This document shows positions 1 to 64,000 of a stretch of 64,000 nucleotides of DNA, one piece after another. This stretch comes from Geomicrobium halophilum (GTDB lineage: Bacteria > Bacillota > Bacilli > Bacillales > Marinococcaceae), in contig NZ_JACHHJ010000005.1 in the NCBI RefSeq assembly GCF_014207655.1, forward strand, positions 158,511 through 222,510, given 5' to 3'. How positions within the stretch are numbered: the first letter of the stretch is position 1; every line of letters begins with the position of its first letter. A model generated the notes under the pieces. The model did no database searches and was not told the DNA's origin. It worked only from the letters and a program-made list of their open reading frames with translations. The position numbers were made by a program, and so were the translations under genes.

Positions 1-144
1 ACGCTTACCGAGAAAGGATTATTTTATAGGAACATTCCTCGCTTCCAGGGATTATCGATTGTGAGACCGGTCATTACCTTATTGGTTTCTCTGTTGGAAC
101 GATTTATTTTAACAAATGTGCTGAATTTGAGTTATAAAGTATAG
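1..144 (+). CDS. C-terminal 47 codons of an unknown protein, cut by the window edge
   Basis: Frame 1 is open from the first base to a TAG at 142-144. The peptide has a hydrophobic stretch (VITLLVSLLERFIL), so it may be the end of a membrane protein. I do not recognise the family. The 5' part lies outside the window. Confidence 0.4.
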   Translation, partial: TLTEKGLFYRNIPRFQGLSIVRPVITLLVSLLERFILTNVLNLSYKV

Positions 145-168
145 GATATTAATGCAATATTAAATGAA

Positions 169-417
169 GTGTTAGTGGATATAGATGATGATATTGGTGG
201 TGTTATTGCGGAATTAGTCCTTTCGGTTATATTAAGCCCTAACGTGGATCCTTCTGGTAACTGGGTGTTGGCTATTGGTGTATTTGCTTTGAACATCTTT
301 ATATTTTACTTGCTAGGCTGGTTGATTAGTGTAGGCTTTAAAGCAGGCGGTACAATCCTCGGGTTAGTATTTATTGTCCTTGCTTTCGGTATAAATCTCT
401 TAAAGATGCTTTATTAA
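169..417 (+). CDS. Small membrane protein, unknown function
   Basis: An 82-residue protein from a GTG start, with an acidic N-terminus (LVDIDDDIG) and two or three hydrophobic segments covering about residues 10-25, 32-53 and 58-80. I see no known motif, and the RBS is weak (a GAAG just before the GTG). It sits 24 bp after the partial gene at the window edge, in the small-gene accessory region. It is probably a real hypothetical membrane protein, but it could be a remnant. Confidence 0.4.
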   Translation: MLVDIDDDIGGVIAELVLSVILSPNVDPSGNWVLAIGVFALNIFIFYLLGWLISVGFKAGGTILGLVFIVLAFGINLLKMLY

Positions 418-626
418 GAATATCTTTGGATTTACCTGTGTCAGGCCGGTCTTTAGCATTAGACTCTCTCTCATTAGGAGTGACGTTACAGGTATCCTGT
501 TATTAATAGTTATTTCTATATGGATCATCCGTCAATTAACGAAAAATATTACTACAATGATGTAAAAAGCCGATACTTTATCAGCTATTTACTGCTTGGT
601 TGTGGTTATGAAGTAAAATTTTTTGT

Positions 627-690
627 TCAGCAAACGAGGCGCTTTAGTGGAATAAGGGGCTGTACCCTTATTGGGCATAAGTGCTACTTA
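627..690 (+). repeat. Cassette-type intergenic repeat, copy 1
   Basis: It contains GGCGCTTTAGTGGAATAA followed by a hairpin, AATAAGGG paired with CCCTTATT across a 6-nt loop, and then a TTGGGCATAA block. Related blocks occur near 3671, 4055, 4577 and 5390. This copy runs almost into the start of the HAD phosphatase gene. Confidence 0.55.
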
Positions 691-704
691 GATTTCTGGA
701 GGAA

Positions 705-1223
705 TTGGCGTTTAAAATTGCATTTTTTGATAGAGATGGCACAATCATTGAGGATTATCCAGATCATGAATGGACAAATGTAAAGCATCCGGTGTTTATA
801 GATGGGTCAATAAATACATTAAAGTATGTTGTAGGAAAAGGATATAAAATCATTATTATCACAAATCAATATATTATTAATGAAGGCTCTATTACGATCG
901 ACCAATACCATGATATTCATAACCAAATGATAAGTATCCTAAAATCTGAAGGTGTAGACATACTTGATGTCTTTTATTGTCCTCACGGAAAATCTGAGGA
1001 TTGTCCATGTATAAAACCTAAAGTAGGAATGATTGAGCAAGCAATCCATAAATACCCTAAAATTAATTTGGATGATTCTTTTATGATTGGAGATTCTTTA
1101 GTTGATGTTGAATTAGCGATGAATATGGGAATTACAGGCTTTGGGATCGGAGTCGGTTCTAATTATACAGAAAGCAATATATATCAGTTGAACGCTACAG
1201 AAGAATTAAACCATTTTATTTAA
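705..1223 (+). CDS. HAD-superfamily phosphatase, histidinol-phosphatase/GmhB-like
   Basis: A cytoplasmic HAD hydrolase of about 172 residues. It has the nucleophile motif FFDRDGT near the N-terminus, motif II ITNQ, and the acidic motif GDSLVDVE near residue 130. Between them is a Cys/His cluster (CPHGKSEDCPC) followed by KPK, like the zinc loop of heptose-1,7-bisphosphate and histidinol-phosphate phosphatases. The family dephosphorylates small sugar or amino-alcohol phosphates; the substrate here is unknown. The start is uncertain: TTG at 705 has a GGAGGA only 1-2 nt away, while GTG at 681 lies inside the upstream repeat. The gene stands alone, so the context gives no pathway. Confidence 0.8.
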   Translation: MAFKIAFFDRDGTIIEDYPDHEWTNVKHPVFIDGSINTLKYVVGKGYKIIIITNQYIINEGSITIDQYHDIHNQMISILKSEGVDILDVFYCPHGKSEDCPCIKPKVGMIEQAIHKYPKINLDDSFMIGDSLVDVELAMNMGITGFGIGVGSNYTESNIYQLNATEELNHFI

Positions 1224-1287
1224 AACTTGGATAAATATATTAACCAACGGAAAGATTGCAGTCCGAAGTAATAAAATATAACCTTAT

Positions 1288-1338
1288 ACCCTATCGGCAT
1301 GTACTTCGTTGTATATTTCGATTGTTGAATAAAGAATG
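1288..1338 (+). repeat. Partial cassette-type repeat after the HAD gene
   Basis: It resembles the right half of the repeat seen near 4095: a CCTTATACCCTATCGG block and then GATTGTTGAATAA about 25 bp later. The left half is not evident. It lies between the HAD gene and the transposase remnant. Confidence 0.35.
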
Positions 1339-1368
1339 AACTTATTTGGCATTCAGGAATGATATGAG

Positions 1369-2009
1369 ATGGAACCTACCCGCCGTTATGACGCGATTAT
1401 TTCCGCGATTGATTTGGATGCGATTTGTCATGTAGGGAACAAAAAATCCCAACTTGGTGCGCCAGAAGAATTAAATTACGCAGCCATGGTATTTCTGTTT
1501 TTATCCGATATGTCGAGCGGATCCCAACGATCAAAGACCTGGTGAAACGCTTCGATGAAGATATTGCTTTCAAGATGAATTGCGGGATTCTCGTTTCCGA
1601 TAACACGCCTTCTGAAGCCTCCTATTCCCGACTATTAACGAAACTGAGCGAATCTACGATCTTAGAAGAAGCCCAAGAAAAAGTCGTTCTTCAAGCGATT
1701 GCGGAAGGTTTCATCATCGATGACACCGTCGCTATCGATGCGACCCATTTCGAAGCACGGGATCAAGCTCCACCTAAAGAAGAAAAGCCAAAGCCAGAAC
1801 CCAAAAAACGCGGACGTAAATCAAACGAAGAACGTGAACAGTGGCTCATCGAACAAGCGGAAAGAGAAACGAATCGGCCCCTATTTGAAAAGAAAATCGA
1901 TGCTCAGTTAGACGTATCCTTCACTGAATTACGCACGGAAGTCCCTCAAGAACCCAAGTGGGGGGTGAAAAAGAACAGTGAAGGAAAGAACGTTCGGGCA
2001 CTGTTCTAA
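1369..2009 (+). pseudogene. Truncated, frameshifted transposase (IS1182-like)
   Basis: An ATG at 1369 opens MEPTRRYDAI and reads to about 1500. The homologous reading then continues in another frame (YVERIPTIKDLVKRF onward), so there is one frameshift near 1497-1512. The second part has the N-terminal DUF772-like domain and a DATHFEARDQAPP stretch followed by a basic KKRGRKS linker, as in IS1182-family DDE transposases. The protein ends at GKNV followed by unrelated residues, so roughly the C-terminal half, with the remaining catalytic acids, is missing. No terminal inverted repeat is visible. It is an insertion-sequence scar that cannot be active. Confidence 0.8.
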
Positions 2010-2044
2010 AACTATTTGAATTGTAGTACAATATATTCATACTA

Positions 2045-2352
2045 AAAAGCGATGAAGAGAAGAGTACATGTAGCTAAGCATTACAGAGAACCCCGTTTGC
2101 TGCGATGGAGGATGTACGGGTACATGGAACCAAACCTTGGAGCTGCACATATGATACCGTTTTTATGACGATTGATGATGTGCCGGTTTCTCCCGTTATA
2201 GAGATAGAGTATATCCTACAGTATACACTGCAGGCGTACTTGAAAAGGTTTTTGTGGTGACACAAGAACAAACTGGGGTGGCACCGCGAACTTCTAAATT
2301 CAAGGAGTCTCGTCCTCAAGTCTAATGACTAGGAGGTGAGATTCTTTTTTGT
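2045..2352 (+). promoter_or_regulatory. T-box leader upstream of the MFS transporter
   Basis: Stem I landmarks are present (GAAGAGTACATGT-like at about 2055-2070, then TTGGAGCTGC near 2138). The hallmark T-box core GGGGTGGCACCGCGAA is at 2275-2290. A terminator hairpin follows at 2305-2346, a TCTCGTCCTC arm pairing with the GGAGGTGAGA region and a run of T. T-boxes sense uncharged tRNA and permit read-through into amino-acid genes. The specifier lies in GGAACCAAACC at about 2127-2137. CCA (Pro), ACC (Thr) and CAA (Gln) are all readable, so I do not assign the amino acid. The MFS gene starts 36 bp downstream. Confidence 0.82.
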
Positions 2353-2387
2353 TGTTTCAAAACATCGAATTTAGGGGTGAGTGAGAT

Positions 2388-3615
2388 TTGAAGCGGTGGA
2401 AAAATCCCTTATTGCTTCTTTTAGGTATTGGTGTATCAAATTTAGGTGCTTGGGTTTATTTAATCTCGCTAAACTTGGTTGTTTTGGATATGACAGGCTC
2501 GCCATTAGCGGTATCGATTCTGTACATCCTTATACCAGTTGCCACTATATGTACTAATTTTTGGTCGGGAAGTTTTATCGATAGATTAAATAAGAGGAAT
2601 CTGATGATTTCCTTAGACTTAATGAGAGCGATATTCATATTTTCGCTTCCATATATGGATTCTCTTATTTTAATTTATGTATTTGTGTTTATCATCAATA
2701 TTGCAAGTTCAATTTTTGAGCCTACATCCATGGTCTACATGACGAAGCTTATACCTAAAGCAAATCGTCAAAGATTTAATGCACTTAGAAATTTCATTAA
2801 TTCAAGTGGTTTTATATTAGGACCTTCAATTGCGGGTTTTCTGTTTATTTTAGGATCCCCGTATTTAGCCATCCAATTAAATGCTCTTGCATTATGTATA
2901 TCAGCCTTAATAATCCTTTTACTTCCGAACTTGGAATTAAGTAGACAAACAGTAATGTCGGAAAAAGTAAACATAAAACTAATAAGAAATGATTGGAAGC
3001 AAATTCTTAGTTTTAGTAAATCAAACCTGCACATTACGTTGGTGTACATTCTCTTTAATGGGATGACTGTATTTATGACTGCTTTAGATTCTTTAGAGGC
3101 AGCATTTGCAACTGAAGTGCTTTCATTATCTGAAAGTGCGTATGGGTTTTTGGTAAGTATTGCGGGAATAGGGATCATAGCTGGTTCGTTAATAAATGCT
3201 TTATTCGTTAAAAACTTAAAACTTAATATATTAATCGGCGTTGGTGCTATATTTACGCCGGTTGGTTATTTGATTTTTGCGTTTTCGCATGACTTTATGT
3301 TTGCATCTATAGGCTTTTTCACTCTAACCTTTGCCCTGTCATTCGCAAACACAGGTTTTTTAACTTTATCAAAATAATGTCCCAGTAAACATTATGGGGA
3401 GGTTTTCGAGTGTTTTAGGTATTTTAGAAGCTGTGCTAATAATTTTACTTACGGCAGTGATTGGGGGTTCAGCTGATCTATTTGAAATTCGTCCAGTTTA
3501 TATCATTGGTTCATTTGCATTTTTGACTTTAGGATTGATGATTAATCTGGTTGTATTTGATAACTCGAAAAGTAAATACTATAGCCAAAAACAAAGTGAA
3601 GGACGTGTTGGATAA
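2388..3615 (+). pseudogene. MFS transporter with a single-base frameshift
   Basis: It starts at TTG 2388 behind GGGGTGAGTGAG and encodes a major facilitator of about 408 residues. The N-terminal 329 residues (ten or so membrane segments; NLVVLDMTGSP, SFIDRLNKR loop) end at TAA 3375. The homologous continuation YQNNVPVNIMGRF is in the +1 frame and runs to 3615. Deleting one base around 3360-3368 restores one reading frame. The T-box in front suggests it once responded to amino-acid starvation, perhaps as an uptake or efflux carrier. It could be a true pseudogene or a sequence error at the TTTTTTAACTTT tract. Confidence 0.78.
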
Positions 3616-3670
3616 AGGTAAGGTTAGACGTCACTTATAATCCTGTATACCAGCTTATATGTGACCTATC

Positions 3671-3740
3671 TTTCTTCCACTAAAGGAGCGCTTTAATGGA
3701 ATAAAGTTGTAGCAGAATAAGGTTATTTATATTCGAGGGG
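3671..3740 (+). repeat. Cassette-type intergenic repeat, copy 2
   Basis: It contains CTAAAGGAGCGCTTTAATGG followed by AATAA, then AGCAGAATAAGG. It ends against the AGGGGGGT ribosome binding site of the 37-codon gene at 3750. Confidence 0.55.
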
Positions 3741-3749
3741 GGTATCTAT

Positions 3750-3863
3750 ATGGATTTTAGTTTAACCTTGTTAGCCTTAAGCATTGCTGCTGCAGGGTAC
3801 TTTATAGGTAATGGGCTTAAAAACTTTAAAAATCCAAATGCAGAAGATAGTCTTAGTGATTAA
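3750..3863 (+). CDS. 37-residue single-pass membrane peptide
   Basis: The ATG at 3750 has a strong AGGGGGGT site 8-9 nt upstream. The peptide has one hydrophobic helix (LTLLALSIAAAGYFIG) followed by GLKNFKNPNAED. Small proteins of this pattern are common in Bacillus but have no assigned role that I know of. Its end overlaps the start of the next, frameshifted gene by 8 nt, which suggests a translationally coupled pair. Confidence 0.65.
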   Translation: MDFSLTLLALSIAAAGYFIGNGLKNFKNPNAEDSLSD

Positions 3864-4043
3864 TGATGATAATGAACACGAATTGATAAAGGAAAAAATG
3901 TTCATTATTTTATGGGAATACCGAAAGAAGATGCAAAAACATTAATTCAGGAATATTCTGACATAAAATACGTTCTTATAAATGATAAGGTGTACTATCC
4001 TAAAGCAAGATTGCACGAATGGTTAAAAGGTTTAGGAGAGTAA
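3856..4043 (+). pseudogene. Small DNA-binding-like protein, frameshifted at an A6 tract
   Basis: From GTG 3856 the frame reads INDDNEHELIKEK up to about 3897. The rest of a coherent protein (VHYFMGIPKEDAKTLIQEY, then DKVYYPKARLHEWLKGLGE) lies in the neighbouring frame to TAA 4041-4043. One extra A in the AAAAAA run at 3893-3898 would join both halves into about 62 residues. The C-terminal half, with YYPKARLHEWL, resembles short helix-turn-helix or excisionase-like proteins; that is an inference. It is coupled to the membrane peptide before it. Confidence 0.6.
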
Positions 4044-4054
4044 CCCCTTGATAG

Positions 4055-4135
4055 CTTACCACAATCGGGCGCAAGAGTTGAATAACTCATTGTGCCTTTA
4101 TCGGGCCAGATTCTTGAACAACGATAGTTATTAAC
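4055..4135 (+). repeat. Cassette-type intergenic repeat, copy 3
   Basis: It reads ATCGGGCGCAAGAGTTGAAT followed by AACTC, then CCTTTATCGGGCCAGATT and CTTGAACAA. The TTGAA and TTGAACAA ends echo copies 4 and 5. It lies between the small DNA-binding-like gene and the VOC gene. Confidence 0.55.
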
Positions 4136-4159
4136 ATAAAGCAGAAAGTTGGTTACTAC

Positions 4160-4564
4160 ATGGAATTTAACGACTTCACAGCAGCTCAAGTTAGAATAGC
4201 TAGGCCGACAGAAAAATTTGAAGAGGTCATTGATTTTTATGTAAGTGGATTAGGACTTAAACAAATACAGCAATTTAAAGGGCATAGAGGGTATGAGGGA
4301 GTTATTATTGGATTACCAGATGTTAATTATCACTTGGAATTCACCCGTCATATTGACGGAAGTCCATGCCTTGCACCTACTAAAGATAATCTGTTAGTTT
4401 TCTATATAACTGATAAAAATGAAATAAATAAAGTATCTGATCGATTACAAAAAATGGGATATGGAGAGGTGGAACCTGAAAATGGATACTGGAAAGAGCA
4501 AGGAATTACCATAGAAGATCCAGATGGCTGGCGAATAGTGTTAATGAATAGATCGTTTGAGTAA
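4160..4564 (+). CDS. VOC (glyoxalase/bleomycin-resistance fold) protein, YycE-like
   Basis: 134 residues forming a two-module VOC fold. The N-terminus VRIARPTEKFEEVIDFY, the central LEFTRHIDG and the C-terminal EDPDGWRIVLMN are the expected metal- or substrate-side strands. The full length matches single-chain VOC proteins, and the opening resembles B. subtilis YycE. VOC proteins isomerise, cleave or bind small molecules and can give drug or electrophile resistance; the substrate is unknown. The RBS before ATG 4160 is weak (AGAAAG about 15 nt upstream). It stands alone between two copies of the cassette repeat. Confidence 0.85.
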   Translation: MEFNDFTAAQVRIARPTEKFEEVIDFYVSGLGLKQIQQFKGHRGYEGVIIGLPDVNYHLEFTRHIDGSPCLAPTKDNLLVFYITDKNEINKVSDRLQKMGYGEVEPENGYWKEQGITIEDPDGWRIVLMNRSFE

Positions 4565-4576
4565 TTTAGGGTCGGA

Positions 4577-4656
4577 ACTTTCTTAGTTCAACTAAAGGGC
4601 GCTTTAATTGAATAAAAGATGTACCATAATCACGCTATATTGTTCAACAAGGGGGT
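4577..4656 (+). repeat. Cassette-type intergenic repeat, copy 4
   Basis: The best-preserved copy. AACTAAAGGGCGCTTTAATT is followed by GAATAA, a spacer and ATATTGTTCAACAAGGGGG. ATTGAATAA and ATTGTTCAAC form an imperfect inverted repeat. The right end supplies the GGGGG ribosome binding site of the following gene. Confidence 0.6.
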
Positions 4657-4661
4657 TTTTG

Positions 4662-4991
4662 ATGGAGGATGAGACGGAACATAATCGGGTAAGTAAGAAG
4701 GTGTTTATTCAGCATGCTATTCTTATCCCTCTTTTTGTTTGTGTCGGCATTTTTTTTCATTCCTTGTTTAGAGATGGGGATCTAAGAAGTCTCGTTGAGA
4801 TAGTTAGCTTTTTTATATTTTTCTCGATAGTTAGCACATTATTTTGGCTTGTATTCCGAAAACGGTTGGTAAAACAAGAGAAGCAGAGAATAGCAAATAA
4901 AGGTTCAGGAAGAAATCTTAAAAATAATGTTTTATATTTTGGAATTATGATTTTAATACTTTTTGTTTTATGGGGGATTATTTCCTTTTAA
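4662..4991 (+). CDS. Membrane protein of 109 residues, unknown function
   Basis: I start it at ATG 4662, 10 nt after AAGGGGG, rather than at an upstream TTG inside the repeat. The N-terminus is charged (MEDETEHNRVSKK). Three hydrophobic segments follow at about residues 17-33, 44-64 and 90-108, with a basic cytoplasmic loop (RKRLVKQEKQR) between the last two. The next gene, a broken membrane protein at 5025, has a similar layout, so the two may be degenerate paralogues or a pair. No family is recognised. Confidence 0.65.
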   Translation: MEDETEHNRVSKKVFIQHAILIPLFVCVGIFFHSLFRDGDLRSLVEIVSFFIFFSIVSTLFWLVFRKRLVKQEKQRIANKGSGRNLKNNVLYFGIMILILFVLWGIISF

Positions 4992-5024
4992 AACGGTCTT
5001 CTGCAAAAAGGGAAGTGGGTACTT

Positions 5025-5348
5025 ATGAGGGAGACTACAAATAAAAAGAACAAACCAATGAAAAAAACACAAAAGCTGATTTATAGCATAATTTGTCCTT
5101 TTATTGTAGGGTTTGTGGTTTAAATTATTAACCTAATTGAAGGTGAACCATTCCGGTTAGAAGTTGCGTTGCCGATTATGATTGGAGTATCAATACCTCA
5201 ATGGATTGGTATATGGTTCCTGCATGATTTTTATTGGAGGAAATCAAACAAAGAAGGAAGTGAAAAAAAGAATCAAGGTTTAAGGTATACAATATTTTGG
5301 CTACTAGCTCTATCTATGGTCTTGTTTATCATTTTGTATTTTAGTTAG
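5025..5348 (+). pseudogene. Membrane protein interrupted by an in-frame stop
   Basis: The ATG at 5025 opens MRETTNKKNKPMKK and a first hydrophobic helix. A TAA at 5121-5123 interrupts it, and the same frame continues coherently through two more hydrophobic segments (PIMIGVSIPQWIGIWFL and IFWLLALSMVLFIIL) to TAG 5346. The reconstructed product has about 107 residues and resembles the preceding membrane protein in size and layout. One nonsense substitution is enough to explain it. Function is unknown. Confidence 0.6.
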
Positions 5349-5389
5349 TTTATTATACAAAAATACTGATGTGATGGAGATCTGAGTTG

Positions 5390-5455
5390 TAAAGCAAACG
5401 AGCTTAATTGAACAAGTTCGTCCTTCTGCATAAGGCCAGATTGTTGCATAAACCC
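5390..5455 (+). repeat. Cassette-type intergenic repeat, copy 5
   Basis: It reads AAACGAGCTTAATTGAACAA, then GCATAAGGCCAGATTGTTGC followed by ATAA. It matches the CGGGCCAGATT and TTGAACAA blocks of copies 3 and 4. It lies between the interrupted membrane gene and the GNAT stub. Confidence 0.55.
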
Positions 5456-5531
5456 TAAAGTTTTTGCTTATGATGAAAAATTTTACAATGTATGCTTTTC
5501 TTAAAAATGAGAAACGAAATTAGGAGTTATT

Positions 5532-5639
5532 ATGGTGATACAGGGAAGCTTTGTGTACATAAGACCTATCGAAGATGAAGATATGGAAACTCTTCATCAA
5601 TTAATTTATCACAAATTTCGTATGCAATGGATGGATTAA
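5532..5639 (+). pseudogene. N-terminal stub of a GNAT acetyltransferase
   Basis: 35 residues from ATG 5532, with TAGGAG about 10 nt upstream. The peptide GSFVYIRPIEDEDMETLHQL is the typical first strand and helix of GNAT N-acetyltransferases, which normally exceed 150 residues. The acetyl-CoA binding core is absent, and the sequence beyond 5640 belongs to a different intergenic repeat. It is probably a truncated remnant. Confidence 0.55.
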
Positions 5640-5767
5640 TGTAAAAAGTAAAGAACTATTTTTTGATTAATCCGCATGTTTGAACGGAACAATGAGGTTT
5701 CACGGCTCCAACGGTAAAGAACTTTATTTTCACTTAACACTTCACGGCTTACGTTTTCATGCGGGTG

Positions 5768-5890
5768 GGTCGAATATTTCAGCGGTATCTTTTTCATTAT
5801 TCGGCGGAGGTAACGGGGGATTCGGCACCCAGGATGATGATTCCGCGAGACCAACAGGGGTTTCGGCGAAAGTACAGATCCTTCGGCATG
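5768..5890. repeat. Phased TTCGGCG array G
   Basis: TTCGGCG or a close variant (TTCAGCG, TTCCGCG, TTCGGCA) starts at 5778, 5800, 5821, 5841, 5862 and 5882, a spacing of 20-22 bp. The sequence between units is not conserved. This is the first of eight such arrays. The rest of the 5640-6075 gap shows no gene; an AT-rich stretch before 6076 probably holds the promoter of the lipoprotein gene. Confidence 0.8.
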
Positions 5891-6075
5891 TGATCTGGAA
5901 TTAAACGGGGGCATAAAGGTGAACTTCCATTCTATCATTAATATGGTCGCAAACCAGCTTCACTTAAGTATTTAATACTATATCATAACAATAAATGGAA
6001 TTTTTTATAGGAATATAGTAGAATATACGATAAACATACGCTAATTTTTCGAGCGAGAGAGGTTGAGTCGTACAT

Positions 6076-7053
6076 ATGAAAACATGTAACAAAGTGATCG
6101 CTATTCCCCTATTTAGTCTCATCGTTGTAGGGTGTAATAATGGTGAAGAAGCAGGTGAGATTCAAGAACCGGACAGAGGAAATGATGAGGAAGAAGTAGC
6201 TGAAATTCAAGAGCCGGACAGAGGAAATGATGACGAAGAAGCAGAGGAAGTTGATGAAGTAGTTAATGAAGACGCAGAAGAAGTCGATGACAAAGCGGAT
6301 GCGGATGAAGGTGAAACTGAAACCGAGGTGGAGGAGAGCGTTGATGTAGAAGAATCAACTGAAGAGTCTGGTAATACAGATGAGGAAGTTGAAAAGGCTC
6401 GCAACGAAGATAATAACGAAGAGACAAATGAAAATGATGAGCTCACAGGAGAAGAGATTTTAGAAGCTGCCATTGCAGCGGAAAAGGAGCGGGATGCTCT
6501 TTACGTTGAATCGGTTATTGAAGTTGATGACGGTGAAAATGTAATTGAAGATCATATTAAAGAGTGGACGTTCTTTCACGATGATGGCTCGGTTGAAGTG
6601 CGTCAAGAACTAGATGGAGTGGATCAGCCTACCTACTTCACAGCTAGCGATGGAGAGTATACCATTATGTATACCGAAGGAGAAGATTCCGCTATACGGA
6701 TTGATGAGACGGGCATCGATCAAGACCCTGAGGAGCTTGTTACGCAAAGGACTCAATTAGAAAGCCTGGTAGGAAAGGAAGCTGCCTATAATGGTGAGGA
6801 TACGGTGAACGGATATGATACGTATCATGTCACCTTTGAAAATACGGATTACTGGTTGGAACAAGAATCTTATGTCGTGATCAACCAAGATCTTGAATAT
6901 ATACCTGCTGTCTTGGAGTTTGAAGTGGACCCAGAGTATTCTGAAGAGCTCGTATCGCTTGAGGATGTTCTGCCGGACGATGTGGAGATTATAGAACAGG
7001 ATGCCAGTGAAATGTATGGAGAAGACCATGGGGAAGAGGAACTTGATGATTAA
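6076..7053 (+). CDS. Acidic lipoprotein, LolA/DUF6612-like C-terminal domain
   Basis: 325 residues. A signal peptide ends in a lipobox (LIVVGC, Cys about residue 20), so it is predicted to be lipid-anchored on the outer face of the membrane. Residues 23-120 are an Asp/Glu-rich linker that starts with a direct repeat of EIQEPDRGND. From about 125 a folded domain follows (DHIKEWTFFHDDG, GYDTYHVTFENTDYWLEQ, YIPAVLEF) that looks like the LolA-type beta half-barrel seen in Bacillus lipoproteins; this is by pattern only. A weak AGAGAGG lies about 13 nt before the ATG. It is monocistronic, followed by a MITE-like element. Function is unknown. Confidence 0.75.
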   Translation: MKTCNKVIAIPLFSLIVVGCNNGEEAGEIQEPDRGNDEEEVAEIQEPDRGNDDEEAEEVDEVVNEDAEEVDDKADADEGETETEVEESVDVEESTEESGNTDEEVEKARNEDNNEETNENDELTGEEILEAAIAAEKERDALYVESVIEVDDGENVIEDHIKEWTFFHDDGSVEVRQELDGVDQPTYFTASDGEYTIMYTEGEDSAIRIDETGIDQDPEELVTQRTQLESLVGKEAAYNGEDTVNGYDTYHVTFENTDYWLEQESYVVINQDLEYIPAVLEFEVDPEYSEELVSLEDVLPDDVEIIEQDASEMYGEDHGEEELDD

Positions 7054-7087
7054 AATAGAAAATCCCGAATAAGAACCTTTGGTTAAA

Positions 7088-7246
7088 GTGCGTGTTCAAA
7101 AAGGAGGACAAAAAGAGCCGAGAAGTTCAAGCAAGCTGACGCAGAAATTCGACGGCTCTGGAATCCTCTTCCTCGAATCATCCTCGCACGATGAAAAAGT
7201 GATTTTCTCTTTCGAGGAAGTTTTCCCGGACTTTTTGAACATCCTT
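7088..7246. mobile_element. MITE-like element, copy 1
   Basis: The left end is GTGCGTGTTCAAAAAGGAGG, and the right end contains CCCGGACTTTTTGAACATCC. GTTCAAAAAG/CTTTTTGAAC is a perfect terminal inverted repeat. It has no transposase gene and is about 160 bp long. It fills the space between the lipoprotein gene and the 3' end of the NhaC gene. Confidence 0.75.
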
Positions 7247-7282
7247 TTAAAGGTTCTTACGCGGGTGCCTCCTTCGCTGTAT

Positions 7283-8830
7283 TCATGAAGTAGTGTTTTG
7301 GTCAGGGATTTTTTTGCCCCACATACGATTGAGAACGAATGCGAGTGCGATTAGAGCAACTAGGCCGGCCCCAAAAGCCATTAAGATGGACTCTGTAAAT
7401 CCAGCAACAATGAAAGCAATAATCCCACTGACACCAGCGGTTAGGGCATACGGAAGCTGGGTATTCACGTGATCCACTAAATCACAAGAGGCCCCTGCTG
7501 AAGAAAGAACCGTCGTATCGGAAATGGGAGAACAATGGTCTCCGAAGATTCCTCCGCTCAATACGGCAGCAATGGCTAATGGTATCGATAGCTCTAGCGA
7601 AACAGCGATAGGCATCGCAATCGGAATCATGATGGCAAAAGTGCCATAAGCCGTACCCGTTGTAAATGCAACGACACCGGAAATGATAAAGATGAGCGCT
7701 GGAATAATGCCTGGGGTGACCAGTTGTTCAGCATAGTGACTCACAAATTCCGCGGTACCGATCTCAGAGGCAACATCTCCGATAGACCAGGCGAGTATTA
7801 AGATGATAAAAACAAGAGTCATTCCTTTAATCCCGCTCATGTAAATCGATACCGCTTCTTTAAAGGAAAATAGCTTTTGACTCATTCCCATGATCAGTCC
7901 GAGAACACCAGCGGTAAATGCGGCCATGAGAATGGACATTGCACCGTCTGCTTCACCAATGGCTGTTACCACATCATTTTCTGGGTAGCCGCCCGTCCAT
8001 AAAAATAGGGGAGGAATCAGCGCGATTAAGACGATCAAAGGGACGACCAGATTGCTTAATTTTGGCTTGGTTGTTACAGGCTCTACTTGTGTAATTTCAT
8101 CAGCAGAAGGCGATTGCGCATCGTCTCGCTTTACCTTCCCTGTGGTTACTGTACGGAACTCCGCTTTAGCCATCGGTCCATAATCGAATTTTAAATAGAT
8201 AATAATGAATACGAACAGAACAGCAAATACTGCGTAAAAGTTAAACGGGATCGTCCATAGGTAAGTGATATATTCTGATTGAGAAATACCGAGCTCAACA
8301 AATTGAGAACCGATCAAACCCATGACAAAAACGACCCAAGTGGAAACGGGAACGAGCAAACAGATAGGTGCAGATGTAGAATCAACAATGTAAGCCAACT
8401 TCTCCCGGGAAATTTTCATTTTATCTGTAACAGAGCGCATGACACTTCCAGCCGTTAACGCATTAAAATAATCGTCAATGAATAAAACCAGTCCTAATAC
8501 CCCTGTAGATCCTTGGGCTCCACTCCGGGTTTTTACCTTCCTGGAGATGGTTTGAGCCAAGGCTTCAGCTCCGCCCGTTCGTTGAAAGAAAGCAATTAAT
8601 ACACCAAATAAGGCTACATAAACCAAAACGGTCGCGTTCCACTCATCTCCTATCGCAGGAATAATAAAATCCTGAAAGGTAACATAAATGCCCATGAATG
8701 GATTCCAATCCGACAACATCGTGGCTCCAATCCATATTCCAGCGAATAAAGAAGGGATGACATTACGAGTTAAAATAGCGAGAATAATGGCCAGCGCTGG
8801 AGGCAGCAGCGTTAAAATGCCGAATTCCAT
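7283..8830 (-). CDS. Na+/H+ antiporter, NhaC family
   Basis: 515 residues with about 12 membrane segments. Family signatures are FIDDYFNALTAGSVMRS (about 120-136), STSAPICLLVPVSTW (about 150-165) and GGIFGDHCSPISDTTVLSSAG (about 425-445). NhaC proteins exchange cytoplasmic Na+ for external H+, or organic anions in the malate/lactate MleN-like members. The acidic loop with Lys/Asp stretches (KVKRDDAQS) between the halves is ordinary for the family. The start has AAAGGAG 9 nt upstream. It is monocistronic. With Mrp elsewhere in the window it fits life at high salt or high pH. Confidence 0.9.
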   Translation of the reverse strand: MEFGILTLLPPALAIILAILTRNVIPSLFAGIWIGATMLSDWNPFMGIYVTFQDFIIPAIGDEWNATVLVYVALFGVLIAFFQRTGGAEALAQTISRKVKTRSGAQGSTGVLGLVLFIDDYFNALTAGSVMRSVTDKMKISREKLAYIVDSTSAPICLLVPVSTWVVFVMGLIGSQFVELGISQSEYITYLWTIPFNFYAVFAVLFVFIIIYLKFDYGPMAKAEFRTVTTGKVKRDDAQSPSADEITQVEPVTTKPKLSNLVVPLIVLIALIPPLFLWTGGYPENDVVTAIGEADGAMSILMAAFTAGVLGLIMGMSQKLFSFKEAVSIYMSGIKGMTLVFIILILAWSIGDVASEIGTAEFVSHYAEQLVTPGIIPALIFIISGVVAFTTGTAYGTFAIMIPIAMPIAVSLELSIPLAIAAVLSGGIFGDHCSPISDTTVLSSAGASCDLVDHVNTQLPYALTAGVSGIIAFIVAGFTESILMAFGAGLVALIALAFVLNRMWGKKIPDQNTTS

Positions 8831-9127
8831 GTATACACACTCCTTTCTTTTATTATAGAGACATCAATCTAACTCCCGGTCTCTCGTCACTCGCTCTAAG
8901 ATTTTATCATTTTCTCTTATATTATACGACATTCTTTTACTGGAAACCTGCTTTTCCAGATCATAATATTAAAAAATTCCGAAAAGTATAAAGTTAGAGC
9001 TTTTGGATCAAGTTTTTTCGAATCGCACGGTCTCAATGATTACATCTTCTCGATTTTTGTATGAAAACTTGTCTTTGTTATCTTCCATTGATAACCTATT
9101 GTCAAATGTAGGAGAGGAGATCAAGAA

Positions 9128-11014
9128 ATGGGAAAAAAATTATGGATACCTATACTCGTTGCAGTAGCGGCAATTATTGCTGTTACAATGTTCGCGAGCA
9201 GTAGTGATGATGATACGACAAGTTCTGAGGTATCTAATGAATCAGAGACAGACGTATCAACTCTTGCTATTTTAGGGACGACTGATATTCATGCTCATGT
9301 ACTTCCTTATGACTATATGAATGATGAAGAAGATGATTCCATAGGTCTTTCTAAAGTTTATTCTGTTATTGAAGAAAAAAGAAGTGAGTATGACCACAAC
9401 ATCCTTATAGATAATGGAGATACCATTCAGGGAAGTATCCTAGGTGATATGCCTGCTCAGATTGAGGGGTTAGAGGAGGACGAAACACACGTTATTATGG
9501 ACGTGATGAATGAAATCGATTACGACGCTGCCGCGATCGGTAACCATGAATTTAATTTTGGGCTTGATTTTCTGAATCAAACGATCAATGATGCCGATTT
9601 CCCCTGGTTGAGTGCGAATGTTGTAGAACCGGGAACAGAAGATCCAGTCTATGAACCGTACACCTTAATGGAAAAAGAGATAGACGGAGAAGAACTTACC
9701 ATTGGAATGATTGGTTTTGTCCCGCCACAGATTATGCAGTGGGATTATGCCCATCTGGATGGTGAAGTGGAAACGATGGAAATTGTAGAGGCAGCTGAAA
9801 AACATGTTCCAGAAATGAAAGAAGAAGGTGCAGATATTGTAGTTGCCATTAGTCATACCGGGATTGATGATGGGGATCATCCAAGTGAAAATGCGGCCAT
9901 CCCTCTTAGCGAAGTTGATGATATTGATGCGATGCTTCTCGGTCATCAACACTCCGAATTTCCTTCTGATGAAGATTACAATGGTATGGAGGGTGTCGAT
10001 CCAGATGAAGGGACCATCAATGATGTGCCTACAGTAATGCCAGGTTCGTGGGGAAGTCATCTTGGCGTCATCACACTTGATCTGCAGTATGATGATGAAG
10101 AATGGACGGTTGAGACTGCAAACGCTGAAATTTTCAGCACTGCAGATGCCGAATCTCATGATGATGTTGAAGAAATTGCTCGGGAAGTGCACGAGGACAC
10201 AATTGAATATGTGAATACTCCGGTTGGAGAAACGGCATCTTCTATGCATACGTATTTTTCAAGAGTGGTTGACAATGAAGTGGTTCAACTGATTAATGAT
10301 GCACAACTCGATTATATAGAATCCTTACAAGAAGATGGGGAGCTTGAAGAAGAGGTACCGCTGCTATCAGCCGCTGCTCCATTCCGTGCAGGTAGAGGCG
10401 GGGACTTTACCTACGTTGATGAAGGCAGCATTGCCATTAGTGATATGAATGATATTTATGTCTATCCAAATACGTTACACGTGATAGAAGTAAATGGAGA
10501 ACAACTTAAAAACTGGCTTGAATATTCAACGGCTAATTTCCACCGGATTGATCCGGACAGTGATGAAGAGCAAGATTTGGTTAATCTCGATTTTTCAAGC
10601 TACAATTTTGACGTGATCGAGAATGTTAACTATGAGATTGACGTAACAAAAGAAGAGGGAGAACGGATTCAGAATTTAAGCTATGACGGTGAGGACGTAG
10701 GGACAGACGACCGCTTCTTTGTTGCGACCAATAATTATCGAGCCGGCGGTGGCGGTGGACACCTTGATGAAGACATTGAAACCGTGCTTGAAACAACAGA
10801 AGAAAACCGGCAATTGGTGATCGACTATGTGATTGATCATGATGGTCCCCTTGATATTGAGCCTTCAAATAATTGGGAGCTCTCCCCGATTGAGGCTGAA
10901 GGGGAGGTTCTTTTCGAAAGTGCTTCTGAAGCTAAAGAATACACCCAGGAATACGAGAATATTGAATTTGTAGAAGAAGGGGACGGAAATGAGGCTGTAT
11001 TTACGATTGAATAG
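9128..11014 (+). CDS. Surface 5'-nucleotidase / 2',3'-cyclic phosphodiesterase (CpdB/YfkN-like)
   Basis: 628 residues. An N-terminal hydrophobic anchor or signal (about 4-23) is followed by an acidic linker. The metallophosphatase domain shows the metal ligands in order: TTDIHAH, DNGDTIQGS, GNHEFNFG, SHTGID, GHQHSEFP. The C-terminal 5'-nucleotidase domain has APFRAGRGGDFT and SDMNDIYVYPNTLHV, which bind the base and are closest to CpdB-type 2',3'-cyclic nucleotide phosphodiesterases. It probably releases phosphate and nucleosides from extracellular nucleotides. The very high Asp/Glu content fits a halophile surface protein. AGGAGAGGAG precedes the ATG. The gene is monocistronic. Confidence 0.88.
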   Translation: MGKKLWIPILVAVAAIIAVTMFASSSDDDTTSSEVSNESETDVSTLAILGTTDIHAHVLPYDYMNDEEDDSIGLSKVYSVIEEKRSEYDHNILIDNGDTIQGSILGDMPAQIEGLEEDETHVIMDVMNEIDYDAAAIGNHEFNFGLDFLNQTINDADFPWLSANVVEPGTEDPVYEPYTLMEKEIDGEELTIGMIGFVPPQIMQWDYAHLDGEVETMEIVEAAEKHVPEMKEEGADIVVAISHTGIDDGDHPSENAAIPLSEVDDIDAMLLGHQHSEFPSDEDYNGMEGVDPDEGTINDVPTVMPGSWGSHLGVITLDLQYDDEEWTVETANAEIFSTADAESHDDVEEIAREVHEDTIEYVNTPVGETASSMHTYFSRVVDNEVVQLINDAQLDYIESLQEDGELEEEVPLLSAAAPFRAGRGGDFTYVDEGSIAISDMNDIYVYPNTLHVIEVNGEQLKNWLEYSTANFHRIDPDSDEEQDLVNLDFSSYNFDVIENVNYEIDVTKEEGERIQNLSYDGEDVGTDDRFFVATNNYRAGGGGGHLDEDIETVLETTEENRQLVIDYVIDHDGPLDIEPSNNWELSPIEAEGEVLFESASEAKEYTQEYENIEFVEEGDGNEAVFTIE

Positions 11015-11059
11015 AGGAGCAGCAATTATGCCCTGAATGATGAATAAAAAGGAAATGAT

Positions 11060-11095
11060 TCAGCAGCTGTGTTGATAGGACGCAGCTGTTTATTT
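11060..11095 (+). terminator. Possible terminator after the 5'-nucleotidase gene
   Basis: CAGCTG occurs at 11064 and again at 11083 and can pair across a 13-nt loop. A short TTTATTTG follows. The stem is short and the T-run weak. Confidence 0.4.
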
Positions 11096-11104
11096 GCGTC
11101 TTGT

Positions 11105-11341
11105 GCGACAAGTCTTATTCCAATCGTTTTTCTCTACTTTTCTCTTTGAAAATGTTATAACAGAAGAGAGGATAAGCAGTAAAAGGAGAACGTTACCTGA
11201 GATAGCATCCCCGGAACGGTCTATCATGTGCTGGACATGATAGGCAAGTGTCCCCCGATCTTATGTTATAAACCGCGGGTTTAACACGAAGGATTCTTGT
11301 ATCATGTTTGCGGGACTGGAACTTGTAAGGAGAGAATAGGA
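11105..11341 (+). other. Long structured leader before mqnB
   Basis: This gene-free stretch holds a perfect 9-bp hairpin (CTATCATGT ... ACATGATAG, about 11221-11245) and a palindrome TAAACCGCGGGTTTA at about 11269-11283. A possible -35 TTGAAA is near 11146. No riboswitch family is recognised. It could be an untranslated leader with regulatory structure. Confidence 0.4.
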
Positions 11342-11983
11342 TTGAAAATACTCATGATGACCGCGGTAGAAGCGGAACAAGAGGCGGTTATAGGCGGAAT
11401 TGGTAATACGCTGAATATTGATGTTGCCGTTGCCGGGGTAGGGCCTGCGAAGGCGGCGGCACGAACGGCTTTCGTATTGGGAAAAACTGAGTATGATCTC
11501 GTGATGAGTGCAGGGATCGCGGGAGGATTCAAAAAAAGAGCCGGCATCGGAGATATCGTCATCAGTGAACGTCTCATTGCCGCTGAATTAGGTGCTGATG
11601 CACAAAAAGGCTTCATCCCCATTGATGAGCTTGGGTTTGGCTCAAACGTCATTCATGCTGATCATCAAACCGTTGATAGACTTTCTGCCAGATTAGTTGA
11701 GGCAAATCAAGTTGTCCGGACAGGATCCATTCTCACACTTTCAACTGTTACAGGAAGTGAAGAAAAGGCCGCTGCCCTTATGCAAAGATTTCCTTATGCA
11801 CAAGCGGAAGCCATGGAAGGTTTCGGTGTAGCAACGGCAGCGAAGGAGAAGAATCTGCCTGTGTTAGAAATCCGAGCCATATCGAATGAAATCGGACCAC
11901 GTGATAAAGGAAAATGGGAAATAAAAGAAGCGCTTGCGCAGCTTGAGAAAGCAAGTGCGAGCATAGCGGAGGTATTGGAATGA
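11342..11983 (+). CDS. mqnB: Futalosine hydrolase (menaquinone biosynthesis)
   Basis: 213 residues from TTG 11342, chosen because AAGGAGAG lies 10 nt upstream and the protein then begins MKILMMTAVEAEQ. It belongs to the nucleoside phosphorylase/MTAN-like fold, with VAGVGPAKAAART, SAGIAGGF and the purine-site segment QAEAMEGFGVATAA with its catalytic-type Glu. MqnB splits futalosine or its aminodeoxy form to release the base, the second step of the futalosine menaquinone route. Its stop overlaps the start of mqnD by 4 nt (ATGA), so the two are translationally coupled. The partner mqnA and mqnC genes are not in the window. Confidence 0.88.
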   Translation: MKILMMTAVEAEQEAVIGGIGNTLNIDVAVAGVGPAKAAARTAFVLGKTEYDLVMSAGIAGGFKKRAGIGDIVISERLIAAELGADAQKGFIPIDELGFGSNVIHADHQTVDRLSARLVEANQVVRTGSILTLSTVTGSEEKAAALMQRFPYAQAEAMEGFGVATAAKEKNLPVLEIRAISNEIGPRDKGKWEIKEALAQLEKASASIAEVLE

Positions 11984-12819
11984 AAATCGCTTATTCACCG
12001 TGCCCAAATGATACATTTGTGTTCCACGCGCTTACTCATGGTTTCGTGCATGGTGCGCCTGAATTTGACGTTACGTATGCCGACATTGATGTGACGAATC
12101 ATTTGGCGATTGACGGTGACCCCGATCATCATGACGTCATGAAAATTTCTTTTGCAGCATTACCATGGGTGTTAGATGATTATGCGTTACTATCATGCGG
12201 AGGAGCCCTCGGGCGCGGCTGCGGACCGCTTGTCTTAACGGCAGAGGATGAAAAGGACCCGAGTTTCTTGAAGGGTAAACGCATCGCTGTCCCCAGTGAA
12301 CGTTCGACCGCGTATTTATTGTTCCGACTCTGGGTGGCGCAACAAGTGAAAGGCGAGATGGGTGAAATTGTCGTCATGCCTTTCCATGACATTATGCCAG
12401 CGGTACAAAACGGAGAAATAGACGCAGGTCTCGTCATCCACGAAGCCCGTTTTACATATCAAAATTACGGCTTAAACAAACTCGTCGATCTCGGAGACTG
12501 GTGGGAAAAAGATACAGGTTACGCGATCCCCCTAGGCGCCATCATCGTTCGCCGGCCTCTTGACCGTGAAGCACTGACGAAGTGGATTAAGCAATCCGTC
12601 GATTATGCATGGGAACACCCGGAGGCCTCTAAAGAGTACGTGCAAAAACACGCTCAGGAAATGGATGATGAAGTTGCACAAAGCCATATCCATTTATATG
12701 TGAATGAATTTACAAAGGAATTGGGTGAAGAAGGATACGGAGCGATTGAAGCATTTTTAGAACGCGCAGCAAAAGAAGGGCTCGTACCAGCCACTCATTT
12801 GGATAAGCTTCGCAATTAG
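11980..12819 (+). CDS. mqnD: 1,4-dihydroxy-6-naphthoate synthase
   Basis: 279 residues with a periplasmic-binding-protein-like two-lobed fold. The N-terminal YSPCPNDTFVFHAL is the MqnD signature. KISFAALPWVLDDYALLSCGGALGRGCGP and the His-containing VIHEARFTY follow, matching the substrate pocket and catalytic His of the family. It converts cyclic dehypoxanthine futalosine to 1,4-dihydroxy-6-naphthoate in the futalosine menaquinone pathway. It is coupled to mqnB by a 4-nt overlap and followed by a hairpin that opens a TTCGGCG array. Confidence 0.92.
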   Translation: MKIAYSPCPNDTFVFHALTHGFVHGAPEFDVTYADIDVTNHLAIDGDPDHHDVMKISFAALPWVLDDYALLSCGGALGRGCGPLVLTAEDEKDPSFLKGKRIAVPSERSTAYLLFRLWVAQQVKGEMGEIVVMPFHDIMPAVQNGEIDAGLVIHEARFTYQNYGLNKLVDLGDWWEKDTGYAIPLGAIIVRRPLDREALTKWIKQSVDYAWEHPEASKEYVQKHAQEMDDEVAQSHIHLYVNEFTKELGEEGYGAIEAFLERAAKEGLVPATHLDKLRN

Positions 12820-12825
12820 AAGGGG

Positions 12826-13010
12826 GAGGGGCTGTCCCAAAAGGGCAGCTTCTGCATTCGATGTTTTTTTCCTTCTTTTCGGCGGAAGGAACCAATTTTT
12901 CAGCGCAATCCTTTGTTGTTCGGTGGAATCACCCGAGAATTCACTGCACGGCACGATGATTCGGCGCTGCGGCTAAGGAGTTCGGGGAAAAATGCTCATC
13001 ATTTGTGCAA
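12826..13010 (+). repeat. Phased TTCGGCG array A with terminator-like hairpin
   Basis: It opens with a GCTGTCCCAAAAGGGCAGC hairpin at 12831-12849 and a TTCTGCATTCGATG block. TTCGGCG-type units then start at 12878, 12899, 12919, 12940, 12960 and 12981, alternating 21 and 20 bp. The hairpin may also end mqnBD transcripts. This fills the gap between mqnD and the deoxynucleotidase gene. Confidence 0.85.
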
Positions 13011-13135
13011 ATCTTTTTGTTAAGATCAGTTCCAGGGCAACCTTTCGGAAATTTTCCCCATCAATTTGAATGAAGAACTGTCATGTATGAATACCATGAA
13101 GAATGTAAGGAGCGATTAGGATAGGAGAGATTTCA

Positions 13136-13660
13136 ATGAAACGAATTGCCATTGATATGGACGAAGTTGTCGCTGACTTGATCCCGAAGCATTTAACCCT
13201 CTTTAACCGTGATTACGAGGAAACGCTTACGATTGAGGATCTAAAGAACACAAAGTTAAAGTTTCTGCGCCCCCATCTCCATGACGAGATTTGTGGTTAT
13301 TTAGAAGATCCGACATTTTTTCGGGACCTCGAGGTAATCGAAGGAAGCCAGGAAGTGATCCAAGAATTGCACGAACACTATGAAATTTTTATTGCTACAG
13401 CGGCGATGGATTATCCGACCTCGTTTACGGCGAAATATGAATGGTTGAAAGAACACTTTCCGTTTTTAAATGATCAAAACTTCGTATTCTGTGGAAACAA
13501 AAGCATTATTCATGCTGATTATTTAATTGATGACCACCCGAATAAGTTTGAAGGGTTTGTCGGGCAGGGAATATTGTTTACAGCTGCTCATAATTTACAG
13601 GAGACCAATTATGTGCGTGTAAATAACTGGCAAGAGATTCGAGCGTTTTTCTTAGAGTAG
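13136..13660 (+). CDS. 5'(3')-deoxyribonucleotidase (NT5C family, HAD fold)
   Basis: 174 residues. The HAD nucleophile motif is AIDMDEVVADL at the N-terminus, motif II is ATAAMD (about residue 88) and the acidic motif is YLIDDHPNKFEGF (about 127-139). The C-terminal GILFTAAHN is typical of the NT5C/YorS group. The family dephosphorylates deoxyribonucleoside monophosphates in the cytoplasm and helps balance dNTP pools. AGGAGAG lies 11 nt upstream. The next gene starts about 70 bp later and may be cotranscribed. Confidence 0.88.
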   Translation: MKRIAIDMDEVVADLIPKHLTLFNRDYEETLTIEDLKNTKLKFLRPHLHDEICGYLEDPTFFRDLEVIEGSQEVIQELHEHYEIFIATAAMDYPTSFTAKYEWLKEHFPFLNDQNFVFCGNKSIIHADYLIDDHPNKFEGFVGQGILFTAAHNLQETNYVRVNNWQEIRAFFLE

Positions 13661-13731
13661 GGGGTAGCGCTCTCTTGACTTCGGTTCTCGAATGCTTATA
13701 CATTCACAATCAATAAAGTGAGGTGTGGGAC

Positions 13732-14574
13732 ATGAATGGTGAATATATTGTAACGAAAGAGTGGCTGTATGAACATCTTAATGATTCTGACATTGTCGTC
13801 GCCGATTGTCGTTTTCAGCTCAGTGATCCTGGTGCAGGCTGGGAAGCTTATCGTAAAGACCACATTCCAGGAGCTGTTTATTTCGATTTGAAAAAGGATC
13901 TTTCCGGGTCGGCATCGACACATGGGGGGAGGCATCCTTTACCTGCCATCGAGGATTTTATTTCGGTGTTAAATGCAGCAGGTATTCATCAGGATAAGTA
14001 TGTGGTTGTTTATGATGATCAACACGGATCAATGGCTGGACGTTTATGGTGGCTGCTTACGTATGTGGGTCATGAACAGGTCTTATTGCTCGATGAAAAC
14101 TATTCGGAGTGGAAGCGCCAAGAATATCCGGTGAGTACTGAAATACCGCAGCCAGTACAAACAAACTTTACACCACAATTACAGCCCGACATGCGAGTGG
14201 ATATGGACGAGGTTAAAACATTAAAAGAACAAGATGACATAGCTGTGCTGGATGCCCGGGCCCCTGAACGCTTTAGCGGGGAGATAGAGCCAACGGAAGA
14301 AAGAGCTGGCCACATCCCAGGCGCAGAAAATTGGTTCTGGAAAGGTAACGTTTCTACAGTTGGTAAGTGGAAAACAACCGATGAGCTCAAGGAGCGCTTT
14401 CGCTCGCTTCAAGATAAAGAGGCTGTGATTGTTTATTGCGGTTCCGGCGTTTCCGCTAATTCGAATATTATTGCGTTAAAACAAGCAGGATTTGAAAACG
14501 TAAAACTATATCCCGGAAGTTGGAGTGATTGGTCTTCCTATGATGACAATCCAATTGCCAAGGGAAAAGAATAA
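13732..14574 (+). CDS. Two-domain thiosulfate/mercaptopyruvate sulfurtransferase (rhodanese)
   Basis: 280 residues from ATG 13732 (GAGGTG upstream). It has two rhodanese domains. The first has lost the catalytic Cys (VVVYDDQHGSMAGR). The second carries the active Cys loop YCGSGVSANSN at about 230-240. The interdomain motif AGHIPGAENWFWKGN is standard. The enzyme moves sulfane sulfur from thiosulfate or 3-mercaptopyruvate to acceptors such as cyanide or thiols. It is likely in an operon with the SCP2 gene 12 bp downstream. Confidence 0.9.
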   Translation: MNGEYIVTKEWLYEHLNDSDIVVADCRFQLSDPGAGWEAYRKDHIPGAVYFDLKKDLSGSASTHGGRHPLPAIEDFISVLNAAGIHQDKYVVVYDDQHGSMAGRLWWLLTYVGHEQVLLLDENYSEWKRQEYPVSTEIPQPVQTNFTPQLQPDMRVDMDEVKTLKEQDDIAVLDARAPERFSGEIEPTEERAGHIPGAENWFWKGNVSTVGKWKTTDELKERFRSLQDKEAVIVYCGSGVSANSNIIALKQAGFENVKLYPGSWSDWSSYDDNPIAKGKE

Positions 14575-14586
14575 AAGGGGAGTGCT

Positions 14587-14919
14587 ATGTCTACTCAGGA
14601 TAAAATGGACCAACTTGCAGCAAAGATGAACGAGAACCCCGAGCATATTCAAGATTTAGAAAGACGCTATCATTTTGATTTAAAGCAAGACGGGCTTTAT
14701 GGAATCATCTTTGGGAACGGCAAAGTTGAAATAGAGAATAACCCTATACCTAGGGAAGCGGATTGTACGTTGAAAATGAGTGAGAAGAATTTTGTCAAGC
14801 TCTTAGACGGTGAATGGAACCCTACAACAGCTTACATGACTGGGCAACTGAAAGTACAGGGGGAAATTACCCATGCACTGAAGTTGTACAATATTTTAAA
14901 AACCTATCAAAACGAATAA
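14587..14919 (+). CDS. SCP2 sterol-carrier-domain protein
   Basis: 110 residues covering a single SCP2-like domain (LKQDGLYGIIFGNGKVEIEN, ADCTLKMSEKNFVKLLDGE, AYMTGQLKVQGE). In bacteria, stand-alone SCP2 proteins are small hydrophobic-ligand binders of unclear role. It follows the rhodanese gene by 12 bp with AGGGGAG as RBS, so the two are probably cotranscribed. A strong bidirectional terminator follows. Confidence 0.85.
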   Translation: MSTQDKMDQLAAKMNENPEHIQDLERRYHFDLKQDGLYGIIFGNGKVEIENNPIPREADCTLKMSEKNFVKLLDGEWNPTTAYMTGQLKVQGEITHALKLYNILKTYQNE

Positions 14920-14930
14920 TTGTCAATAAA

Positions 14931-14957
14931 AAGCCCCTCGTGTGGAGGGGTTTTTTT
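14931..14957. terminator. Bidirectional rho-independent terminator
   Basis: A CCCCTC-GTGT-GGAGGGG hairpin is flanked by A-rich sequence on the left and seven T on the right. It lies between the convergent SCP2 and CBS genes and can end both transcripts. Confidence 0.92.
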
Positions 14958-15372
14958 AGGTTTCACTTTTATCAAAGAGAAGCGAGGAGCAATGTTTTAT
15001 AATGTCGCGACGTCGCACAATCCCAATGAAGTATTCAGAGTCATCGGTGACGGGAATGAAGTTTTGGTCAGCGGACAGGGCGATGAGATCTTCCATTTGC
15101 GCATGAATGAAAATTGGTACGTTTTTCACTCGCAGGCTAATATCCTTTAACCTGCTGTTCATTGCTTCTTCAAACCCCTGGTCTTTGTATTCAACGAGCT
15201 GCCAAAGGAGATCGCCTTCAGTAACGGTCCCAGCGTATCGGCCTTCCTCATTCACAAGGGGAGCTGCCGTATAGCTGTGGTGACGCATCTTTTCAAGTGC
15301 TTGTCGCACGGTTGAATCCGGGCTTAAATATTTTACTTCCTGCTTTGGTAATAAAAAGAAGCCAATGTTCAA
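14956..15372 (-). CDS. CBS-domain-pair protein
   Basis: 138 residues forming one Bateman module. CBS1 is at about 12-60 (DSTVRQALEKMRHHSYTAAP, YAGTVTEGDLLW) and CBS2 at about 80-130 (FIPVTDDSEYFIGIVRRRDI). Such stand-alone modules bind adenosine-type nucleotides (AMP/ATP, SAM or c-di-AMP) and act as sensors; the ligand is unknown here. The start is TTG 15372, with GGAGAGGGG 9 nt upstream. It is convergent with the SCP2 gene and monocistronic. Confidence 0.85.
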   Translation of the reverse strand: MNIGFFLLPKQEVKYLSPDSTVRQALEKMRHHSYTAAPLVNEEGRYAGTVTEGDLLWQLVEYKDQGFEEAMNSRLKDISLRVKNVPIFIHAQMEDLIALSADQNFIPVTDDSEYFIGIVRRRDIIKHCSSLLFDKSET

Positions 15373-15454
15373 TGGTTAAATCCCCTCTCCGTGGCTAGGA
15401 GTTTTCGTATCGCTTTAATTATAAGCGAAAACAGAGGGCACTGTTAAGTCGTTG

Positions 15455-16264
15455 TCACTGGTCTCTTAAAAACTGCAAAAATGTTTTGTTGAAAGCTTCA
15501 CGCTGATCGTAGAATAAGCCGTGCCCGCTCTTTTCAAATGGAATTAATTCGGAGCCGGCAATGCCATCATGTAAAATACGGGCAAAATCGAACGGACAAA
15601 TTTCATCCTGTTTTCCATGAAAAATATATGTTTTCGTCTGAATGTTGTCGAACTCGGAGCGTAAGTCTTCGTCCCTCAATGCTTCTGCCGCCCTGATCGT
15701 ACCATGGCCAGATGCCTCCAATCCTAAATGGAAGAACCATTCATTGAAGGGGTCACTTACGTCAGTGGCAAACATGTTTTCTCCAAAATCAGCGAGCATG
15801 TCCGGGCGGTCTTCATACGTAGATTGAATGAGGTCGTTCACTTCTTCTTTGGTCATGCCGTAAGGATATCCCTCTCGTCTTGTAAATGACGGAGCTGCAG
15901 CACCTAATAAGAACAGTTTCTTCACTCCTTGACCGCTATACCGGGTAACATAACGAATCGCGATCGCTCCGCCCATGGAAAAGCCTGCTAAATGAAAGTC
16001 GCCCAGATTTAGCTGTCGAACGATGGCGTAGATATCATCTGCCATATGATCATAACCATAACCGGTTGCTGGTTTTCCAGATCTTCCAAAACCTCGCAGA
16101 TCGGGAACAATACAGCGATATCCTTTTTCTGTTAAAGCATTCAACTGGTATTCAAACATTTTGTGGTTCAGCGGCCATCCATGAATGAGGATCACTGGTT
16201 CACCGTTACCTGTATCTTCGACAAATATGTTGACATGATCCTTACTTTGTACATAATATCCCAT
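15455..16264 (-). CDS. Alpha/beta hydrolase, haloperoxidase/esterase type
   Basis: 269 residues with a complete alpha/beta-hydrolase core: oxyanion HGWPLNH (about 29-35), VPDLRGFGRSGKP, nucleophile elbow GFSMGG with Ser about 97, catalytic Asp in the GKQDEICP stretch and His in KSGHGLFYD near the C-terminus. It is closest in pattern to non-heme chloroperoxidases and esterases; the physiological substrate is unknown. The start ATG has AAAGGATG 8 nt upstream. Monocistronic. Confidence 0.87.
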   Translation of the reverse strand: MGYYVQSKDHVNIFVEDTGNGEPVILIHGWPLNHKMFEYQLNALTEKGYRCIVPDLRGFGRSGKPATGYGYDHMADDIYAIVRQLNLGDFHLAGFSMGGAIAIRYVTRYSGQGVKKLFLLGAAAPSFTRREGYPYGMTKEEVNDLIQSTYEDRPDMLADFGENMFATDVSDPFNEWFFHLGLEASGHGTIRAAEALRDEDLRSEFDNIQTKTYIFHGKQDEICPFDFARILHDGIAGSELIPFEKSGHGLFYDQREAFNKTFLQFLRDQ

Positions 16265-16348
16265 CGTTTAACATCCTTTCCCTCATTTGTTCATCTTTGT
16301 GGGATTATTCCCGTATGTTGAAAGGGGTAAACGCATGGGTTGAGACGA

Positions 16349-17263
16349 TCAATCTTCTCCAATAATTTTTACTTCTGTATGAAGATCGACGTTGAAATTA
16401 CGCTTGACCGTTTCCTGCACGTGACGGATCAAGGACAAATAATCCGTCGCTGTCGCACCATCGACATTGACAATAAACCCGGCATGCTTTCCTGATACTT
16501 CAGCGCCGCCAATCCTCGTTTTTTGCAGGCCGCTGTCTTGAATGAGCTTCCCGGCAAAGTGATTAGGCGGACGCTTAAAGACACTTCCGCATGATGGATA
16601 TTCCAGGGGTTGCTTGGATTCTCGTAAATACGTCAATTCATCCATTTTTGCTTTAATGGGTGAATATTTACCCGGTTGGAGCCCGAATACTGCTTCCAGA
16701 GCGATATAGTTCTTTTTTGTAATAATGCTGCTGCGGTAGGAGAGATCCAACTCTTCATTGTCAAGTGTGATGATCTCCCCGGAGTTCGTTAAAAGGGTTG
16801 CATTGATGAGAACATCAGAAACTTCCCCGCCATAGGCACCTGCGTTCATCACTAGCGCCCCTCCAACCGAACCAGGAATACCACATGCGAATTCCAATCC
16901 TGTGAGTGTACGGTTTAAAGCCGTTCTGGAGACATCAATAATGGCAGCTCCACTTTGAGCGATAATGGTATTCCCTTTCACAGATATGTTACTCAAGTTT
17001 TTAAAATGCAAGACGATACCCCGAATCCCGCCATCCCGAACAATGAGGTTAGAGCCATTGCCAAGCATTGTGAGAGGTATTTCTGATTCATAGGCTAATT
17101 TTGTTACTGCACTTGCTTCTTCATAGGTGTGGGGTAATACGAGGAAATCCGCTTTCCCACCTGTTTTCGTATGCGTATATTTTGAAAGTGGTTCGTCTTT
17201 AAGGACACATTCGTTTGGCAAAGCACGAATGAGTGATTCGTAGATAAGATCTTTGTTCATCAT
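16349..17263 (-). CDS. murB: UDP-N-acetylenolpyruvoylglucosamine reductase
   Basis: About 304 residues. FAD-binding motifs: [26 protein letters not shown] and [19 protein letters not shown]. The C-terminal domain has the catalytic-type Ser in [11 protein letters not shown] and the [20 protein letters not shown] segment, typical of type II MurB. It reduces the enolpyruvyl group to give UDP-MurNAc in the cytoplasm for peptidoglycan synthesis. Several ATGs are close together; I chose the third codon of the longest frame because GGGTGA then has normal spacing. It stands alone here, not in a division cluster, so a second murB may exist. Confidence 0.92.
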
Positions 17264-17509
17264 AATCATTCACCCTTTTTGTTCGAAAACGGCACGCTTC
17301 ATGCGTTCGCCTACCTTACATCATAGCAAGGCTTTATCGTTTTTGGAAGAAGAAAGAAAAACGATTCCTAGTAATAATTTATGTCTACGCCACCTGCAAG
17401 GTGAGTGACATGCTGGTATCATTTATTGTCGCCGATATTGAGCTTCATCAACCCCCGCTGTAAAATAAAAAAGAAAGGTGTACTTTCGATGAGAGGAGAG
17501 GATATGCAA

Positions 17510-18316
17510 ATGAAATTCGATTTGCATACACACCATCAGCGGTGTGGGCATGCGGTGGGAGAGATTGAAGATTACGTTATTGCAGCGTTGGATCAAGGGC
17601 TGGATGCCATTGGTATATCGGATCATGCTCCATTTTTTGGGAGTGATAAAGAACAGGAACTTCCAGGAGTCGCTATGGCAAAATTAGAATTTCCGGCATA
17701 TGTTGAAGAAGTGTTACAGTTAAAGAAAAAGTACGCGAACCGTATAGAAGTTTTACTCGGCGTGGAAGCTGATTTTCTTCCTGATCATGTACATACGTAT
17801 GAACAGCAATTACAAAAATATCCCTTTGATTATGTTATAGGTTCTGTACATTTCACATTAGGCCGCAATATTTTTGATAAAAGCCGCTGGGAAAGCGCTG
17901 ATGCCAGTGAGATGTTAAAAGTGAAGGAAGCCTACTATGACTTAATTGCAGCATCGGCACAGACGGGGAGCTATCAAGTCCTTGGCCATATTGATGCCAT
18001 TAAAGGTTTTTGTCCGGAAATGGCGGATCTTAAGACAAACAAGGTTGACGAGGCACTAAAGGTGATCGCTAAAAATCATGTAGCGATTGAAGTCAATACA
18101 TCCGGAAAAATGAAAGATTGTGGCGGCTGGTATCCTGGTGATGATCTGTTAGAGCGGGCTTTTCATTACAATGTCCCGATTACATTAGGTTCGGATGCCC
18201 ACGATCCACAAAGAGTAGGCGACGATTTAGAGGCCGTTCGTGAAAAGTTGAAATCCATCGGTTTTACTGAATGGTGTTATTTTCGTGAGAAGGGGCCGGT
18301 CATCGTAAAACTATAA
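17510..18316 (+). CDS. PHP-family histidinol-phosphatase (HisK-type)
   Basis: 268 residues from ATG 17510, preceded by GAGAGGAGAGG. Alternatives are ATG 17504 and 17489. PHP metal motifs are FDLHTHH, DHAPFF, GVEADF, GSVHFT, GHID and the final GSDAHDPQRVGDDLE. The length fits HisK, which removes phosphate from L-histidinol phosphate in histidine synthesis. The his operon is not in view, so a related phosphoesterase role is possible. The next gene starts 22 bp downstream on the same strand. Confidence 0.88.
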   Translation: MKFDLHTHHQRCGHAVGEIEDYVIAALDQGLDAIGISDHAPFFGSDKEQELPGVAMAKLEFPAYVEEVLQLKKKYANRIEVLLGVEADFLPDHVHTYEQQLQKYPFDYVIGSVHFTLGRNIFDKSRWESADASEMLKVKEAYYDLIAASAQTGSYQVLGHIDAIKGFCPEMADLKTNKVDEALKVIAKNHVAIEVNTSGKMKDCGGWYPGDDLLERAFHYNVPITLGSDAHDPQRVGDDLEAVREKLKSIGFTEWCYFREKGPVIVKL

Positions 18317-18338
18317 ACCTATAGGAAGGTGTTTGCCA

Positions 18339-19454
18339 TTGAATGTTAGCGTTGTTGGTGGTGGAATCGTTGGAATGAGCACAGCGTATCACCTCGCCCG
18401 TGAAGGGACGGACGTCACGCTTATAGATCAAGGACATAAGGGCCAGGCAACAGCGGCTGGGGCCGGGATCGTATGTCCGTGGATTTCAAGCAAAAAAGAA
18501 AATCAAGCATGGTATACATTGGCTCGGGGTGGTGCTCATTACTATCAACAGCTTATCGACATGTTAAGCGAAGACGGAGAAGATGATTGGGGATTTAAGC
18601 GTGTAGGTTCGCTTGCGGTTAGCGATCAGGAAGCAGAGCTCGATGCGATTGAGGCGGGTGCCCGTGCATCCAGGCAAGAATCGCCGGAAGTGGGGGAGAT
18701 TGCCCGTTTGTCAAATAAAGAGGCAAGAAAGGTGTTTCCACCTTTAGGGGAGCATTTAGGTGCTGTACACCTCTCAGGAGCGGCAAGGATTGACGGAGGA
18801 CAGTTGAGAGATGCTCTTAGGCGCGGAGCAGAAAAGCATGGAGCTACCATTATTCAAGGAAAAGCTGAACTGCATGCGAAGGGCCGAGAAGTGCAGGGGG
18901 TTTATGTAGAAGAGAAACTTCATTACGCCGATCATGTCATTATGGCTACTGGCGCATGGGCTTCAGAACCCCTTGCTTCCATTGGTGTCTCCCTGCCCAT
19001 AGAGCCCCAACGAGGGCAGATCCTCCATCTGCATATCCCGGGTGCAGCCACCTCGGAATGGCCGATCGTGCTCCCGACGACAAGTCACTACATGTTGGCT
19101 TTTGATGATTCCCGTGTTGTCGTAGGCGCTTCCCGTGAAAATGGAACAGGCTTTGATTATAGACAAACGGCTGGTGGAATTCAGGAAGTATTGGAAAGTG
19201 GACTTTCCATCGCTCCGAAATTAGCAGATAGCACGCTTTCTGAAACTCGAATCGGTTTTCGGCCGGTAACACCTGATGAAATTCCAATCATCGGACGAAT
19301 TCACCACTTGGGAAATATAAGTGTTGCCAATGGCCTCGGTCCTTCCGGGTTAACCATGGGCCCCTATGTTGGAAAGGTACTAAGCGACCATACCTTAGGA
19401 AAAGAAATGGAACTCGATTTATCCCCGTATGATCCATTAAGATTTGAAACGTAA
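18339..19454 (+). CDS. FAD-dependent amino-acid oxidase (glycine oxidase / DAO family)
   Basis: About 371 residues. I chose TTG 18339 because ATAGGAAGGTG lies 8 nt upstream and the protein then begins NVSVVGGGIVGMSTAYHLA, the dinucleotide-binding GxGxxG. The DAO fold continues with AAGAGIVCPW, IDGGQLRDALRRGA and the C-terminal FRPVTPDEIPIIGR and ANGLGPSGLTMGP. Members oxidise glycine, sarcosine or D-amino acids, producing H2O2 or feeding electrons to quinone. It probably follows the PHP gene in one transcript. The substrate is not determined. Confidence 0.88.
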   Translation: MNVSVVGGGIVGMSTAYHLAREGTDVTLIDQGHKGQATAAGAGIVCPWISSKKENQAWYTLARGGAHYYQQLIDMLSEDGEDDWGFKRVGSLAVSDQEAELDAIEAGARASRQESPEVGEIARLSNKEARKVFPPLGEHLGAVHLSGAARIDGGQLRDALRRGAEKHGATIIQGKAELHAKGREVQGVYVEEKLHYADHVIMATGAWASEPLASIGVSLPIEPQRGQILHLHIPGAATSEWPIVLPTTSHYMLAFDDSRVVVGASRENGTGFDYRQTAGGIQEVLESGLSIAPKLADSTLSETRIGFRPVTPDEIPIIGRIHHLGNISVANGLGPSGLTMGPYVGKVLSDHTLGKEMELDLSPYDPLRFET

Positions 19455-19467
19455 AAAGTATCTATTC

Positions 19468-19515
19468 GTGACAGCCACCCTACATTTTGATAAAATAAAT
19501 AGGGTGAAGAGTCAC
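19468..19515 (+). terminator. Nested hairpin between the oxidase gene and tRNA-Arg
   Basis: GTGAC pairs with GTCAC, and inside it ACCCTA pairs with TAGGGT, around an AT-rich loop. There is no T-run. It could stop the oxidase transcript or be a processing site ahead of the tRNA. Confidence 0.4.
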
Positions 19516-19523
19516 GATGTCTT

Positions 19524-19598
19524 GCCCTAGTAGCTCAGAGGAAGAGCAACAGCCTCCTAAGCTGTAGGTCACAGGTTCGAATCCTGTCTAGGGCGCCA
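19524..19598 (+). tRNA. tRNA-Arg (anticodon CCU)
   Basis: A complete cloverleaf: acceptor GCCCTAG paired with CTAGGGC, D arm GCTC/GAGC, anticodon stem ACAGC/GCTGT around loop CTCCTAA (anticodon CCT), T arm ACAGG-TTCGAAT-CCTGT, and an encoded CCA end. It reads AGG. It is followed directly by an integrase remnant, so its 3' end was probably an attachment site. Confidence 0.96.
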
Positions 19599-19740
19599 TT
19601 AGGTTAATTTGGGTTAAGATAAAAACATTTATGATCACCCATAAACGTTGCCATATCAGCGTTTGTGGATAATTTTCATTTTATGAATGATACGTCCAGA
19701 AACGACAAAAAATGATTTCGTTTTACACATATTTTACACA

Positions 19741-19860
19741 TCACCCCATCGAAACGAATACCTCAATCGTTTTTTTCTCATCTTTGGCTCGAAGTTCCTT
19801 CACCACATGAGCATACGTTCCCGTCGTTGCTTGAATATCGCTATGTCCTAACCTACCGGT
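19741..19860 (-). pseudogene. C-terminal remnant of a tyrosine integrase
   Basis: The minus strand reads RLGHSDIQATTGTYAHV and then ELRAKDEKKTIEVF up to a TGA at 19741. RLGH..I..T...YAHV is the end of phage and ICE tyrosine recombinases and includes the region of the catalytic His and Tyr. Everything upstream of RLGH is gone; the reading breaks at about 19855. The gene points toward the tRNA-Arg 3' end 140 bp away, the normal layout for an element integrated in a tRNA. It is the scar of a deleted integrative element. Confidence 0.85.
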
Positions 19861-19955
19861 TTAACATTCCTAAATGCGAAGAATACAAAGTAGACTTAAT
19901 AGATAATACTTACGAATACATGAAGAAAAGATTGCAAGATTATAACGGGGAATGA
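19859..19955 (+). pseudogene. C-terminal fragment of an unknown protein
   Basis: An open frame without a start reads NIPKCEEYKVDLIDNTYEY and MKKRLQDYNGE to TGA 19953. It abuts the broken integrase end, and a good terminator lies 38 bp beyond its stop, as expected for the 3' end of a former gene. The family is not recognised. Confidence 0.4.
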
Positions 19956-19993
19956 ACTCTGGTAACAAATAAGAACAATGGATAAAACAGCAT

Positions 19994-20017
19994 GCACCCA
20001 CCCGGGTGCTTTTTTAA
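19994..20017 (+). terminator. Rho-independent terminator
   Basis: A GCACCC-ACCC-GGGTGC hairpin is followed by six T. It presumably ended the gene whose 3' fragment lies just upstream. Confidence 0.85.
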
Positions 20018-20191
20018 CTTACGTAAAGATAAATATTAAAGGAGCTGGGGTGCTATGGCGTAGCGTTATTTTAATTTTATCTCTGATAGTGGTTGGCAGG
20101 CGGCCTCACATAGGCTTCTCTTATTTTAACCAGTGGAATGATCTTCCCCTGGTCTTGGGAGTTTTGGAACTATTCATCGTCGAATGCTTTG

Positions 20192-20272
20192 ATTTTTTCT
20201 AACTGCGTTTATGTTCTTCTTGGAGCTCAGCTAAATGCGGTCATGATGGAAATGCTTGGACGTTTAAGATAG
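20192..20272 (+). pseudogene. Possible 3' remnant of a YihY-type membrane protein
   Basis: The frame reads VYVLLGAQLNAVMMEMLGR to a TAG at 20270. LLGAxLNAV resembles the last membrane helix of YihY/RbnBN proteins. The upstream sequence in this frame is not convincing. It is one of several fragments between the tRNA and array B. Confidence 0.3.
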
Positions 20273-20334
20273 GGGGCGGTTTATAAATGGCTTTAATGAA
20301 ATGAGTAAAATCGCGAGGTTGAACCTCATAAAAA

Positions 20335-20452
20335 GAAGGGGCTGTCCCAAAAGGGCAGCCTCTGCATTCGATGCATCTTTCCTACTTTTCGGCGGGAGGT
20401 CCCAATATTTCGGCACAATCACCTAAAAATTCAGCGGAAAGCTTTCATCTGC
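20335..20452 (+). repeat. Phased TTCGGCG array B with hairpin
   Basis: The GGGGCTGTCCCAAAAGGGCAGC hairpin at about 20338-20359 is followed by a CTCTGCATTCGATG block and units at 20388, 20409 and 20430 (21-bp spacing). It is the same composite as array A. It lies immediately downstream of the AI-2E family gene, which reads toward it. Confidence 0.82.
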
Positions 20453-20464
20453 TTTTGGCTCATT

Positions 20465-21553
20465 TTAATCTTCATTCTCTTGGTAACGCAAGCGAATAAG
20501 GCGGTACGTATGCTTGACGATCACTTTACCGACAGCATAAGCAGGAACGGCCACAAGCAAACCGAGAAAGCCACCAAAGTTTCCTGCAACGAGTAAAACG
20601 AAAATGACTGTTAACGGGTGAAGTTTTAAATGATGGCCATGAATTTGCGGTGAAATGAAAATGCTCTCAAATTGTTGGATAATGACCACTGCCCCCACAA
20701 CCAATAATGCAGATAGCCATGAATCGAATAAAGCAACGATAACACCGGGAGCTGTTCCAATCCAAGGACCTATAAAAGGAATTAAATTCGTCAACATCGC
20801 GATAAACGCGAGAACGAGTGAGTAATCAACCCCAATAATCAAATAGGCAATATAAACCAGAACCCCTACACAAAAGCTGACGATAATTTGCCCCTGGATA
20901 AAGGAAGCAAGTGCTGTATCCATATCGCTTAAGATACGCTTTCCTTCATCTTCTTGTTTTGGTGGTAACAGACGTAGAATTTGCTGGGGTGCTTTCTCCC
21001 CCTCTTTTAACATATAAAAAAGAACAAACGGAACTAGGACGATAACAATAACCGCACTCGTAAGCGTTCCGACAATATCTGCAATGTTACTGCCGATATT
21101 GCCTAAAGAGTTTGTTATATAATTCCCCACAGTTTGACCGATTTCTTCTAAATTAATGTCTTGTTCTTCTAGGAAATTTTGAACAAGATCACTTTGTATA
21201 ATGGTATTTAACCAGCCTTGCATTTCTGTATAAAATTGCGGTGCCCGATTCACAAGGCTTTGGAATTGTTCCTGAATTTCAGGTCCGATCAGAAAAGCGG
21301 CGAGTGTAACCAGGCCCATAAACGTTAAGTATATCAGTAAAATCGCGATACTTCTTGGCATCCAACGTTTTAATATCTTCACAATCGGACGGAATAAATA
21401 GAACAGTACCCCAGCGAGGGCGATTGGCGCAAAAACGGTTTGTAAGAATATGACAATCGGTGTAAAGATAAAGTCAACGAGCGTACCCAGATAAACGATC
21501 AATAAGAGCAAAGCGATGGCGTAGCCAAACTTAAAATACTTCCCTTGGGGCAT
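20465..21553 (-). CDS. AI-2E family transporter (YrrI/TqsA-type membrane protein)
   Basis: 362 residues with about eight membrane segments and the family's central soluble domain (PEIQEQFQSLVNRAPQF, then an amphipathic stretch). Signatures are VLFYLFRPIVKIL near the N-terminus and LIPFIGPWIGTAPGVIVAL near 240-260. Members include TqsA and cation/proton antiporters, so the transported species cannot be named. GGAGGTTTTCAT precedes the start. Monocistronic. Confidence 0.85.
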   Translation of the reverse strand: MPQGKYFKFGYAIALLLLIVYLGTLVDFIFTPIVIFLQTVFAPIALAGVLFYLFRPIVKILKRWMPRSIAILLIYLTFMGLVTLAAFLIGPEIQEQFQSLVNRAPQFYTEMQGWLNTIIQSDLVQNFLEEQDINLEEIGQTVGNYITNSLGNIGSNIADIVGTLTSAVIVIVLVPFVLFYMLKEGEKAPQQILRLLPPKQEDEGKRILSDMDTALASFIQGQIIVSFCVGVLVYIAYLIIGVDYSLVLAFIAMLTNLIPFIGPWIGTAPGVIVALFDSWLSALLVVGAVVIIQQFESIFISPQIHGHHLKLHPLTVIFVLLVAGNFGGFLGLLVAVPAYAVGKVIVKHTYRLIRLRYQENED

Positions 21554-22228
21554 ATGAAAACCTCCTAGACATTATTAAATTGCGATCCTTATACCGGAGT
21601 GGGGAAGGAATCTGCCTTGCGATAGATCATACAGTTTATTTTGTTCGCTTCCCTTTCCCTATTGTGTAATAAACATTTTTTGTATAATTTGACTCTCATA
21701 ATAGTTGCCAGGTTCAGATCATCGGGTAGAGTAAACGATAAATCTATCATTCATTGAAGCTTTATTATGGGTGGGGTCTTATTGGCAGGGCGGCAGCAGG
21801 AGCTATTAAAGGAAAAGAAGTTCCTTTTTGGTGAATGGCTTGGAAGAAGATCACGTGTGGTATAAATTCTTCAAATGTAGATTCTACTCAAGAAGATACA
21901 TTTTTCAGCTTTCAGCTGAAATCGAATTTCTTTCATATAATTGTCAAGATATGATAATCTCATTTATGTCATAATAGTGTTTGAACTAATTTTGGGTAGG
22001 GGCAGAATTTTTTACTTCTAAATCCAGAAGTGATATGATAAGTGACAGGATTTTTTATAGCAGGTGCATTACATAAGGGGTTTTGATACCACATCAATCG
22101 AATGGTTGCGACCGTTGTTTTAAAATTTAGGACGACAGCAAACAACACAAAGCCATTCCGTTTTACCCCCATAAAACGAAATGGCAAACACAAGGATGGT
22201 TAGGTGTTGTTGCATGACCTAACAGCGG
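21554..22228. other. Gene-free stretch between the AI-2E and stress-protein genes
   Basis: I found no convincing coding region in these 675 bases. The right end carries the hairpin listed at 22152-22187. The rest is AT-rich and unremarkable; the promoter of the AI-2E gene should lie near 21570-21680. Confidence 0.5.
22152..22187 (-). terminator. Long hairpin, probable terminator of the stress-protein gene
   Basis: GCCATTCCGTTTTA pairs with TAAAACGAAATGGC (one mismatch) around CCCCCA. It lies 42 bp past the stop of the minus-strand gene, and T-rich sequence follows on that strand. Confidence 0.65.
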
Positions 22229-22915
22229 TTAGGATTTTGAATTGATAGGTGCAGTATATGTCGGATGGAAATCTTTTACATAATCATCAGTGACGTGGAC
22301 TTCAATCATTCGGTTGTCTTTCATGAATTTAAACACACCATTATTAAAGTCGGTGCCTATTTCCTTAAAAAAGATGCCTTCGTATGCACAGGTATTTGTA
22401 TGGTTGAAGCTGAGACGGTAGCTGTCATCTTCAGCTTTGACAAGATATGCACGAACGCCCTTTTCGTAGTGTTCCTCTACGTAATTCCTTAATCCGCGTG
22501 TAACGGCAATGATATGCAAGTCAACAAACGGAAGTTCTTTAAGCAGTGTATTGATGAGCGATCCCTGGGTGATTTCTTTCCAGCGGCTCTTAGCCGTTTG
22601 CCCAATGATCAATTGCGTTACCTCTTTTTCTTTAGCGACGTCAATGATGACTTTAGAAGGTGAACGCTTTTCGTTGCTTTTCATAATAAACTCTGTTGCG
22701 TTATATTCTTCAGCCAGTGATTGCCAATACTCGATATACTGACTTTTATCATGGTCGAGGTCATCGGAATCTTCGGAGGTTACCGTTAATATATAGAGCG
22801 GGCAATTGAGCTTTGCTGCTATTTTAGCCCCTCTTTTAATCAACCTTTCTCCATTCGGACCGTAATAAACGCAGACTAGCATACATTCATCCATTTTCGC
22901 CTGAATTTGATCCAT
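22229..22915 (-). CDS. Universal stress protein, KdpD-type USP domain
   Basis: 228 residues. The N-terminal 145 form a USP fold similar to the one in KdpD sensor kinases: MLVCVYYGPNGERLIKRGAK, LTVTSEDSDD, then the nucleotide-loop-like IIGQTAKSRWKEITQGS. The remaining 80 residues (RAYLVKAEDDSYRLSF and beyond) are an extension I do not recognise. KdpD-like USPs are linked to K+ or stress signalling; a role in osmotic response is inference. GAGGTGAAGG precedes the ATG. It is divergent from the mrp operon, with 797 bp between. Confidence 0.78.
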   Translation of the reverse strand: MDQIQAKMDECMLVCVYYGPNGERLIKRGAKIAAKLNCPLYILTVTSEDSDDLDHDKSQYIEYWQSLAEEYNATEFIMKSNEKRSPSKVIIDVAKEKEVTQLIIGQTAKSRWKEITQGSLINTLLKELPFVDLHIIAVTRGLRNYVEEHYEKGVRAYLVKAEDDSYRLSFNHTNTCAYEGIFFKEIGTDFNNGVFKFMKDNRMIEVHVTDDYVKDFHPTYTAPINSKS

Positions 22916-23283
22916 TGTGCCTTCACCTCTTAACGAAATCGGGGTTACATTGGTTCCCTCTCAATTGATGCACCTAATAGCTTACTCCTGTTTGTTTTAT
23001 GCTGTCAATGCTAAATTTGTTCTTTTTGCAAGTCTTTTTAGGTATTTATCATGACGGAGGCTAGCGGCAGAATTTAAGCTATTCTAATGGTAGGTCAGTG
23101 ATTCATTTTTTATACATTTTCCTAGGACAGAAAAAAGTGACGATTGACCTTCTCATACCTTGATTTGTGTGTAAAGGAAACGTATTTTTAGCTTTTATGA
23201 CCAGGTCTTAGGCTCGTTGCCCACTTTATGAACGGGGAAGTAACACAAAGTGCCCATAAAAAGGGGCAGAATCGTTAGGCCTT

Positions 23284-23463
23284 GTGCGTGTTCAAAAAGG
23301 AAGACAAAACGAGCCGAGGAGCAAATCGACAGCTGACCGCTTCTTAAGTGTTCCTTCGCACGACGAAAAAGCGGTATTCTTTTTCGAGGATATGGTTTTC
23401 ATACAGGAGCGCGCAGAAGCAAGTCGACGAAGCGATTTTTCCCGGACTTTTTGAACATCCTCT
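23284..23463. mobile_element. MITE-like element, copy 2
   Basis: The left end is GTGCGTGTTCAAAAAGGAAG and the right end TTTTCCCGGACTTTTTGAAC, with the GTTCAAAAAG terminal inverted repeat. It has no coding capacity. It lies in the 797-bp gap upstream of mrpA. The flanks (22916-23283, 23464-23712) show no gene and must hold the mrp promoter. Confidence 0.8.
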
Positions 23464-23712
23464 TATACAACATTCGCTTTGAAATAGCCCTCGTTTGGAC
23501 ACCTCTTAAAAGATTAATGATATGGTACAACGAATGTCTTGTCCATCGTCATTCAAGGATACGCACGATTTGAGTACAAGCTCGTTTTTTCTCCATGTAT
23601 CAATCCTTATGTATTTAAATATGTAGGATCGGGGATAGTAATGATTGGTATTCATATAGGACACAAGCATGTGTAACACCAGCTAAAAAGAAAAATTGTT
23701 TAATGGAGGTTT

Positions 23713-26124
23713 ATGATTTTGTCTTGGTTACATATTTTCATCCTTTTGCCTTTTCTTTTTGCGGTGATCATTCCTGTTTTATATAAAAAATTCCCAAAAA
23801 TTCATACCGGCTGGTTTGTGTTGGCTGCTCCGGCAGGGATCTTTGCATATCTGCTTTCATACATACCCATGGTTGCCGGTGGCGAAACAACGATGTACAG
23901 CTTACCATGGATTCCATCTTTGGACATTCATTTTAGCCTTTATGTTGATGGTTTGGGTCTTATTTTTGCGTTATTGATCACTGGAATTGGAAGTTTAGTT
24001 GTTTTTTATTCCATTTATTATTTGTCAAAGGTTCGAGAAGCGCTCCACAATTTTTACGTATATCTAATGATGTTCATGGGAGCTATGCTCGGGCTTGTCC
24101 TGTCTGATAATTTGATTGTTCTTTATCTGTTCTGGGAATTGACGAGTATTTCTTCCTTCTTATTAATTGCATATTGGTATGCACGAAGACAGTCTCGTTA
24201 TGGTGCACAGAAATCAATGCTCATTACTGTCTTTGGCGGCTTTGCCATGCTTGCAGCTATTATTATGTTCTATATTATGGGGAACACCTTTAGCATCCGC
24301 GAATTGCTCTCCCAGGCAGATCAGCTAGTGCAGCATGACTTGTTTATTGCAACGATGATCCTCCTATTGCTAGGGGCGTTTACGAAATCTGCCCAGTTTC
24401 CATTCCATATCTGGTTACCTGATGCCATGGAAGCGCCGACGCCTGTTAGTGCCTATTTGCATTCGGCGACGATGGTGAAGGCGGGGATTTATCTTGTTGC
24501 CCGTTTTACCCCGATCTTTGGGGGGACCATGGAATGGTTCTGGATCGTTACAGCGGTGGGACTCATCACATTATTCTGGGGTTCCTTGCTTGCAGTGAAG
24601 CAACGGGATTTAAAAGCGCTATTAGCGTTTTCAACGATCAGCCAGCTAGGGCTTATTATGTCCCTTTTAGGAATGGGATCAGCAGCTCTCTATTATGGAG
24701 GAGGGGAGACCTCCCAACTCCATTCAGCGGCGATTCTTGCTGCAGTTTTTCATCTTGTGAACCACTCGACCTTTAAAGGTAGTTTATTTATGGTTGTGGG
24801 GATTGTCGACCATGAAACAGGAACGCGTGATCTTCGCAAACTTGGCGGCCTCATGTCGATCATGCCGATTACATTTACCATTGCCATTATTGGAAGCTTA
24901 TCAATGGCAGGTTTGCCTCCATTTAACGGATTTTTGAGTAAAGAACTTTTCTTTACCGGGACGTTAAACGCGGCAAGTTTGGATATCTTTAACATGGAAA
25001 CCTACGGAGCGCTGATTCCGATTGTTGCCTGGGTGGCAAGTGTGTTTACGTTTGTATACAGTTTGATCCTTGTATTCAAAACGTTCCTTGGGAAGTTTCA
25101 ACCTGAACGTTTGGAGAAAGAAGCGCACGAAGCACCATGGGGGATGTTGCTTCCACCGCTGGTTCTTTCTGTACTTGTGATCGGGATTTTCTTCGTTCCA
25201 AACGTGCTTGCAGATTATGCGCTGGAGCCGATGATGGCTTCGATCTTACCGCCGTTAGAAGGCCAGTTTGATATTTATATCGAAGCATGGCACGGCTTTG
25301 TTCCGGAATTGTTTATGACGATTGGAATTGTCGTCATTGGTCTTTTGTTATATCTCACACTAAAGAAATGGCTGTGGCTTTATAACAATATGCCAAGAGC
25401 CATGACCATCACCAATGCATATAACTCGGGTTTAAAAAGAATGGAAAGCGGCTCAAGAAAAATAACGGATTTGCACATGACAGGATTTGTTAGGGATTAT
25501 TTGCGTTACATTTTTGTATTGCTAATCATGATTGTTGGGGCATCGTTATTTTTGCTCGACGGTTTTTCTTTCGAAGTATCGAATGTTGCCCCGATTAATC
25601 TGTATGAAATGATCCTTGCTGCTGTACTTGTGGGTGCTGCTGCTATGGTCGTGCTTACCCGGTCCAGGTTAACGGCTGTCATTGGTGTGGGTGTGCTTGG
25701 TTATATCGTCGCTTTATTCTTCGTTGTTTTACGGGCACCGGATTTAGCGTTAACTCAATTGGCGATCGAAACCGTATCGGTAGCTCTTTATTTGCTATGT
25801 TTTTATCACCTCCCGCGATTAAGGCAGAGGGACGAAGGCGATGGGTTAAATGTGATGAACTTAGTGATTGCACTGGCCGTAGGTACGCTCGTCACATTAA
25901 TTGCATTGTCTGCTAATGGCCATCGTATGTTTCCTGCAATCTCGGATTTCTACGAAGGTGGATATGAATTGGCCGGGGCGTCGAATATGGTGAACGCGAT
26001 TTTAGCGGATTTCCGTGCATTTGATACACTACTGGAAATTTTCGTTCTCGCGATCGCAGGTTTAGGGGTCTATTCCTTAATCAAACTGAGGTTGGCAAGG
26101 AGGGCTTCGGATGAAAACCAATGA
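23713..26124 (+). CDS. mrpA: Mrp Na+/H+ antiporter subunit A
   Basis: 803 residues, the full-length group-1 MrpA. The NuoL-like half has the conserved Glu in LFWELTSISSFLLI (about 140) and the Lys/His channel segment GAFTKSAQFPFHIWLPDAME (about 218-240), followed by PTPVSAYLHSATMVKAG. The C-terminal MrpB-like (DUF4040) domain carries RAPDLALTQLAIETVSVALY (about 675-695). It is the large membrane subunit of the hetero-oligomeric antiporter that expels Na+ and imports H+ in alkaliphiles. GGAGGT precedes the ATG. It overlaps mrpB by 14 nt at the head of the operon. Confidence 0.96.
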   Translation: MILSWLHIFILLPFLFAVIIPVLYKKFPKIHTGWFVLAAPAGIFAYLLSYIPMVAGGETTMYSLPWIPSLDIHFSLYVDGLGLIFALLITGIGSLVVFYSIYYLSKVREALHNFYVYLMMFMGAMLGLVLSDNLIVLYLFWELTSISSFLLIAYWYARRQSRYGAQKSMLITVFGGFAMLAAIIMFYIMGNTFSIRELLSQADQLVQHDLFIATMILLLLGAFTKSAQFPFHIWLPDAMEAPTPVSAYLHSATMVKAGIYLVARFTPIFGGTMEWFWIVTAVGLITLFWGSLLAVKQRDLKALLAFSTISQLGLIMSLLGMGSAALYYGGGETSQLHSAAILAAVFHLVNHSTFKGSLFMVVGIVDHETGTRDLRKLGGLMSIMPITFTIAIIGSLSMAGLPPFNGFLSKELFFTGTLNAASLDIFNMETYGALIPIVAWVASVFTFVYSLILVFKTFLGKFQPERLEKEAHEAPWGMLLPPLVLSVLVIGIFFVPNVLADYALEPMMASILPPLEGQFDIYIEAWHGFVPELFMTIGIVVIGLLLYLTLKKWLWLYNNMPRAMTITNAYNSGLKRMESGSRKITDLHMTGFVRDYLRYIFVLLIMIVGASLFLLDGFSFEVSNVAPINLYEMILAAVLVGAAAMVVLTRSRLTAVIGVGVLGYIVALFFVVLRAPDLALTQLAIETVSVALYLLCFYHLPRLRQRDEGDGLNVMNLVIALAVGTLVTLIALSANGHRMFPAISDFYEGGYELAGASNMVNAILADFRAFDTLLEIFVLAIAGLGVYSLIKLRLARRASDENQ

Positions 26125-26533
26125 TGTGATTTTGCAGACCGTGACCACTGTCACTGTCTTTATCATCCTGACGTTTGCCGCTTATTTATTCTTTGCCGGC
26201 CACCATGATCCAGGGGGGGGTTTTATAGGAGGGCTGATGATTGCTTCGGCACTCATCCTCTTATATTTAGCCTTTGATATTGAGTTAATTCACAAGGGGC
26301 TCCCCTTCGATTACAAACTATTAATGGGTGTAGGGATGGCCCTTTCTTTACTCACCGGGATCGGCGCGATTGTCCTTCAGCACCCGTTTCTTAGCCATAC
26401 GTTTGAATATGTCGATTTTCCGTTTTTCGGGGAGATTGAGCTTGCCACTTCCGTTTTGTTTGAACTTGGAGTTACTCTCGCGGTTGTTGGGGCGACGCTG
26501 ACGATTATTCTTAGTATCAGTGAGGATGTATAG
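26111..26533 (+). CDS. mrpB: Mrp antiporter subunit B
   Basis: 140 residues with four membrane segments. The family motif GHHDPGGGFIGGLM is at about residues 33-46, and EYVDFPFFGEIELATSVLFELG is near the C-terminus. The start ATG lies within the end of mrpA, with AAGGAGG upstream, so translation is coupled. MrpB is an obligatory membrane subunit of the Mrp complex. Confidence 0.95.
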   Translation: MKTNDVILQTVTTVTVFIILTFAAYLFFAGHHDPGGGFIGGLMIASALILLYLAFDIELIHKGLPFDYKLLMGVGMALSLLTGIGAIVLQHPFLSHTFEYVDFPFFGEIELATSVLFELGVTLAVVGATLTIILSISEDV

Positions 26534-26535
26534 AT

Positions 26536-26877
26536 ATGGAAATATTAATGTCTGTGCTTGTAGGAATTCTATTTACAGCAGGTACTTACCTTGTATTGGC
26601 CAAAAGTTTATTACGAATTGTCCTCGGCACAGCGATTTTGGGCCACGGGGCACTGCTTTTATTATTAACAATGGCGGGATTGAAAACGGGGGCCCCCCCT
26701 CTTTTGGGTATGGAAGGTATAACCAATTATGTCGATCCTTTGCCACAAGCACTGATTTTAACGGCCATCGTGATCAACTTTGGTACGATGGGATTTTTCC
26801 TTGTATTGGCGTATCGCTCATACAAAGAGTTAGGTACGGACGATATGGAGGAACTAAGGGGCACGAACAATGAATAA
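26536..26877 (+). CDS. mrpC: Mrp antiporter subunit C (NuoK-like)
   Basis: 113 residues with three membrane helices, homologous to NuoK of complex I. GTYLVLAKSLLRIVLGTAIL is followed by a helix GHGALLLLLTMAG and DPLPQALILTAIVINFG, with the acidic C-terminus usual in alkaliphiles. It starts 2 bp after mrpB and overlaps mrpD by 8 nt. Confidence 0.95.
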   Translation: MEILMSVLVGILFTAGTYLVLAKSLLRIVLGTAILGHGALLLLLTMAGLKTGAPPLLGMEGITNYVDPLPQALILTAIVINFGTMGFFLVLAYRSYKELGTDDMEELRGTNNE

Positions 26878-28354
26878 TCTAGTTATTTTTCCATTAATTA
26901 TCCCTTTATTTACTGGGGTTCTACTTATATTTTTCAGCAAACAAGTGCTCATACAGCGTTATATTACCATCATTTCTTTACTCGCCTTATTCATTTCTAC
27001 TCTCTTTCTTATCCATCAAGTATCGAATGAGGGTACACAAACATTAAATTTAGGGGGGTGGGCTCCCCCATATGGGATTACGATTGTGGCTGATATGTTT
27101 GCGTTGTTACTTGTATTTACCACCATCATCGTTACGTTGTGTTGTCTCTGGTACGCATTTCGAACGATTGGAAAAGAGAGGGAAAAACATTATTTTTACC
27201 CCATTGTACTCTTTATGATCACGGGTGTTATGGGATCATTTTTAACTGGAGACCTTTTTAATCTGTTCGTATTTTTTGAGGTCATGTTGTTATCCTCTTA
27301 TGTATTAATTACGCTTGGGGGAACGAATCTTCAACTTCGTGAGGCATTAAAATATGTTCTCATCAACATTGTCTCTTCTATGCTTTTTCTTGTTGCTCTG
27401 GCCTATCTTTATGCGATTACGGGGACGTTAAATTTTGCCCATTTATCGATGAGAGTTGCTGAAACAGGACAGGATGGGCTAATCACAACTGTCTCCATCT
27501 TTTTTCTCATTGTTTTTGCGTTGAAAGCAGCTCTATTAATGTATTTTTGGCTACCAGGGTCCTATGGGGCTCCACCGATGGCGATATCAGCAATTTTTGC
27601 GGCATTATTGACGAAAGTCGGGATTTACGCGATTTTTCGATTGTTTACGCTCATCTTTTATCATGAACCAGGAGTTACTCACTATTTGATTGCCGTGATG
27701 GGAATTCTGACGATGATTCTCGGTGGGATTGGAGCCGTCGCTTACTGGGATATTAGGAGAATATTAGGATATAACGTCATTATTGCAGTTGGATTTATTG
27801 TTGCTGGACTAGCCGTGTTTACAGAAACTGCAATCGCCGGTTCCATCTATTATTTGATTCACGACATGATCGTGAAGGCTCTATTGTTTTTACTTGCCGG
27901 GGTTATGATTGGATTAGCGGGTACGGATAAACTACGGGAAATGAGTGGAATGATTCGTAACCATGCCTCTTTAGGATGGATGTTTTTCCTGGCAGCATTT
28001 GCTTTAGCTGGCGTGCCGCCGCTGAGTGGTTTTATTGGAAAACTTCTCGTATTGCAGGGAGCGCTTGAAGAAGGGTTTTATGTGGTTGCCGCTGTAGGGC
28101 TTTTGACCAGTTTAATGATCCTTTACTCGGTCATGAAAATATTTATGAATGGGTTTTGGGGCGAAAACCAGTTATCCGTGGAAGATGAGCAAATGTCTAC
28201 ACGAGGATTAATGTTCCCATGTGCCATTTTGGCGGCGCTTAGTGTAGCCCTTGGACTCGGGCCTGAATGGGCGAATGTATATGTAATGCAAGCGGAAGAG
28301 GGACTAAGCAATCCACAGCTTTATATTGAAGCCGTTATGGGAAACGCTGATTAA
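26870..28354 (+). CDS. mrpD: Mrp antiporter subunit D
   Basis: 494 residues, 13-14 membrane helices of the NuoL/M/N antiporter type. The conserved helix-5 Glu lies in FNLFVFFEVMLLSSYVLI (about 125-142), the Lys channel residue in FALKAALLMYFWLPGSYGAP (about 218-237), and a further conserved Lys in HDMIVKALLFLLAG. It is thought to form one of the ion/proton paths of Mrp. It overlaps mrpC by 8 nt. Confidence 0.95.
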   Translation: MNNLVIFPLIIPLFTGVLLIFFSKQVLIQRYITIISLLALFISTLFLIHQVSNEGTQTLNLGGWAPPYGITIVADMFALLLVFTTIIVTLCCLWYAFRTIGKEREKHYFYPIVLFMITGVMGSFLTGDLFNLFVFFEVMLLSSYVLITLGGTNLQLREALKYVLINIVSSMLFLVALAYLYAITGTLNFAHLSMRVAETGQDGLITTVSIFFLIVFALKAALLMYFWLPGSYGAPPMAISAIFAALLTKVGIYAIFRLFTLIFYHEPGVTHYLIAVMGILTMILGGIGAVAYWDIRRILGYNVIIAVGFIVAGLAVFTETAIAGSIYYLIHDMIVKALLFLLAGVMIGLAGTDKLREMSGMIRNHASLGWMFFLAAFALAGVPPLSGFIGKLLVLQGALEEGFYVVAAVGLLTSLMILYSVMKIFMNGFWGENQLSVEDEQMSTRGLMFPCAILAALSVALGLGPEWANVYVMQAEEGLSNPQLYIEAVMGNAD

Positions 28355-28368
28355 AGAGGGGTGAGGAC

Positions 28369-28845
28369 ATGCCTTTTCAAATACTGATTAATATTTTCAT
28401 TGCAGTGCTTTGGATGTTTCTGCAAAATGATTGGAGCGCCTCCACGTTTACTTTAGGGTACCTCCTTGGGTTGGGCCTGATTTTCATGTTTAGACGCTCG
28501 TTCAACCATAGCTTTTACCTCCGAAGGGTATGGGCATTATTCGTTTTGTTTCTTATATTTAATAAAGAATTAATTCATTCTAGTGTTGTGGTGATCGGGC
28601 AGATTTTACGCCCGAAACTCAATATTAATCCGGGTATTTTTCAGTTTGATACAGAATTGAAATCCAACTGGGAAATTACGACCTTAGCTTTGCTTTTAAT
28701 GCTTACACCTGGCTCTGTCGTTATGGAAGTTTCTCCGAATGGACAGACCTTTTACATGCATGCGATGGATATACCGATTTCCAGTGATATGGTTCTTTCA
28801 TCCAAGGAAAGGTTTGAAAGGGCGATTATGGAGGTGACTCGATAA
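28369..28845 (+). CDS. mrpE: Mrp antiporter subunit E
   Basis: 158 residues with two or three N-terminal membrane helices and a C-terminal cytoplasmic domain. The family stretch ALLLMLTPGSVVMEVSPNG and the end MHAMD match MrpE. MrpE is required for full Na+/H+ exchange and complex assembly. It follows mrpD by 14 bp (GAGGGGTGAGG as RBS), and its stop overlaps the start of mrpF. Confidence 0.94.
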   Translation: MPFQILINIFIAVLWMFLQNDWSASTFTLGYLLGLGLIFMFRRSFNHSFYLRRVWALFVLFLIFNKELIHSSVVVIGQILRPKLNINPGIFQFDTELKSNWEITTLALLLMLTPGSVVMEVSPNGQTFYMHAMDIPISSDMVLSSKERFERAIMEVTR

Positions 28846-29126
28846 TGTTTGATGCTGTACTTCTTGTAATGCTTATTATGCTCGCTATTTCTATACTTGT
28901 AGGGTTGTACCGCGCTATTCAGGGACCTTCGATGGCGGATCGAGTGATTGCCCTTGATCTTATTGGAATTATGATGATTGCGCTTATTGGAGTTGTTTCC
29001 ATTTATTTAGAAACACAAGCATTCTTAGAGGCCATTTTAGTACTTGGTATTCTGGCATTTATTGGGACGGTTGCATTTGCCAGGTTTATAGAAAGAGGTG
29101 CTGTTATTGAGCGAAAGCGTGATTGA
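28845..29126 (+). CDS. mrpF: Mrp antiporter subunit F
   Basis: 93 residues, three membrane helices, with the conserved PSMADRVIALDLIG segment containing the essential-type Asp at about residues 28-41. GAGGTGAC lies upstream, and the start overlaps the stop of mrpE by one base. MrpF has also been linked to cholate efflux in B. subtilis. Confidence 0.95.
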   Translation: MFDAVLLVMLIMLAISILVGLYRAIQGPSMADRVIALDLIGIMMIALIGVVSIYLETQAFLEAILVLGILAFIGTVAFARFIERGAVIERKRD

Positions 29127-29487
29127 AATCATCGTTGCTGTACTTTTAATCATCGGCGTTTCCATGATTCTTCTCAGTGCTATAGGCCTCTTACGTTTGC
29201 CTGATATTTACACGCGTTCACACGGAGCCACAAAAAGCGCAACACTGGGTGTCCTTTCTACGCTTGTTGCCGTTTTTATCTATTTTGGGGCGCTTGAGGG
29301 GTTTTACAATGTCCGTGTATTGTTAGGAATTGTTTTCGTGTTTTTGACGGCACCTGTTGCCGGGCACCTGTGTTGTCGAGCGGCTTATCGTTCAGGCACA
29401 CCATTAGCTGAGGAAAGTGTGCAAGATGATTTAAAAGAGATATTGGGTGATGAAGAACAGCGAAGAAATCAAAGGATGGATAAGTAA
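29107..29487 (+). CDS. mrpG: Mrp antiporter subunit G
   Basis: 126 residues from TTG 29107, chosen because AGAGGTG lies 6 nt upstream; a longer GTG reading at 29098 would put the start inside that RBS. The three-helix protein has the family motif LRLPDIYTRSHGATKSATLG at about 32-51. It overlaps the end of mrpF by 20 nt and is the last gene of the operon before a strong terminator. Confidence 0.94.
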   Translation: MSESVIEIIVAVLLIIGVSMILLSAIGLLRLPDIYTRSHGATKSATLGVLSTLVAVFIYFGALEGFYNVRVLLGIVFVFLTAPVAGHLCCRAAYRSGTPLAEESVQDDLKEILGDEEQRRNQRMDK

Positions 29488-29536
29488 AAGGTTGGGGAAA
29501 GGGCTTTTCTACCTTGGGGTCGAAGCTTGTATCATA

Positions 29537-29587
29537 AGGTCAATTCATATTACATGTTTATCATGTAGGATGGATTGACCTTTTCTT
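29537..29587 (+). terminator. Terminator of the mrp operon
   Basis: AAGGTCAAT...ATTACATG pairs with CATGTAGGAT...ATTGACCTT in a long imperfect stem, followed by TTTTCTT. It lies 50 bp after mrpG. Confidence 0.85.
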
Positions 29588-29624
29588 ATGGGTAGCTATG
29601 CAATGTTCCCGTTCTTGGGTGAAT

Positions 29625-29745
29625 AATCGAGCGCGAGCGAAATGGGATTCGGCGCGGAAGGTGAGTTTTTCGGCGCAGCAACACGTTTTTTCGGCGCGCT
29701 GGGCATTTTATTCAGCGCTTGAGGAACTTTTTCGGCGCGGAGCCG
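29625..29745. repeat. Phased TTCGGCG array D
   Basis: Units start at 29648, 29669, 29690, 29711 and 29731 (21, 21, 21, 20 bp), with a degenerate ATCGAGCG unit before them. The segment CGGCGCGCTGGGCATTTTAT and TCAGCGCTTGAG recurs almost exactly at 35809-35840. Confidence 0.82.
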
Positions 29746-29995
29746 GAGGAAGAACTACTGGCAAAGGTGCACTAGACATATTTAGAGTATCCTGGCTCAT
29801 CTCAGATGAGAGCTCTTTGCCCGAGAAAAGGGCACCGCACTGCTATACAGTACAAGATAGGTTTGGGGTGACAGACCCTGTGAGCTCGCGAAATGACGGG
29901 GTTCCGGAAGGGGTCATAAGGTTCTGGCTAAACAGGTCTTTAGCGAGAATACCCCCTCCTTATAGGGAACAGGAGGAGGTGAGATACAATGAAAA
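29746..29995 (+). ncRNA. Candidate structured RNA region of unknown class
   Basis: This gene-free stretch between convergent operons is rich in local pairing: CTCATC-TCA-GATGAG, TGCCC-GAGAAAA-GGGCA, and CCCCCTCC facing GGAGGAGG. The last arm is the ribosome binding site of a 12-codon reading frame (MKRNESRMFFPS, ATG 29990). I match it to no riboswitch, 6S, SRP, tmRNA or RNase P consensus. It may be a leader remnant or an uncharacterised RNA. Confidence 0.3.
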
Positions 29996-30041
29996 GGAAC
30001 GAATCTCGGATGTTCTTTCCTTCCTAACTTTTATTCTTTTA

Positions 30042-31265
30042 TCATTTATGGCTGGACTTCTTCCCAACCGGTGTTCCAGAAAAAATATAAGTATCCTTTC
30101 CTGCGCTTAAACCAGCAAAAGCGAGAAGAAGTATAAAGCTTGTTAGGATCATTAGCGGTACGGTCCAGGCGTTTGTAAAATCAAAAAGCCACCCAAGTAT
30201 GATCGGTCCGACTGCTGCAAGTAAATATCCGATGGACTGAGCCATTCCTGATAATTGTGAAGCTTGCTCTGCAGATTGTGTCCGTAAATTGAACAGGATG
30301 AAAGAAAGACTGATACTTGCGCCCTGGGCGTTGCCTAGAAAAAAGACCAAGAGAACATGAAGCCATAATGAGTGACCAACGAATATCAGACCGACCATAC
30401 CGGTTAAATAAAAAAAGGCAATGAACAAAATCACCAGACGTTGATTTTGCAGCCGGGTGGCGATGATCGGCGTAATGAAGGTGGCTGGGAGCCCGAACAG
30501 TTGCATGAAACTAAGGAGCCAACCCGCTGTAGAAAGATCAATCCCGTTTGCCTGAACAATTTCGGGGAGCCAAGTAATGAGGCTATAAAAGAGCAATGAT
30601 TGTAACCCCATAAATGCTGTGACGTACCAAGCGAGTGGTGAACTCCAAAGATTGGCTCCCTGACGATTGATATCTTTTTTGGCCGGCGGTTGGGCATGGC
30701 GAAGACGGGGGACCCAAATACATATGGCGATCACAACAATGCCCCCCCAAATCGCCAGGGATCCTTGCCATCCCAAGCCTGCATTAACGGCAAGGGGAAT
30801 GCTAAGCCCGGAGGCAATCGTCGCAAACAAGTTCATGGAAGTGGTATAGATACTGGTCATTAAACCTGCATGTTTTTCAAATTTTAGTTTGACAAATCCC
30901 GGTAATAGGACATTACATATGGCAATCCCGACCCCAATAATCGTCATGCCGATAAATAATGTTACTGTGAACCCGGTTGAACGTAACAGAATACCGATCA
31001 GTAAAGTAAGAAGTCCTGCCAGAATGGCCCACTCAATACTCCATATTTTCGCGAGTCTGGGTGCCGCAATAGAGAGGCCAGCAAACGCAAGCAAGGGGAG
31101 CGTTGTTATCATTCCTGCTTGCCCACTCGTTAATTGAAGTTCATCTCTAACCATGCCAACGAGCGGCCCGACCCCTGTAATTGCAGGTCGCAGATTGAAC
31201 GCAATGAGAACGATAGCTATGATGATCCATGTGTTTGGGTTTAGGAGACGTTGATGATTTTTCAT
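30042..31265 (-). CDS. MFS transporter, CynX/NimT family
   Basis: 407 residues with 12 membrane segments. I start at MKNHQRLLNP (ATG ending at 31265) because AAAGGAGCGG lies 8 nt upstream; the longer frame has no RBS. The first helix FNLRPAITGVGPLVGMVRDE is characteristic of the CynX/YeaN/NimT group, whose members move cyanate, nitroimidazoles or other small compounds. The substrate is unknown. Convergent with the mrp operon and monocistronic. Confidence 0.88.
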   Translation of the reverse strand: MKNHQRLLNPNTWIIIAIVLIAFNLRPAITGVGPLVGMVRDELQLTSGQAGMITTLPLLAFAGLSIAAPRLAKIWSIEWAILAGLLTLLIGILLRSTGFTVTLFIGMTIIGVGIAICNVLLPGFVKLKFEKHAGLMTSIYTTSMNLFATIASGLSIPLAVNAGLGWQGSLAIWGGIVVIAICIWVPRLRHAQPPAKKDINRQGANLWSSPLAWYVTAFMGLQSLLFYSLITWLPEIVQANGIDLSTAGWLLSFMQLFGLPATFITPIIATRLQNQRLVILFIAFFYLTGMVGLIFVGHSLWLHVLLVFFLGNAQGASISLSFILFNLRTQSAEQASQLSGMAQSIGYLLAAVGPIILGWLFDFTNAWTVPLMILTSFILLLAFAGLSAGKDTYIFSGTPVGKKSSHK

Positions 31266-31390
31266 ATTTTTCCGCTCCTTTGGAACATTCAATTTGCCAC
31301 TCTCGGCAAAGCGGGGTTTTGACGATCGAAACATTCGTATTTAATCATTGTAGCACGAAAAAGCGATGCCTCCATAAGGCACCGCTTCAT

Positions 31391-31996
31391 TTAGAAATTA
31401 TTCTTGAACCAATCGCTCGCGGCTTTTACTTCCGCCGTGGTCAGCTGGTGACCCGTGTTTTCCCAATGTAATTCGACATCAGAACCTGCCGTTTGAAGGG
31501 TTGAGGCTAGCTCTTTCGTTTCTTCAGGACGGCAGATGGGATCTTGTTTTCCCGCGCCGATAAACGTCGGGATACCGGTTAGAGAAGGGGGTGTGACGTC
31601 CCGCGATGGCACCATCGGGTGATGCAATGCTGCACCTTTTAATACACCCTCATAGTGATAAAGTAAACTGGCCGCGATATTAGCACCATTAGAATAACCT
31701 ACAGCAACGATTTGTTTCCGATCAAAGCCATATTCTTTGGCGCTGTCATCAAGAAAATCGGCGAGTTCTTTCGTGCGAAATTCGAGGTCTTCCTTGTCGA
31801 AAACCCCCTCGGCTAACCGTCTGAAAAAGCGGGGCATACCGTTTTCCGAAACATTTCCGCGCACACTTAACACGGAAGATTCCGGAGAAATCATTTGCGC
31901 GAGTGGCAATAAATCATTTTCATCGCCCCCTGTCCCGTGTAGGAGCAGAAGAACAGGGGCAGATGTGTTTGAGCCTTGTTGAAAAATGTGTTTCAT
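31391..31996 (-). CDS. Carboxylesterase/phospholipase-like hydrolase (MhqD-like)
   Basis: 201 residues, alpha/beta hydrolase. The oxyanion region is LLLHGTGGDENDLLPLA, the nucleophile elbow GYSNGANIA (Ser about 113), the Asp is in GKQDPICRP and the His in ENTGHQLT. This is the YodD/MhqD type found next to ring-cleaving dioxygenases in Bacillus. It sits 2 bp downstream of the dioxygenase gene and completes a MarR-dioxygenase-esterase operon. It probably hydrolyses products of quinone or aromatic detoxification; that role is inferred. Confidence 0.87.
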   Translation of the reverse strand: MKHIFQQGSNTSAPVLLLLHGTGGDENDLLPLAQMISPESSVLSVRGNVSENGMPRFFRRLAEGVFDKEDLEFRTKELADFLDDSAKEYGFDRKQIVAVGYSNGANIAASLLYHYEGVLKGAALHHPMVPSRDVTPPSLTGIPTFIGAGKQDPICRPEETKELASTLQTAGSDVELHWENTGHQLTTAEVKAASDWFKNNF

Positions 31997-31998
31997 GC

Positions 31999-32979
31999 TT
32001 ATCCCTCCTGCGGACGTGTCGTGTCTAATGGTTTGAGTTTGCTTTCAATTTCTTCTCTTCGTGGTTCCAAGAAAGGTGGGAGTGATAGAGACTCTCCTAA
32101 GTGTTCCAAATCTTCGTCCGTGTCAAATCCGGGTCCATCGGTTGCTAGTTCAAAGAGAATCCCATTAGGTTCCCGAAAATAGAGGGAACGGAAGTAGTAT
32201 CGCTCCACAAAACCGGAATTGGGTAATCCGACATCATTAATATGGCTGATCCAACGTTTTAACTCGGCTTTATCTTCGACACGAAAAGCGACGTGATGTA
32301 CGCCACCCCGTCCCTGGCGCTCAAATGGAAGTTCAGGGGCCTTAACGATGTGGATTTCTGCTCCTGTTCCTCCTTGACCTGTCTCAAAGACAAGAACGTC
32401 TCCTTCATCGGTGACGTAATCCCTGCTTTCTTTTCTTCGAAAGCCCATGACATTCGTGAGAATTCGGGCGGTTGGCTCAGGATCTCGAACAGTAAGAAAA
32501 ATAGGACCGAGCCCGCGGATCCCATATTCCTGTGAAACGGGGGCATTTTCCCACGGAATGCCTCCCGGAACGCCTGCATTCTTTTCATCAGACACAAGGA
32601 TGAGGCGTTGACCTTCAAAATCTTCGAAAGCGAGTGTGGACCGGTTAGCACGCGTATGAATGTCCTCATGTTCAACATCATATTGTTCAAAACGATTTTT
32701 CCAATATTGAAGGGCTTCATCGTTTTTTACTCGTAAAGAAGTTCCGGAAATGCTACTAGATCCGCGGTGATTAGGGGCAGCCATCGGAATCTCAAAGAAG
32801 GTTAGCTCCGTTCCCGGATTTCCCCGTTCATCTCCGTAAAATAAATGATAAACGCTAGTATCATCTTGGTTGACGGTTTTTTTCACGAGCCTTAGGCCAA
32901 GCACTTTGGTGTAGAACTGATAATTACGGGCAGCGTTTGCCGTGAGCGCCGATAGATGGTGAATTCCTTTTAATTCCAT
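31999..32979 (-). CDS. Ring-cleaving dioxygenase (VOC superfamily, MhqO/MhqA-like)
   Basis: 326 residues from an ATG at 32979 with AGGAGG 10 nt upstream; the long N-terminal extension of the raw frame lies inside the MarR gene and is rejected. Two VOC domain pairs are visible: GIHHLSALTANAARNYQFY at the start, GLGPIFLTVRDPEPTARIL in the middle and GGVHHVAFRV at about 224-233, with metal-ligand His residues and a Glu in YFREPNGILFELATDGPGF. It belongs to the extradiol hydroquinone dioxygenases induced by quinones in B. subtilis. It overlaps the MarR gene by 10 nt. Confidence 0.9.
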   Translation of the reverse strand: MELKGIHHLSALTANAARNYQFYTKVLGLRLVKKTVNQDDTSVYHLFYGDERGNPGTELTFFEIPMAAPNHRGSSSISGTSLRVKNDEALQYWKNRFEQYDVEHEDIHTRANRSTLAFEDFEGQRLILVSDEKNAGVPGGIPWENAPVSQEYGIRGLGPIFLTVRDPEPTARILTNVMGFRRKESRDYVTDEGDVLVFETGQGGTGAEIHIVKAPELPFERQGRGGVHHVAFRVEDKAELKRWISHINDVGLPNSGFVERYYFRSLYFREPNGILFELATDGPGFDTDEDLEHLGESLSLPPFLEPRREEIESKLKPLDTTRPQEG

Positions 32980-33419
32980 TCTCCAACGTCCTCCTGTTTT
33001 TGTAATTTCTTTAAAAGAATAAGCAGTTGTTTTTGTTCCTCGTCGGTTAATGCTTTGAACTGGGAAGCTTGAAAGTGTTCCTGTTTCGTTACCGATTCGT
33101 TGTAGTATTTTTCTCCAGACTCGGTGAGTGTGATGTACTTGGTTTTCCACTCTTTTCGCCGCGTAACCAGGCCTCTTTCTTCCATTTTTTTTAGAAGTTG
33201 TGTGACATTGCCTTTCGTCACGAGCAATTTTTTAGCGAGTCCTTTTTGGGTAATGGGCTGGTGTGCGCCGACTTGAGCAAGGATATCAAACTGCGCTGTT
33301 GTTAAACCAAATTGTTCCAAGTGTTGATTCGATTTCTTTACGCTGAGATTGTAAAAACGGGCAAGTCGAAACCATAGAAGAACTCCCCGTTGTTTTTCAC
33401 GTTTGGATAATAGAGGCAT
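32970..33419 (-). CDS. MarR-family repressor of the dioxygenase operon
   Basis: 149 residues from ATG 33419 (AAAGGTG upstream). Winged helix: LTTAQFDILAQVGAHQPITQ (helix 2-3), KKLLVTKGNVTQLLKKMEERGLV (recognition helix), then the wing RRKEWKTKYITLT. It heads the dioxygenase-esterase operon and overlaps it by 10 nt, so it is most likely an autorepressor released by quinones or oxidised aromatics. No Cys is present, so sensing would be by ligand binding rather than thiol oxidation. An operator candidate overlaps its -10 box. Confidence 0.88.
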   Translation of the reverse strand: MPLLSKREKQRGVLLWFRLARFYNLSVKKSNQHLEQFGLTTAQFDILAQVGAHQPITQKGLAKKLLVTKGNVTQLLKKMEERGLVTRRKEWKTKYITLTESGEKYYNESVTKQEHFQASQFKALTDEEQKQLLILLKKLQKQEDVGEWN

Positions 33420-33437
33420 AACCATCACCTTTCACTT

Positions 33438-33468
33438 TCAGTATAGGAGTAAACTGATAATGATGCAA
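33438..33468 (-). promoter_or_regulatory. SigmaA promoter with overlapping inverted repeat, MarR operon
   Basis: On the minus strand, TTGCAT (33463-33468) and TATACT (33440-33445) are separated by 17 bp. TCAGT and ACTGA at 33438-33457 form an inverted repeat that covers the -10 box. This is a good candidate for the repressor's own operator. Confidence 0.7.
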
Positions 33469-33598
33469 GCCAAAAAAATTGAAAGCCTGAACGCATGAGC
33501 GGTTGACTAGCTCGGAACACTTGGCCCTCGAAATGGATGAATGAAAGTAATCGATAACGGGTAAGTAAGTGTGAGAGCAACCTTAAGGAGGATCACAC

Positions 33599-34507
33599 AT
33601 GCAATATCGTCAACTTGGAAAAACGGACATACAACTTTCAGAAATCGGATTGGGTACGATGAGCCTGCCACTCGACCAAAAAAAGGCGACAGCTATCGTT
33701 GATGCAGCCCAGGAAAAAGGTGTGAACTATTTCGATACGGCTGATTTATATAAGTTCGGAGAGATCGAAGAATTATTGAACCCTATTATTAAGGGAAGGC
33801 GAGATGATTTTATTCTAGCTTCGAAGGGCGGAAATCATTGGGATAAAGGGAAGAAGGATTGGTTTTGGGACCCTTCCAAATCGTATATTAAATCTGCATG
33901 CAAAAGCAGTCTGAAGCGGTTGGGGACGGACTATATTGATGTTTACCAGCTGCATGGCGGCACAATTGAGGATCCAATCGATGAAACCATCGAAGCTTTT
34001 CAAGAATTAAAACAAGAAGGGTTGATTCGCGAATGGGGGATTTCATCGATCCGGCCAAATGTGATCAAAAGATACGCAGATGCCGGGATGTCCAGTGTGA
34101 TGATGCAATATAGTTTACTTGACCGCCGTCCTGAAGAGGAACTGCTTGATTTTCTACATGAAAAAGGAATTAGCGTTATCGTCCGCGGGCCGGTAGCGAA
34201 AGGAATGCTAAGTATGAAAACAGACGAGAAAGTTCCCGAGGATGGGTTTCTTGGGCATACCCGTCAGGAAGTACTTTATGCCGCAGATGCGGTACAGCTA
34301 ATACGAGGGAAAGAATCAGCAGCACAAGTAGCGATCCAATATGTTTTGCAACATCCAGCCGTTACATCGGTCACCGCTGGAGCGAGCACGCCTGAACAGG
34401 TATTCGAAAATATTGGTGCCGCTGAATTAGAAGCGCTAACGGAGGAAGAATACAAACGGTTGCAAAACAGTGTTAAAACTGAGGTCTATCAACAACATCG
34501 TAATTAA
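33599..34507 (+). CDS. Aldo/keto reductase
   Basis: 302 residues, TIM-barrel AKR. The catalytic set is visible: Asp and Tyr in YFDTADLYKFGEIEELL (about 44-60), Lys in ILASKGGNHW, His in YQLHGGTIEDP, and the NADPH-binding ITAGASTPEQV-like end (SVTAGASTPEQVFENIG). It reduces aldehydes or ketones with NADPH. AAGGAGGATCACACATG gives an ideal start. It is divergent from the MarR-dioxygenase operon with 180 bp between, so it may share quinone/electrophile control. Confidence 0.9.
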   Translation: MQYRQLGKTDIQLSEIGLGTMSLPLDQKKATAIVDAAQEKGVNYFDTADLYKFGEIEELLNPIIKGRRDDFILASKGGNHWDKGKKDWFWDPSKSYIKSACKSSLKRLGTDYIDVYQLHGGTIEDPIDETIEAFQELKQEGLIREWGISSIRPNVIKRYADAGMSSVMMQYSLLDRRPEEELLDFLHEKGISVIVRGPVAKGMLSMKTDEKVPEDGFLGHTRQEVLYAADAVQLIRGKESAAQVAIQYVLQHPAVTSVTAGASTPEQVFENIGAAELEALTEEEYKRLQNSVKTEVYQQHRN

Positions 34508-34521
34508 TTGATAAAAAAACC

Positions 34522-34567
34522 TTGACATTAAGATATTAATCTTGGTACGATTCTTCTTGAAATCAAG
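34522..34567 (+). promoter_or_regulatory. Promoter and two inverted repeats before the second MarR gene
   Basis: TTGACA (34522-34527) and TACGAT (34546-34551) are 18 bp apart. AAGAT-ATTA-ATCTT (34530-34543) lies in the spacer, and CTTGA-AA-TCAAG (34556-34567) lies just after the -10. Both could be MarR operators for autoregulation. Confidence 0.65.
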
Positions 34568-34590
34568 ATAAACTGAAAGCAGTGACTGAA

Positions 34591-35022
34591 ATGGAAGAAA
34601 AAGATCAATCGTTAAAATTACTCGTCGTAATGCTAAAAGCAGAGCACGCTGTTTCCGAGGCTGTCCAGGCGGATATGAAACGTTATGGATTGAATCCTTC
34701 AGAATTTGCTCTCCTCGAGTTGTTGTATCACAAGGGAGATCAACCGATCCAACAAATTGGTAAGCGGGTTCTTCTCACAAGCGGAAGCCTGACGTACGTC
34801 GTTGACAAACTCGAAAAAAAAGAAATGTTGGAGAGAGTTCGATGTACAGAGGATCGACGCGTCGTCTACGCATCGATTACTGAAAAAGGAAAAGAGTTCA
34901 TGGCACGTGTGTTTCCACAACATCGTGATTCCGTTCATGAGATTTTCTCGCAGTTAAGCAGTGAAGAGAAAGAGACGATGATTCAGTTGCTGAAACGAGT
35001 AGGATTACCTCTTGATGAGTAA
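34591..35022 (+). CDS. MarR-family regulator upstream of wrbA
   Basis: 143 residues from ATG 34591 (a GTG at 34582 is also possible; the RBS is weak). Winged helix: LNPSEFALLELLYHKGDQPI, recognition region KRVLLTSGSLTYVVDKLEKKEML and wing RCTEDRRVVYASIT. The pattern is closest to the MhqR/SarZ-type regulators that control azoreductases and quinone reductases in Firmicutes. One Cys (RVRCTEDRR) sits in the wing. It probably represses itself and wrbA 53 bp downstream; this is inference from context and operator-like repeats. Confidence 0.87.
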   Translation: MEEKDQSLKLLVVMLKAEHAVSEAVQADMKRYGLNPSEFALLELLYHKGDQPIQQIGKRVLLTSGSLTYVVDKLEKKEMLERVRCTEDRRVVYASITEKGKEFMARVFPQHRDSVHEIFSQLSSEEKETMIQLLKRVGLPLDE

Positions 35023-35037
35023 AATAACTTATATATA

Positions 35038-35053
35038 AACGAAAATTTTCGTT
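35038..35053. promoter_or_regulatory. 16-bp perfect palindrome before wrbA
   Basis: AACGAAAATTTTCGTT is a perfect palindrome that ends 22 bp before the wrbA start. It follows a TATATAAA box with a possible TTGATG at 35013-35018 as -35. It could be an operator at a wrbA-proximal promoter. Confidence 0.5.
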
Positions 35054-35075
35054 AAATACAAGGAGGTCTTTTTAC

Positions 35076-35687
35076 ATGAGTAACTTAAAGGTTGCTGTAA
35101 TCTACTACAGTTCTACCGGTACCAATTATCAATTGGCACGATGGGCAGAAGAAGCATTAAAAGAAGCAGGTCATGAAGTGAAAGTCGCGCGTGCAGAAGA
35201 ATTGGCGCCAGCAGAAGCTATTGCGAACAACCCGGCTTGGGAACAACATCTGGAAGAAACCAAAGATGTGCCCGTAGCGTCGCCGGACGATTTAGATTGG
35301 GCCGATGCTATCATTTTCAGTACACCGACACGTTTTGGGAATGTTCCAGGTCAGGTTAAACAGCTTCTTGATCAAGCAGGCGGTCTTTGGTTCCAAGGAA
35401 AACTCGTGAACAAAGTGGTTAGTGGTATGGCTTCTGCCAACAACCCGCATGGGGGACAAGAAGCAACCGTCCAAGCCCTTTATACAACGATGATGCACTG
35501 GGGAGCTATTATTGTCCCTCCAGGATACACTGATCCATCAGCTTTCACTTCCGGGGGCAACCCTTATGGAAATTCTGTCACTGTTGATGGCGAAGGCAAT
35601 ATGCAAGAAGATGTAGAAGTAGCTGTCAAACATCAAGCAAGACGAACGGCAGAAGTTGCTACATGGGTGAAAAACGGCCAACAATAA
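35076..35687 (+). CDS. wrbA: NAD(P)H:quinone oxidoreductase, WrbA family
   Basis: 203 residues, flavodoxin-like. The FMN phosphate loop is IYYSSTGTNYQLA at the N-terminus. The isoalloxazine contacts are in FSTPTRFGNVPGQVKQLLDQ (about 89-108) and SANNPHGGQE, and GGNPYGNSVT near the C-terminus is typical of type IV quinone reductases. It reduces quinones by two electrons and so avoids semiquinone radicals. ACAAGGAGG precedes the ATG. Its place next to a MarR gene fits induction by quinones. Confidence 0.92.
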   Translation: MSNLKVAVIYYSSTGTNYQLARWAEEALKEAGHEVKVARAEELAPAEAIANNPAWEQHLEETKDVPVASPDDLDWADAIIFSTPTRFGNVPGQVKQLLDQAGGLWFQGKLVNKVVSGMASANNPHGGQEATVQALYTTMMHWGAIIVPPGYTDPSAFTSGGNPYGNSVTVDGEGNMQEDVEVAVKHQARRTAEVATWVKNGQQ

Positions 35688-35700
35688 GACCTCCTAATGC

Positions 35701-35732
35701 AAAAGGCTAAGCCATGCCGGCTTGGCTTTTTT
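35701..35732 (+). terminator. Terminator of wrbA
   Basis: GGCTAAGCC-ATGCC-GGCTTGGC stem followed by TTTTTT, 14 bp after the stop codon. Confidence 0.88.
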
Positions 35733-35783
35733 GTATGGTAGGAAAGATGTCATAGCATACGAATTAGCGAAGGAAACTAGAAT

Positions 35784-35860
35784 GATCGAGCGCGATCGAA
35801 ACGGGGTTCGGCGCGCTGGGCATTTTATTCAGCGCTTGAGAAACTTTTGCGCGGAGCAGC
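35784..35860. repeat. Phased TTCGGCG array D-prime (partial)
   Basis: Units start at 35807 and 35828, with a degenerate TTTTGCGCG unit near 35846 and ATCGAGCG before. About 30 bp are nearly identical to array D at 29692-29723. It lies directly before array C. Confidence 0.7.
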
Positions 35861-35883
35861 TAGCCTGAGTTAAGGATAATTTA

Positions 35884-36060
35884 AAAGGGGTAGCTTCTAC
35901 ATTCGATGCTTCTTTCCTCCTTTTCGGCGGGAGAATCCAATAATTCGGCGCAGGCCTTTGTTTTTCGGCGCAATCACCCGAGAATTCAGCGCACGGCACG
36001 ATTATTCGGCGCTACGCCTAAGGAATTCGGCGAAAATGCTTTCATCGGTGCAAAAATCTC
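35884..36060 (+). repeat. Phased TTCGGCG array C
   Basis: A degraded form of the GGGCAGCTTCTGCATTCGAT block (AGCTTCTACATTCGATGC at about 35892) is followed by units at 35923, 35944, 35964, 35985, 36005 and 36026, with a weak one near 36045. Spacing alternates 21 and 20 bp. Inter-unit bases closely match array A (CACCCGAGAATTC, GGCACGAT), so the two are copies of one element. Confidence 0.85.
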
Positions 36061-36199
36061 TTAAGAAAGAATGACGGATTCTTCTGTCTTTATGATTCGG
36101 CCATATAGGGATAAGAGGCTACTATAGACATTAATGTAGTTTTCAATGTAGATGTTACACGCATCTAAAAATCACCTTGTATTCCATAATATCTCTATA

Positions 36200-36229
36200 T
36201 TGTTCATATCTTAAACCGTGTGGTATTAT
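36200..36229 (+). promoter_or_regulatory. Probable promoter of cccB
   Basis: TTGTTC (36200-36205) and TATTAT (36224-36229) are separated by 18 bp, 76 bp before the start codon. Confidence 0.55.
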
Positions 36230-36304
36230 ATTCGTGAAACTAATCTATGAATCTGGTTATTTGGGAAGTATACATAAGCCTTGAAAACTTGGAGGGGGTT
36301 CAGC

Positions 36305-36604
36305 ATGAAGAAATTAATGATGGTCATTGGTGGTTCAGCCATGCTGCTGGCAGCATGTGGTGATGAAAGTGAAGAAGCAGGTGACACCATGGATCCAGCT
36401 GAAGGTGAAGGATTGTACGAAGAGAATTGCTTGAGCTGTCACGGAGATGATATGGACGGAGGTACTGGTCCAGCACTGGATGGCTATTCTGCTGATGAGG
36501 TAGTAACAGCAATTGAAGAAGGTCCAGGGACGATGCCAGCAGATCTTGTTGAGGGTGAAGAAGCTGAGAGCGTAGCGGCTTATGTAGAAGAGGAAGCTGG
36601 CTAA
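36305..36604 (+). CDS. cccB: Cytochrome c551 lipoprotein
   Basis: 99 residues from ATG 36305, with GGAGGGGG 6 nt upstream. The signal peptide ends in lipobox LLAAC, so it is anchored by lipid on the outer membrane face. One c-type heme site CLSCH lies at about residues 45-49, and the axial Met in GTMPADL near residue 78. The length fits the small Bacillus cytochromes c551, which carry electrons from the bc complex to terminal oxidases. The acidic composition fits the organism. tatA follows 150 bp downstream. Confidence 0.9.
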   Translation: MKKLMMVIGGSAMLLAACGDESEEAGDTMDPAEGEGLYEENCLSCHGDDMDGGTGPALDGYSADEVVTAIEEGPGTMPADLVEGEEAESVAAYVEEEAG

Positions 36605-36753
36605 ATAAAATAGAATAACCTTATCCATTAAGAAGCGGGTAGTTTGGGTAACAAAATGTTATTCTAGCTACCTGTTTGTTATGGTTGAGAGCAGAATGTA
36701 ACCCCTGTTTATGGGGCGAATTCAAACTACATTGACAGGTAAGGGGGGAGCAT

Positions 36754-36984
36754 ATGAATCCATTAAATATTGGCTTTCCAAGTCTTATCTTAATTCTACT
36801 TGTAGCACTATTAATCTTTGGCCCCAAAAAATTGCCGGAAATGGGTCGAGCCTTAGGGAACACGCTCAGTGAATTCAAAAAATCAACAAACCATATGATG
36901 GATGATGAGTCTGAGAAGCAATTTGGCAATGAATCTCAACAAACCAGAGAGGAAAAAGATCGTAATGATCGGTCGGCGATATAA
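36754..36984 (+). CDS. tatA: Twin-arginine translocase protein TatA
   Basis: 76 residues. One N-terminal membrane helix ([15 protein letters not shown]) is followed by the hinge [12 protein letters not shown], an amphipathic helix with EFKKS, and a polar acidic tail, the standard TatA/E layout. TatA oligomers form the pore for folded proteins. GGGGGGAG precedes the ATG. A second tatA-like gene follows after a hairpin, and tatC is 3 kb downstream. Confidence 0.92.
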
Positions 36985-37002
36985 GCCGCTGCGTATAAGA
37001 GT

Positions 37003-37043
37003 GGTTTTGAGGCTGCTGTGTCCTCCCCCGGCAGCCTCAAACC
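37003..37043 (+). promoter_or_regulatory. Stable hairpin between the two tatA genes
   Basis: GGTTTTGAGGCTGC pairs with GCAGCCTCAAACC around a C-rich loop, without a T-run. It ends 18 bp before the second tatA start. It could protect the upstream mRNA end or attenuate the downstream gene. Confidence 0.6.
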
Positions 37044-37061
37044 TTGAGGGAGTGAGCGAAC

Positions 37062-37238
37062 ATGAATCTTGGATTTCTAAGTTTACTGCTGATTGTTATA
37101 TTAGGGTTTCTGATTTTTGCACCTAGAAAATTACCTGAAATGGGTCAAGCGTTTGGCAGGAGCTTGAAGGAATTTAAAAAAACGAAACCAAACATGGATG
37201 AAGAAGATAAAGACGACAAGAAAAAAGAGGATCATTAG
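37062..37238 (+). CDS. Second, shorter TatA-like protein
   Basis: 58 residues from ATG 37062 (GAGGGAGTGAG upstream). Helix LGFLSLLLIVILGFLIFA, hinge PRKLPEMGQAFG, then RSLKEFKKTK and a Lys/Asp/Glu tail. The hinge has FAPRKLP where the first copy has FGPKKLP; the FG-to-FA change is at a normally conserved Gly. Two tatA genes in tandem may form substrate-specific pores or hetero-oligomers. It probably shares the tatA transcript. Confidence 0.88.
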   Translation: MNLGFLSLLLIVILGFLIFAPRKLPEMGQAFGRSLKEFKKTKPNMDEEDKDDKKKEDH

Positions 37239-37383
37239 TACTTGGGATCCTCCGTGGACTTCAGCACGCTCATTGATCAAAATTCACCTAAGCCCATGCT
37301 AAGGTGAATGTACAGGAGTTCGAATTTTCAGTATTTATTTTTGCCAAGTAAGGGGTGTCGATCAACGACGTTTTTGCACGTTT

Positions 37384-37415
37384 AAAAAGGCTCAAGCCAT
37401 TGCTCAGCTCGAACC
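37384..37415 (-). terminator. Terminator of the aldo/keto reductase gene
   Basis: On the minus strand a GGTTCGAGC / GCTTGAGCC stem (two G-U pairs) is followed by TTTTT. It lies 8 bp after the stop. Confidence 0.8.
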
Positions 37416-37422
37416 TTACGTT

Positions 37423-38358
37423 TTACTCTGAAAAAATCTTGTCGATTTGTTTAATCTCGTTATCGGTTAGTGTGATTTCTCCCGCCCTTAAGTTATCGGT
37501 GACTTGCTCTGGGCGTTTAGCCCCGGGGATGATCACGTCAAGGGATGGTCGGGAGAAGTACCAGGCGAGTACAACATGAGCGACTTCTTCACCTTTAGCA
37601 TTGGCAATATCGCGAACTTGGGCAACATTCTCCAGGTTTCGTTTGAAATGATCTCCTTTGAAGGCAGGTCTTTCTGCACGGTGATCAGTGAAAGTTGTGT
37701 TTTCATCATACTTCCCTGCCAGTAGCCCGGCTTCAAGCGGGAAATAAGGGATGAATGTAATGTTATTCTGGCTCGTGTATGGAAGCAGCTCGTTTTCAGC
37801 ATCGCGAAGGAAGAGGTTGTATTCGGATTGGAGAACGTCGACATAGCCGTCTTTATTCGCTTCTTTAAGTTGATCGATCGTAAAGTTAGAGACACCGATG
37901 GAACGGATTTTCCCTTGGTCTTTCAACTCTTTCAATGCACCCACGGCTTCATCTTTGGGTGTATCCTCGTCTGGAAAATGGATGTAAAATAAATCAATAT
38001 AATCGGTGTTTAACCTGTGTAAGCTATCATCAACAGCTTGCTTTAAGAAAGCTGGAGAATTGTCTAAAACCATATCTTCCCCTACTGATTTATGCGCTCC
38101 TTTTGTGGCTAGTACAATGTTGTCCCGCTTGTATTCAGAAACCACTTCGCCAACAAGTTCTTCTGAACGTTCGGGGCCATAGATATAGGCTGTATCGAGA
38201 AGGTTCATTCCTTGTTCAAGTGCGGTACGTACCACATTTCTGCCTTGTTCTTCATCCAGAAGATTAGGGTATATATTGTGGCCGCCTACCGCGTTTGTTC
38301 CCAGGCCTAAAGGATTGACAGAGACGTCTGATTTTCCTAAACGAACATCATTTACCAT
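37423..38358 (-). CDS. Aldo/keto reductase, IolS/YqkF-like
   Basis: 311 residues with the AKR barrel. Catalytic residues are in [18 protein letters not shown] (Asp, Tyr), IVLATKGAH (Lys) and [11 protein letters not shown] (His). The cofactor segment is [16 protein letters not shown] near the C-terminus. It is a cytoplasmic NADPH-dependent carbonyl reductase of unknown substrate. GGGGGTAC precedes the ATG. Monocistronic, inserted between the tatA genes and the M32 gene on the opposite strand. Confidence 0.9.
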
Positions 38359-38464
38359 ATGCGTAGTACCCCCTTCGATGGACGTTCCATTCGTGGTATG
38401 CCTTTTCTAGAATATGGCGTGTACTACTATTACACAAAACGTTGGTCGTTAAACCTTCTATGAT

Positions 38465-39901
38465 TCATATTCGATAGATGGACGTATACTTATTCTCTAA
38501 ATAACGCGTGAAAGCCCGTCCGTCGTACTGTCCAGGGGAGGGGAATTGTTCGTCATCATACACATATTTACAAAGCCATTCATGTGCACCAGCTGCGTTG
38601 AATGTATCCATGGCGTCATTCATTTGTTCATACCACGAAGCTGCTTGTACGTATGCAAATGCTTTTGCAGCAGAATAGCCAAATTGTGCCGTAGCCCAAT
38701 GATGCTCCTGGAGTATCCCGGCATTATCATGAGGAACTGTCAAACCAGTCGCTTTTTGCACTTTTTCAGCCCAGAGCCCAGGCAGGTCGCGGGTCGGGAC
38801 TTTTCCTTCCATGATTCCTTTTTCTAGTTCATAACGAACCTGGAGGTGTAATGGCTGAGTGAGTTCGTTCGCTTCTTTACGAATAATCGACGACTTCGCG
38901 GCATTTATTCCTTCATAAAACTCATCAGATGATACATCAGCGAACGCTTTCGGTGCTTGATGTTGAAAACGCTCGTAATACGCATCCCAGAATACTTGGC
39001 TTTTTCCAATGAGTTCGCTCCACAGAATTTTATGGGCCTCGATTTCGCTCGTAGAGGTGGCACTGCGCAGCAAAGCAGACCGGCCCTGCTCGAAAAGTGC
39101 GTGACCGCCTTCCCTAAAAAGATTCGTGAGTCCCGTTTGAATGTTTTCTTCAATGTAAGGAAGGCCGATGCGTATATCGTTTTCCTGTACTGTAAGCGTA
39201 AATGGCTGATAGGAATGATCTAAACGGCCAGAATTAAAGTTAAAACCGATTTCTTTAAGAATATCATTCGCAATGAAAGCTTGTTGGTCATCTGGGATCG
39301 TATAGTACTGGAAGCCTGTTTTAACACGATGCTCGGAGTGCTTGATTCGCTCCATGAGTGGATGAATGGTGTCCTTCATGTTTGAGAACAGCTGGTCCAT
39401 AGCTTTGACGGTCATCTTGTAGTGATGGTTGGCTAAAATGGCGTCATACGGATGCTCCTCATACCCTTGCATATTTGCAAATTCATGCTGCCAAGCGACG
39501 AGTTTATCAAATTGTGGGCGAAACACCGAGAAGTCGTTCTTTTTTCTGGCGTCGCTCCATGCAGAAGCTGCTTTTGCCGCCTGGGTTTTGTAAGCTTGAT
39601 AATCTTTGAAGGGGATGTTTCGCAATCGCTTGGTATGGGTTTGCAGATGTAGTAATGCTGATTTTTCTGGGGCTGGAAGAGTTGTTGGATCGTTAGCTTC
39701 AAGTAACTCCTCTGTTTCAGGCGATGTAAGTATATTGTAAATTTCGCTTGTGAGGACCTCAATCGCGTTTGTACGGGTTTTCAAGCTATTTTTTGAGCCC
39801 ATCGTATGGGCATCCCACTCCATCAAAGAAAGTGCTTGTTCGTAAGCCGCCATACGATGAAGGAAGTAGATAAGTTCTTCATGGTTGCTTTGTTTAGACA
39901 T
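38465..39901 (-). CDS. M32 carboxypeptidase-like protein lacking a zinc-ligand His
   Basis: 478 residues, all-helical M32 (thermostable carboxypeptidase 1) fold over its full length: YFLHRMAAYEQALSLMEWD at the N-terminus, PFTLTVQENDIRIGLPY, then the active-site region and LPGLWAEKVQKATGL. The canonical HEXXH is REGGH (about residues 262-266): the first His ligand is Arg, while the Glu base and second His remain. The usual HESQS after it reads IEAHK, keeping only the ligand Glu. The protein may be an inactive or altered-metal paralogue. AAAGGAG precedes the ATG. Monocistronic. Confidence 0.85.
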   Translation of the reverse strand: MSKQSNHEELIYFLHRMAAYEQALSLMEWDAHTMGSKNSLKTRTNAIEVLTSEIYNILTSPETEELLEANDPTTLPAPEKSALLHLQTHTKRLRNIPFKDYQAYKTQAAKAASAWSDARKKNDFSVFRPQFDKLVAWQHEFANMQGYEEHPYDAILANHHYKMTVKAMDQLFSNMKDTIHPLMERIKHSEHRVKTGFQYYTIPDDQQAFIANDILKEIGFNFNSGRLDHSYQPFTLTVQENDIRIGLPYIEENIQTGLTNLFREGGHALFEQGRSALLRSATSTSEIEAHKILWSELIGKSQVFWDAYYERFQHQAPKAFADVSSDEFYEGINAAKSSIIRKEANELTQPLHLQVRYELEKGIMEGKVPTRDLPGLWAEKVQKATGLTVPHDNAGILQEHHWATAQFGYSAAKAFAYVQAASWYEQMNDAMDTFNAAGAHEWLCKYVYDDEQFPSPGQYDGRAFTRYLENKYTSIYRI

Positions 39902-40006
39902 AGGCTCTCCTTTCTAAAAACGGGCCCGATTGCCCTTTGCTAATGGCCTGAAAATGATCTGTAGGCTTTAGTTTTAACATGAACAAGGAAAATTATCCCT
40001 ATTAGA

Positions 40007-40072
40007 GGTTGTTTAAAAAGTGTCCGGGAAAAATAGCTTTCGTATCTTTTTGTCCTTCTTATTGAATACGCA
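40007..40072. mobile_element. MITE-like element, miniature copy (reverse orientation)
   Basis: Only both ends are left: TGTTTAAAAAGTGTCCGGGA and TTTTTGTCCTTCTTATTGAA followed by TACGCAC, giving 66 bp. The inner part ATAGC..TCGTATC matches the right end of the copy at 54847-55100. It lies between the M32 gene and tatC. Confidence 0.7.
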
Positions 40073-40175
40073 CGATTAAGGAGGATGGATATGAATAAAG
40101 TTTATTTTTTGTGGAACCATGAGGGTGAATAATAAGGGGCTTGTTTTATAGACAGTTTTTAGGAAGGCTGGGAAG

Positions 40176-40928
40176 ATGGTTATGGCATCAGCGGAAAACA
40201 CTTATGAAGAAAGACAACCGGCAATGGAACATATCATCGTCTTACGCGCGGCAATGATTCGCAGTTTACTCGTGTATTCGTTATTTTTTCTTACAGTTTT
40301 TATTTTATTGAGATTTTACGTAGACGTTTTAACGAGGGGTCATGATTTGGTTATGCTTGGTCCTCTCGATACACTTCGGCTTTATTTTACATTAGCCGGG
40401 GTATTGGGATTGGGGCTTTCTGCTCCATATTTGGCATATGAGGCGTGGCGTTTTATGAAGCCTGCTTTAGACCCAAAAGAAGCAAGCGCCATGTTGAATT
40501 ATGTTCCCGCTATTTTTCTCTGTTTTATTGCAGGCCTTGCCTTTGGTTATTTTGTCATTCATCCGATCGCCTTTTCTTTTCTTGTGAATCTTGGAGAAGT
40601 TCACTTTGATATGATGATCACAGCTCAGGAGTTTTTTTCCTTTTTAATGATGACAACTGTTCCTTCCGGCTTCTTGTTTGAATTGCCGATTGTATTGATG
40701 TGTTTGACATCTTTTGGGCTATTGGAGCCCTATACGCTTGCGAAGGTGAGAAAATATGCCTATTTTGGATTGTTTTGCATCTCTGTATTAATTACACCGC
40801 CGGATTTCTTAACGGACATTCTCATCGTCGTTCCATTTATCATTTTATATGAGATCGGGATTATGTTATCCAAGGTTGTCTACAAGCGAAAGCAGGAAAA
40901 AGAAGAAGAACAAGCTTCTGATGTATAG
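40176..40928 (+). CDS. tatC: Twin-arginine translocase subunit TatC
   Basis: 250 residues, six membrane segments. Family motifs: [16 protein letters not shown] near the N-terminus (usual HLxELRxR; here HIIVLRAAM), [15 protein letters not shown] (usual PxxxYQxWxFxxPGL), [20 protein letters not shown], and [25 protein letters not shown]. TatC binds the twin-arginine signal peptide and recruits TatA. AGGAAGG lies 8 nt upstream of the ATG. The first motif is unusually divergent: HLxEL is replaced by HIIVL, without the conserved Glu. Confidence 0.92.
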
Positions 40929-40971
40929 AGAAAAGCTGTCCTTGCACACTTTGCAAGTGACAGCTTTCTTG

Positions 40972-42342
40972 TTACTTGAGGGTTTCTCCCAACGTATTGT
41001 AATAATGGCAGATCGCCTCCAAGCCTTTGTCGAAATTTTCGAGATGGAAATGTTCGTTAGGTGCATGGAAGTTCTCAGTAGGTAATCCAAAGCCCATAAG
41101 GACAATGGGAATATCAAGAATATCACTGAATGTTTCAGCAATCGGAAGGGATCCGCCCATTCTTGTGTAGGCTGGATGTACACCATATGCATGTTGAAGT
41201 GAATCTCCGGCTGCTTGGATCGCAGGGTGGTCAAAAGGAGTTACGAAAGGTTTTCCCTTATCGAAAGGTGTGATATTGACAGTGACCGCATGAGAATGAT
41301 GACGCTCAATATGTTGTTCGAGCAGTTGCATGATTTTGTCAGGATTTTGGCCAGGGACAAGTCGACAGGTGATTTTCGCACTTGCTTCGGAAGGCAAAAC
41401 CGTCTTCGTGCCTTCTCCTTGAAAACCGCCGTGCATACCATTGATTTCAAGCGTTGGGCGCACCCAAGTTCGTTCCAAAAACGTATAACCTTCTTCGCCG
41501 TATAACGCTGGTACATCCAGTTCTTCGCGCAAGCTTTCTTCATCATAGTTCAGGTCATCGTAGGCCTCTTTTTCATCTGTTGATAATGGAATGACGTCAT
41601 CATAGAAGCCTTCTACGCTCACGCGTCCTTTGTCATCGTGCATGGAAGAAAGCAGATCGGCCAGTTCATGTAATGGATTTGGAACGCCGCCGCCGTAGAG
41701 TCCGGAATGAAGGTCCCCTTTTGCCCCTTTTACATCAATTTGCAAGCCGCAAAGACCCCGTAAGCCATAGCAAACAGAGGGTTGTCCTTTTTCCAGCATC
41801 GGGTTATCGGAAATGACCAGTACATTCGCGCTTAACAATTCCTGGTGTTGATCCACAAATTCATCCAGGTGTGGGCTGCCAACTTCTTCTTCACCTTCGA
41901 TGCAAAACTTCACATTCACTGGTAACTCTCCGTATGTATTCATTAAGGCTTCCACCGCTTTGATGTGCATGAAAACCTGCCCCTTATCATCCGTCGCTCC
42001 GCGTGCATAAATTTTCCCGTCACGAATATCTGCTTCAAAAGGGGGCGTCTCCCATAAATCCAAAGGGTCGACGGGTTGTACGTCATAATGTCCGTAGATG
42101 AGTACAGTTGGTTTGTCTTCAGCTTTCAACCAATCACCGTAGACGACCGGGTGTCCGCCTGTAGGCATGATATTGACATTCTCCATTCCGATTTTCTGCA
42201 ACGCATTTGCCATCCACTCGGCAGCTTTTTGCATATCATCTTTATGCGCTGGAAGAGCGCTGATGCTAGGGATAGAAAGCAAGTCTTTTAATTCCTGCAG
42301 ATGGCGTTCTCTTGCTGATTGTAATGCTGATTTCACATCCAT
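40972..42342 (-). CDS. M20 family dipeptidase
   Basis: 456 residues from an ATG at 42342 (AGAGGGGGATCG upstream); the longer frame adds sequence without an RBS. Di-zinc M20 motifs: IYGHYDVQPVDP (His, Asp), ARGATDDKGQ (bridging Asp), CIEGEEEVGSPHL (catalytic Glu), SDNPM, and the distal His in TENFHAPNEHF. A lid domain is between about residues 190 and 320. The CNDP-like group cleaves dipeptides or N-acyl amino acids in the cytoplasm. Convergent with tatC. Confidence 0.92.
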   Translation of the reverse strand: MDVKSALQSARERHLQELKDLLSIPSISALPAHKDDMQKAAEWMANALQKIGMENVNIMPTGGHPVVYGDWLKAEDKPTVLIYGHYDVQPVDPLDLWETPPFEADIRDGKIYARGATDDKGQVFMHIKAVEALMNTYGELPVNVKFCIEGEEEVGSPHLDEFVDQHQELLSANVLVISDNPMLEKGQPSVCYGLRGLCGLQIDVKGAKGDLHSGLYGGGVPNPLHELADLLSSMHDDKGRVSVEGFYDDVIPLSTDEKEAYDDLNYDEESLREELDVPALYGEEGYTFLERTWVRPTLEINGMHGGFQGEGTKTVLPSEASAKITCRLVPGQNPDKIMQLLEQHIERHHSHAVTVNITPFDKGKPFVTPFDHPAIQAAGDSLQHAYGVHPAYTRMGGSLPIAETFSDILDIPIVLMGFGLPTENFHAPNEHFHLENFDKGLEAICHYYNTLGETLK

Positions 42343-42541
42343 AATTGTCGATCCCCCTCTAAGTTGACGAACATTGAACATAAGATTAATTGTGTGTGAT
42401 AACGCTCGTATGACTCTATTGTAACGGAAGCCAATCGAATACGGAAGTGAGTACATGTGAGGGGATTTAGAGTTGATGTGGGGAGGGAAAACACATCCAT
42501 CATAGGTGTTGAATTTAAACAGATGCTTCAGACTTTAAGAA

Positions 42542-42575
42542 TCAGGCGCCCTTCTGAAACAAGAAAAGCGCCTGT
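42542..42575. terminator. AGGCGC/GCGCCT hairpin
   Basis: A 6-bp perfect stem around an 18-nt A-rich loop, about 70 bp past the end of the minus-strand gene at 42646. Short T-rich tails lie on both sides. The rest of 42343-42645 is gene-free. Confidence 0.5.
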
Positions 42576-42645
42576 TTATCATTGAGGATCGGGGGAGAGC
42601 GAGAAGACATATTGAAAAATGTAGAGATGTTTTTCAAAAAAGTCT

Positions 42646-43167
42646 CTATTTACGCTGATAGTTTTGGGGAAACTCACTTCGGTCAAAATTCCCCAGGGAT
42701 GATTCAGGTGCAAGGTGAATAAAATCTTCTTTGCTTCGATTATATCCTAATGGTTTTTGTTCCCCTGTTGACTTATATCTTATATGAAATTCTTCTTGAT
42801 ACTCAGGCATCTCCTCTTCTACCGAAGATGACTGGTTCATGCCGGAAATCCAAGTCTCTAGATTATAAGTTCCTCGATCAATGATTTCACACAAATCTTC
42901 GAGGGAATGGATTAACTCAACTAAACAATCCAATCCGTTCTTTAAAAGGATACCTTTCTTCTTTGCTTGTTGAACCGAGTGCTCCATCCTGTAAGACTTT
43001 TCCTGATAACGAATTTCAATAAAACAACTATTGCGATCCCAATTGAAATTGAAATCATCAATTTTCAAACGCTCCATAATTTTCATGAGTTTTCTTTCAC
43101 ACATATATTGATTTTTATATGGCATCCACTTAAGCATAAGAGTCACTTTGTCAAACATATGATTCAC
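42646..43167 (-). CDS. Conserved-looking hypothetical protein, 173 residues
   Basis: A cytoplasmic protein without signal or membrane segment. The first 110 residues look folded: FDKVTLMLKWMPYKNQYMCE, NFNWDRNSCFIEIRYQEKSY, RMEHSVQQAKKKG, DCLVELIHSLEDLCEIIDRG and LETWISGM. The last 60 are polar and look disordered. I have an impression of similar proteins in Bacillus accessory DNA but cannot name a family. AAGGTGAATC precedes the ATG. It is divergent from cadC-cadA with 220 bp between, without evident partners. Confidence 0.7.
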   Translation of the reverse strand: MNHMFDKVTLMLKWMPYKNQYMCERKLMKIMERLKIDDFNFNWDRNSCFIEIRYQEKSYRMEHSVQQAKKKGILLKNGLDCLVELIHSLEDLCEIIDRGTYNLETWISGMNQSSSVEEEMPEYQEEFHIRYKSTGEQKPLGYNRSKEDFIHLAPESSLGNFDRSEFPQNYQRK

Positions 43168-43318
43168 CTTCCTTATTTGTTGATCCCGTTCTCCTATACT
43201 ACTGAATTCTACAAAATGAATAATTTCCCTTTTATAATCGTTTTACATATGTCGACAATAAACGGGAATCTCAATGACCACCCTTTTTTATGGCGGCTTT
43301 CAGACGTTGACTAGCTGA

Positions 43319-43368
43319 TTGACAATTTGTGAATAAGGATATATTCTAACAATCAAATGAATGTTTGA
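43319..43368 (+). promoter_or_regulatory. SigmaA promoter and ArsR-type operator of cadCA
   Basis: TTGACA (43319-43324) and TATTCT (43342-43347) are 17 bp apart. Just after the -10 lies TCAAATGAATGTTTGA (43353-43368), an imperfect inverted repeat of the type bound by CadC/CzrA repressors. Confidence 0.8.
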
Positions 43369-43386
43369 ATATAAAGGTGATGCATA

Positions 43387-43755
43387 GTGAAAAATACTAA
43401 AAAGAACCAAGATCATTGCGATATTTTTTGTTATGACGAAGATAAAGTCAACCGGGTTTCGAATCTTATAGAATCTGAAACTTTTACATCGACAGCCGAT
43501 CTATTTAAGGCTTTGTCCGATGAAACGAGATTGAAAATTGCTTATGCATTGCTACAAGAGACAGAATTATGTGTATGTGATGTTGCCAACATTATTGGTA
43601 CGACAACGGCTACTGCCTCCCATCATTTGCGGCAACTTCGATATTTGCGTATCGCCAAAAGCCGCAAAGAGGGGAAGCTTGTCTTTTACTCACTAGATGA
43701 TGAACATATTTCTCAAATAATCGTAACAGCTATGGCTCATGGTCAGGAGTCCTAG
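43387..43755 (+). CDS. cadC: ArsR/SmtB-family metal-responsive repressor CadC
   Basis: 122 residues from GTG 43387 (AAGGTGATG upstream). The winged helix is [20 protein letters not shown] with the metal-site helix [12 protein letters not shown] (CxC), recognition helix [15 protein letters not shown] and wing [12 protein letters not shown]. Further Cys occur near the N-terminus (HCDIFC), as in CadC, where they complete a Cd/Pb thiolate site. It represses its own operon until Cd2+, Zn2+ or Pb2+ binds. cadA starts 2 bp after its stop. Confidence 0.93.
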
Positions 43756-43757
43756 AT

Positions 43758-45872
43758 ATGGAAGAGCGTGCTGAAAAACATGTATTTCGTGTGCAAGGCT
43801 TTTCTTGTGCGAATTGTGCCGGAACGTTTGAAAAGAATGTAAAAAAAATCAATGGCGTTGCCGATGCAAAAGTAAATTTTGCTGCTGCAAAGATCACGGT
43901 TCATGGCTCTGCATCCGTTCAGGAATTGGAGAAGGCGGGTGCTTTTGATCAGCTAAAAATAAGGCCTGATGATGCCTATGAAGAAGAACGAGTGGTAAAA
44001 AAACCATCATTCTTCAAGAAATATATGAACGTTCTTTTAGCGCTTCTCTTTTTCTTATTTGGGGTTGCTTCTCAAATGATAAATGGGCACGATATATTTA
44101 CCTTTTTGGCCTTTGCAACCTCTATGGCGGTCGGAGGGTACTCTCTCTTTAAAGTTGGATTAATGAACTTAATCCGATTTCAGTTTGATATGAAGACCCT
44201 GATGACTGTGGCTGTCATTGGTGCCGCCATTATTGGGGAATGGGCCGAAGGGGCGATTGTTGTAATTCTTTTTGCCATTAGTGAACAACTTGAACGTTTT
44301 TCTATGGAACGTGCAAGACAGTCGATTCGATCGCTAATGGATATTGCCCCAAAAGAAGCTTTGATAAAAAGAAACGGCATAGAGGTGACCGTTCATGTCA
44401 AAGACATTGCGATCGGTGATATTATGCTGATTAAACCAGGACAAAAAATTGCTATGGATGGCGTGGTTGTAAGTGGGCACTCTTCGGTAAGTCAAGCGGC
44501 CATTACTGGCGAATCGATTCCTGCAGAAAAGAATGTCGCTGATGAAGTTTTTGCGGGCACGTTAAATAAAGAGGGCTTTCTTGAAGTCCAAGTCACAAAA
44601 CATGTTGAAGATACCACGATTTCCAAAGTGATTCACCTTGTCGAAGAAGCGCAAGCAGAACGGGCACCGGCACAAGCGTTTATTGATCGTTTTGCTCAAT
44701 ACTACACCCCTGCCATTATGGCCGTGGCTGCTCTTGTTGCTGTATTGCCCCCATTATACGGTGCAAGTTGGGAAACGTGGATTTATCAAGGGCTCGCTGT
44801 TCTCGTTGTTGGCTGCCCATGCGCGCTGGTCATATCTACTCCGGTTTCGATTGTTACAGCGATTGGGAATGCAGCAAAAAATGGGGTGTTAATCAAGGGT
44901 GGTGCATATTTGGAAGAAGCTGGGTCATTAAAAGCGATGGCTTTTGACAAAACAGGGACCTTGACCAAGGGTGTCCCAACGGTTACTGATTATTTACGGT
45001 TTACTCAAGAAAATGAACGAGAGATACTGGCAAACATTGCAGCAATAGAGTCACGCTCGCAACATCCTGTAGCTTCAGCGATTGTAAAAAAAGTAGAAGG
45101 GGAAAAGATCCCTTACGAAACCATTGCAGTAGAAAACTTTACATCAATAACTGGAAAGGGCATTCAAGGAACGATTCAACAAGAAACATATTTTATTGGA
45201 AACCTGAACTTATTCCCAAACCTCTTAAATTCCAGTATTCATTCAGAGGTTCATCAATTACAACAACAGGGAAAAACCGTAATGATTGCAGGCAAAGATG
45301 AAAGGATTCTGGCCATCATCGCCGTCGCTGATGAAGTTCGTGATACAAGTAAGGAAGTTATATCTAAATTACATGATATCGGCGTCCGCAAAACGATAAT
45401 GCTTACTGGGGACAATAAAGACACGGCTGAAGCTATTGGTCATGAAGTAGGTGTAACCCATGTTCAAGCCCATTTGTTACCTGAAGATAAGCTAACCTTT
45501 ATCAAAGGGTTTCGGAACAAATATAAGAAAGTAGCGATGATAGGAGATGGGGTCAATGATGCTCCGGCTCTTGCCGCATCCACACTAGGGATTTCCATGG
45601 GGGGAGCCGGAACAGATACAGCTCTTGAAACAGCCGATGTTGCCTTAATGGGAGATGATTTGAGGAAACTTCCCTTTACCATTAAATTAAGTCGTCGCAC
45701 ACTTGCCATCATTAAGCAAAACATTGTTTTGTCGCTAGGAATTAAGGTGCTCGCACTTTTACTTGTTGCTCCGGGTTGGTTAACGCTTTGGATTGCTATT
45801 CTGGCAGATATGGGGGCGACGCTGCTTGTGACATTGAACGGTCTTCGGTTATTAAGAGTAAAAGAAGCATAA
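43758..45872 (+). CDS. cadA: Cd2+/Zn2+/Pb2+-exporting P1B-type ATPase
   Basis: 704 residues. The N-terminal HMA domain carries FSCANCAG (about 14-21). The CPCAL metal channel is in helix 6 (about 352-356), the phosphorylation motif is DKTGTLTKG (about 397), and [13 protein letters not shown] lies at about 594-606. A long membrane bundle with [15 protein letters not shown] is typical of the Cd/Zn group. It pumps divalent soft metals out of the cytoplasm using ATP. It forms an operon with cadC; the GNAT gene beyond it is convergent. Confidence 0.95.
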
Positions 45873-45929
45873 ATAGACTTGAAGCGTTAGGGGAAAAAAG
45901 AACGCTTTCTTTTCTTTCAGACAGGGGGA

Positions 45930-46433
45930 TTAATCAAGCCCCACTTTATGACTTCTTCTTTCTAAAAGGAGAATATCACGCCATACACCGTTCATTTTTC
46001 CCATACGCTCCCTTCGACCCACTTCTCGAAAACCAAACTTTGAATGTAATGTAACACTGAAGTGATTTTCAGGAAATATTCCAGATTGTAGTGTCCAAAA
46101 GCCATTTTGTTCACTTTCTTCTATTAAGGATTTTAGAAGTTTGCTTCCAACGCCCTTTCCTTGGCTATTCTGACGAATATAGATACTTACTTCTGCTACA
46201 CCAGCATAAACAGCCCGGTTAGAAATCGGGGTTAAGGCAGCCCAGCCTATAATGTCTTCGGCTGAACGAGCGACCATCCGGCATTCGAGCAAATGGCTCT
46301 GATTCCACTCTTCCCAAGTAGGCGCTTCTTTTTGAAAAGTTGCATGCCCCGTGGAAATTCCCTGAAGATAAATTTGTTGAACTTGTTGCCAGTCCTCGGG
46401 AACCAGTTTATCAATTTGTATTGAATCGTTCAT
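45930..46433 (-). CDS. GNAT N-acetyltransferase, phosphinothricin-acetyltransferase type
   Basis: 167 residues. The fold begins IQIDKLVPEDWQQVQQIYLQ and GHATFQKEAPTWEEW, as in PAT/Bar-like enzymes. Motif A is VSIYIRQNSQGKGVGSKLL (pyrophosphate loop Q-x-x-G-x-G/A), followed by GIFPENHFSVTLHSKFGF. This group acetylates phosphinothricin, arsinothricin or methionine sulfoximine; the natural substrate is unknown. AGGTGG precedes the ATG. Convergent with cadA; the nearness to a metal efflux gene does not prove a link. Confidence 0.88.
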   Translation of the reverse strand: MNDSIQIDKLVPEDWQQVQQIYLQGISTGHATFQKEAPTWEEWNQSHLLECRMVARSAEDIIGWAALTPISNRAVYAGVAEVSIYIRQNSQGKGVGSKLLKSLIEESEQNGFWTLQSGIFPENHFSVTLHSKFGFREVGRRERMGKMNGVWRDILLLERRSHKVGLD

Positions 46434-46684
46434 GGGACCACCTATCTGTAATAAAAATGATAAATGAAATATACACCTTACTATGACTTATCTCAATAAC
46501 TTAGTAAATCATTCAAAAAATGTTTCATTAACGGGCAATGCTTTTAATTTTATTTTTTCCTGCATCATTGTTACCCTAACTAATATATTCGTAGAAAAAG
46601 TTTTATAGAGAATGTTGGAAAACAACCCTCTAAGAGGTAAAACCATTCTCCCTAGGGATTGCTTTGCCAGGAGATAAAAAATAT

Positions 46685-46850
46685 TTGCGCCGACGATGAA
46701 TGCATTTTTGCCGAATTCCTTGACCGTAACGCCGAATCATCGTGCCGTGCGCTGAATTCTCGGTTGATTCCGCCGAAATATTGGATCCTCCAGCCGAAAA
46801 GGAGGAAAGAAGCATGGAATGCAGAAGCTGCCCTTTTTGGGACAGTCCCC
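46685..46850 (-). repeat. Phased TTCGGCG array E with hairpin (reverse orientation)
   Basis: CGCCGAA-type units start at 46688, 46709, 46730, 46750, 46771 and 46792 (21, 21, 20, 21, 21 bp). The AGCATGGAATGCAGAAGCTG block and the GGGCAGC...GGGACAG hairpin follow at 46811-46850, in mirror order to array A. It lies between divergent genes. The rest of 46434-47011 shows no gene. Confidence 0.85.
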
Positions 46851-47011
46851 TTTCATCTAAAACAACAGGAGTGTAGCGCCCGATCGATGAGTAAGCATGG
46901 TTTAAGGTCAATGATGCTTTTTTGGCATGGATAAGGTTCGACGTATGATCCTTAAATGTGCACAGGAAATTCGGAATATATAGCAAGAATATACGAAATG
47001 GGGAAATAGCT

Positions 47012-49675
47012 ATGGTTAAGTACCGTTCGCGAACGGAAAAACGCCGTGCTGAAAAGGAATTGGATAAAAATAAAAAAAGAAAGAATCGCTCCACAGTAAA
47101 AATAGTAGTGATCAGTATCGTTAGTGCGTTGGTACTTACTGCGGTAGCTGGGGGAGCGACAGCGGTCTCAATGGTCCGGGATGCCCCTCCGCTTAATGTA
47201 GATGAGCTCACATTTGCTGAAGGAGCGACCATTTATGATAAGGATGATAATGAACTTGGACGGTTAAAAGGCACGGAAAATCGTACGTATCGAGAATTTG
47301 ATGAAATGCCCGAACATCTTAGAGACGCTTTCTTAGCCGTTGAGGACCATCGTTTTTACGATCATAGCGGCATCGATATCTTCCGAATTGGAAGTGCCAT
47401 TATCTCGAATATTACAGATGGCTTTGGTGCAGAAGGCGCGAGTACAATCACGCAGCAGTTAGTAAAACAAGCTTTCTTATCCGCTGATCAATCGATGGAA
47501 AGAAAAGTACAAGAACAATGGCTCGCTCTTCAAATGGAACAGGAATTATCCAAGGATGAAATCTTGGAAATGTATTTGAACATCAGTTACTTCGATAGCG
47601 GTTCTTGGGGCGTTGGGGAAGCTGCGATTCGCTATTTTGATAAAGAAGACTTAAGTGAGCTTACGGTTGCTGATGCGGCGGTGTTAGCAGCAATCCCCAG
47701 GCGTCCTTCGTACTACAACCCCCATGATAACCCAGAAGCTGCAAAAGAGCGCCGAGACGTCATCATTTCCTTGATGGAGGAGCATGATTTTATTGACGAT
47801 GAGGAAGCTTCAGAGGCCATGGCTGTAGATATCGAAGATCAACTAGATTACACACCTTCAGAAGATGTCCCTTATCAATCGATCATTGACTATGTGATGG
47901 AAGAAGTTGAAAATATCGAGGGAGTTGAAACCACGGATTTGTATGCGTCTGGTTTTGACATTTATACCACCATTGATCCAGAGGCTCAGCAACATGCTCA
48001 AGATGTGATTCAAAGCGATGAATACATCTCCCACTATCCGGATGATGACGGATTTCAGGTTGGCTTTTCTCTCCTTGATACGGAAACCGGGGCTCTGCGG
48101 GCCATGGTAGGCAACCGGGAAGAGAGGGAAGAAGAAAGGGGCTGGAATTACGCTGCAACCGCCAACGGTCAACCAGGATCGACAGCTAAACCTATCCTTT
48201 CTTACGGCCCGGCGATCGAGGAATTGGAATGGTATACAGGTGAAACACTTGAAGATGAATCTCATGAGTACTCAAATGGGGGTTCCATTCGTAACTACGG
48301 AGGGAATTATAGCGGCAGTGTGACGATGAGAGAAGCTCTTGTGCGCTCTTTAAATATTCCAGCTGTAAAAGCGATTCAGGAAGTTGGCCTGGACGATGCC
48401 CAAACGTTCGCCGAAGGCCTAGGACTCGACTTCGATAAGGATATTCACGAAAGTTATGCCTTAGGTGGGTTTGGAGATGGAATTTCGAGTTTGGATATGG
48501 CCGGAGCTTATGCAGCATTTGGAAATGAAGGGGTCTACAATGAACCTCACAGCGTTCGGAAAGTGGAATTCCGTGATGGGCGGGAGATCGATCTCACCCC
48601 TGATCCAAAGCAAGCGATGAATGACTACACCGCCTATATGATTACGGATATGCTTAAAGATGTAGTGACAGACTCCTCTGGAACGGGACAACGTGCGAAT
48701 GTCGATGGCCTGGCACTTGCGGGAAAGACGGGAACTTCCAACTTTCCACCGGAAGAACAGGAGAAATTTAACGTCCCTGATGGCGGGGTACCGGATGTTT
48801 GGTTTAACGGCTATACCACGGATTATACGGCTACTGTATGGACTGGGTTTGATAGTGGACGAAGCAGCGGGTATTTAATTGGGGAAGAACAAGAGATTGC
48901 CAAGGATGTTTTTCGTCATGTGATGACAAATGTCCATGAAGGAGAGGGAACCGAGGACTTCTCGCAGCCGGATTCTGTCTGTGAAACGGACAGTGAACTA
49001 TATATATGTGGAAATGAACCGGAAGAAGAGAAAGAAGAATCGGATGAGGAAGGAACAGAAGAGGAAACTACAGAGGAACAAGTAGAGGAAGGCGCGGAAG
49101 AAGAGAGTCCAGAAGCGTCAGAAGAAGAAGGTACGGAAGAAGAGAGCCCAGAAGCATCAGAAGATGAAGGCACGGAAGAGGAGAGCCCGGAAGCACCAGA
49201 AGAAGAAGGTACGGAAGAGGAGAGTCCGGAAGCATCAGAAGATGAAGGCACGGAAGAGGAGAGCTCGGAAACACCAGAAGAAGAAGGCACGGAAGAAGAG
49301 AGTCCGGAAACACCAGAAGAAGAAGGCACCGAGGAAGAAAGTCCGGAAGAACCGGATGAGGAAGATGCGGAAGGAGATAGTCCAGAAGAACCAGTAGAGG
49401 AAGGCACAGAAGAAGAGATCCCGGAAGAACCGGATGAGGAAGGTGCGGAAGGAGATAGTCCAGAAGAACCAGTAGAGGAAGGCACAGAAGAAGAGAGCCC
49501 GGAAGAACCGGATGAGGAAGGTGCGGAAGAAGAAAGTCTAGAAGCACTAGAAGAGGAAGGCACGGAAGAAGAGAGTTCAGAGACACCGGACGAAGAATTG
49601 GATGAAGAAGAATCCTCGGGAGAATCAAACGAAGATGAAGCAGAGAATGAGACGAATGGTGGAGAGGAAGCCTAA
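47012..49675 (+). CDS. Class A penicillin-binding protein (PBP1A-like) with acidic repeat tail
   Basis: 887 residues from ATG 47012; an upstream GTG has no better RBS. A basic cytoplasmic N-terminus and one membrane helix (about 29-52) are followed by the GT51 glycosyltransferase (VEDHRFYDHSGID with catalytic Glu, GASTITQQLVKQ, EMYLN). The transpeptidase has GSTAKP (SxxK, about 390), RSLNIPAVK (SxN) and KTGTSN. From about residue 669 the protein is almost pure Glu/Ser/Pro/Thr, with thirteen 13-residue repeats. The enzyme polymerises and cross-links peptidoglycan. A short Cys-containing segment (VCETDSELYICG) precedes the tail. Monocistronic. Confidence 0.93.
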   Translation: MVKYRSRTEKRRAEKELDKNKKRKNRSTVKIVVISIVSALVLTAVAGGATAVSMVRDAPPLNVDELTFAEGATIYDKDDNELGRLKGTENRTYREFDEMPEHLRDAFLAVEDHRFYDHSGIDIFRIGSAIISNITDGFGAEGASTITQQLVKQAFLSADQSMERKVQEQWLALQMEQELSKDEILEMYLNISYFDSGSWGVGEAAIRYFDKEDLSELTVADAAVLAAIPRRPSYYNPHDNPEAAKERRDVIISLMEEHDFIDDEEASEAMAVDIEDQLDYTPSEDVPYQSIIDYVMEEVENIEGVETTDLYASGFDIYTTIDPEAQQHAQDVIQSDEYISHYPDDDGFQVGFSLLDTETGALRAMVGNREEREEERGWNYAATANGQPGSTAKPILSYGPAIEELEWYTGETLEDESHEYSNGGSIRNYGGNYSGSVTMREALVRSLNIPAVKAIQEVGLDDAQTFAEGLGLDFDKDIHESYALGGFGDGISSLDMAGAYAAFGNEGVYNEPHSVRKVEFRDGREIDLTPDPKQAMNDYTAYMITDMLKDVVTDSSGTGQRANVDGLALAGKTGTSNFPPEEQEKFNVPDGGVPDVWFNGYTTDYTATVWTGFDSGRSSGYLIGEEQEIAKDVFRHVMTNVHEGEGTEDFSQPDSVCETDSELYICGNEPEEEKEESDEEGTEEETTEEQVEEGAEEESPEASEEEGTEEESPEASEDEGTEEESPEAPEEEGTEEESPEASEDEGTEEESSETPEEEGTEEESPETPEEEGTEEESPEEPDEEDAEGDSPEEPVEEGTEEEIPEEPDEEGAEGDSPEEPVEEGTEEESPEEPDEEGAEEESLEALEEEGTEEESSETPDEELDEEESSGESNEDEAENETNGGEEA
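49082..49588 (+). repeat. 13 tandem 39-bp units in the PBP tail
   Basis: Each unit encodes 13 residues of the type EEEGTEEESPEAP. Units 8-9 and 10-11 are nearly identical 78-bp blocks, so the array has expanded recently. The unit length of 39 bp keeps the frame, so copy number can vary without breaking the protein. Confidence 0.92.
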
Positions 49676-49810
49676 AACGATGAAACGGATGAGTAGGAAG
49701 ATCTGCCATCGCTCTTCTTTATCCGGTATTGGCCCCTCCCCTGTGATCACTGAGATACAGGGAAACGAACTCTCTGCCTAAGGGAAAAGTATCAAGAATG
49801 TAGGATCTAA

Positions 49811-49850
49811 AAAAACTGGCATTCATTAAAAATGATCTGCCAGTTTTTTA
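49811..49850 (+). terminator. Terminator after the PBP gene
   Basis: AAAAACTGGCA pairs with TGCCAGTTTTTT around an A-rich loop. It can work in both directions. The rest of 49676-49906 contains no gene. Confidence 0.85.
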
Positions 49851-49906
49851 TCTAGTAGCCAGGCATTCTTCGGCAAACTTTTGACTCAAAATTTAAAAAT
49901 ATTATC

Positions 49907-49935
49907 TTGAGTATCTACTCATAAGCATATACAAT
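49907..49935 (+). promoter_or_regulatory. Promoter of the oligopeptide-binding protein gene
   Basis: TTGAGT (49907-49912) and TACAAT (49930-49935) are separated by 17 bp, 61 bp before the TTG start. Confidence 0.72.
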
Positions 49936-49996
49936 AATGATGAGCAGTATGGTATAGAGAAAATTGTCTTTAAAATCAGACAGGGAGGGTAATAGT

Positions 49997-51634
49997 TTGG
50001 AAAAATTAAAAAGAAAACTCGTAGGCGGGGTGCTTGTTCTTTCATTAAGCGGTGTACTTGCCGCCTGTACAGACGACCCGGAAGAAGATGCTGGTACGGA
50101 AGAACCAAGTGATGAAAATGGCAGCGAAGAAGATGGGGATGAGGAAAGTGCTACTGGCGAAGGGGGCGACTTGGTTCTAGCGATGGGATCTGATGCGGTG
50201 GACCTTGACCCTCATGGTTCCAATGATACATCTTCCACACATATCCGTACGAACATATACGATAAGCTCGTGGATCATGATGAGAACATGGAACTCTATA
50301 CCGAGTTAGCAGAAGACTATGAACAAATTGATGATCACACGTGGGAATTCAACTTAAAAGAAGACGTTACATTTCATGATGGAGAGCCCTTCAATGCTGA
50401 TGCTGTCGTAGCGACACTTGAAAGGGTAACCGATCCGGATTTTGCATCAGAAAAGGCATTTTTATATGAAATGATCGAAGATATCGAAGCGGTGGATGAA
50501 TATACTGTTCATATAACAACGGAGTATCCGTTTGCCCCGCTACCGGCTCACTTGGCTCATGACGGCGGAGGCATGATCAGCCCGGCGGCGATTGAAGAGG
50601 ATGAAAATGGCGATCGTAACTTGGATACGGAACCAGTGGGAACAGGACCATTTGAACTGGAAAACTGGGATCAGGGAAATGAAATTGTGCTCAGTAAATA
50701 TGAGGATTATCATGGAGATCCTACTTCCATTGATACCGCTACGTATCAGGTGGTTCCTGAACAGTCAACGCGTATAGGTATGTTAGAAACGAACGAAGCA
50801 CATGTCGCTGATGACATTGATCCCACGAATGCGGCCCAGTTGGAAAACATGGAAGGAGTGGATCTTTCTTCTGTCGAAAGCTTACGTTTGGATTATCTTG
50901 GGATGAACAATGAGGCAGAACCTTTTGACGATGTGGATGTACGCCGTGCGATATCTATGGCTGTTGATCAGGAAATCATACTAGAAGGTCTTTTTGATGG
51001 TTATGGAGAAGCAGCAATGGGACCGGTAAACCCCCTTACCTTTGGTTATAGTGATGATCTGGATCCACTTGAATACGATGTGGAAGAGGCTCAGTCTTTG
51101 TTGGAAGAGGCTGGTTATGAAGATGGGTTTGAAGCGACGCTTCTCATCGAGGATGGCGATCAAGTGAATACACAAATGGCGGAAGTCCTCCAGGATCAGC
51201 TCCAAGAAATTAATGTTGATATTTCTATTGAACAACAGGAATGGGGAGCATTGCTTGATACAACGGCAGAAGGTCAGTATGAGATGGTTCTTCTTGGTTG
51301 GACGACAGTCACAGGTGATGCCGACTACGCTATGTATTCCGTCTATCATTCTGACAGTCAGGGAGCTTCAGGTAATCGGAGCTTTTATTCCAACGAAGAG
51401 GTAGATGAACTTCTGGATGCTGGACGTCAAGAAGGAGGAGAAGACGAGCGAACGGAAATCTATCGGGAAGCGCAACAAATAATTATTGACGAAGCGCCCA
51501 TTGTTCCGATCATTCATGATGATTTCCGCGCCGGCGTTTCCGATAGTGTCGATGGGCTGATTCACCTGCCTAATGCTGTGTATGATTTGCGGGAAGTGGA
51601 AATGGCCAGTGATGATGCTGATGGCGGATATTAA
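49997..51634 (+). CDS. Oligopeptide ABC transporter substrate-binding lipoprotein
   Basis: 545 residues from TTG 49997, chosen for GGGAGGG 8 nt upstream. Lipoprotein signal with lipobox LAAC (Cys about 24) and an acidic linker, then the SBP family 5 domain: NIYDKLVDHDENMELYTELA, WEFNLKEDVTFHDGEPFNAD, GTGPFELENWDQGNEIVL, FDDVDVRRAISMAVDQE and ANAVYDL-like end. It delivers peptides, or other family-5 ligands, to a membrane permease. No permease or ATPase gene is adjacent and a terminator follows at once, so it is an orphan binding protein that may serve a system encoded elsewhere. Confidence 0.9.
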   Translation: MEKLKRKLVGGVLVLSLSGVLAACTDDPEEDAGTEEPSDENGSEEDGDEESATGEGGDLVLAMGSDAVDLDPHGSNDTSSTHIRTNIYDKLVDHDENMELYTELAEDYEQIDDHTWEFNLKEDVTFHDGEPFNADAVVATLERVTDPDFASEKAFLYEMIEDIEAVDEYTVHITTEYPFAPLPAHLAHDGGGMISPAAIEEDENGDRNLDTEPVGTGPFELENWDQGNEIVLSKYEDYHGDPTSIDTATYQVVPEQSTRIGMLETNEAHVADDIDPTNAAQLENMEGVDLSSVESLRLDYLGMNNEAEPFDDVDVRRAISMAVDQEIILEGLFDGYGEAAMGPVNPLTFGYSDDLDPLEYDVEEAQSLLEEAGYEDGFEATLLIEDGDQVNTQMAEVLQDQLQEINVDISIEQQEWGALLDTTAEGQYEMVLLGWTTVTGDADYAMYSVYHSDSQGASGNRSFYSNEEVDELLDAGRQEGGEDERTEIYREAQQIIIDEAPIVPIIHDDFRAGVSDSVDGLIHLPNAVYDLREVEMASDDADGGY

Positions 51635-51650
51635 TTCGCTAAATATTATT

Positions 51651-51687
51651 CCTCGGAAGTCCTGATGTGGCTTCTGAGGTTTTTTTG
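51651..51687 (+). terminator. Terminator of the binding-protein gene
   Basis: CCTCGGAAG pairs with CTTCTGAGG (one mismatch), followed by eight T, 17 bp after the stop. Confidence 0.9.
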
Positions 51688-51769
51688 TGCGTGGAAGGTT
51701 CGTTCTCGATGATTCGCACAAATGAAGACTTTCTACATGAGCTCCATTCATGGACGGATATTATGGATG

Positions 51770-51810
51770 GATGTAGAAAAGCCGCTGACGCTGAGCGGTT
51801 TTTCTACATC
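51770..51810. other. 17-bp near-perfect inverted repeat
   Basis: GATGTAGAAAAGCCGCT and AGCGGTTTTTCTACATC pair with one G-U around GACGCTG. It lies in the gap between the binding-protein terminator and the 3' end of map, with no gene of its own. It could be the terminator of map read from the other strand, or a small RNA stem. Confidence 0.6.
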
Positions 51811-51881
51811 GTTCTGGCTGAACATGCTGGAAGTGAAATATATGAGGATGGTCTTGCAGATGACGGCATTTATCGGCGCTT

Positions 51882-52634
51882 TCAATTTCCTTGTGCGGTT
51901 AAAATTTCTGGCCCCTCTGTGGTAATGGCAATGGTATGTTCAAATTGTGCCGATCGCTTTCCATCCTTTGTTCGAGCCGTCCAGCCGTCATTTTCAACGT
52001 ACATATGATGTGTTCCCTCATTGATCATGGGCTCTATGGTAAGAACCATTCCATCTTCTAGAAGTATACCCTTCCCCGGGTGCCCAACATGTTGAAATAC
52101 TGGATCTTCGTGGATACTACGACCAATTCCGTGGGCAAGAAGTTCACGTACCACGGAAAATCCCTGTTTTTCGGCGTGTGTTTGAATCGCGTGGCCGAGG
52201 TCGCCGGTGTAATTTCCAACGACCGCTTGTTGTATTGACAAATCCAAACATTCTTTTGTCACCTCGACAAGCTTACGAGTACGTTCAGAAACGTTTCCAA
52301 TCATATAGGTCCATGCAGAATCACCTTTCCAACCATCCACATCAAATACAGTATCGAGGGTGACAACATCCCCAGTCTTCAAAGGGGTATGGGTAGGAAA
52401 GCCGTGGGCAATCACGTCATTTACCGATATACATGTGGCAAACGGATACCCTTTATAACCAATTTGTGCACAAGATGCCCCGTTTCTTTCCGCGAATGCC
52501 TCTACGAAATCATTGATTTCCATCGGCGACGTACCAGCTTTCATTATGGGACGAATGGCTGTATGCATTTGAGCAACAAGTTCATTTGGTTTGCGCATCG
52601 CTTCGATTTCCCTTTTTGATTTAAGATTAGGCAA
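51882..52634 (-). CDS. map: Methionine aminopeptidase, type I
   Basis: 250 residues from TTG (ending at 52634) behind GGGAGGGTGAG. Pita-bread fold: IGYKGYPFATCISVNDVIAHG (substrate His), TLDTVFDVDGWKGDSAWTY (two metal Asp), LAHGIGRSIHEDP (metal His), IEPMINEG (Glu) and FEHTIAITTEG (Glu). It removes the initiator Met from new proteins. It lies outside the ribosomal-protein cluster where the housekeeping map normally sits in Bacillus, so it is probably a secondary copy like YflG. Confidence 0.92.
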   Translation of the reverse strand: MPNLKSKREIEAMRKPNELVAQMHTAIRPIMKAGTSPMEINDFVEAFAERNGASCAQIGYKGYPFATCISVNDVIAHGFPTHTPLKTGDVVTLDTVFDVDGWKGDSAWTYMIGNVSERTRKLVEVTKECLDLSIQQAVVGNYTGDLGHAIQTHAEKQGFSVVRELLAHGIGRSIHEDPVFQHVGHPGKGILLEDGMVLTIEPMINEGTHHMYVENDGWTARTKDGKRSAQFEHTIAITTEGPEILTAQGN

Positions 52635-52696
52635 CTACTCACCCTCCCCTTCATACGGCTACTATAAGTTATGTGAAAACCTGTATGGAGGTTCAT

Positions 52697-52885
52697 ATGA
52701 CTAGCAAGGTTGTGGTTGTGAAAAAAGAGGAAAAAATGAAAGCATCCGTGAGAGGCTCAGAGACCGTTCACGAATGCGGAACTTTTGGATGGTATTGGAG
52801 TTCAACCCCTCGTTTATTTTTTCTGGCATTGATTAAGGGGAAACAAGCCGCAATCCTACGACAGCGGTTATCACCATGCCCATGA
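52697..52885 (+). CDS. Possible small protein of unknown function
   Basis: 62 residues from an ATG with GGAGG 7 nt upstream (TSKVVVVKKEEKMKASVRG). Its second half overlaps the 3' end of the SMR gene on the other strand, and the C-terminal residues look like antisense translation. A truncated remnant is as likely as a real gene. Confidence 0.25.
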   Translation: MTSKVVVVKKEEKMKASVRGSETVHECGTFGWYWSSTPRLFFLALIKGKQAAILRQRLSPCP

Positions 52886-53150
52886 ACACTAGGCGCAAAC
52901 GATCGGTCGATTCATTGTAAAAAATCATGCCTACGATCGCGCTTCCCACGGTTCCCATTCCTGTCCAAACAGCGTAAGCGACACCAAGAGGAATGGCTTC
53001 CATGGCAATGGATAGTAAAGTAAAACTGATAATGAATCCTCCGATAAGAAAGATAAAACCCGTTCTCTTTTTACCTTTTGCGATCTTTTGTATGCCGGTT
53101 ACACCAACGACTTCAAAGAGCCCTGCGATAATGAGTACCAACCAACTCAT
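52833..53150 (-). CDS. SMR-family multidrug efflux subunit (YkkD/SugE-like)
   Basis: 105 residues with four membrane helices. The helix-1 region is WLVLIIAGLFEVVGVTGIQK, with the essential membrane Glu at about residue 12. PLGVAYAVWTGMGTVGSAIVG is the conserved loop and helix 3. SMR proteins exchange protons for cationic drugs or guanidinium. It overlaps its partner by 4 nt, and the two probably form a heterodimer like B. subtilis YkkCD. Confidence 0.9.
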   Translation of the reverse strand: MSWLVLIIAGLFEVVGVTGIQKIAKGKKRTGFIFLIGGFIISFTLLSIAMEAIPLGVAYAVWTGMGTVGSAIVGMIFYNESTDRLRLVFMGMVITAVVGLRLVSP

Positions 53151-53488
53151 GAGCGAGCCCTCCTTTCTGACGTATCACCTGTTACCATTTTCAACCCAAT
53201 GACTCCCACAAGTAGAAGTGCAACAAATGCGAGCATCCAAAAATTAATAGGAGCATTAAAAAAGACGATATCTACGATCACTGTCCCAACGGTTCCCAAG
53301 CCGGCGAAAACAGCATAAACCGTACTGGTAGGAAGTGAAGTCGCTGCTTTTATAAGAAGTGTAAAGCTGACAACAATAGCGATGGCCGTTAAGGTCCACG
53401 ACAGCGTATCATTTGCATATTTAAGTCCTGTTGCCCATCCCACTTCAAAGGTAGCGGCAATGATAACAAGGAGCCATTTCATGTTCAT
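53147..53488 (-). CDS. SMR-family multidrug efflux subunit (YkkC-like)
   Basis: 113 residues from an ATG at 53488, spaced 7 nt from GAGGTG. Four membrane helices: MKWLLVIIAATFEVGWATGL with the essential Glu, and LPTSTVYAVFAGLGTVGTVIVD. The C-terminus is basic (TSERRARS). It is the first gene of the SMR pair and overlaps the second by 4 nt. It is divergent from a TetR gene across a 20-bp perfect palindrome, so the pair is probably repressed by that TetR. Confidence 0.9.
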   Translation of the reverse strand: MNMKWLLVIIAATFEVGWATGLKYANDTLSWTLTAIAIVVSFTLLIKAATSLPTSTVYAVFAGLGTVGTVIVDIVFFNAPINFWMLAFVALLLVGVIGLKMVTGDTSERRARS

Positions 53489-53531
53489 TTGCAAACACCT
53501 CGATTTCTGGTAAGATGTTGAAAGAATTAAA

Positions 53532-53551
53532 ACTAACTAACGTTAGTTAGT
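53532..53551. promoter_or_regulatory. TetR operator, 20-bp perfect palindrome
   Basis: ACTAACTAA-CG-TTAGTTAGT is centred in the divergent region between the SMR pair and the TetR gene. Its form is typical of TetR/AcrR operators. Both promoters should overlap it. Confidence 0.85.
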
Positions 53552-53608
53552 ATACCATGCGATCATATGATAGGCAATTGATTTTTATACGATAGGAGGA
53601 AGTCATAG

Positions 53609-54208
53609 ATGACAGATCGTACGCGAGACAAAATCATCCAAGCAGCACTTTCATCATTTGCCATTCGTGGATATGACGGCACTACGCTTGCACATGTTGC
53701 CGGGTCTGTAGGGATACAAAAACCATCATTGTATAATCACTTTTCGAGTAAAGATGAATTGTTCTTTACAGTGGCTGAGAAGGTCATGGAAGAACTGATA
53801 GAAGTAATGACGACTAGCTCGAGCGTCCATCAGGAGAAGACCATTGATGAAAGAATATATTTAGTATTAAACGATAGTACGAATTTTATTTTCCGAAAGC
53901 ATGAGGGGATGATGTACAAACGGCTAATGTTATTCCCGCCTGTAGCACTTGCTGAAGATTTACGGATACTTGGGCAAAAAGGAGATGAAAAAATCGATCA
54001 GTTATTGATGAATTTTTATGAGCAGGGGGTGACAGAAGGGGTGTTAAACGATGATTCATTTTCCGTGTTCAAAGCAGGTTTTTATTGTTTGATGGATGGT
54101 TTGTTTACGGAAAGTTTTATTTATCGTCAAGAAGAGTTTCAGGATCGTTTCGAAGGGGCATGGACGGTTTTTTGGCGGGGGGTATCAAAGGATAAGCAGC
54201 AAGTTTGA
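53609..54208 (+). CDS. TetR-family regulator of the SMR pair
   Basis: 199 residues. The N-terminal HTH is IIQAALSSFAIRGYDGTTLA followed by HVAGSVGIQKPSLYNHFSSKDELF. The C-terminal all-helical ligand domain (about 60-195) has a cluster of aromatic residues (FKAGFYCLMDGLFTESFIY), suited to hydrophobic drugs. AGGAGGAAG precedes the ATG. Divergent from the SMR efflux genes with a shared palindromic operator, so it is likely the drug-responsive repressor of both. Confidence 0.9.
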   Translation: MTDRTRDKIIQAALSSFAIRGYDGTTLAHVAGSVGIQKPSLYNHFSSKDELFFTVAEKVMEELIEVMTTSSSVHQEKTIDERIYLVLNDSTNFIFRKHEGMMYKRLMLFPPVALAEDLRILGQKGDEKIDQLLMNFYEQGVTEGVLNDDSFSVFKAGFYCLMDGLFTESFIYRQEEFQDRFEGAWTVFWRGVSKDKQQV

Positions 54209-54493
54209 GGGTGGGGTTTTAAAACCTTGAAATAAATGCTCACGAGGTACAGAGATAGTGTATGTTGTCTAGCTTTTGTTTTAAGTCAGGTTTGGGATGT
54301 TCAAGTCCAATAGACAGGCGTAGCTTATCGTCTTTTTCGGAATGATGGCGTGTGTCATGGAAGCGCGGTGTTAAATGAGGGTTTCGGCATCGCCGATGCT
54401 TACATGCGATATAAAAAAATGGGCCGAACAGGTATAAATTTTTTTAATATCTCCCAAACTATGATTAACTAAAACAATGAGAGGAGATCGACT

Positions 54494-54769
54494 ATGAATA
54501 AATCAGATTTAATTCAAGTAGTTGCTGACAAAAGTGAAATGACGAAGAAACAGGCAGAAATTGCCGTTAATGCAACCTTTGATGCTATCACCGAAAACTT
54601 ACAAAGCGGTGACCGTGTTCAGTTAATCGGTTTTGGACAATTTGAAACGAGAAAGCGAGAAGCAAGAAAGGTTCGAAATCCGCGAACAGGAGAAGAAATC
54701 CAAGTGGCAGCAAGCAATGCGCCAGCCTTCAAACCAGGAAAACGATTGAAAGAAGCTGTAAATCTCTAG
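54494..54769 (+). CDS. HU-family DNA-binding protein
   Basis: 91 residues, the standard HU length. MNKSDLIQVVADKSEMTKKQ opens the helical body. GFGQFETRKREARKVRNPRTG and IQVAASNAPAFKPGKRLKEA give the beta-arms with the intercalating Pro in RNPRTGEEI. HU bends and compacts DNA as a dimer. GAGAGGAG precedes the ATG. Most Bacillus carry one main HU (hbs) and paralogues; which one this is cannot be told here. Confidence 0.93.
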   Translation: MNKSDLIQVVADKSEMTKKQAEIAVNATFDAITENLQSGDRVQLIGFGQFETRKREARKVRNPRTGEEIQVAASNAPAFKPGKRLKEAVNL

Positions 54770-54846
54770 TGGCTCCATGTTTCGATATGTTGGGATAAGG
54801 TATGGACTTCTCCAGGAGCAGTTCGCTGTCAATGAAAACACTTAAA

Positions 54847-55100
54847 GTGCGTGTTCAAAAAGGAAGACAAAACCATCCGAGCAAGTCAAGGAGACGTTAG
54901 AGCAAAAACGCCCCTTTCAAAAAGTCCACACATTTTGAAAGATATGTCTGTATCTCAATTTAGGCAAGCTTTACAGCCTGATCGTACCATTTCGGGGTTT
55001 TGTGCAAAAACACCAGGGTATGGATTTCATACGTGAGAAACTTTAGAAGTAAGACGACAAAGAGATACGAATGCTATTTTTCCCGGACTTTTTGACATCA
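54847..55100. mobile_element. MITE-like element, copy 3
   Basis: The left end is GTGCGTGTTCAAAAAGGAAG and the right end ATTTTTCCCGGACTTTTTGA. It is about 254 bp, the longest copy. Just inside the right end, ATACGAATGCTA matches the miniature copy at 40007. No coding capacity. Confidence 0.75.
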
Positions 55101-55122
55101 TCGATCAAATAGAAAATATACA

Positions 55123-55154
55123 GAAGGTGCAGTCGAGCCAGTGGCTGCACCTTC
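55123..55154. terminator. Hairpin GAAGGTGCAG / CTGCACCTTC
   Basis: A perfect 10-bp stem around a 12-nt loop, just beyond the MITE-like element and 107 bp before the EamA gene. There is no T-run, so termination is uncertain. Confidence 0.45.
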
Positions 55155-55261
55155 GCCTAGTTTCAGAAAGGAAATGGAAAGTTCCCCTCTTATCCCGGTC
55201 GTTATGTTATCGTTAAAAGGGTGAATGTGCTACCTGGCATGGAGATGAAGGGGTTGCCTGG

Positions 55262-56149
55262 ATGTCGAGAATAAACGCTTATTTATGTACGGTTGCCGGT
55301 GCCGCTAGCTGGGGCCTCATTGGGTTATTTATTACACCCTTGTACGAAAGAGGGTTTACAGCCTGGGAGGTTGTTGCGATTCGAGCGGTGATTTCTTGTA
55401 CATTTTTGCTTTTGTTAATGCTGATTTTTTTCCGCCCGCAGTTACGCACATATGCCCGTGATCATATATTTTTTGCTGGTGCCGGCATTTTAAGTATTTC
55501 ATTGTTTAATTTTTTTTACTTTGAAGTTTTTGCAAGGTCTAATTTATCTCTTGCAGTTACTTTATTGTATACCGGCCCATTGTTCGTTACCTTGTTGTCA
55601 CGGCTTTTCTTTAAAGAAGCTTTTTCTCCACGTAAAATGCTCGCTCTTTTATTTGCGATTGTTGGTTGTGCATTTGTTGTTGGTTTGTTTCCATATTGGG
55701 AAGCTCAAGTGCCTTGGGAAGTGCTCGTTATGGGAGTGTTGTCCGGTTTTTGCTACGCGCTTTATAGCATTTTCGGCAAGGCGGTGACACATAGGTATTC
55801 AGCGCTTACGGTCACGACGTATACGTTTTTATATTCAAGTATTTTCATGCTGTTTACAAGTAATCTATGGGAAAATATCGATGCATTCATCTATCCGGAA
55901 GTCTGGATTTCGGCGATTTTACTTGCCCTTGTGGCCACGGTGCTTGGTTACGTCCTCTATACGACCGGTTTAAAGCACATCGAGGCGAGTAAAGCTTCCA
56001 TATTGGCGACCGTTGAACCCATTGTCGCTGTTGTTACCGGTGTCCTTTTCTTAGGCGATCATCTTCTATTTTGGCAAGTCATAGGAATTGCCCTCGTTCT
56101 TTATTCGGCTGTGCTTGTCGCTGAGCGGAGGAAACAAGTGGTAGCATAA
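55262..56149 (+). CDS. EamA-family (DMT superfamily) exporter
   Basis: 295 residues with ten membrane helices in two EamA repeats (about 8-140 and 150-288). The first begins AYLCTVAGAASWGLIGLFI, and the second includes GVLSGFCYALYSIFGKA and the end-of-repeat motif SKASILATVEPIVAVVTGVL followed by GD. Members export amino acids, nucleosides or other metabolites; the substrate is unknown. The ATG at 55262 has AAGGGG about 8 nt upstream. The ywbE-like gene follows after 29 bp. Confidence 0.88.
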   Translation: MSRINAYLCTVAGAASWGLIGLFITPLYERGFTAWEVVAIRAVISCTFLLLLMLIFFRPQLRTYARDHIFFAGAGILSISLFNFFYFEVFARSNLSLAVTLLYTGPLFVTLLSRLFFKEAFSPRKMLALLFAIVGCAFVVGLFPYWEAQVPWEVLVMGVLSGFCYALYSIFGKAVTHRYSALTVTTYTFLYSSIFMLFTSNLWENIDAFIYPEVWISAILLALVATVLGYVLYTTGLKHIEASKASILATVEPIVAVVTGVLFLGDHLLFWQVIGIALVLYSAVLVAERRKQVVA

Positions 56150-56178
56150 ATGCACAAACCTAAAGGAGATGAAAGACT

Positions 56179-56385
56179 ATGAGCGATAGAAATGGACAAT
56201 TACGTGCGAATATCCAGCCGGGTATGGACGTCGAGATTGTATTAAAAAAAGATCAAAAAACAGGCAAACGAACAACCGGAAGGGTCGAGGATATTTTAAC
56301 AAACACCCCTCATCATCCTCACGGTATTAAAGTTAGGCTTACAGACGGTCAAGTTGGGAGAGTAAAGAACATCAGCCACCAATAA
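56179..56385 (+). CDS. YwbE-family small protein
   Basis: 68 residues, matching B. subtilis YwbE in size and pattern: LRANIQPGMDVEIVLKKDQK, then TGKRTTGRVEDILTN and HPHGIKVRLTDGQVGRVKN. It looks like a small KOW/SH3-like beta-barrel, cytoplasmic and possibly RNA-associated; the function is not established. AAAGGAGATG lies 9 nt before the ATG. It is probably cotranscribed with the EamA gene. Confidence 0.9.
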   Translation: MSDRNGQLRANIQPGMDVEIVLKKDQKTGKRTTGRVEDILTNTPHHPHGIKVRLTDGQVGRVKNISHQ

Positions 56386-56411
56386 AGAGCAGAAGGGGGA
56401 TGAAAGCTTTT

Positions 56412-56559
56412 CGCCGAATTCCTTACCCGTAGCGTCGAATTATCGTTTACGTGCGCTGAATTCTCGCGTAATTTCGCCGAAAAAGTGTGCCCTGCTGCCG
56501 AAAAGGAGGAAATAAGCACCGATTGAAGGAGCTGCCCTTTTGGGGACAGCTCTTTTTTA
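56412..56559. repeat. Phased TTCGGCG array F with terminator hairpin (reverse orientation)
   Basis: CGCCGAA-type units start at 56412, 56433, 56454, 56475 and 56496, exactly 21 bp apart. The hairpin GAGCTGCCC-TTTTGG-GGACAGCTC at 56529-56552 with six T ends the element. It sits between convergent genes and probably terminates the ywbE transcript. Confidence 0.85.
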
Positions 56560-56566
56560 CGGTTAT

Positions 56567-58978
56567 TTATTCAGCAGCTGCTGATTTTTTGAACCTGAAG
56601 AAGAAAAATAGCATCGACACAACAAACGCTAGAACCAAGATCAGCAACAGAGGCCATGTTTCCAGCAATGAAGAAGGTTCATCCATAAAGGTTGTTGCCC
56701 GTAAACCTAACACGGAGTAAGTCATCGGCAGCCAGGGGTGCACATATTGAAAAGGTCCGGCTACAACTTCTACAGGAAAGGAACCTCCGCTGCCGCCGAG
56801 TTGGACAATCAATAAGATAATCGCGATAAAACGCCCCGGGTTATCTAATAGGCTGACGAGCATGAAAATCAATGTTAAAAAGGATAGGCTGACAAACCAC
56901 ATAAAAAAGGCGAACCAGCCGGGGTTTGTCAGCTCTAATTCCAACATGAAGAAAACGACCCCTAGAAGTGCGAGCGATTGTGCAACAGCGACAGACCATA
57001 CAACACCTATTTTTCCAGAGAACCATCGCCAAGCTGTTTTGTGTTCTGTCAATGGTTGATAAAACGGATAAATAATGGAAAGTGTCAAACCTCCAACGAA
57101 TAAAGCCATGGACAGGAAATAAGGAGAAAGGCCTTCCCCGTAGGAATACTCATTGAAATCACGATCGGCACTCGTTTTCACCGGTGAACTGAAAAGAGCC
57201 TGCTGATCTTCATTTAACTGGTTTTCTCGTAATGTATTCTCTAATGTCTCCAAGTTTTCTTCGAGCTCGAGAGCCCCGTCGTCGAGGTCAGCGAGGCCTT
57301 CTTCAATCTCCATCCCGCCTTGTAAGGTGTTCCCCATTTGTGCGGATAATTCGCTCGTTCCTTCGTCAAGCTCTTGTATGCCCTCATCGAGATCTTGCAC
57401 GGCTGTTTCGACTTCAACGATTTGCTCGTCTACAGTCGCTAATATCTCATCAGCTTGGGACAACGATTGATCGAGATCAGCCAACGTGGTGCGTGCTTGA
57501 GGGAATATTTCTAATAACTCAATCTCCCCTTCACCAATCCCTTCGGGGGCAGCATTTCGAGCATTTTCTAAATCCCCGTGGACTTCTGTTATCCAATTTG
57601 AAAGTTCCTCTTGGCTGCTCGAAATCGAATTTATTGTTTGAGTAAAACCCTCCTCCATCGATTCAATTTGCTCAGAGACTGCTGTTGTACTATTGTCCAT
57701 GTCGTCAATGGTCTGATCCAATGAAGTGACGATTTCATCGAGTTGGTGACATGGTTGTGCGTCCAGTGAGCCAACCCCCTCTATCGCTTCCTCCAAGGAA
57801 TTAGCGTAATTTTGGAGTTCCTCATCTTCTGGATAATTTTCAGCAATATACGAAGACAGGGACTCTGTTTGCTCTTCAGCTTCGTTAGCGTCGTCTACTG
57901 ATGCTTGAAAGTCGTAGCAAGTCCCGACAAATGTTTCTAAGTCACTTGAACGCTCTTCCGCTTTATTTTGCCAGTGATTCAGTTGATCGTTGATCTCGCG
58001 AATGTCATGAAGAACATCTTGGGCTTCTTGTACATATTGTTCATGACCTTCAAGCCGCTCTTCCAAAGCAGAAAGACTTTCTTCCGCTGATTGGAGGGAA
58101 GTCCGGGCTTCTGACCAGTGCTCATTTAGAGAAGTGAGTGATTGTTCCAGCTGTACGGCATCCTCGCTTTCCAGGTACGTGCGGGCAGCTGTAACGTCTT
58201 CCTGCATTTCGCCTATCGTCGTCTCTAGCTGGCTGATTTCGTCACTGTTTTGATAGCGTTCAACAAAATCTTCTACTTCTGTCCGTAACTCATTTGTCCC
58301 TTCGGCTGCTTCACTTGCGCCTGCTTGTAACTCATAAGCTCCGTCGTCTAGGTCTCTTAGGCCTTCGTTTAAGCTACCCATATTTTCAATAGCAGAAATG
58401 ACACCTTCCGCCACTTCTTCGGATCCATCCCGCAGTTGTGTTACCGCATCAACCAATTCACTGTATGCATCATCGGCAACTTCTACATACGTTTCTGTCA
58501 ACGTCTGGGAGAGTTCTTCTTCGATTTCCGATATGGCCTGACTTCCCATCTGGGCACCTGCAAAATTATAATCTTCATTAATATCATAATGGATCATGCC
58601 GGAGTGGGGGTTATCATCTTGCAATGACGCCACATCTTCAGAAAATGTCGCTGGGATATGGGCATAAAAATAATAATCCAAGTCTTCAAGCCCCCGTTGG
58701 GCTTCTTCGACATCAGCGACATGCCAGTTGAAATCCTGACTTTCCAGAAGTTCCTCTACGAATTCATCACCTGCCTGGATGTCTTCTCCATCCATTTCGG
58801 CTCCTTCGTCTTCATTTACAATCGCTACGGGAAGTTCTTCAACTTGACCATAAGGATCCCAAAAGGCCCAAAGTAGAAGCCCGCCATATAACACAGGGAT
58901 GATCATGATCCCCAAAATGGATATCAGCATTTTTTTATCTGCTATAATCGCTTTCCATTCGTCAATAAAACCTTTCAA
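56567..58978 (-). CDS. YhgE/Pip-family membrane protein
   Basis: 803 residues from TTG 58978, chosen because GGAGGG lies 6-7 nt upstream; the longer frame has no RBS. One N-terminal membrane helix follows WKAIIADKKMLISILGIMII. There is a very large acidic extracellular domain of coiled-coil type (about 60-560, e.g. LRDLDDGAYELQAGASEAAE), then five C-terminal helices like an ABC-2 permease. Homologues include phage infection protein Pip and the EsaA-type secretion factor. An export or envelope role is likely but unproven. A TetR gene with a matching operator lies upstream. Confidence 0.88.
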   Translation of the reverse strand: MKGFIDEWKAIIADKKMLISILGIMIIPVLYGGLLLWAFWDPYGQVEELPVAIVNEDEGAEMDGEDIQAGDEFVEELLESQDFNWHVADVEEAQRGLEDLDYYFYAHIPATFSEDVASLQDDNPHSGMIHYDINEDYNFAGAQMGSQAISEIEEELSQTLTETYVEVADDAYSELVDAVTQLRDGSEEVAEGVISAIENMGSLNEGLRDLDDGAYELQAGASEAAEGTNELRTEVEDFVERYQNSDEISQLETTIGEMQEDVTAARTYLESEDAVQLEQSLTSLNEHWSEARTSLQSAEESLSALEERLEGHEQYVQEAQDVLHDIREINDQLNHWQNKAEERSSDLETFVGTCYDFQASVDDANEAEEQTESLSSYIAENYPEDEELQNYANSLEEAIEGVGSLDAQPCHQLDEIVTSLDQTIDDMDNSTTAVSEQIESMEEGFTQTINSISSSQEELSNWITEVHGDLENARNAAPEGIGEGEIELLEIFPQARTTLADLDQSLSQADEILATVDEQIVEVETAVQDLDEGIQELDEGTSELSAQMGNTLQGGMEIEEGLADLDDGALELEENLETLENTLRENQLNEDQQALFSSPVKTSADRDFNEYSYGEGLSPYFLSMALFVGGLTLSIIYPFYQPLTEHKTAWRWFSGKIGVVWSVAVAQSLALLGVVFFMLELELTNPGWFAFFMWFVSLSFLTLIFMLVSLLDNPGRFIAIILLIVQLGGSGGSFPVEVVAGPFQYVHPWLPMTYSVLGLRATTFMDEPSSLLETWPLLLILVLAFVVSMLFFFFRFKKSAAAE

Positions 58979-59014
58979 TGGTAACCCTCCAAATTTTTCT
59001 ATCTCGATATATTC

Positions 59015-59043
59015 GACCAAATGACTATTTTGTCGTTTTGGTC
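59015..59043. promoter_or_regulatory. Second TetR operator, in front of the YhgE gene
   Basis: GACCAAA (59015-59021) and TTTGGTC (59037-59043) form an inverted repeat with the same half-site as the operator at 59676-59704, but with a longer spacer. Confidence 0.65.
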
Positions 59044-59073
59044 AATTTATAACAAAAAAAGCGGTATCGCTTA

Positions 59074-59655
59074 CTACGATGATCGAACAGCGATACCATA
59101 AAAGATATGATTCTCGAACACTTGAAACATTTCCTCTTTCGATAGGGGCGGTTTTTTCTCCTCCCAATCCACGATAAAAGCAATATAAAGTTTATAAATG
59201 GTGAATGCTGTAATTTCCGTATTCACCACGTGCAGCCGGCCTTGCTCGACCCCTTGCGCGATTGCTCGTTCTAATGAATCCAATATAAATTGTTCGACCT
59301 TTTGAATGGCAGAAACTGCTTCCTGTGTGCCGTGAATGTTCACTTCTTCGGTCAAATGAATGAGCAATTGGTGCTCTTTACGATATTGCAACGTTTCATA
59401 CAATGCACGGTGCACCTTTAAAAGCGAGCGTTCGTTTTGATGCAGGACACGCTGAAAAATGGTGTCCAAGTCGTTTAAGATTTCATCCATCACCGCTTCG
59501 AAAAGTTGCTCCTTGTTTTTGAACTCCGTATAGATCGTCCCTTTGCCGACATGGGCGAGTTTAGCGACGTGGGCTACTGTTGTACCTTTGTAGCCAAAAA
59601 GGGAAAACGCGTTTTTCGCGGCGTTTAAGATCGTTACACGTTTATTCGTAATCAT
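59074..59655 (-). CDS. TetR-family regulator of the YhgE/Pip gene
   Basis: 193 residues from the ATG of MITNKRVTILNAAKNAFSLF; a longer TTG/GTG frame lacks an RBS. HTH: FGYKGTTVAHVAKLAHVGKG, then TIYTEFKNKEQLFEAV. The ligand domain includes the TetR_C YhgD-like stretch YKLYIAFIVDWEE. This matches the YhgD-YhgE arrangement of B. subtilis. It lies 95 bp upstream of the YhgE gene on the same strand, and both are preceded by GACCAAA inverted repeats, so it probably represses both. Confidence 0.9.
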   Translation of the reverse strand: MITNKRVTILNAAKNAFSLFGYKGTTVAHVAKLAHVGKGTIYTEFKNKEQLFEAVMDEILNDLDTIFQRVLHQNERSLLKVHRALYETLQYRKEHQLLIHLTEEVNIHGTQEAVSAIQKVEQFILDSLERAIAQGVEQGRLHVVNTEITAFTIYKLYIAFIVDWEEKKPPLSKEEMFQVFENHIFYGIAVRSS

Positions 59656-59675
59656 AAAAAGTCTCTCTTTCAATA

Positions 59676-59704
59676 AAATGACCAAATGAATAAATTGGTC
59701 ATTT
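59676..59704. promoter_or_regulatory. TetR operator upstream of the regulator gene
   Basis: AAATGACCAA and TTGGTCATTT form a perfect 10-bp inverted repeat with a 9-bp AT-rich centre, 20 bp before the regulator start. Confidence 0.8.
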
Positions 59705-59900
59705 TATAATAACATAAATGATTGATTAGTCAAGGAAGTGCTGTGAATGAGTCGGATTTTTCGCTTAGAAATCGGACAATGAAAAAGCTCTTTTGTCAAA
59801 AAAACCGTTGTTGTTTGGAAGGTAACGTATAAATCGGAAAAAAGACTAAATACTATTTTGTGATGCAAATGAGTAGGAAATAAAGGAGAGAAATGTTCTC

Positions 59901-60883
59901 ATGTCCAAAAAACCAAAAATGAATTCAACGGAACTCGGTGCATTGTGGATGACATACCAACAGAAAACCGTAATTTTACGGATAATCGAACACTTTATTG
60001 AGACATCGGAGGACAAAAAAGCAAAAAATTTAATGTCAGGGCTATGGAAAGACCTACACTCAAAAGCCGAGAACTAAGAACGATGATTCAGAATGAGGAA
60101 GCAGCAGCCCCGATCGGTTTTACGCATGAAGACGTAAATCTTGATGCGCCAAGATTATTTGAGAACGGTTTTGATATTATGTTTAGTCGGGTCTTGAAAA
60201 AAATCAGCATGGGTCTATATGCCCTTCATTTATCGATGTCATATCGTGAAGATGTTGTAAAGTTTTATAAGGAGGTTACCCAAATCACGCAGAAATATTA
60301 TAATGATTTTACTCAATATTTACTGGAAGAAGGGATCCTTCCTACCCCGAACTATGTAAACATGCCGAAGTCGGTGGATTATATCAATGATAAAAATTAT
60401 ATGAAAGGTTCGAATCTTATTGGTCATAAGCGATCGCTAAATACCATCGAGTTTGGTTATCTTTACCAGGGTATGGAGACCAATGTTTCCGGTATGCAAT
60501 TAATGGCAGGTTTTTCTCAATGCGCCAAGAGTGAAGAGTTACAAAAATACTTTATGAAAGGAAAAGAACTTTCGAAAGAAATCATTCAAGAGACTGAGAA
60601 GATCCTTCTTCAAAATGATATTCATCCCCCTTCTACACCCGGAGGCACCGTAACAAGTTCAACATCGGCACCTTTTTCTCAAAAACTCATGATGTTTACC
60701 ACATATCTTCTCTGTAATTTTTCGCTTGGAAGCCAAAGCTTTAACGCTTCTTTCAGCTTACGTAATGATTTGACTATAAACTCAGGCATCATGACTAAAG
60801 ATGTATATGAATACGCACGTGAGGGTATTATGATCATGATCAATAATGGCTGGTTAGAGGAACCACCGAAAATGGATCTTTAA
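59901..60883 (+). pseudogene. DUF3231 family protein, frameshifted
   Basis: An ATG at 59901 (AAAGGAG 12 nt upstream) gives 58 residues (MNSTELGALWMTYQQKTVIL and on) before TAA 60075. The homologous reading continues one frame over from LRTMIQNEEAAAPIGFTHED to 60883. One added base near 60071 would restore a protein of about 327 residues, normal for DUF3231. The family, found in Bacillus, has two four-helix-bundle halves and is loosely related to spore-coat CotF-like proteins. Whether this is real decay or a sequence error cannot be told. Confidence 0.8.
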
Positions 60884-60917
60884 GTCTGCGAAGTCTTCTT
60901 TGATATCATTCTAAGCC

Positions 60918-60997
60918 CGGGTATCTCATGACTACCCGCTAAAAACGACTAAATGAGGCCCAACCATGCTACATTTTCATGTAATTGGATGGACCTC
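60918..60997. terminator. Two hairpins after the DUF3231 gene
   Basis: CGGGTA pairs with TACCCG at 60918-60938. GAGGCCCAACCAT pairs imperfectly with GGATGGACCTC at 60955-60997. Neither has a strong T-run. The rest of 60884-61232 is gene-free. Confidence 0.45.
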
Positions 60998-61021
60998 TTG
61001 ATATGAAAGACTACCTCTAAT

Positions 61022-61050
61022 AGATTGTTCAAAACGTCCGAGAAAAACTC
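61022..61050. mobile_element. One end of a MITE-like element
   Basis: TTGTTCAAAACGTCCGAGAA followed by AAA resembles the TGTTCAAAAAG-TCCGGGAAAAA end of the other copies. No second end was found nearby. Confidence 0.4.
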
Positions 61051-61232
61051 CCAGACTACTAACAGTGTAGGTGATTGACGGCAAAACTATCCTACTCTTC
61101 AGAATTAAGTTTGTGATTCAACTCCTCTATACATTGCGATCCATCCACTCACGCAAATGTGGAAAATGCTAACATACAATTTTTCATTATAATCGTATTT
61201 GATATTTGATGTCTGTATAGAAGAGATCCCGT

Positions 61233-61272
61233 GAAAAAAATAACCTGGGAAGTCTGATTAATGCTTCCCAGG
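61233..61272 (-). terminator. Terminator of the methyltransferase gene
   Basis: CCTGGGAAG and CTTCCCAGG form a perfect 9-bp stem. On the minus strand it is followed by TTATTTTTTT. It lies about 50 bp after the stop. Confidence 0.88.
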
Positions 61273-61320
61273 GAGGGAACTAGGCTTTTTCCTTTGATTA
61301 GGGAAAAGATTTGCCTATGT

Positions 61321-62088
61321 TCAATTCTCTTTACTTCCAATGAAAACCGTCCAACGATTTTGATCAATAATCGTTTGCCCCGTAGTTACTCCTTTTTTCA
61401 CATGAGTGACATACTTCTCCAATTGCTCCTCGCTAAGCTCGTGAAGAATCGAGCGGCCTTCACGTTTGTAAATGGAATCTGCCCACTCGGCCACAGACGG
61501 ATACACTTGATGAATTTCCCATAATGTCCTAGAAAAACAAGATTGAAATCCTGTGGTCTGCAATTGATCGATCAAAGATTCCTTAGGCACACGGCGTTTG
61601 TTTTCCAAGTCTTGTAATTCAGGAAAAAGTTCCAATAAGTACCCGCGGACATGGCCGGGAGAGCCTTGTACACGGCAATCTTCCGGGGTCCGGTTTTGGA
61701 TCACGACATGGCCGCCCACACGCAATATACGTTTGGCTTCCAAGAGAAAAGGATCTAAGTCATCGAGATGATGGGTTACTGCCCGGGCAAATACAACGTC
61801 TATACTTTGATCTTCGAAAGGAAGTTCATAAGCATCCCCTTTAGTAAAGCGAAGGTGGGGAGCATTCTTGCGAGCTGTTTCTAGCATGGGCTCTGAGAAA
61901 TCCACTCCTGTTATGCTAGCCCCTTTTTCTGCCAGGTGAGCCGTGTAAAGACCGGCCCCGCATCCAACATCGACGATTTCCTTATTTTCAAGCGTTACAA
62001 ATGAAGATAGTTTCGTATACCAACGAGGATCAATGTCGCGATTTGTGTACATATGGCGATGTCTTTGTTTATGAAAAGATAATGTCAT
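61321..62088 (-). CDS. Class I SAM-dependent methyltransferase
   Basis: 255 residues. Motif I is IVDVGCGAGLYTAHLAEKG (about 38-56), then TGVDFSEPMLETARK, motif II FEDQSIDVVFARAVTHHLDD and post-motif LRVGGHVVIQNRTPED. The Methyltransf_11 core resembles UbiE- and tam-like small-molecule methyltransferases. The C-terminal third (about 170-255) is a lid of unknown specificity. Monocistronic; the substrate cannot be predicted. Confidence 0.88.
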   Translation of the reverse strand: MTLSFHKQRHRHMYTNRDIDPRWYTKLSSFVTLENKEIVDVGCGAGLYTAHLAEKGASITGVDFSEPMLETARKNAPHLRFTKGDAYELPFEDQSIDVVFARAVTHHLDDLDPFLLEAKRILRVGGHVVIQNRTPEDCRVQGSPGHVRGYLLELFPELQDLENKRRVPKESLIDQLQTTGFQSCFSRTLWEIHQVYPSVAEWADSIYKREGRSILHELSEEQLEKYVTHVKKGVTTGQTIIDQNRWTVFIGSKEN

Positions 62089-62262
62089 AGCTTCACAACC
62101 TTTATCTCTAGTATATACTAAAAAGCGTAGCAGGTCTTTCGAAAACTGTCGATAAAGACAGTATAATCGCTAATACTTACAGCAGTCTTACTCATCGTGT
62201 AAAATGGATGCAGGAAAATGAATGGGATGCATAGTGCTAAGCATAAAGGAGTGAACGGGGAA

Positions 62263-63492
62263 ATGAGGATTAACCAGACTCGGTTGATGGAAACGATTGA
62301 GACAAGTTCTAAGATTGGTGCAACAACAAATGGCGATTTGCATCGGCTGGCTCTTACTCATGAAGATGTAGAGATGCGCACACAATTGGTTCACTGGTTA
62401 GAAACGGCCGGACTAGACGTTACGGTCGATGATTTTGGCAATATGTACGGAAAAAGGGAAGGAACGAACCCTGAACTTGCGCCTGTGGTGATTGGCTCGC
62501 ATTTGGATACGCAACCTTATGGAGGGAAGTATGACGGTGTCGTCGGTGTGCTTTCAGCCTTAGAAGTGATTCGTACGTTCAATGATGAAGGAGTGAAGAT
62601 GCCTCGACCGATCGTTATTGTAAATTTTACGAACGAGGAAGGTGCACGATTTGCCCCGCCTTTGCAAGGGTCGGGAGGAGCGCTTGGCGAATTATCTAAA
62701 ACAGATATCTATGATACGGAAGACCAGGAAGGGACACGTTTTGAAACAGCCCTCGTGGAATCAGGTTATCAAGGAAAAGAAAGCGAGCGTTTAACAGGGG
62801 CGCATGCTTTTGTTGAATTACATATTGAACAAGGACCGGTCCTCGAACAAAAGCAAAAATGCATTGGCGTCGTCCAAGGGATTCAAGGTATGGCATGGCT
62901 TCAAGTGCACGTGAAAGGGGAAGCGGATCACGCCGGCAGCACGCCGATGTCGGGACGCAAAGATGCTCTCGTGGCTTCTTCAGCAATGATTACCGCTCTA
63001 TCCAGATACGCAGAATCGGTGGAAGACTTGCACATTACTGTTGGAAGGCAACACGTGCATCCGAATGTACCCAATGTGATCCCAAGTGAAGTTACGTTTT
63101 CCGTTGATATGCGTCACCATGATGATCATATGCGTACAGGAGTAATTATGGCGATCCGCAAGATTTTATCTGATACGTCAAAAAGAAACGGTGTTGAGTA
63201 TACGCTCGATACAAATTGGCATGGGGATACTGTTCATTTTTCCGAAAAGGTTAAAAACGTCATAGCAGAAGAAGCCTCCGCCTTGCAATATGACGCTGAC
63301 CAGCTTTATAGCGGTGCTTCCCACGATGCCAAACATATGAGTCAGATAACGGATACCGGGATGATTTTCGTGCCGAGTGTCGGGGGCAAAAGTCATCAAG
63401 AGGCGGAGTATACGAGTGCTGAAGATATTGAAAAAGGGGCCAATCTCTTACTGAATGTGACGAAGAGATTGGCTAAAGAAAAAGAGATTTAA
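62263..63492 (+). CDS. M20 Zn-dependent amidase (hydantoinase/carbamoylase family)
   Basis: 409 residues from ATG 62263; the longer frame starts upstream of the AAAGGAG site. Metal motifs: IGSHLDTQPYGGKYDGVVGV (His, bridging Asp), FTNEEGARFAP (Glu-Glu), VELHIEQGPVLE (His) and the C-terminal YSGASHDAKHM with the last His. DHAGSTPMSGRKDAL is the dimerisation-lid signature of N-carbamoyl-L-amino-acid hydrolases and allantoate amidohydrolases. It cleaves carbamoyl or ureido groups from amino-acid-like substrates. It is convergent with thiT, overlapping by 4 nt at the 3' ends. Confidence 0.9.
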   Translation: MRINQTRLMETIETSSKIGATTNGDLHRLALTHEDVEMRTQLVHWLETAGLDVTVDDFGNMYGKREGTNPELAPVVIGSHLDTQPYGGKYDGVVGVLSALEVIRTFNDEGVKMPRPIVIVNFTNEEGARFAPPLQGSGGALGELSKTDIYDTEDQEGTRFETALVESGYQGKESERLTGAHAFVELHIEQGPVLEQKQKCIGVVQGIQGMAWLQVHVKGEADHAGSTPMSGRKDALVASSAMITALSRYAESVEDLHITVGRQHVHPNVPNVIPSEVTFSVDMRHHDDHMRTGVIMAIRKILSDTSKRNGVEYTLDTNWHGDTVHFSEKVKNVIAEEASALQYDADQLYSGASHDAKHMSQITDTGMIFVPSVGGKSHQEAEYTSAEDIEKGANLLLNVTKRLAKEKEI

Positions 63493-64000
63493 GAAGTGAC
63501 AACGCTATTTCTTGATTTCATATTGAAAAATTCTGGTTGTGCTCTTGAAATCATATAGAGGACGGAAAGTGTGATGAGAACTTCTGGAAGTAAATAGGAA
63601 GCATTGTACACGAATGAATAGAGATACACATTCATTCCGTCAGGCGCAAGGCTCCCGAACCAAATAACACCCGAAATTCCATGGGATAAAAATCTTAGAA
63701 ACGCCGCGAACAGCAAGCCGAGAAGTGCCCAACCTAATGATAACTTACCGGTACGGTTACGAATAGCAAATAAACCGGCCAGGCCGAGCGCTGCATAAGG
63801 AAGCGGATAATCCAATAGCAATTGGATCGGATGGACAATATAGGCATTGTACATGAGGTTCACGATCCCGACGAGGAGTCCTGTTAATACGCCTACGCGC
63901 CAGCCATGTCGAAAGGCCATAATGAAAATCGGAACCATCATTAAGGAAACCGATCCCCCCTGTGCCCATGGACCTGGAAAGCTGACGAAGCTCAATATCA
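63489..64000 (-). CDS. thiT: Thiamine transporter S component ThiT (N-terminus outside the window)
   Basis: The visible C-terminal ~168 residues have five membrane segments. WAQGGSVSLMMVPIFIMAFR is the ThiT thiamine-contact region. GWRVGVLTGLLVGIVNLMYN, HPIQLLLDYPLPYAALGLAG and HGISGVIWFGSLAP follow in order. ThiT binds thiamine and works with the shared ECF energising module. The 5' end, where a TPP riboswitch would be expected, lies beyond the window. Convergent with the M20 amidase gene. Confidence 0.93.
   Translation of the reverse strand, partial: ILSFVSFPGPWAQGGSVSLMMVPIFIMAFRHGWRVGVLTGLLVGIVNLMYNAYIVHPIQLLLDYPLPYAALGLAGLFAIRNRTGKLSLGWALLGLLFAAFLRFLSHGISGVIWFGSLAPDGMNVYLYSFVYNASYLLPEVLITLSVLYMISRAQPEFFNMKSRNSVVTS

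Follow-up and report, generated by a model that had tools for sequence, protein, structure and literature searches.

Among the closest described systems are the pdif islands of Acinetobacter, in which 28-bp sites of 11-6-11 geometry accompany modules arranged in rows, which carry accessory and toxin-antitoxin genes and are exchanged between replicons (PMC12907356, from the excerpts available). The XerA site has the same 11-6-11 layout, and the XerS gene adjoins its own site, according to the available portion of PMC5357621. Integrons, by contrast, are reported to be very rare in Firmicutes in a large survey, the accessible part of which lists, by IntegronFinder 2.0, one complete integron, in Limnochorda pilosa, and a few CALIN (PMC9024848).

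Here we describe a window of 64,000 nucleotides from Geomicrobium halophilum, part of which is a row of single small genes separated by a recurring element. Judged from sequence comparison, we put the probability at roughly three in four that this is an array with 28-bp dif-like sites of a tyrosine recombinase, probably an XerA-like one, whose genes move from core to core. Such units would be integron-like cassettes of a separate type.

The repeat copies reported in the sequence-only reading are present (Table 1). Copies 3 and 4, described there as single elements, each consist of two tandem sites, A and then B. A decayed B is visible by eye in copies 1, 2 and 5, with no profile score for those of copies 1 and 2; copy 5 (about 5389-5450) is real, although decayed. 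The partial copy proved to be a half-site adjoining a DUF772 transposase remnant, which is probably a later insertion. The limits of 600-5640 proposed for the array did not hold, as the window contains the 3' part of a longer array whose profile matches run from G000:C5:149082 to 163126, the first lying ~9.4 kb before window base 1. Across the full 64 kb of the window, six matches exceed a score of 17, with core centres at 640, 3687, 4068, 4104, 4598 and 4633, compared with a mean of 0.26 and a maximum of 2 in 100 first-order Markov random windows. Rfam at its gathering threshold returned only a single tRNA across the whole window.

Pfam recognised the HAD phosphatase, the MFS transporter and the VOC protein named earlier, the MFS gene being divided between two frames. 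Of the two small membrane protein genes, the second has an internal stop, while its homologue in genome G003 is uninterrupted (116 aa), and it has no recognisable site on its left within the window. The label "GNAT stub" for the last unit found no match in Pfam. Units of the window have relatives elsewhere: the phosphatase at 67%, in two copies in one locus (L162) of Pontibacillus marinus; the MFS gene at 95% in G026 and at 95-97%, in two pieces, in G009; the peptide unit at 68-69% in another array of its own genome (L007) and in G016 (L067); the VOC gene in G026, G009, G004 and G024; and the short final ORF at 75% and 77% in G003 (C14:295-484 and C17:70091-70240, respectively). The DUF772 remnant has 73-75% relatives in G019, G006 and G008.

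Table 1. Sites and genes of the array within the window (positions count from window base 1).
Feature	Position	Strand	Basis
Site 1, type A, core GAGGCGC	625..653	+	Profile score 31.8
Decayed B of site 1	about 661-691	+	By eye only
Cassette gene, HAD / PNK3P-like phosphatase (start inferred)	705..1223	+	Pfam PNK3P E=1.9e-11
Half-site GATTGTTGAATAA, left part missing	1319..1333	+	Sequence
Insertion-sequence remnant, DUF772 transposase	1335..1993	+	Pfam DUF772 E=1.6e-7
Cassette gene, MFS transporter, two frames (2388-3377 and 3394-3615)	2388..3615	+	Pfam MFS_1 E=7.6e-24
Site 2, type A, core GGAGCGC	3674..3702	+	Profile score 33.2
Decayed B of site 2	about 3709-3735	+	By eye only
Cassette with two small ORFs (3750-3863, membrane peptide; 3912-4043)	3750..4043	+	Relatives elsewhere
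Site 3 A, core CGGGCGC	4055..4083	+	Profile score 18.6
Site 3 B, core CGGGCCA, 36 bp from A, VOC 5' junction	4091..4118	+	Profile score 24.5
Cassette gene, VOC protein, YycE-like	4160..4564	+	Pfam YycE-like_C E=1.9e-31
Site 4 A, core AGGGCGC, VOC 3' junction	4586..4613	+	Profile score 29.1
Site 4 B, core CACGCTA, right arm altered, 35 bp from A	4621..4648	+	Profile score 17.5
Cassette gene, small membrane protein	4662..4991	+	Open frame; Pfam DUF2921 weak, below its cut-off
Cassette, second small membrane protein gene, internal stop	5002..5401	+	90% over 404 bp to G003
Site 5 A, decayed hybrid	5389..5413	+	Junction alignments; profile score 9
Site 5 B, decayed, GGCCAGATTGTTGCATAA	5421..5450	+	Profile score 12
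Short ORF, last array unit, no Pfam match	5532..5639	+	Similarity to G003

Each dif-like site is built of an 11-bp arm, a 6-7-bp core and a second 11-bp arm, the arms being inverted half-sites with one vocabulary common to both. From TTC to GAA the inner length is 20 in 137 of 218 sites and 21 in 43. Half-sites are mixed: among the 218 sites in which TTC and GAA are clear, 10 have two matching arms (6.4 ± 2.3 when shuffled). The full form of the element is two tandem 28-bp sites, A with a GGGCGC-type core followed by B with a GGGCCA-type core, and many inter-gene junctions carry this pair; among 40 close same-strand pairs, 22 have strictly a GCGC-type and then a GGCC-type core. A and B are spaced 34-36 or 41-46 bp apart. 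Orientation calls are uncertain at nearly symmetric cores. The pairing of A with B may itself have a function. Complementarity between A and B arms in 40 pairs did not exceed chance (5.90 against 5.93 ± 0.17 when shuffled, and 5.45 against 5.36 ± 0.15, of 9), giving no sign of a folded site of the attC type.

Seventeen loci, the window among them, served to train the site profile, and controls from outside this set therefore matter. Most of the training came from this bacterial family, and other site versions are missed. The profile detects 609 sites in 104 array or recombinase loci (1.795 Mb) and 3 in the reversed sequence. For the 80 loci outside the training set (L140-L219; 1.326 Mb) the numbers are 452 and 3, and a blind control of 20 regions on a 500-kb grid in four site-rich genomes gave 3 sites in 398,020 bp. 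Eleven "array-free" loci (0 sites in 218,911 bp) were dropped as a control, having been chosen after they showed no sites. At the loose threshold of E <= 1, 289 of 299 genomes have at least one match, and genomes often have 20 or more sites, which lie between accessory genes; counts over whole genomes level off near 23-24 matches per genome, and those at that level are lower bounds. Viral contigs scanned for an exact 22-base motif had no match.

The suggestion that the locus is a cassette array was borne out on both points that could have told against it. In other Bacillaceae the sites lie between single small genes, and the longest ORF is on the strand of the sites in 74 of 84 intervals (median site spacing 746 bp, median ORF 126 aa), the intervals having been chosen as same-strand neighbouring sites 220-1600 bp apart and thus being uninformative on the frequency of inverted neighbours. 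According to Pfam, run on 69 of these 74 ORFs (two of the five omitted are the enzyme itself), the cargo includes acetyltransferases, methyltransferases, phosphatases, PemK-like toxins and proteins of unknown role. Gene order also varies by single units: in G009 the MFS gene adjoins the VOC gene with the peptide unit absent between them, at a joint too decayed for the profile, and two neighbouring units of the window lie ~3.2 kb apart in G003. The accompanying idea of genes moved with a 5' leader was only half right: each unit has a recombination site at either end. B can abut the ribosome-binding site, and site 4 B lies near that of the next gene.

Where different genomes share a homologous segment, its ends coincide with cores six to seven times more often than with shifted positions. 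Alignment ends fall within 20 bp of a core in 131 of 1190 cases (11.0%; shifted control 1.8%) and within 10 bp in 88 of 1190 (7.4%; control 1.0%), while the bulk, 1059 of 1190, lie more than 20 bp from any site. The enzyme gene was excluded from this test, matches were counted in both directions and only near-duplicate locus pairs were dropped. By a gapped estimate, the break lies within 6 bp of the core centre in 16 of 32 junction comparisons, within 9 bp in 20 and further away in 12; the comparisons were restricted beforehand to junctions with a site no more than 30 bp away in each of the two sequences, and not all are independent. An even spread over ±30 bp would place about 7 of the 32 within 6 bp (p = 3e-4). 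An earlier estimate without gaps, which put 10 of 32 within 6 bp, located junctions containing indels wrongly and is superseded by the gapped one.

Between genera, a match of 95.4% over 456 bp joins the Geomicrobium genome and G016 with a core at both ends, and further matches reach 98.5% over 617 bp and 98.9% over 2986 bp. The VOC unit matches G026, another genus, from core to core at 88.6%: similarity begins at 4105, within site 3 B, and stops at 4594, within site 4 A, the right-hand site in G026 being too decayed for the profile. The second small membrane unit matches G003 (L100 4094-3694) up to the core of site 5, where site 5 A is a hybrid whose left half is like one G003 site and whose right half is like another. 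Both A and B can serve as a junction.

A XerA-like recombinase of ~280 aa, often framed by sites, is found in other Bacillaceae and is probably the cognate enzyme. Of 49 loci, 26 have a site upstream of it, 18 one downstream and 32 one on at least one flank (random windows, 3.5%), mostly 156-174 bp before the start and 48-135 bp after the stop; at the threshold used, 17 loci have no site on either flank. A second enzyme clade is accompanied by a site version of its own, which lies 84-90 bp upstream in 13 of 29 loci (0.08 on average in random windows), suggesting cognate pairs. Residues R138, K162, H229, R232, H255 and Y264 are invariant in 19 of 19 aligned proteins, and we take them to be the R, K, H, R, H, Y catalytic set of tyrosine recombinases. 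The nearest solved fold is XerA (predicted enzyme fold, pTM 0.56). Of six proteins compared with the XerA model NF040815 (cut-off 220), two score 221 and 222 bits and four fall just under, at 210.9-217.7. Against the IntI models, P0001 reaches 100 bits for TIGR02249 (cut-off 265) and 60.5 for PRK15417 (cut-off 435), and the other five are likewise far below the cut-offs.

A relative or fragment of the enzyme occurs in 63 of 299 genomes of the order, a count in which G015, G161, G235 and G253 hold only a 39-46% relative. Enzyme-positive genomes make up 23 of 57 site-rich genomes, some with fragments only, and 40 of 242 others (Fisher p = 1.6e-4); when only copies that are full-length, free of stops and at least 58% identical are counted, the figures are 18 of 57 and 29 of 242 (p = 6e-4). 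The remaining 34 site-rich genomes, that of Geomicrobium included, have no enzyme match at E <= 1e-60, and genus g32 (G124, G152, G178, G202, G293, G313) has the enzyme at 82-86% yet 0-4 profile matches. Relatives were found in 9 of 72,556 plasmid records (E <= 1e-60; 59.7-64.6% identity) and in 5 of 50,697 phage records (E <= 1e-40; 34-36%). The observation that no integrase is near holds for the window; in the same genome we found no intact copy of the enzyme, but its remnants lie in another array, and relatives have full-length copies with adjoining sites. Pontibacillus marinus, in which units are duplicated, also has a full-length enzyme.

Several other candidates for the recombinase were rejected. 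These were two phage-type integrases, 97% identical, that lie close to sites in L084 and L087, since in the broader survey it is the 280-aa family that goes with the sites; recombinase genes standing side by side, three in G026 (L090) and four in G013; and distant 44-48% relatives in L098 and L103, around which there is no site above threshold. Separately, two strong integrase-family matches, in frames of about 300-360 aa, are present in all 14 genomes searched, that of Geomicrobium among them, and would correspond to XerC and XerD.

The units might instead be moved by host XerC/XerD homologues (CodV/RipX), as are Acinetobacter pdif modules, with the XerA-like gene as a passenger. This would agree with the 11-6-11 dif geometry of the site (PMC5357621 and PMC12907356, in excerpt), with the putative XerC and XerD in 14 of 14 genomes searched and with the site-rich genomes in which the dedicated enzyme is unmatched. 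We nevertheless consider it unlikely, given that the sites adjoin that enzyme far above the random level, that enzyme-positive genomes are enriched among site-rich ones, that the site version of the second clade differs and lies at a distance particular to that clade, and that one half-site vocabulary serves both arms, as for a single enzyme.

Ordinary intergenic repeats (a regulatory leader, REP or MITE-like), with segments shared through homologous recombination between them, would fit the position of B against ribosome-binding sites and the occurrence of sites in nearly all genomes at the loose threshold. Such an origin is improbable: half of the near-site junctions cluster at the core centre with half-sites swapped instead of being distributed along the repeat, genera exchange single units at 95-99% identity, and arms so short and variable would not be expected to drive homologous recombination. 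A true integron or CALIN (an attC cluster without integrase) of the IntI/attC kind is very improbable. The mostly single-ORF array, its composite junctions of ~60-80 bp and a remote or lost integrase do resemble one, and a few CALIN are listed in several Firmicutes genera in the available part of PMC9024848, but the IntI scores and the lack of arm complementarity argue against it.

If, as we favour, the 28-bp sites are recombination sites of a tyrosine recombinase, a crossover in the core would yield a site with the left half of one parent and the right half of the other, and a gene could thereby be excised or inserted as a unit between two cores. At tandem junctions either A or B may serve as the crossover site. 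The XerA-like enzyme would perform the reaction, and free circles would form. Since we found only remnants of the recombinase in the Geomicrobium genome, and several genes in the window are broken, the array there is likely to be a relic or to depend on an enzyme supplied in trans.

More broadly, we lean towards the view that Bacillaceae possess a third independent cassette system, with double-stranded lox/dif-like sites and a dedicated single Xer-type recombinase, itself a mobile cassette, that moves hundreds of small accessory genes across genera and has been missed because integron tools seek IntI and folded attC. Among the matches listed from the open-licence PubMed Central literature, with subscription papers and preprints outside this scope, none describes such a system in Bacillaceae. 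If correct, this would give Bacillus-like bacteria a route for exchanging single accessory genes, and a simple test object in which one recombinase acts on defined 28-bp sites and a folded single strand is unnecessary. Help in naming "tyrosine-type recombinase" genes of unknown role would be a further gain, and the system could provide a cassette-insertion tool for Gram-positive bacteria.

Compared with the known systems, the arrays share with integrons and CALIN the mostly single-gene units, the composite junction, the breaks in the core and the existence of arrays without an integrase. They differ in that the enzyme is not IntI, the junction halves lack complementarity and the recombinase gene can sit between two sites. 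With regard to a fixed platform of intI, attI and Pc at one array end, sites occur here on the upstream side of the gene and also on the downstream side. As in XerA/dif, XerS/difSL and XerH/difH, there is one short recombinase, but those systems resolve chromosome dimers at chromosomal dif, whereas many sites per genome are common here. As in Acinetobacter pdif islands, 28-bp 11-6-11 sites flank modules (PMC12907356, in excerpt). Acinetobacter, however, uses host XerC/XerD at C/D and D/C sites, while in Bacillaceae a dedicated XerA-like gene is linked to sites that have one vocabulary in both arms and are often paired A-B.

Base-by-base checking of the recurring 60-80 bp element that the sequence-only reading had described between single genes confirmed the repeat but not its unity, since the full form consists of two tandem sites, each following the plan TTC-NNNWAW / core / WTNNNN-GAA. 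Where both TTC and GAA were clear (218 sites), the inner length from one to the other was 20 in 137 and 21 in 43, which corresponds to the 11-6-11 (or 11-7-11) plan known from dif sites (PMC5357621). Type A sites have cores such as GGGCGC or GAGGCGC, and type B sites cores such as GGGCCA. Spacing among 49 same-orientation neighbours less than 160 bp apart was 34-36 bp in 12, 41-46 bp in 28 and further in 9, and a strict order of GCGC-type then GGCC-type core was seen in 22 of the 40 closer pairs. Close same-strand pairs are bimodally spaced; the longer spacing adds roughly one turn of the helix to the shorter, as would suit two sites facing the same side of the DNA.

Site cores in the window, by type
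Feature	Cores	Decayed cores	Remark
A sites	640, 3687, 4068, 4598	~5404	
B sites	4104, 4633	5434	
Half-site (partial copy)	~1319-1333		adjoins transposase remnant

The partial copy of the element in the same reading was also recovered, its identity being that of a half-site beside a transposase remnant. A site profile whose training set of 17 loci included the window matched it six times above threshold, whereas 100 first-order Markov windows averaged 0.26 such matches and none had more than 2. In the Geomicrobium halophilum genome, contigs 2, 3, 4 and 5 together carry 18 matches at E <= 0.01, and contig 1, the largest, has none at that threshold. These matches form clusters, one of which (C5:149-163 kb) begins about 9.4 kb before the window, reaches into it with its 3' part and has its last recognisable site at window 5434. 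A lone weak site-like match (threshold 12) lies far from the array at 42545. Ahead of the MFS gene, at 2270-2340, is what we take to be a T-box-like motif, TGGGGTGGCACCGCG, a stretch with no Rfam call at the gathering threshold.

Over 104 loci (1.795 Mb) the profile found 609 sites against 3 in reversed sequence. The 80 loci fetched with the candidate recombinase discussed below (L140-L219), all outside the training set, held 452 sites in 1.326 Mb against 3 reversed, and 20 control regions chosen blind, by a 500-kb grid laid over four site-rich genomes, contained 3 in 398,020 bp; sites are therefore clustered rather than evenly spread.

Recombination within the core should leave left and right half-sites reshuffled. 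In 10 of 218 sites the 5-mer beside TTC agrees with the one beside GAA, compared with 6.4 +/- 2.3 after shuffling, and the two sides draw on one common half-site vocabulary; judged by these motifs, half-sites are reshuffled, as expected for exchange in the core. Homology also tends to end there. An all-against-all comparison of the 104 loci, without recombinase-gene matches (segments of at least 150 bp and at least 70% identity, both directions counted), yielded 651 aligned segments with 1190 internal ends, of which 131 (11.0%) lay within 20 bp of a core and 88 (7.4%) within 10 bp, against 1.8% and 1.0%, respectively, at positions shifted by 60-500 bp. Gapped change-point analysis of 32 junctions (comparisons at least 80% identical, with a site no more than 30 bp away in each sequence, a few sharing a locus or event) put the break 6 bp or less from the core centre in 16, 9 bp or less in 20 and further away in 12, where an even spread over +/-30 bp predicts about 7 of 32 within 6 bp (p = 3e-4). 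Individual cases include 95.4% identity over 456 bp, with cores at both ends, between G. halophilum and G016, a genome of a different genus; 98.5% over 617 bp, with a core at one end, between G022 and Sutcliffiella rhizosphaerae; a 2986-bp segment shared at 98.9% by Rossellomorea vietnamensis and Neobacillus niacini, with one end 2 bp and the other at most 26 bp from a core centre; and a 593-bp duplication within one contig (L167).

The window units themselves recur in other combinations. Genome G026 matches the VOC unit (4105-4594) at 88.6% over the stretch bounded by the cores of sites 3B and 4A, and no further; in G026 the right-hand site of the unit has decayed below profile detection. The sequence-only reading had proposed to compare strains for gain or loss of single units, and genomes do differ by single units. 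In genome G009 the VOC gene comes next after the final part of the MFS gene, in window order but without the intervening two-peptide unit, and the profile detected no site at this joint. In genome G003 about 3.2 kb separates two units that are neighbours in the window, the second small membrane one (90%) and the last short one (75%), and the window site between them combines the left half of one G003 site with the right half of the other. Relatives of the two-peptide unit occur in a further array of the same genome and in G016, and the HAD gene has two (67%) within one Pontibacillus marinus locus. A cargo scan covered 69 of 74 same-strand ORFs; 25 of 67 families were among the matches listed, which included GNAT acetyltransferases (3), methyltransferases (3), histidine phosphatases (2), HAD phosphatases (2), PemK-like toxins (2) and several families of unknown function.

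The same reading had correctly noted that no integrase is near, the window being without a candidate recombinase. Surveying tyrosine recombinases in 14 genomes, together with the sites around them, pointed to a 280-aa protein of G012 (P0001). It has matches at E <= 1e-60 in 63 of 299 genomes of the order, including fragments and four genomes with distant matches only. The best 80 of 308 stretches from named genomes came from Neobacillus, Lysinibacillus, Fictibacillus, Rossellomorea, Peribacillus, Sporosarcina, Pontibacillus, Halobacillus and others; Lysinibacillus, Neobacillus and Alteribacillus, the three genera checked, belong to Bacillaceae. Its closest curated family is XerA-like, with scores around the cut-off, and IntI models score far under theirs. 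Among solved structures, archaeal Xer/XerA and XerD come closest in sequence and fold (predicted structure: mean pLDDT 80.9, pTM 0.56). All 19 aligned proteins keep the same catalytic residues, whose roles we assume. At 49 loci with at least 72% identity, a site lies 105-235 bp upstream of the enzyme start in 26 (20 of them at 156-174 bp), 10-150 bp past the stop in 18 and on either flank in 32; random windows of similar size at the same loci held a site in 3.5%. In a second clade (64-71% identity), 13 of 29 loci, two of them near-duplicates, carry a slightly divergent site 84-90 bp upstream at a lower threshold, against 0.08 on average and at most one for this band in random windows.

Other recombinases were seen near sites. 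In two genera, phage-type integrases 97% identical to each other have close by a site with a similar flank (L084 8430-8470, L087 9528/9572), which may be an old attachment point; at L084 it adjoins a csoR-like gene (named by eye), and G016 has it in tandem. G026 carries three adjacent tyrosine recombinases (L090 8832-12047), presumably RIT-like, with duplicated A-B sites a few kb off, and four are adjacent at G013:C58:9802-13092.

Whether the P0001 family is the agent can be weighed across genomes. Among the 57 site-rich genomes (at least 15 profile matches), 23 are enzyme-positive against 40 of 242 others (Fisher p = 1.6e-4), and when only full-length copies free of stops and at 58% identity or more are counted, the numbers, from lists compiled by hand, are 18 of 57 against 29 of 242 (p = 6e-4). 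However, 34 of the 57 have no match at E <= 1e-60, and genus g32 (G124, G152, G178, G202, G293, G313) carries the enzyme at 82-86% identity, yet has 0-4 profile sites; its sites may have another sequence than this profile detects. In the 11-contig G. halophilum assembly no more than fragments of the enzyme were found, one with 74-75% identity and one stop at C3:74014-74534 and a weaker one at C4:371051. Together with the split MFS gene, the interrupted small gene and the stub at the end, they give the window array the look of a relic.

Comparative evidence demonstrates, at the level of sequence, defined sites, reshuffled half-sites, core junctions, single-unit differences between genomes and linkage of sites to one recombinase family. 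As a mechanism, the enzyme would bind both arms of a site and then pair two sites; strand exchange in the core would follow, and a unit would thereby be excised or inserted. Among the matches listed in the open-licence literature we found no earlier account of such a system, and papers elsewhere are possible. The arrays would work like an integron array; membership of the integron family was ruled out on the two features tested, IntI and complementary attC halves. Site geometry is like that of the pdif modules of Acinetobacter (PMC12907356), but the linkage of a dedicated recombinase to the sites keeps the arrays from being a clear case of a pdif system.
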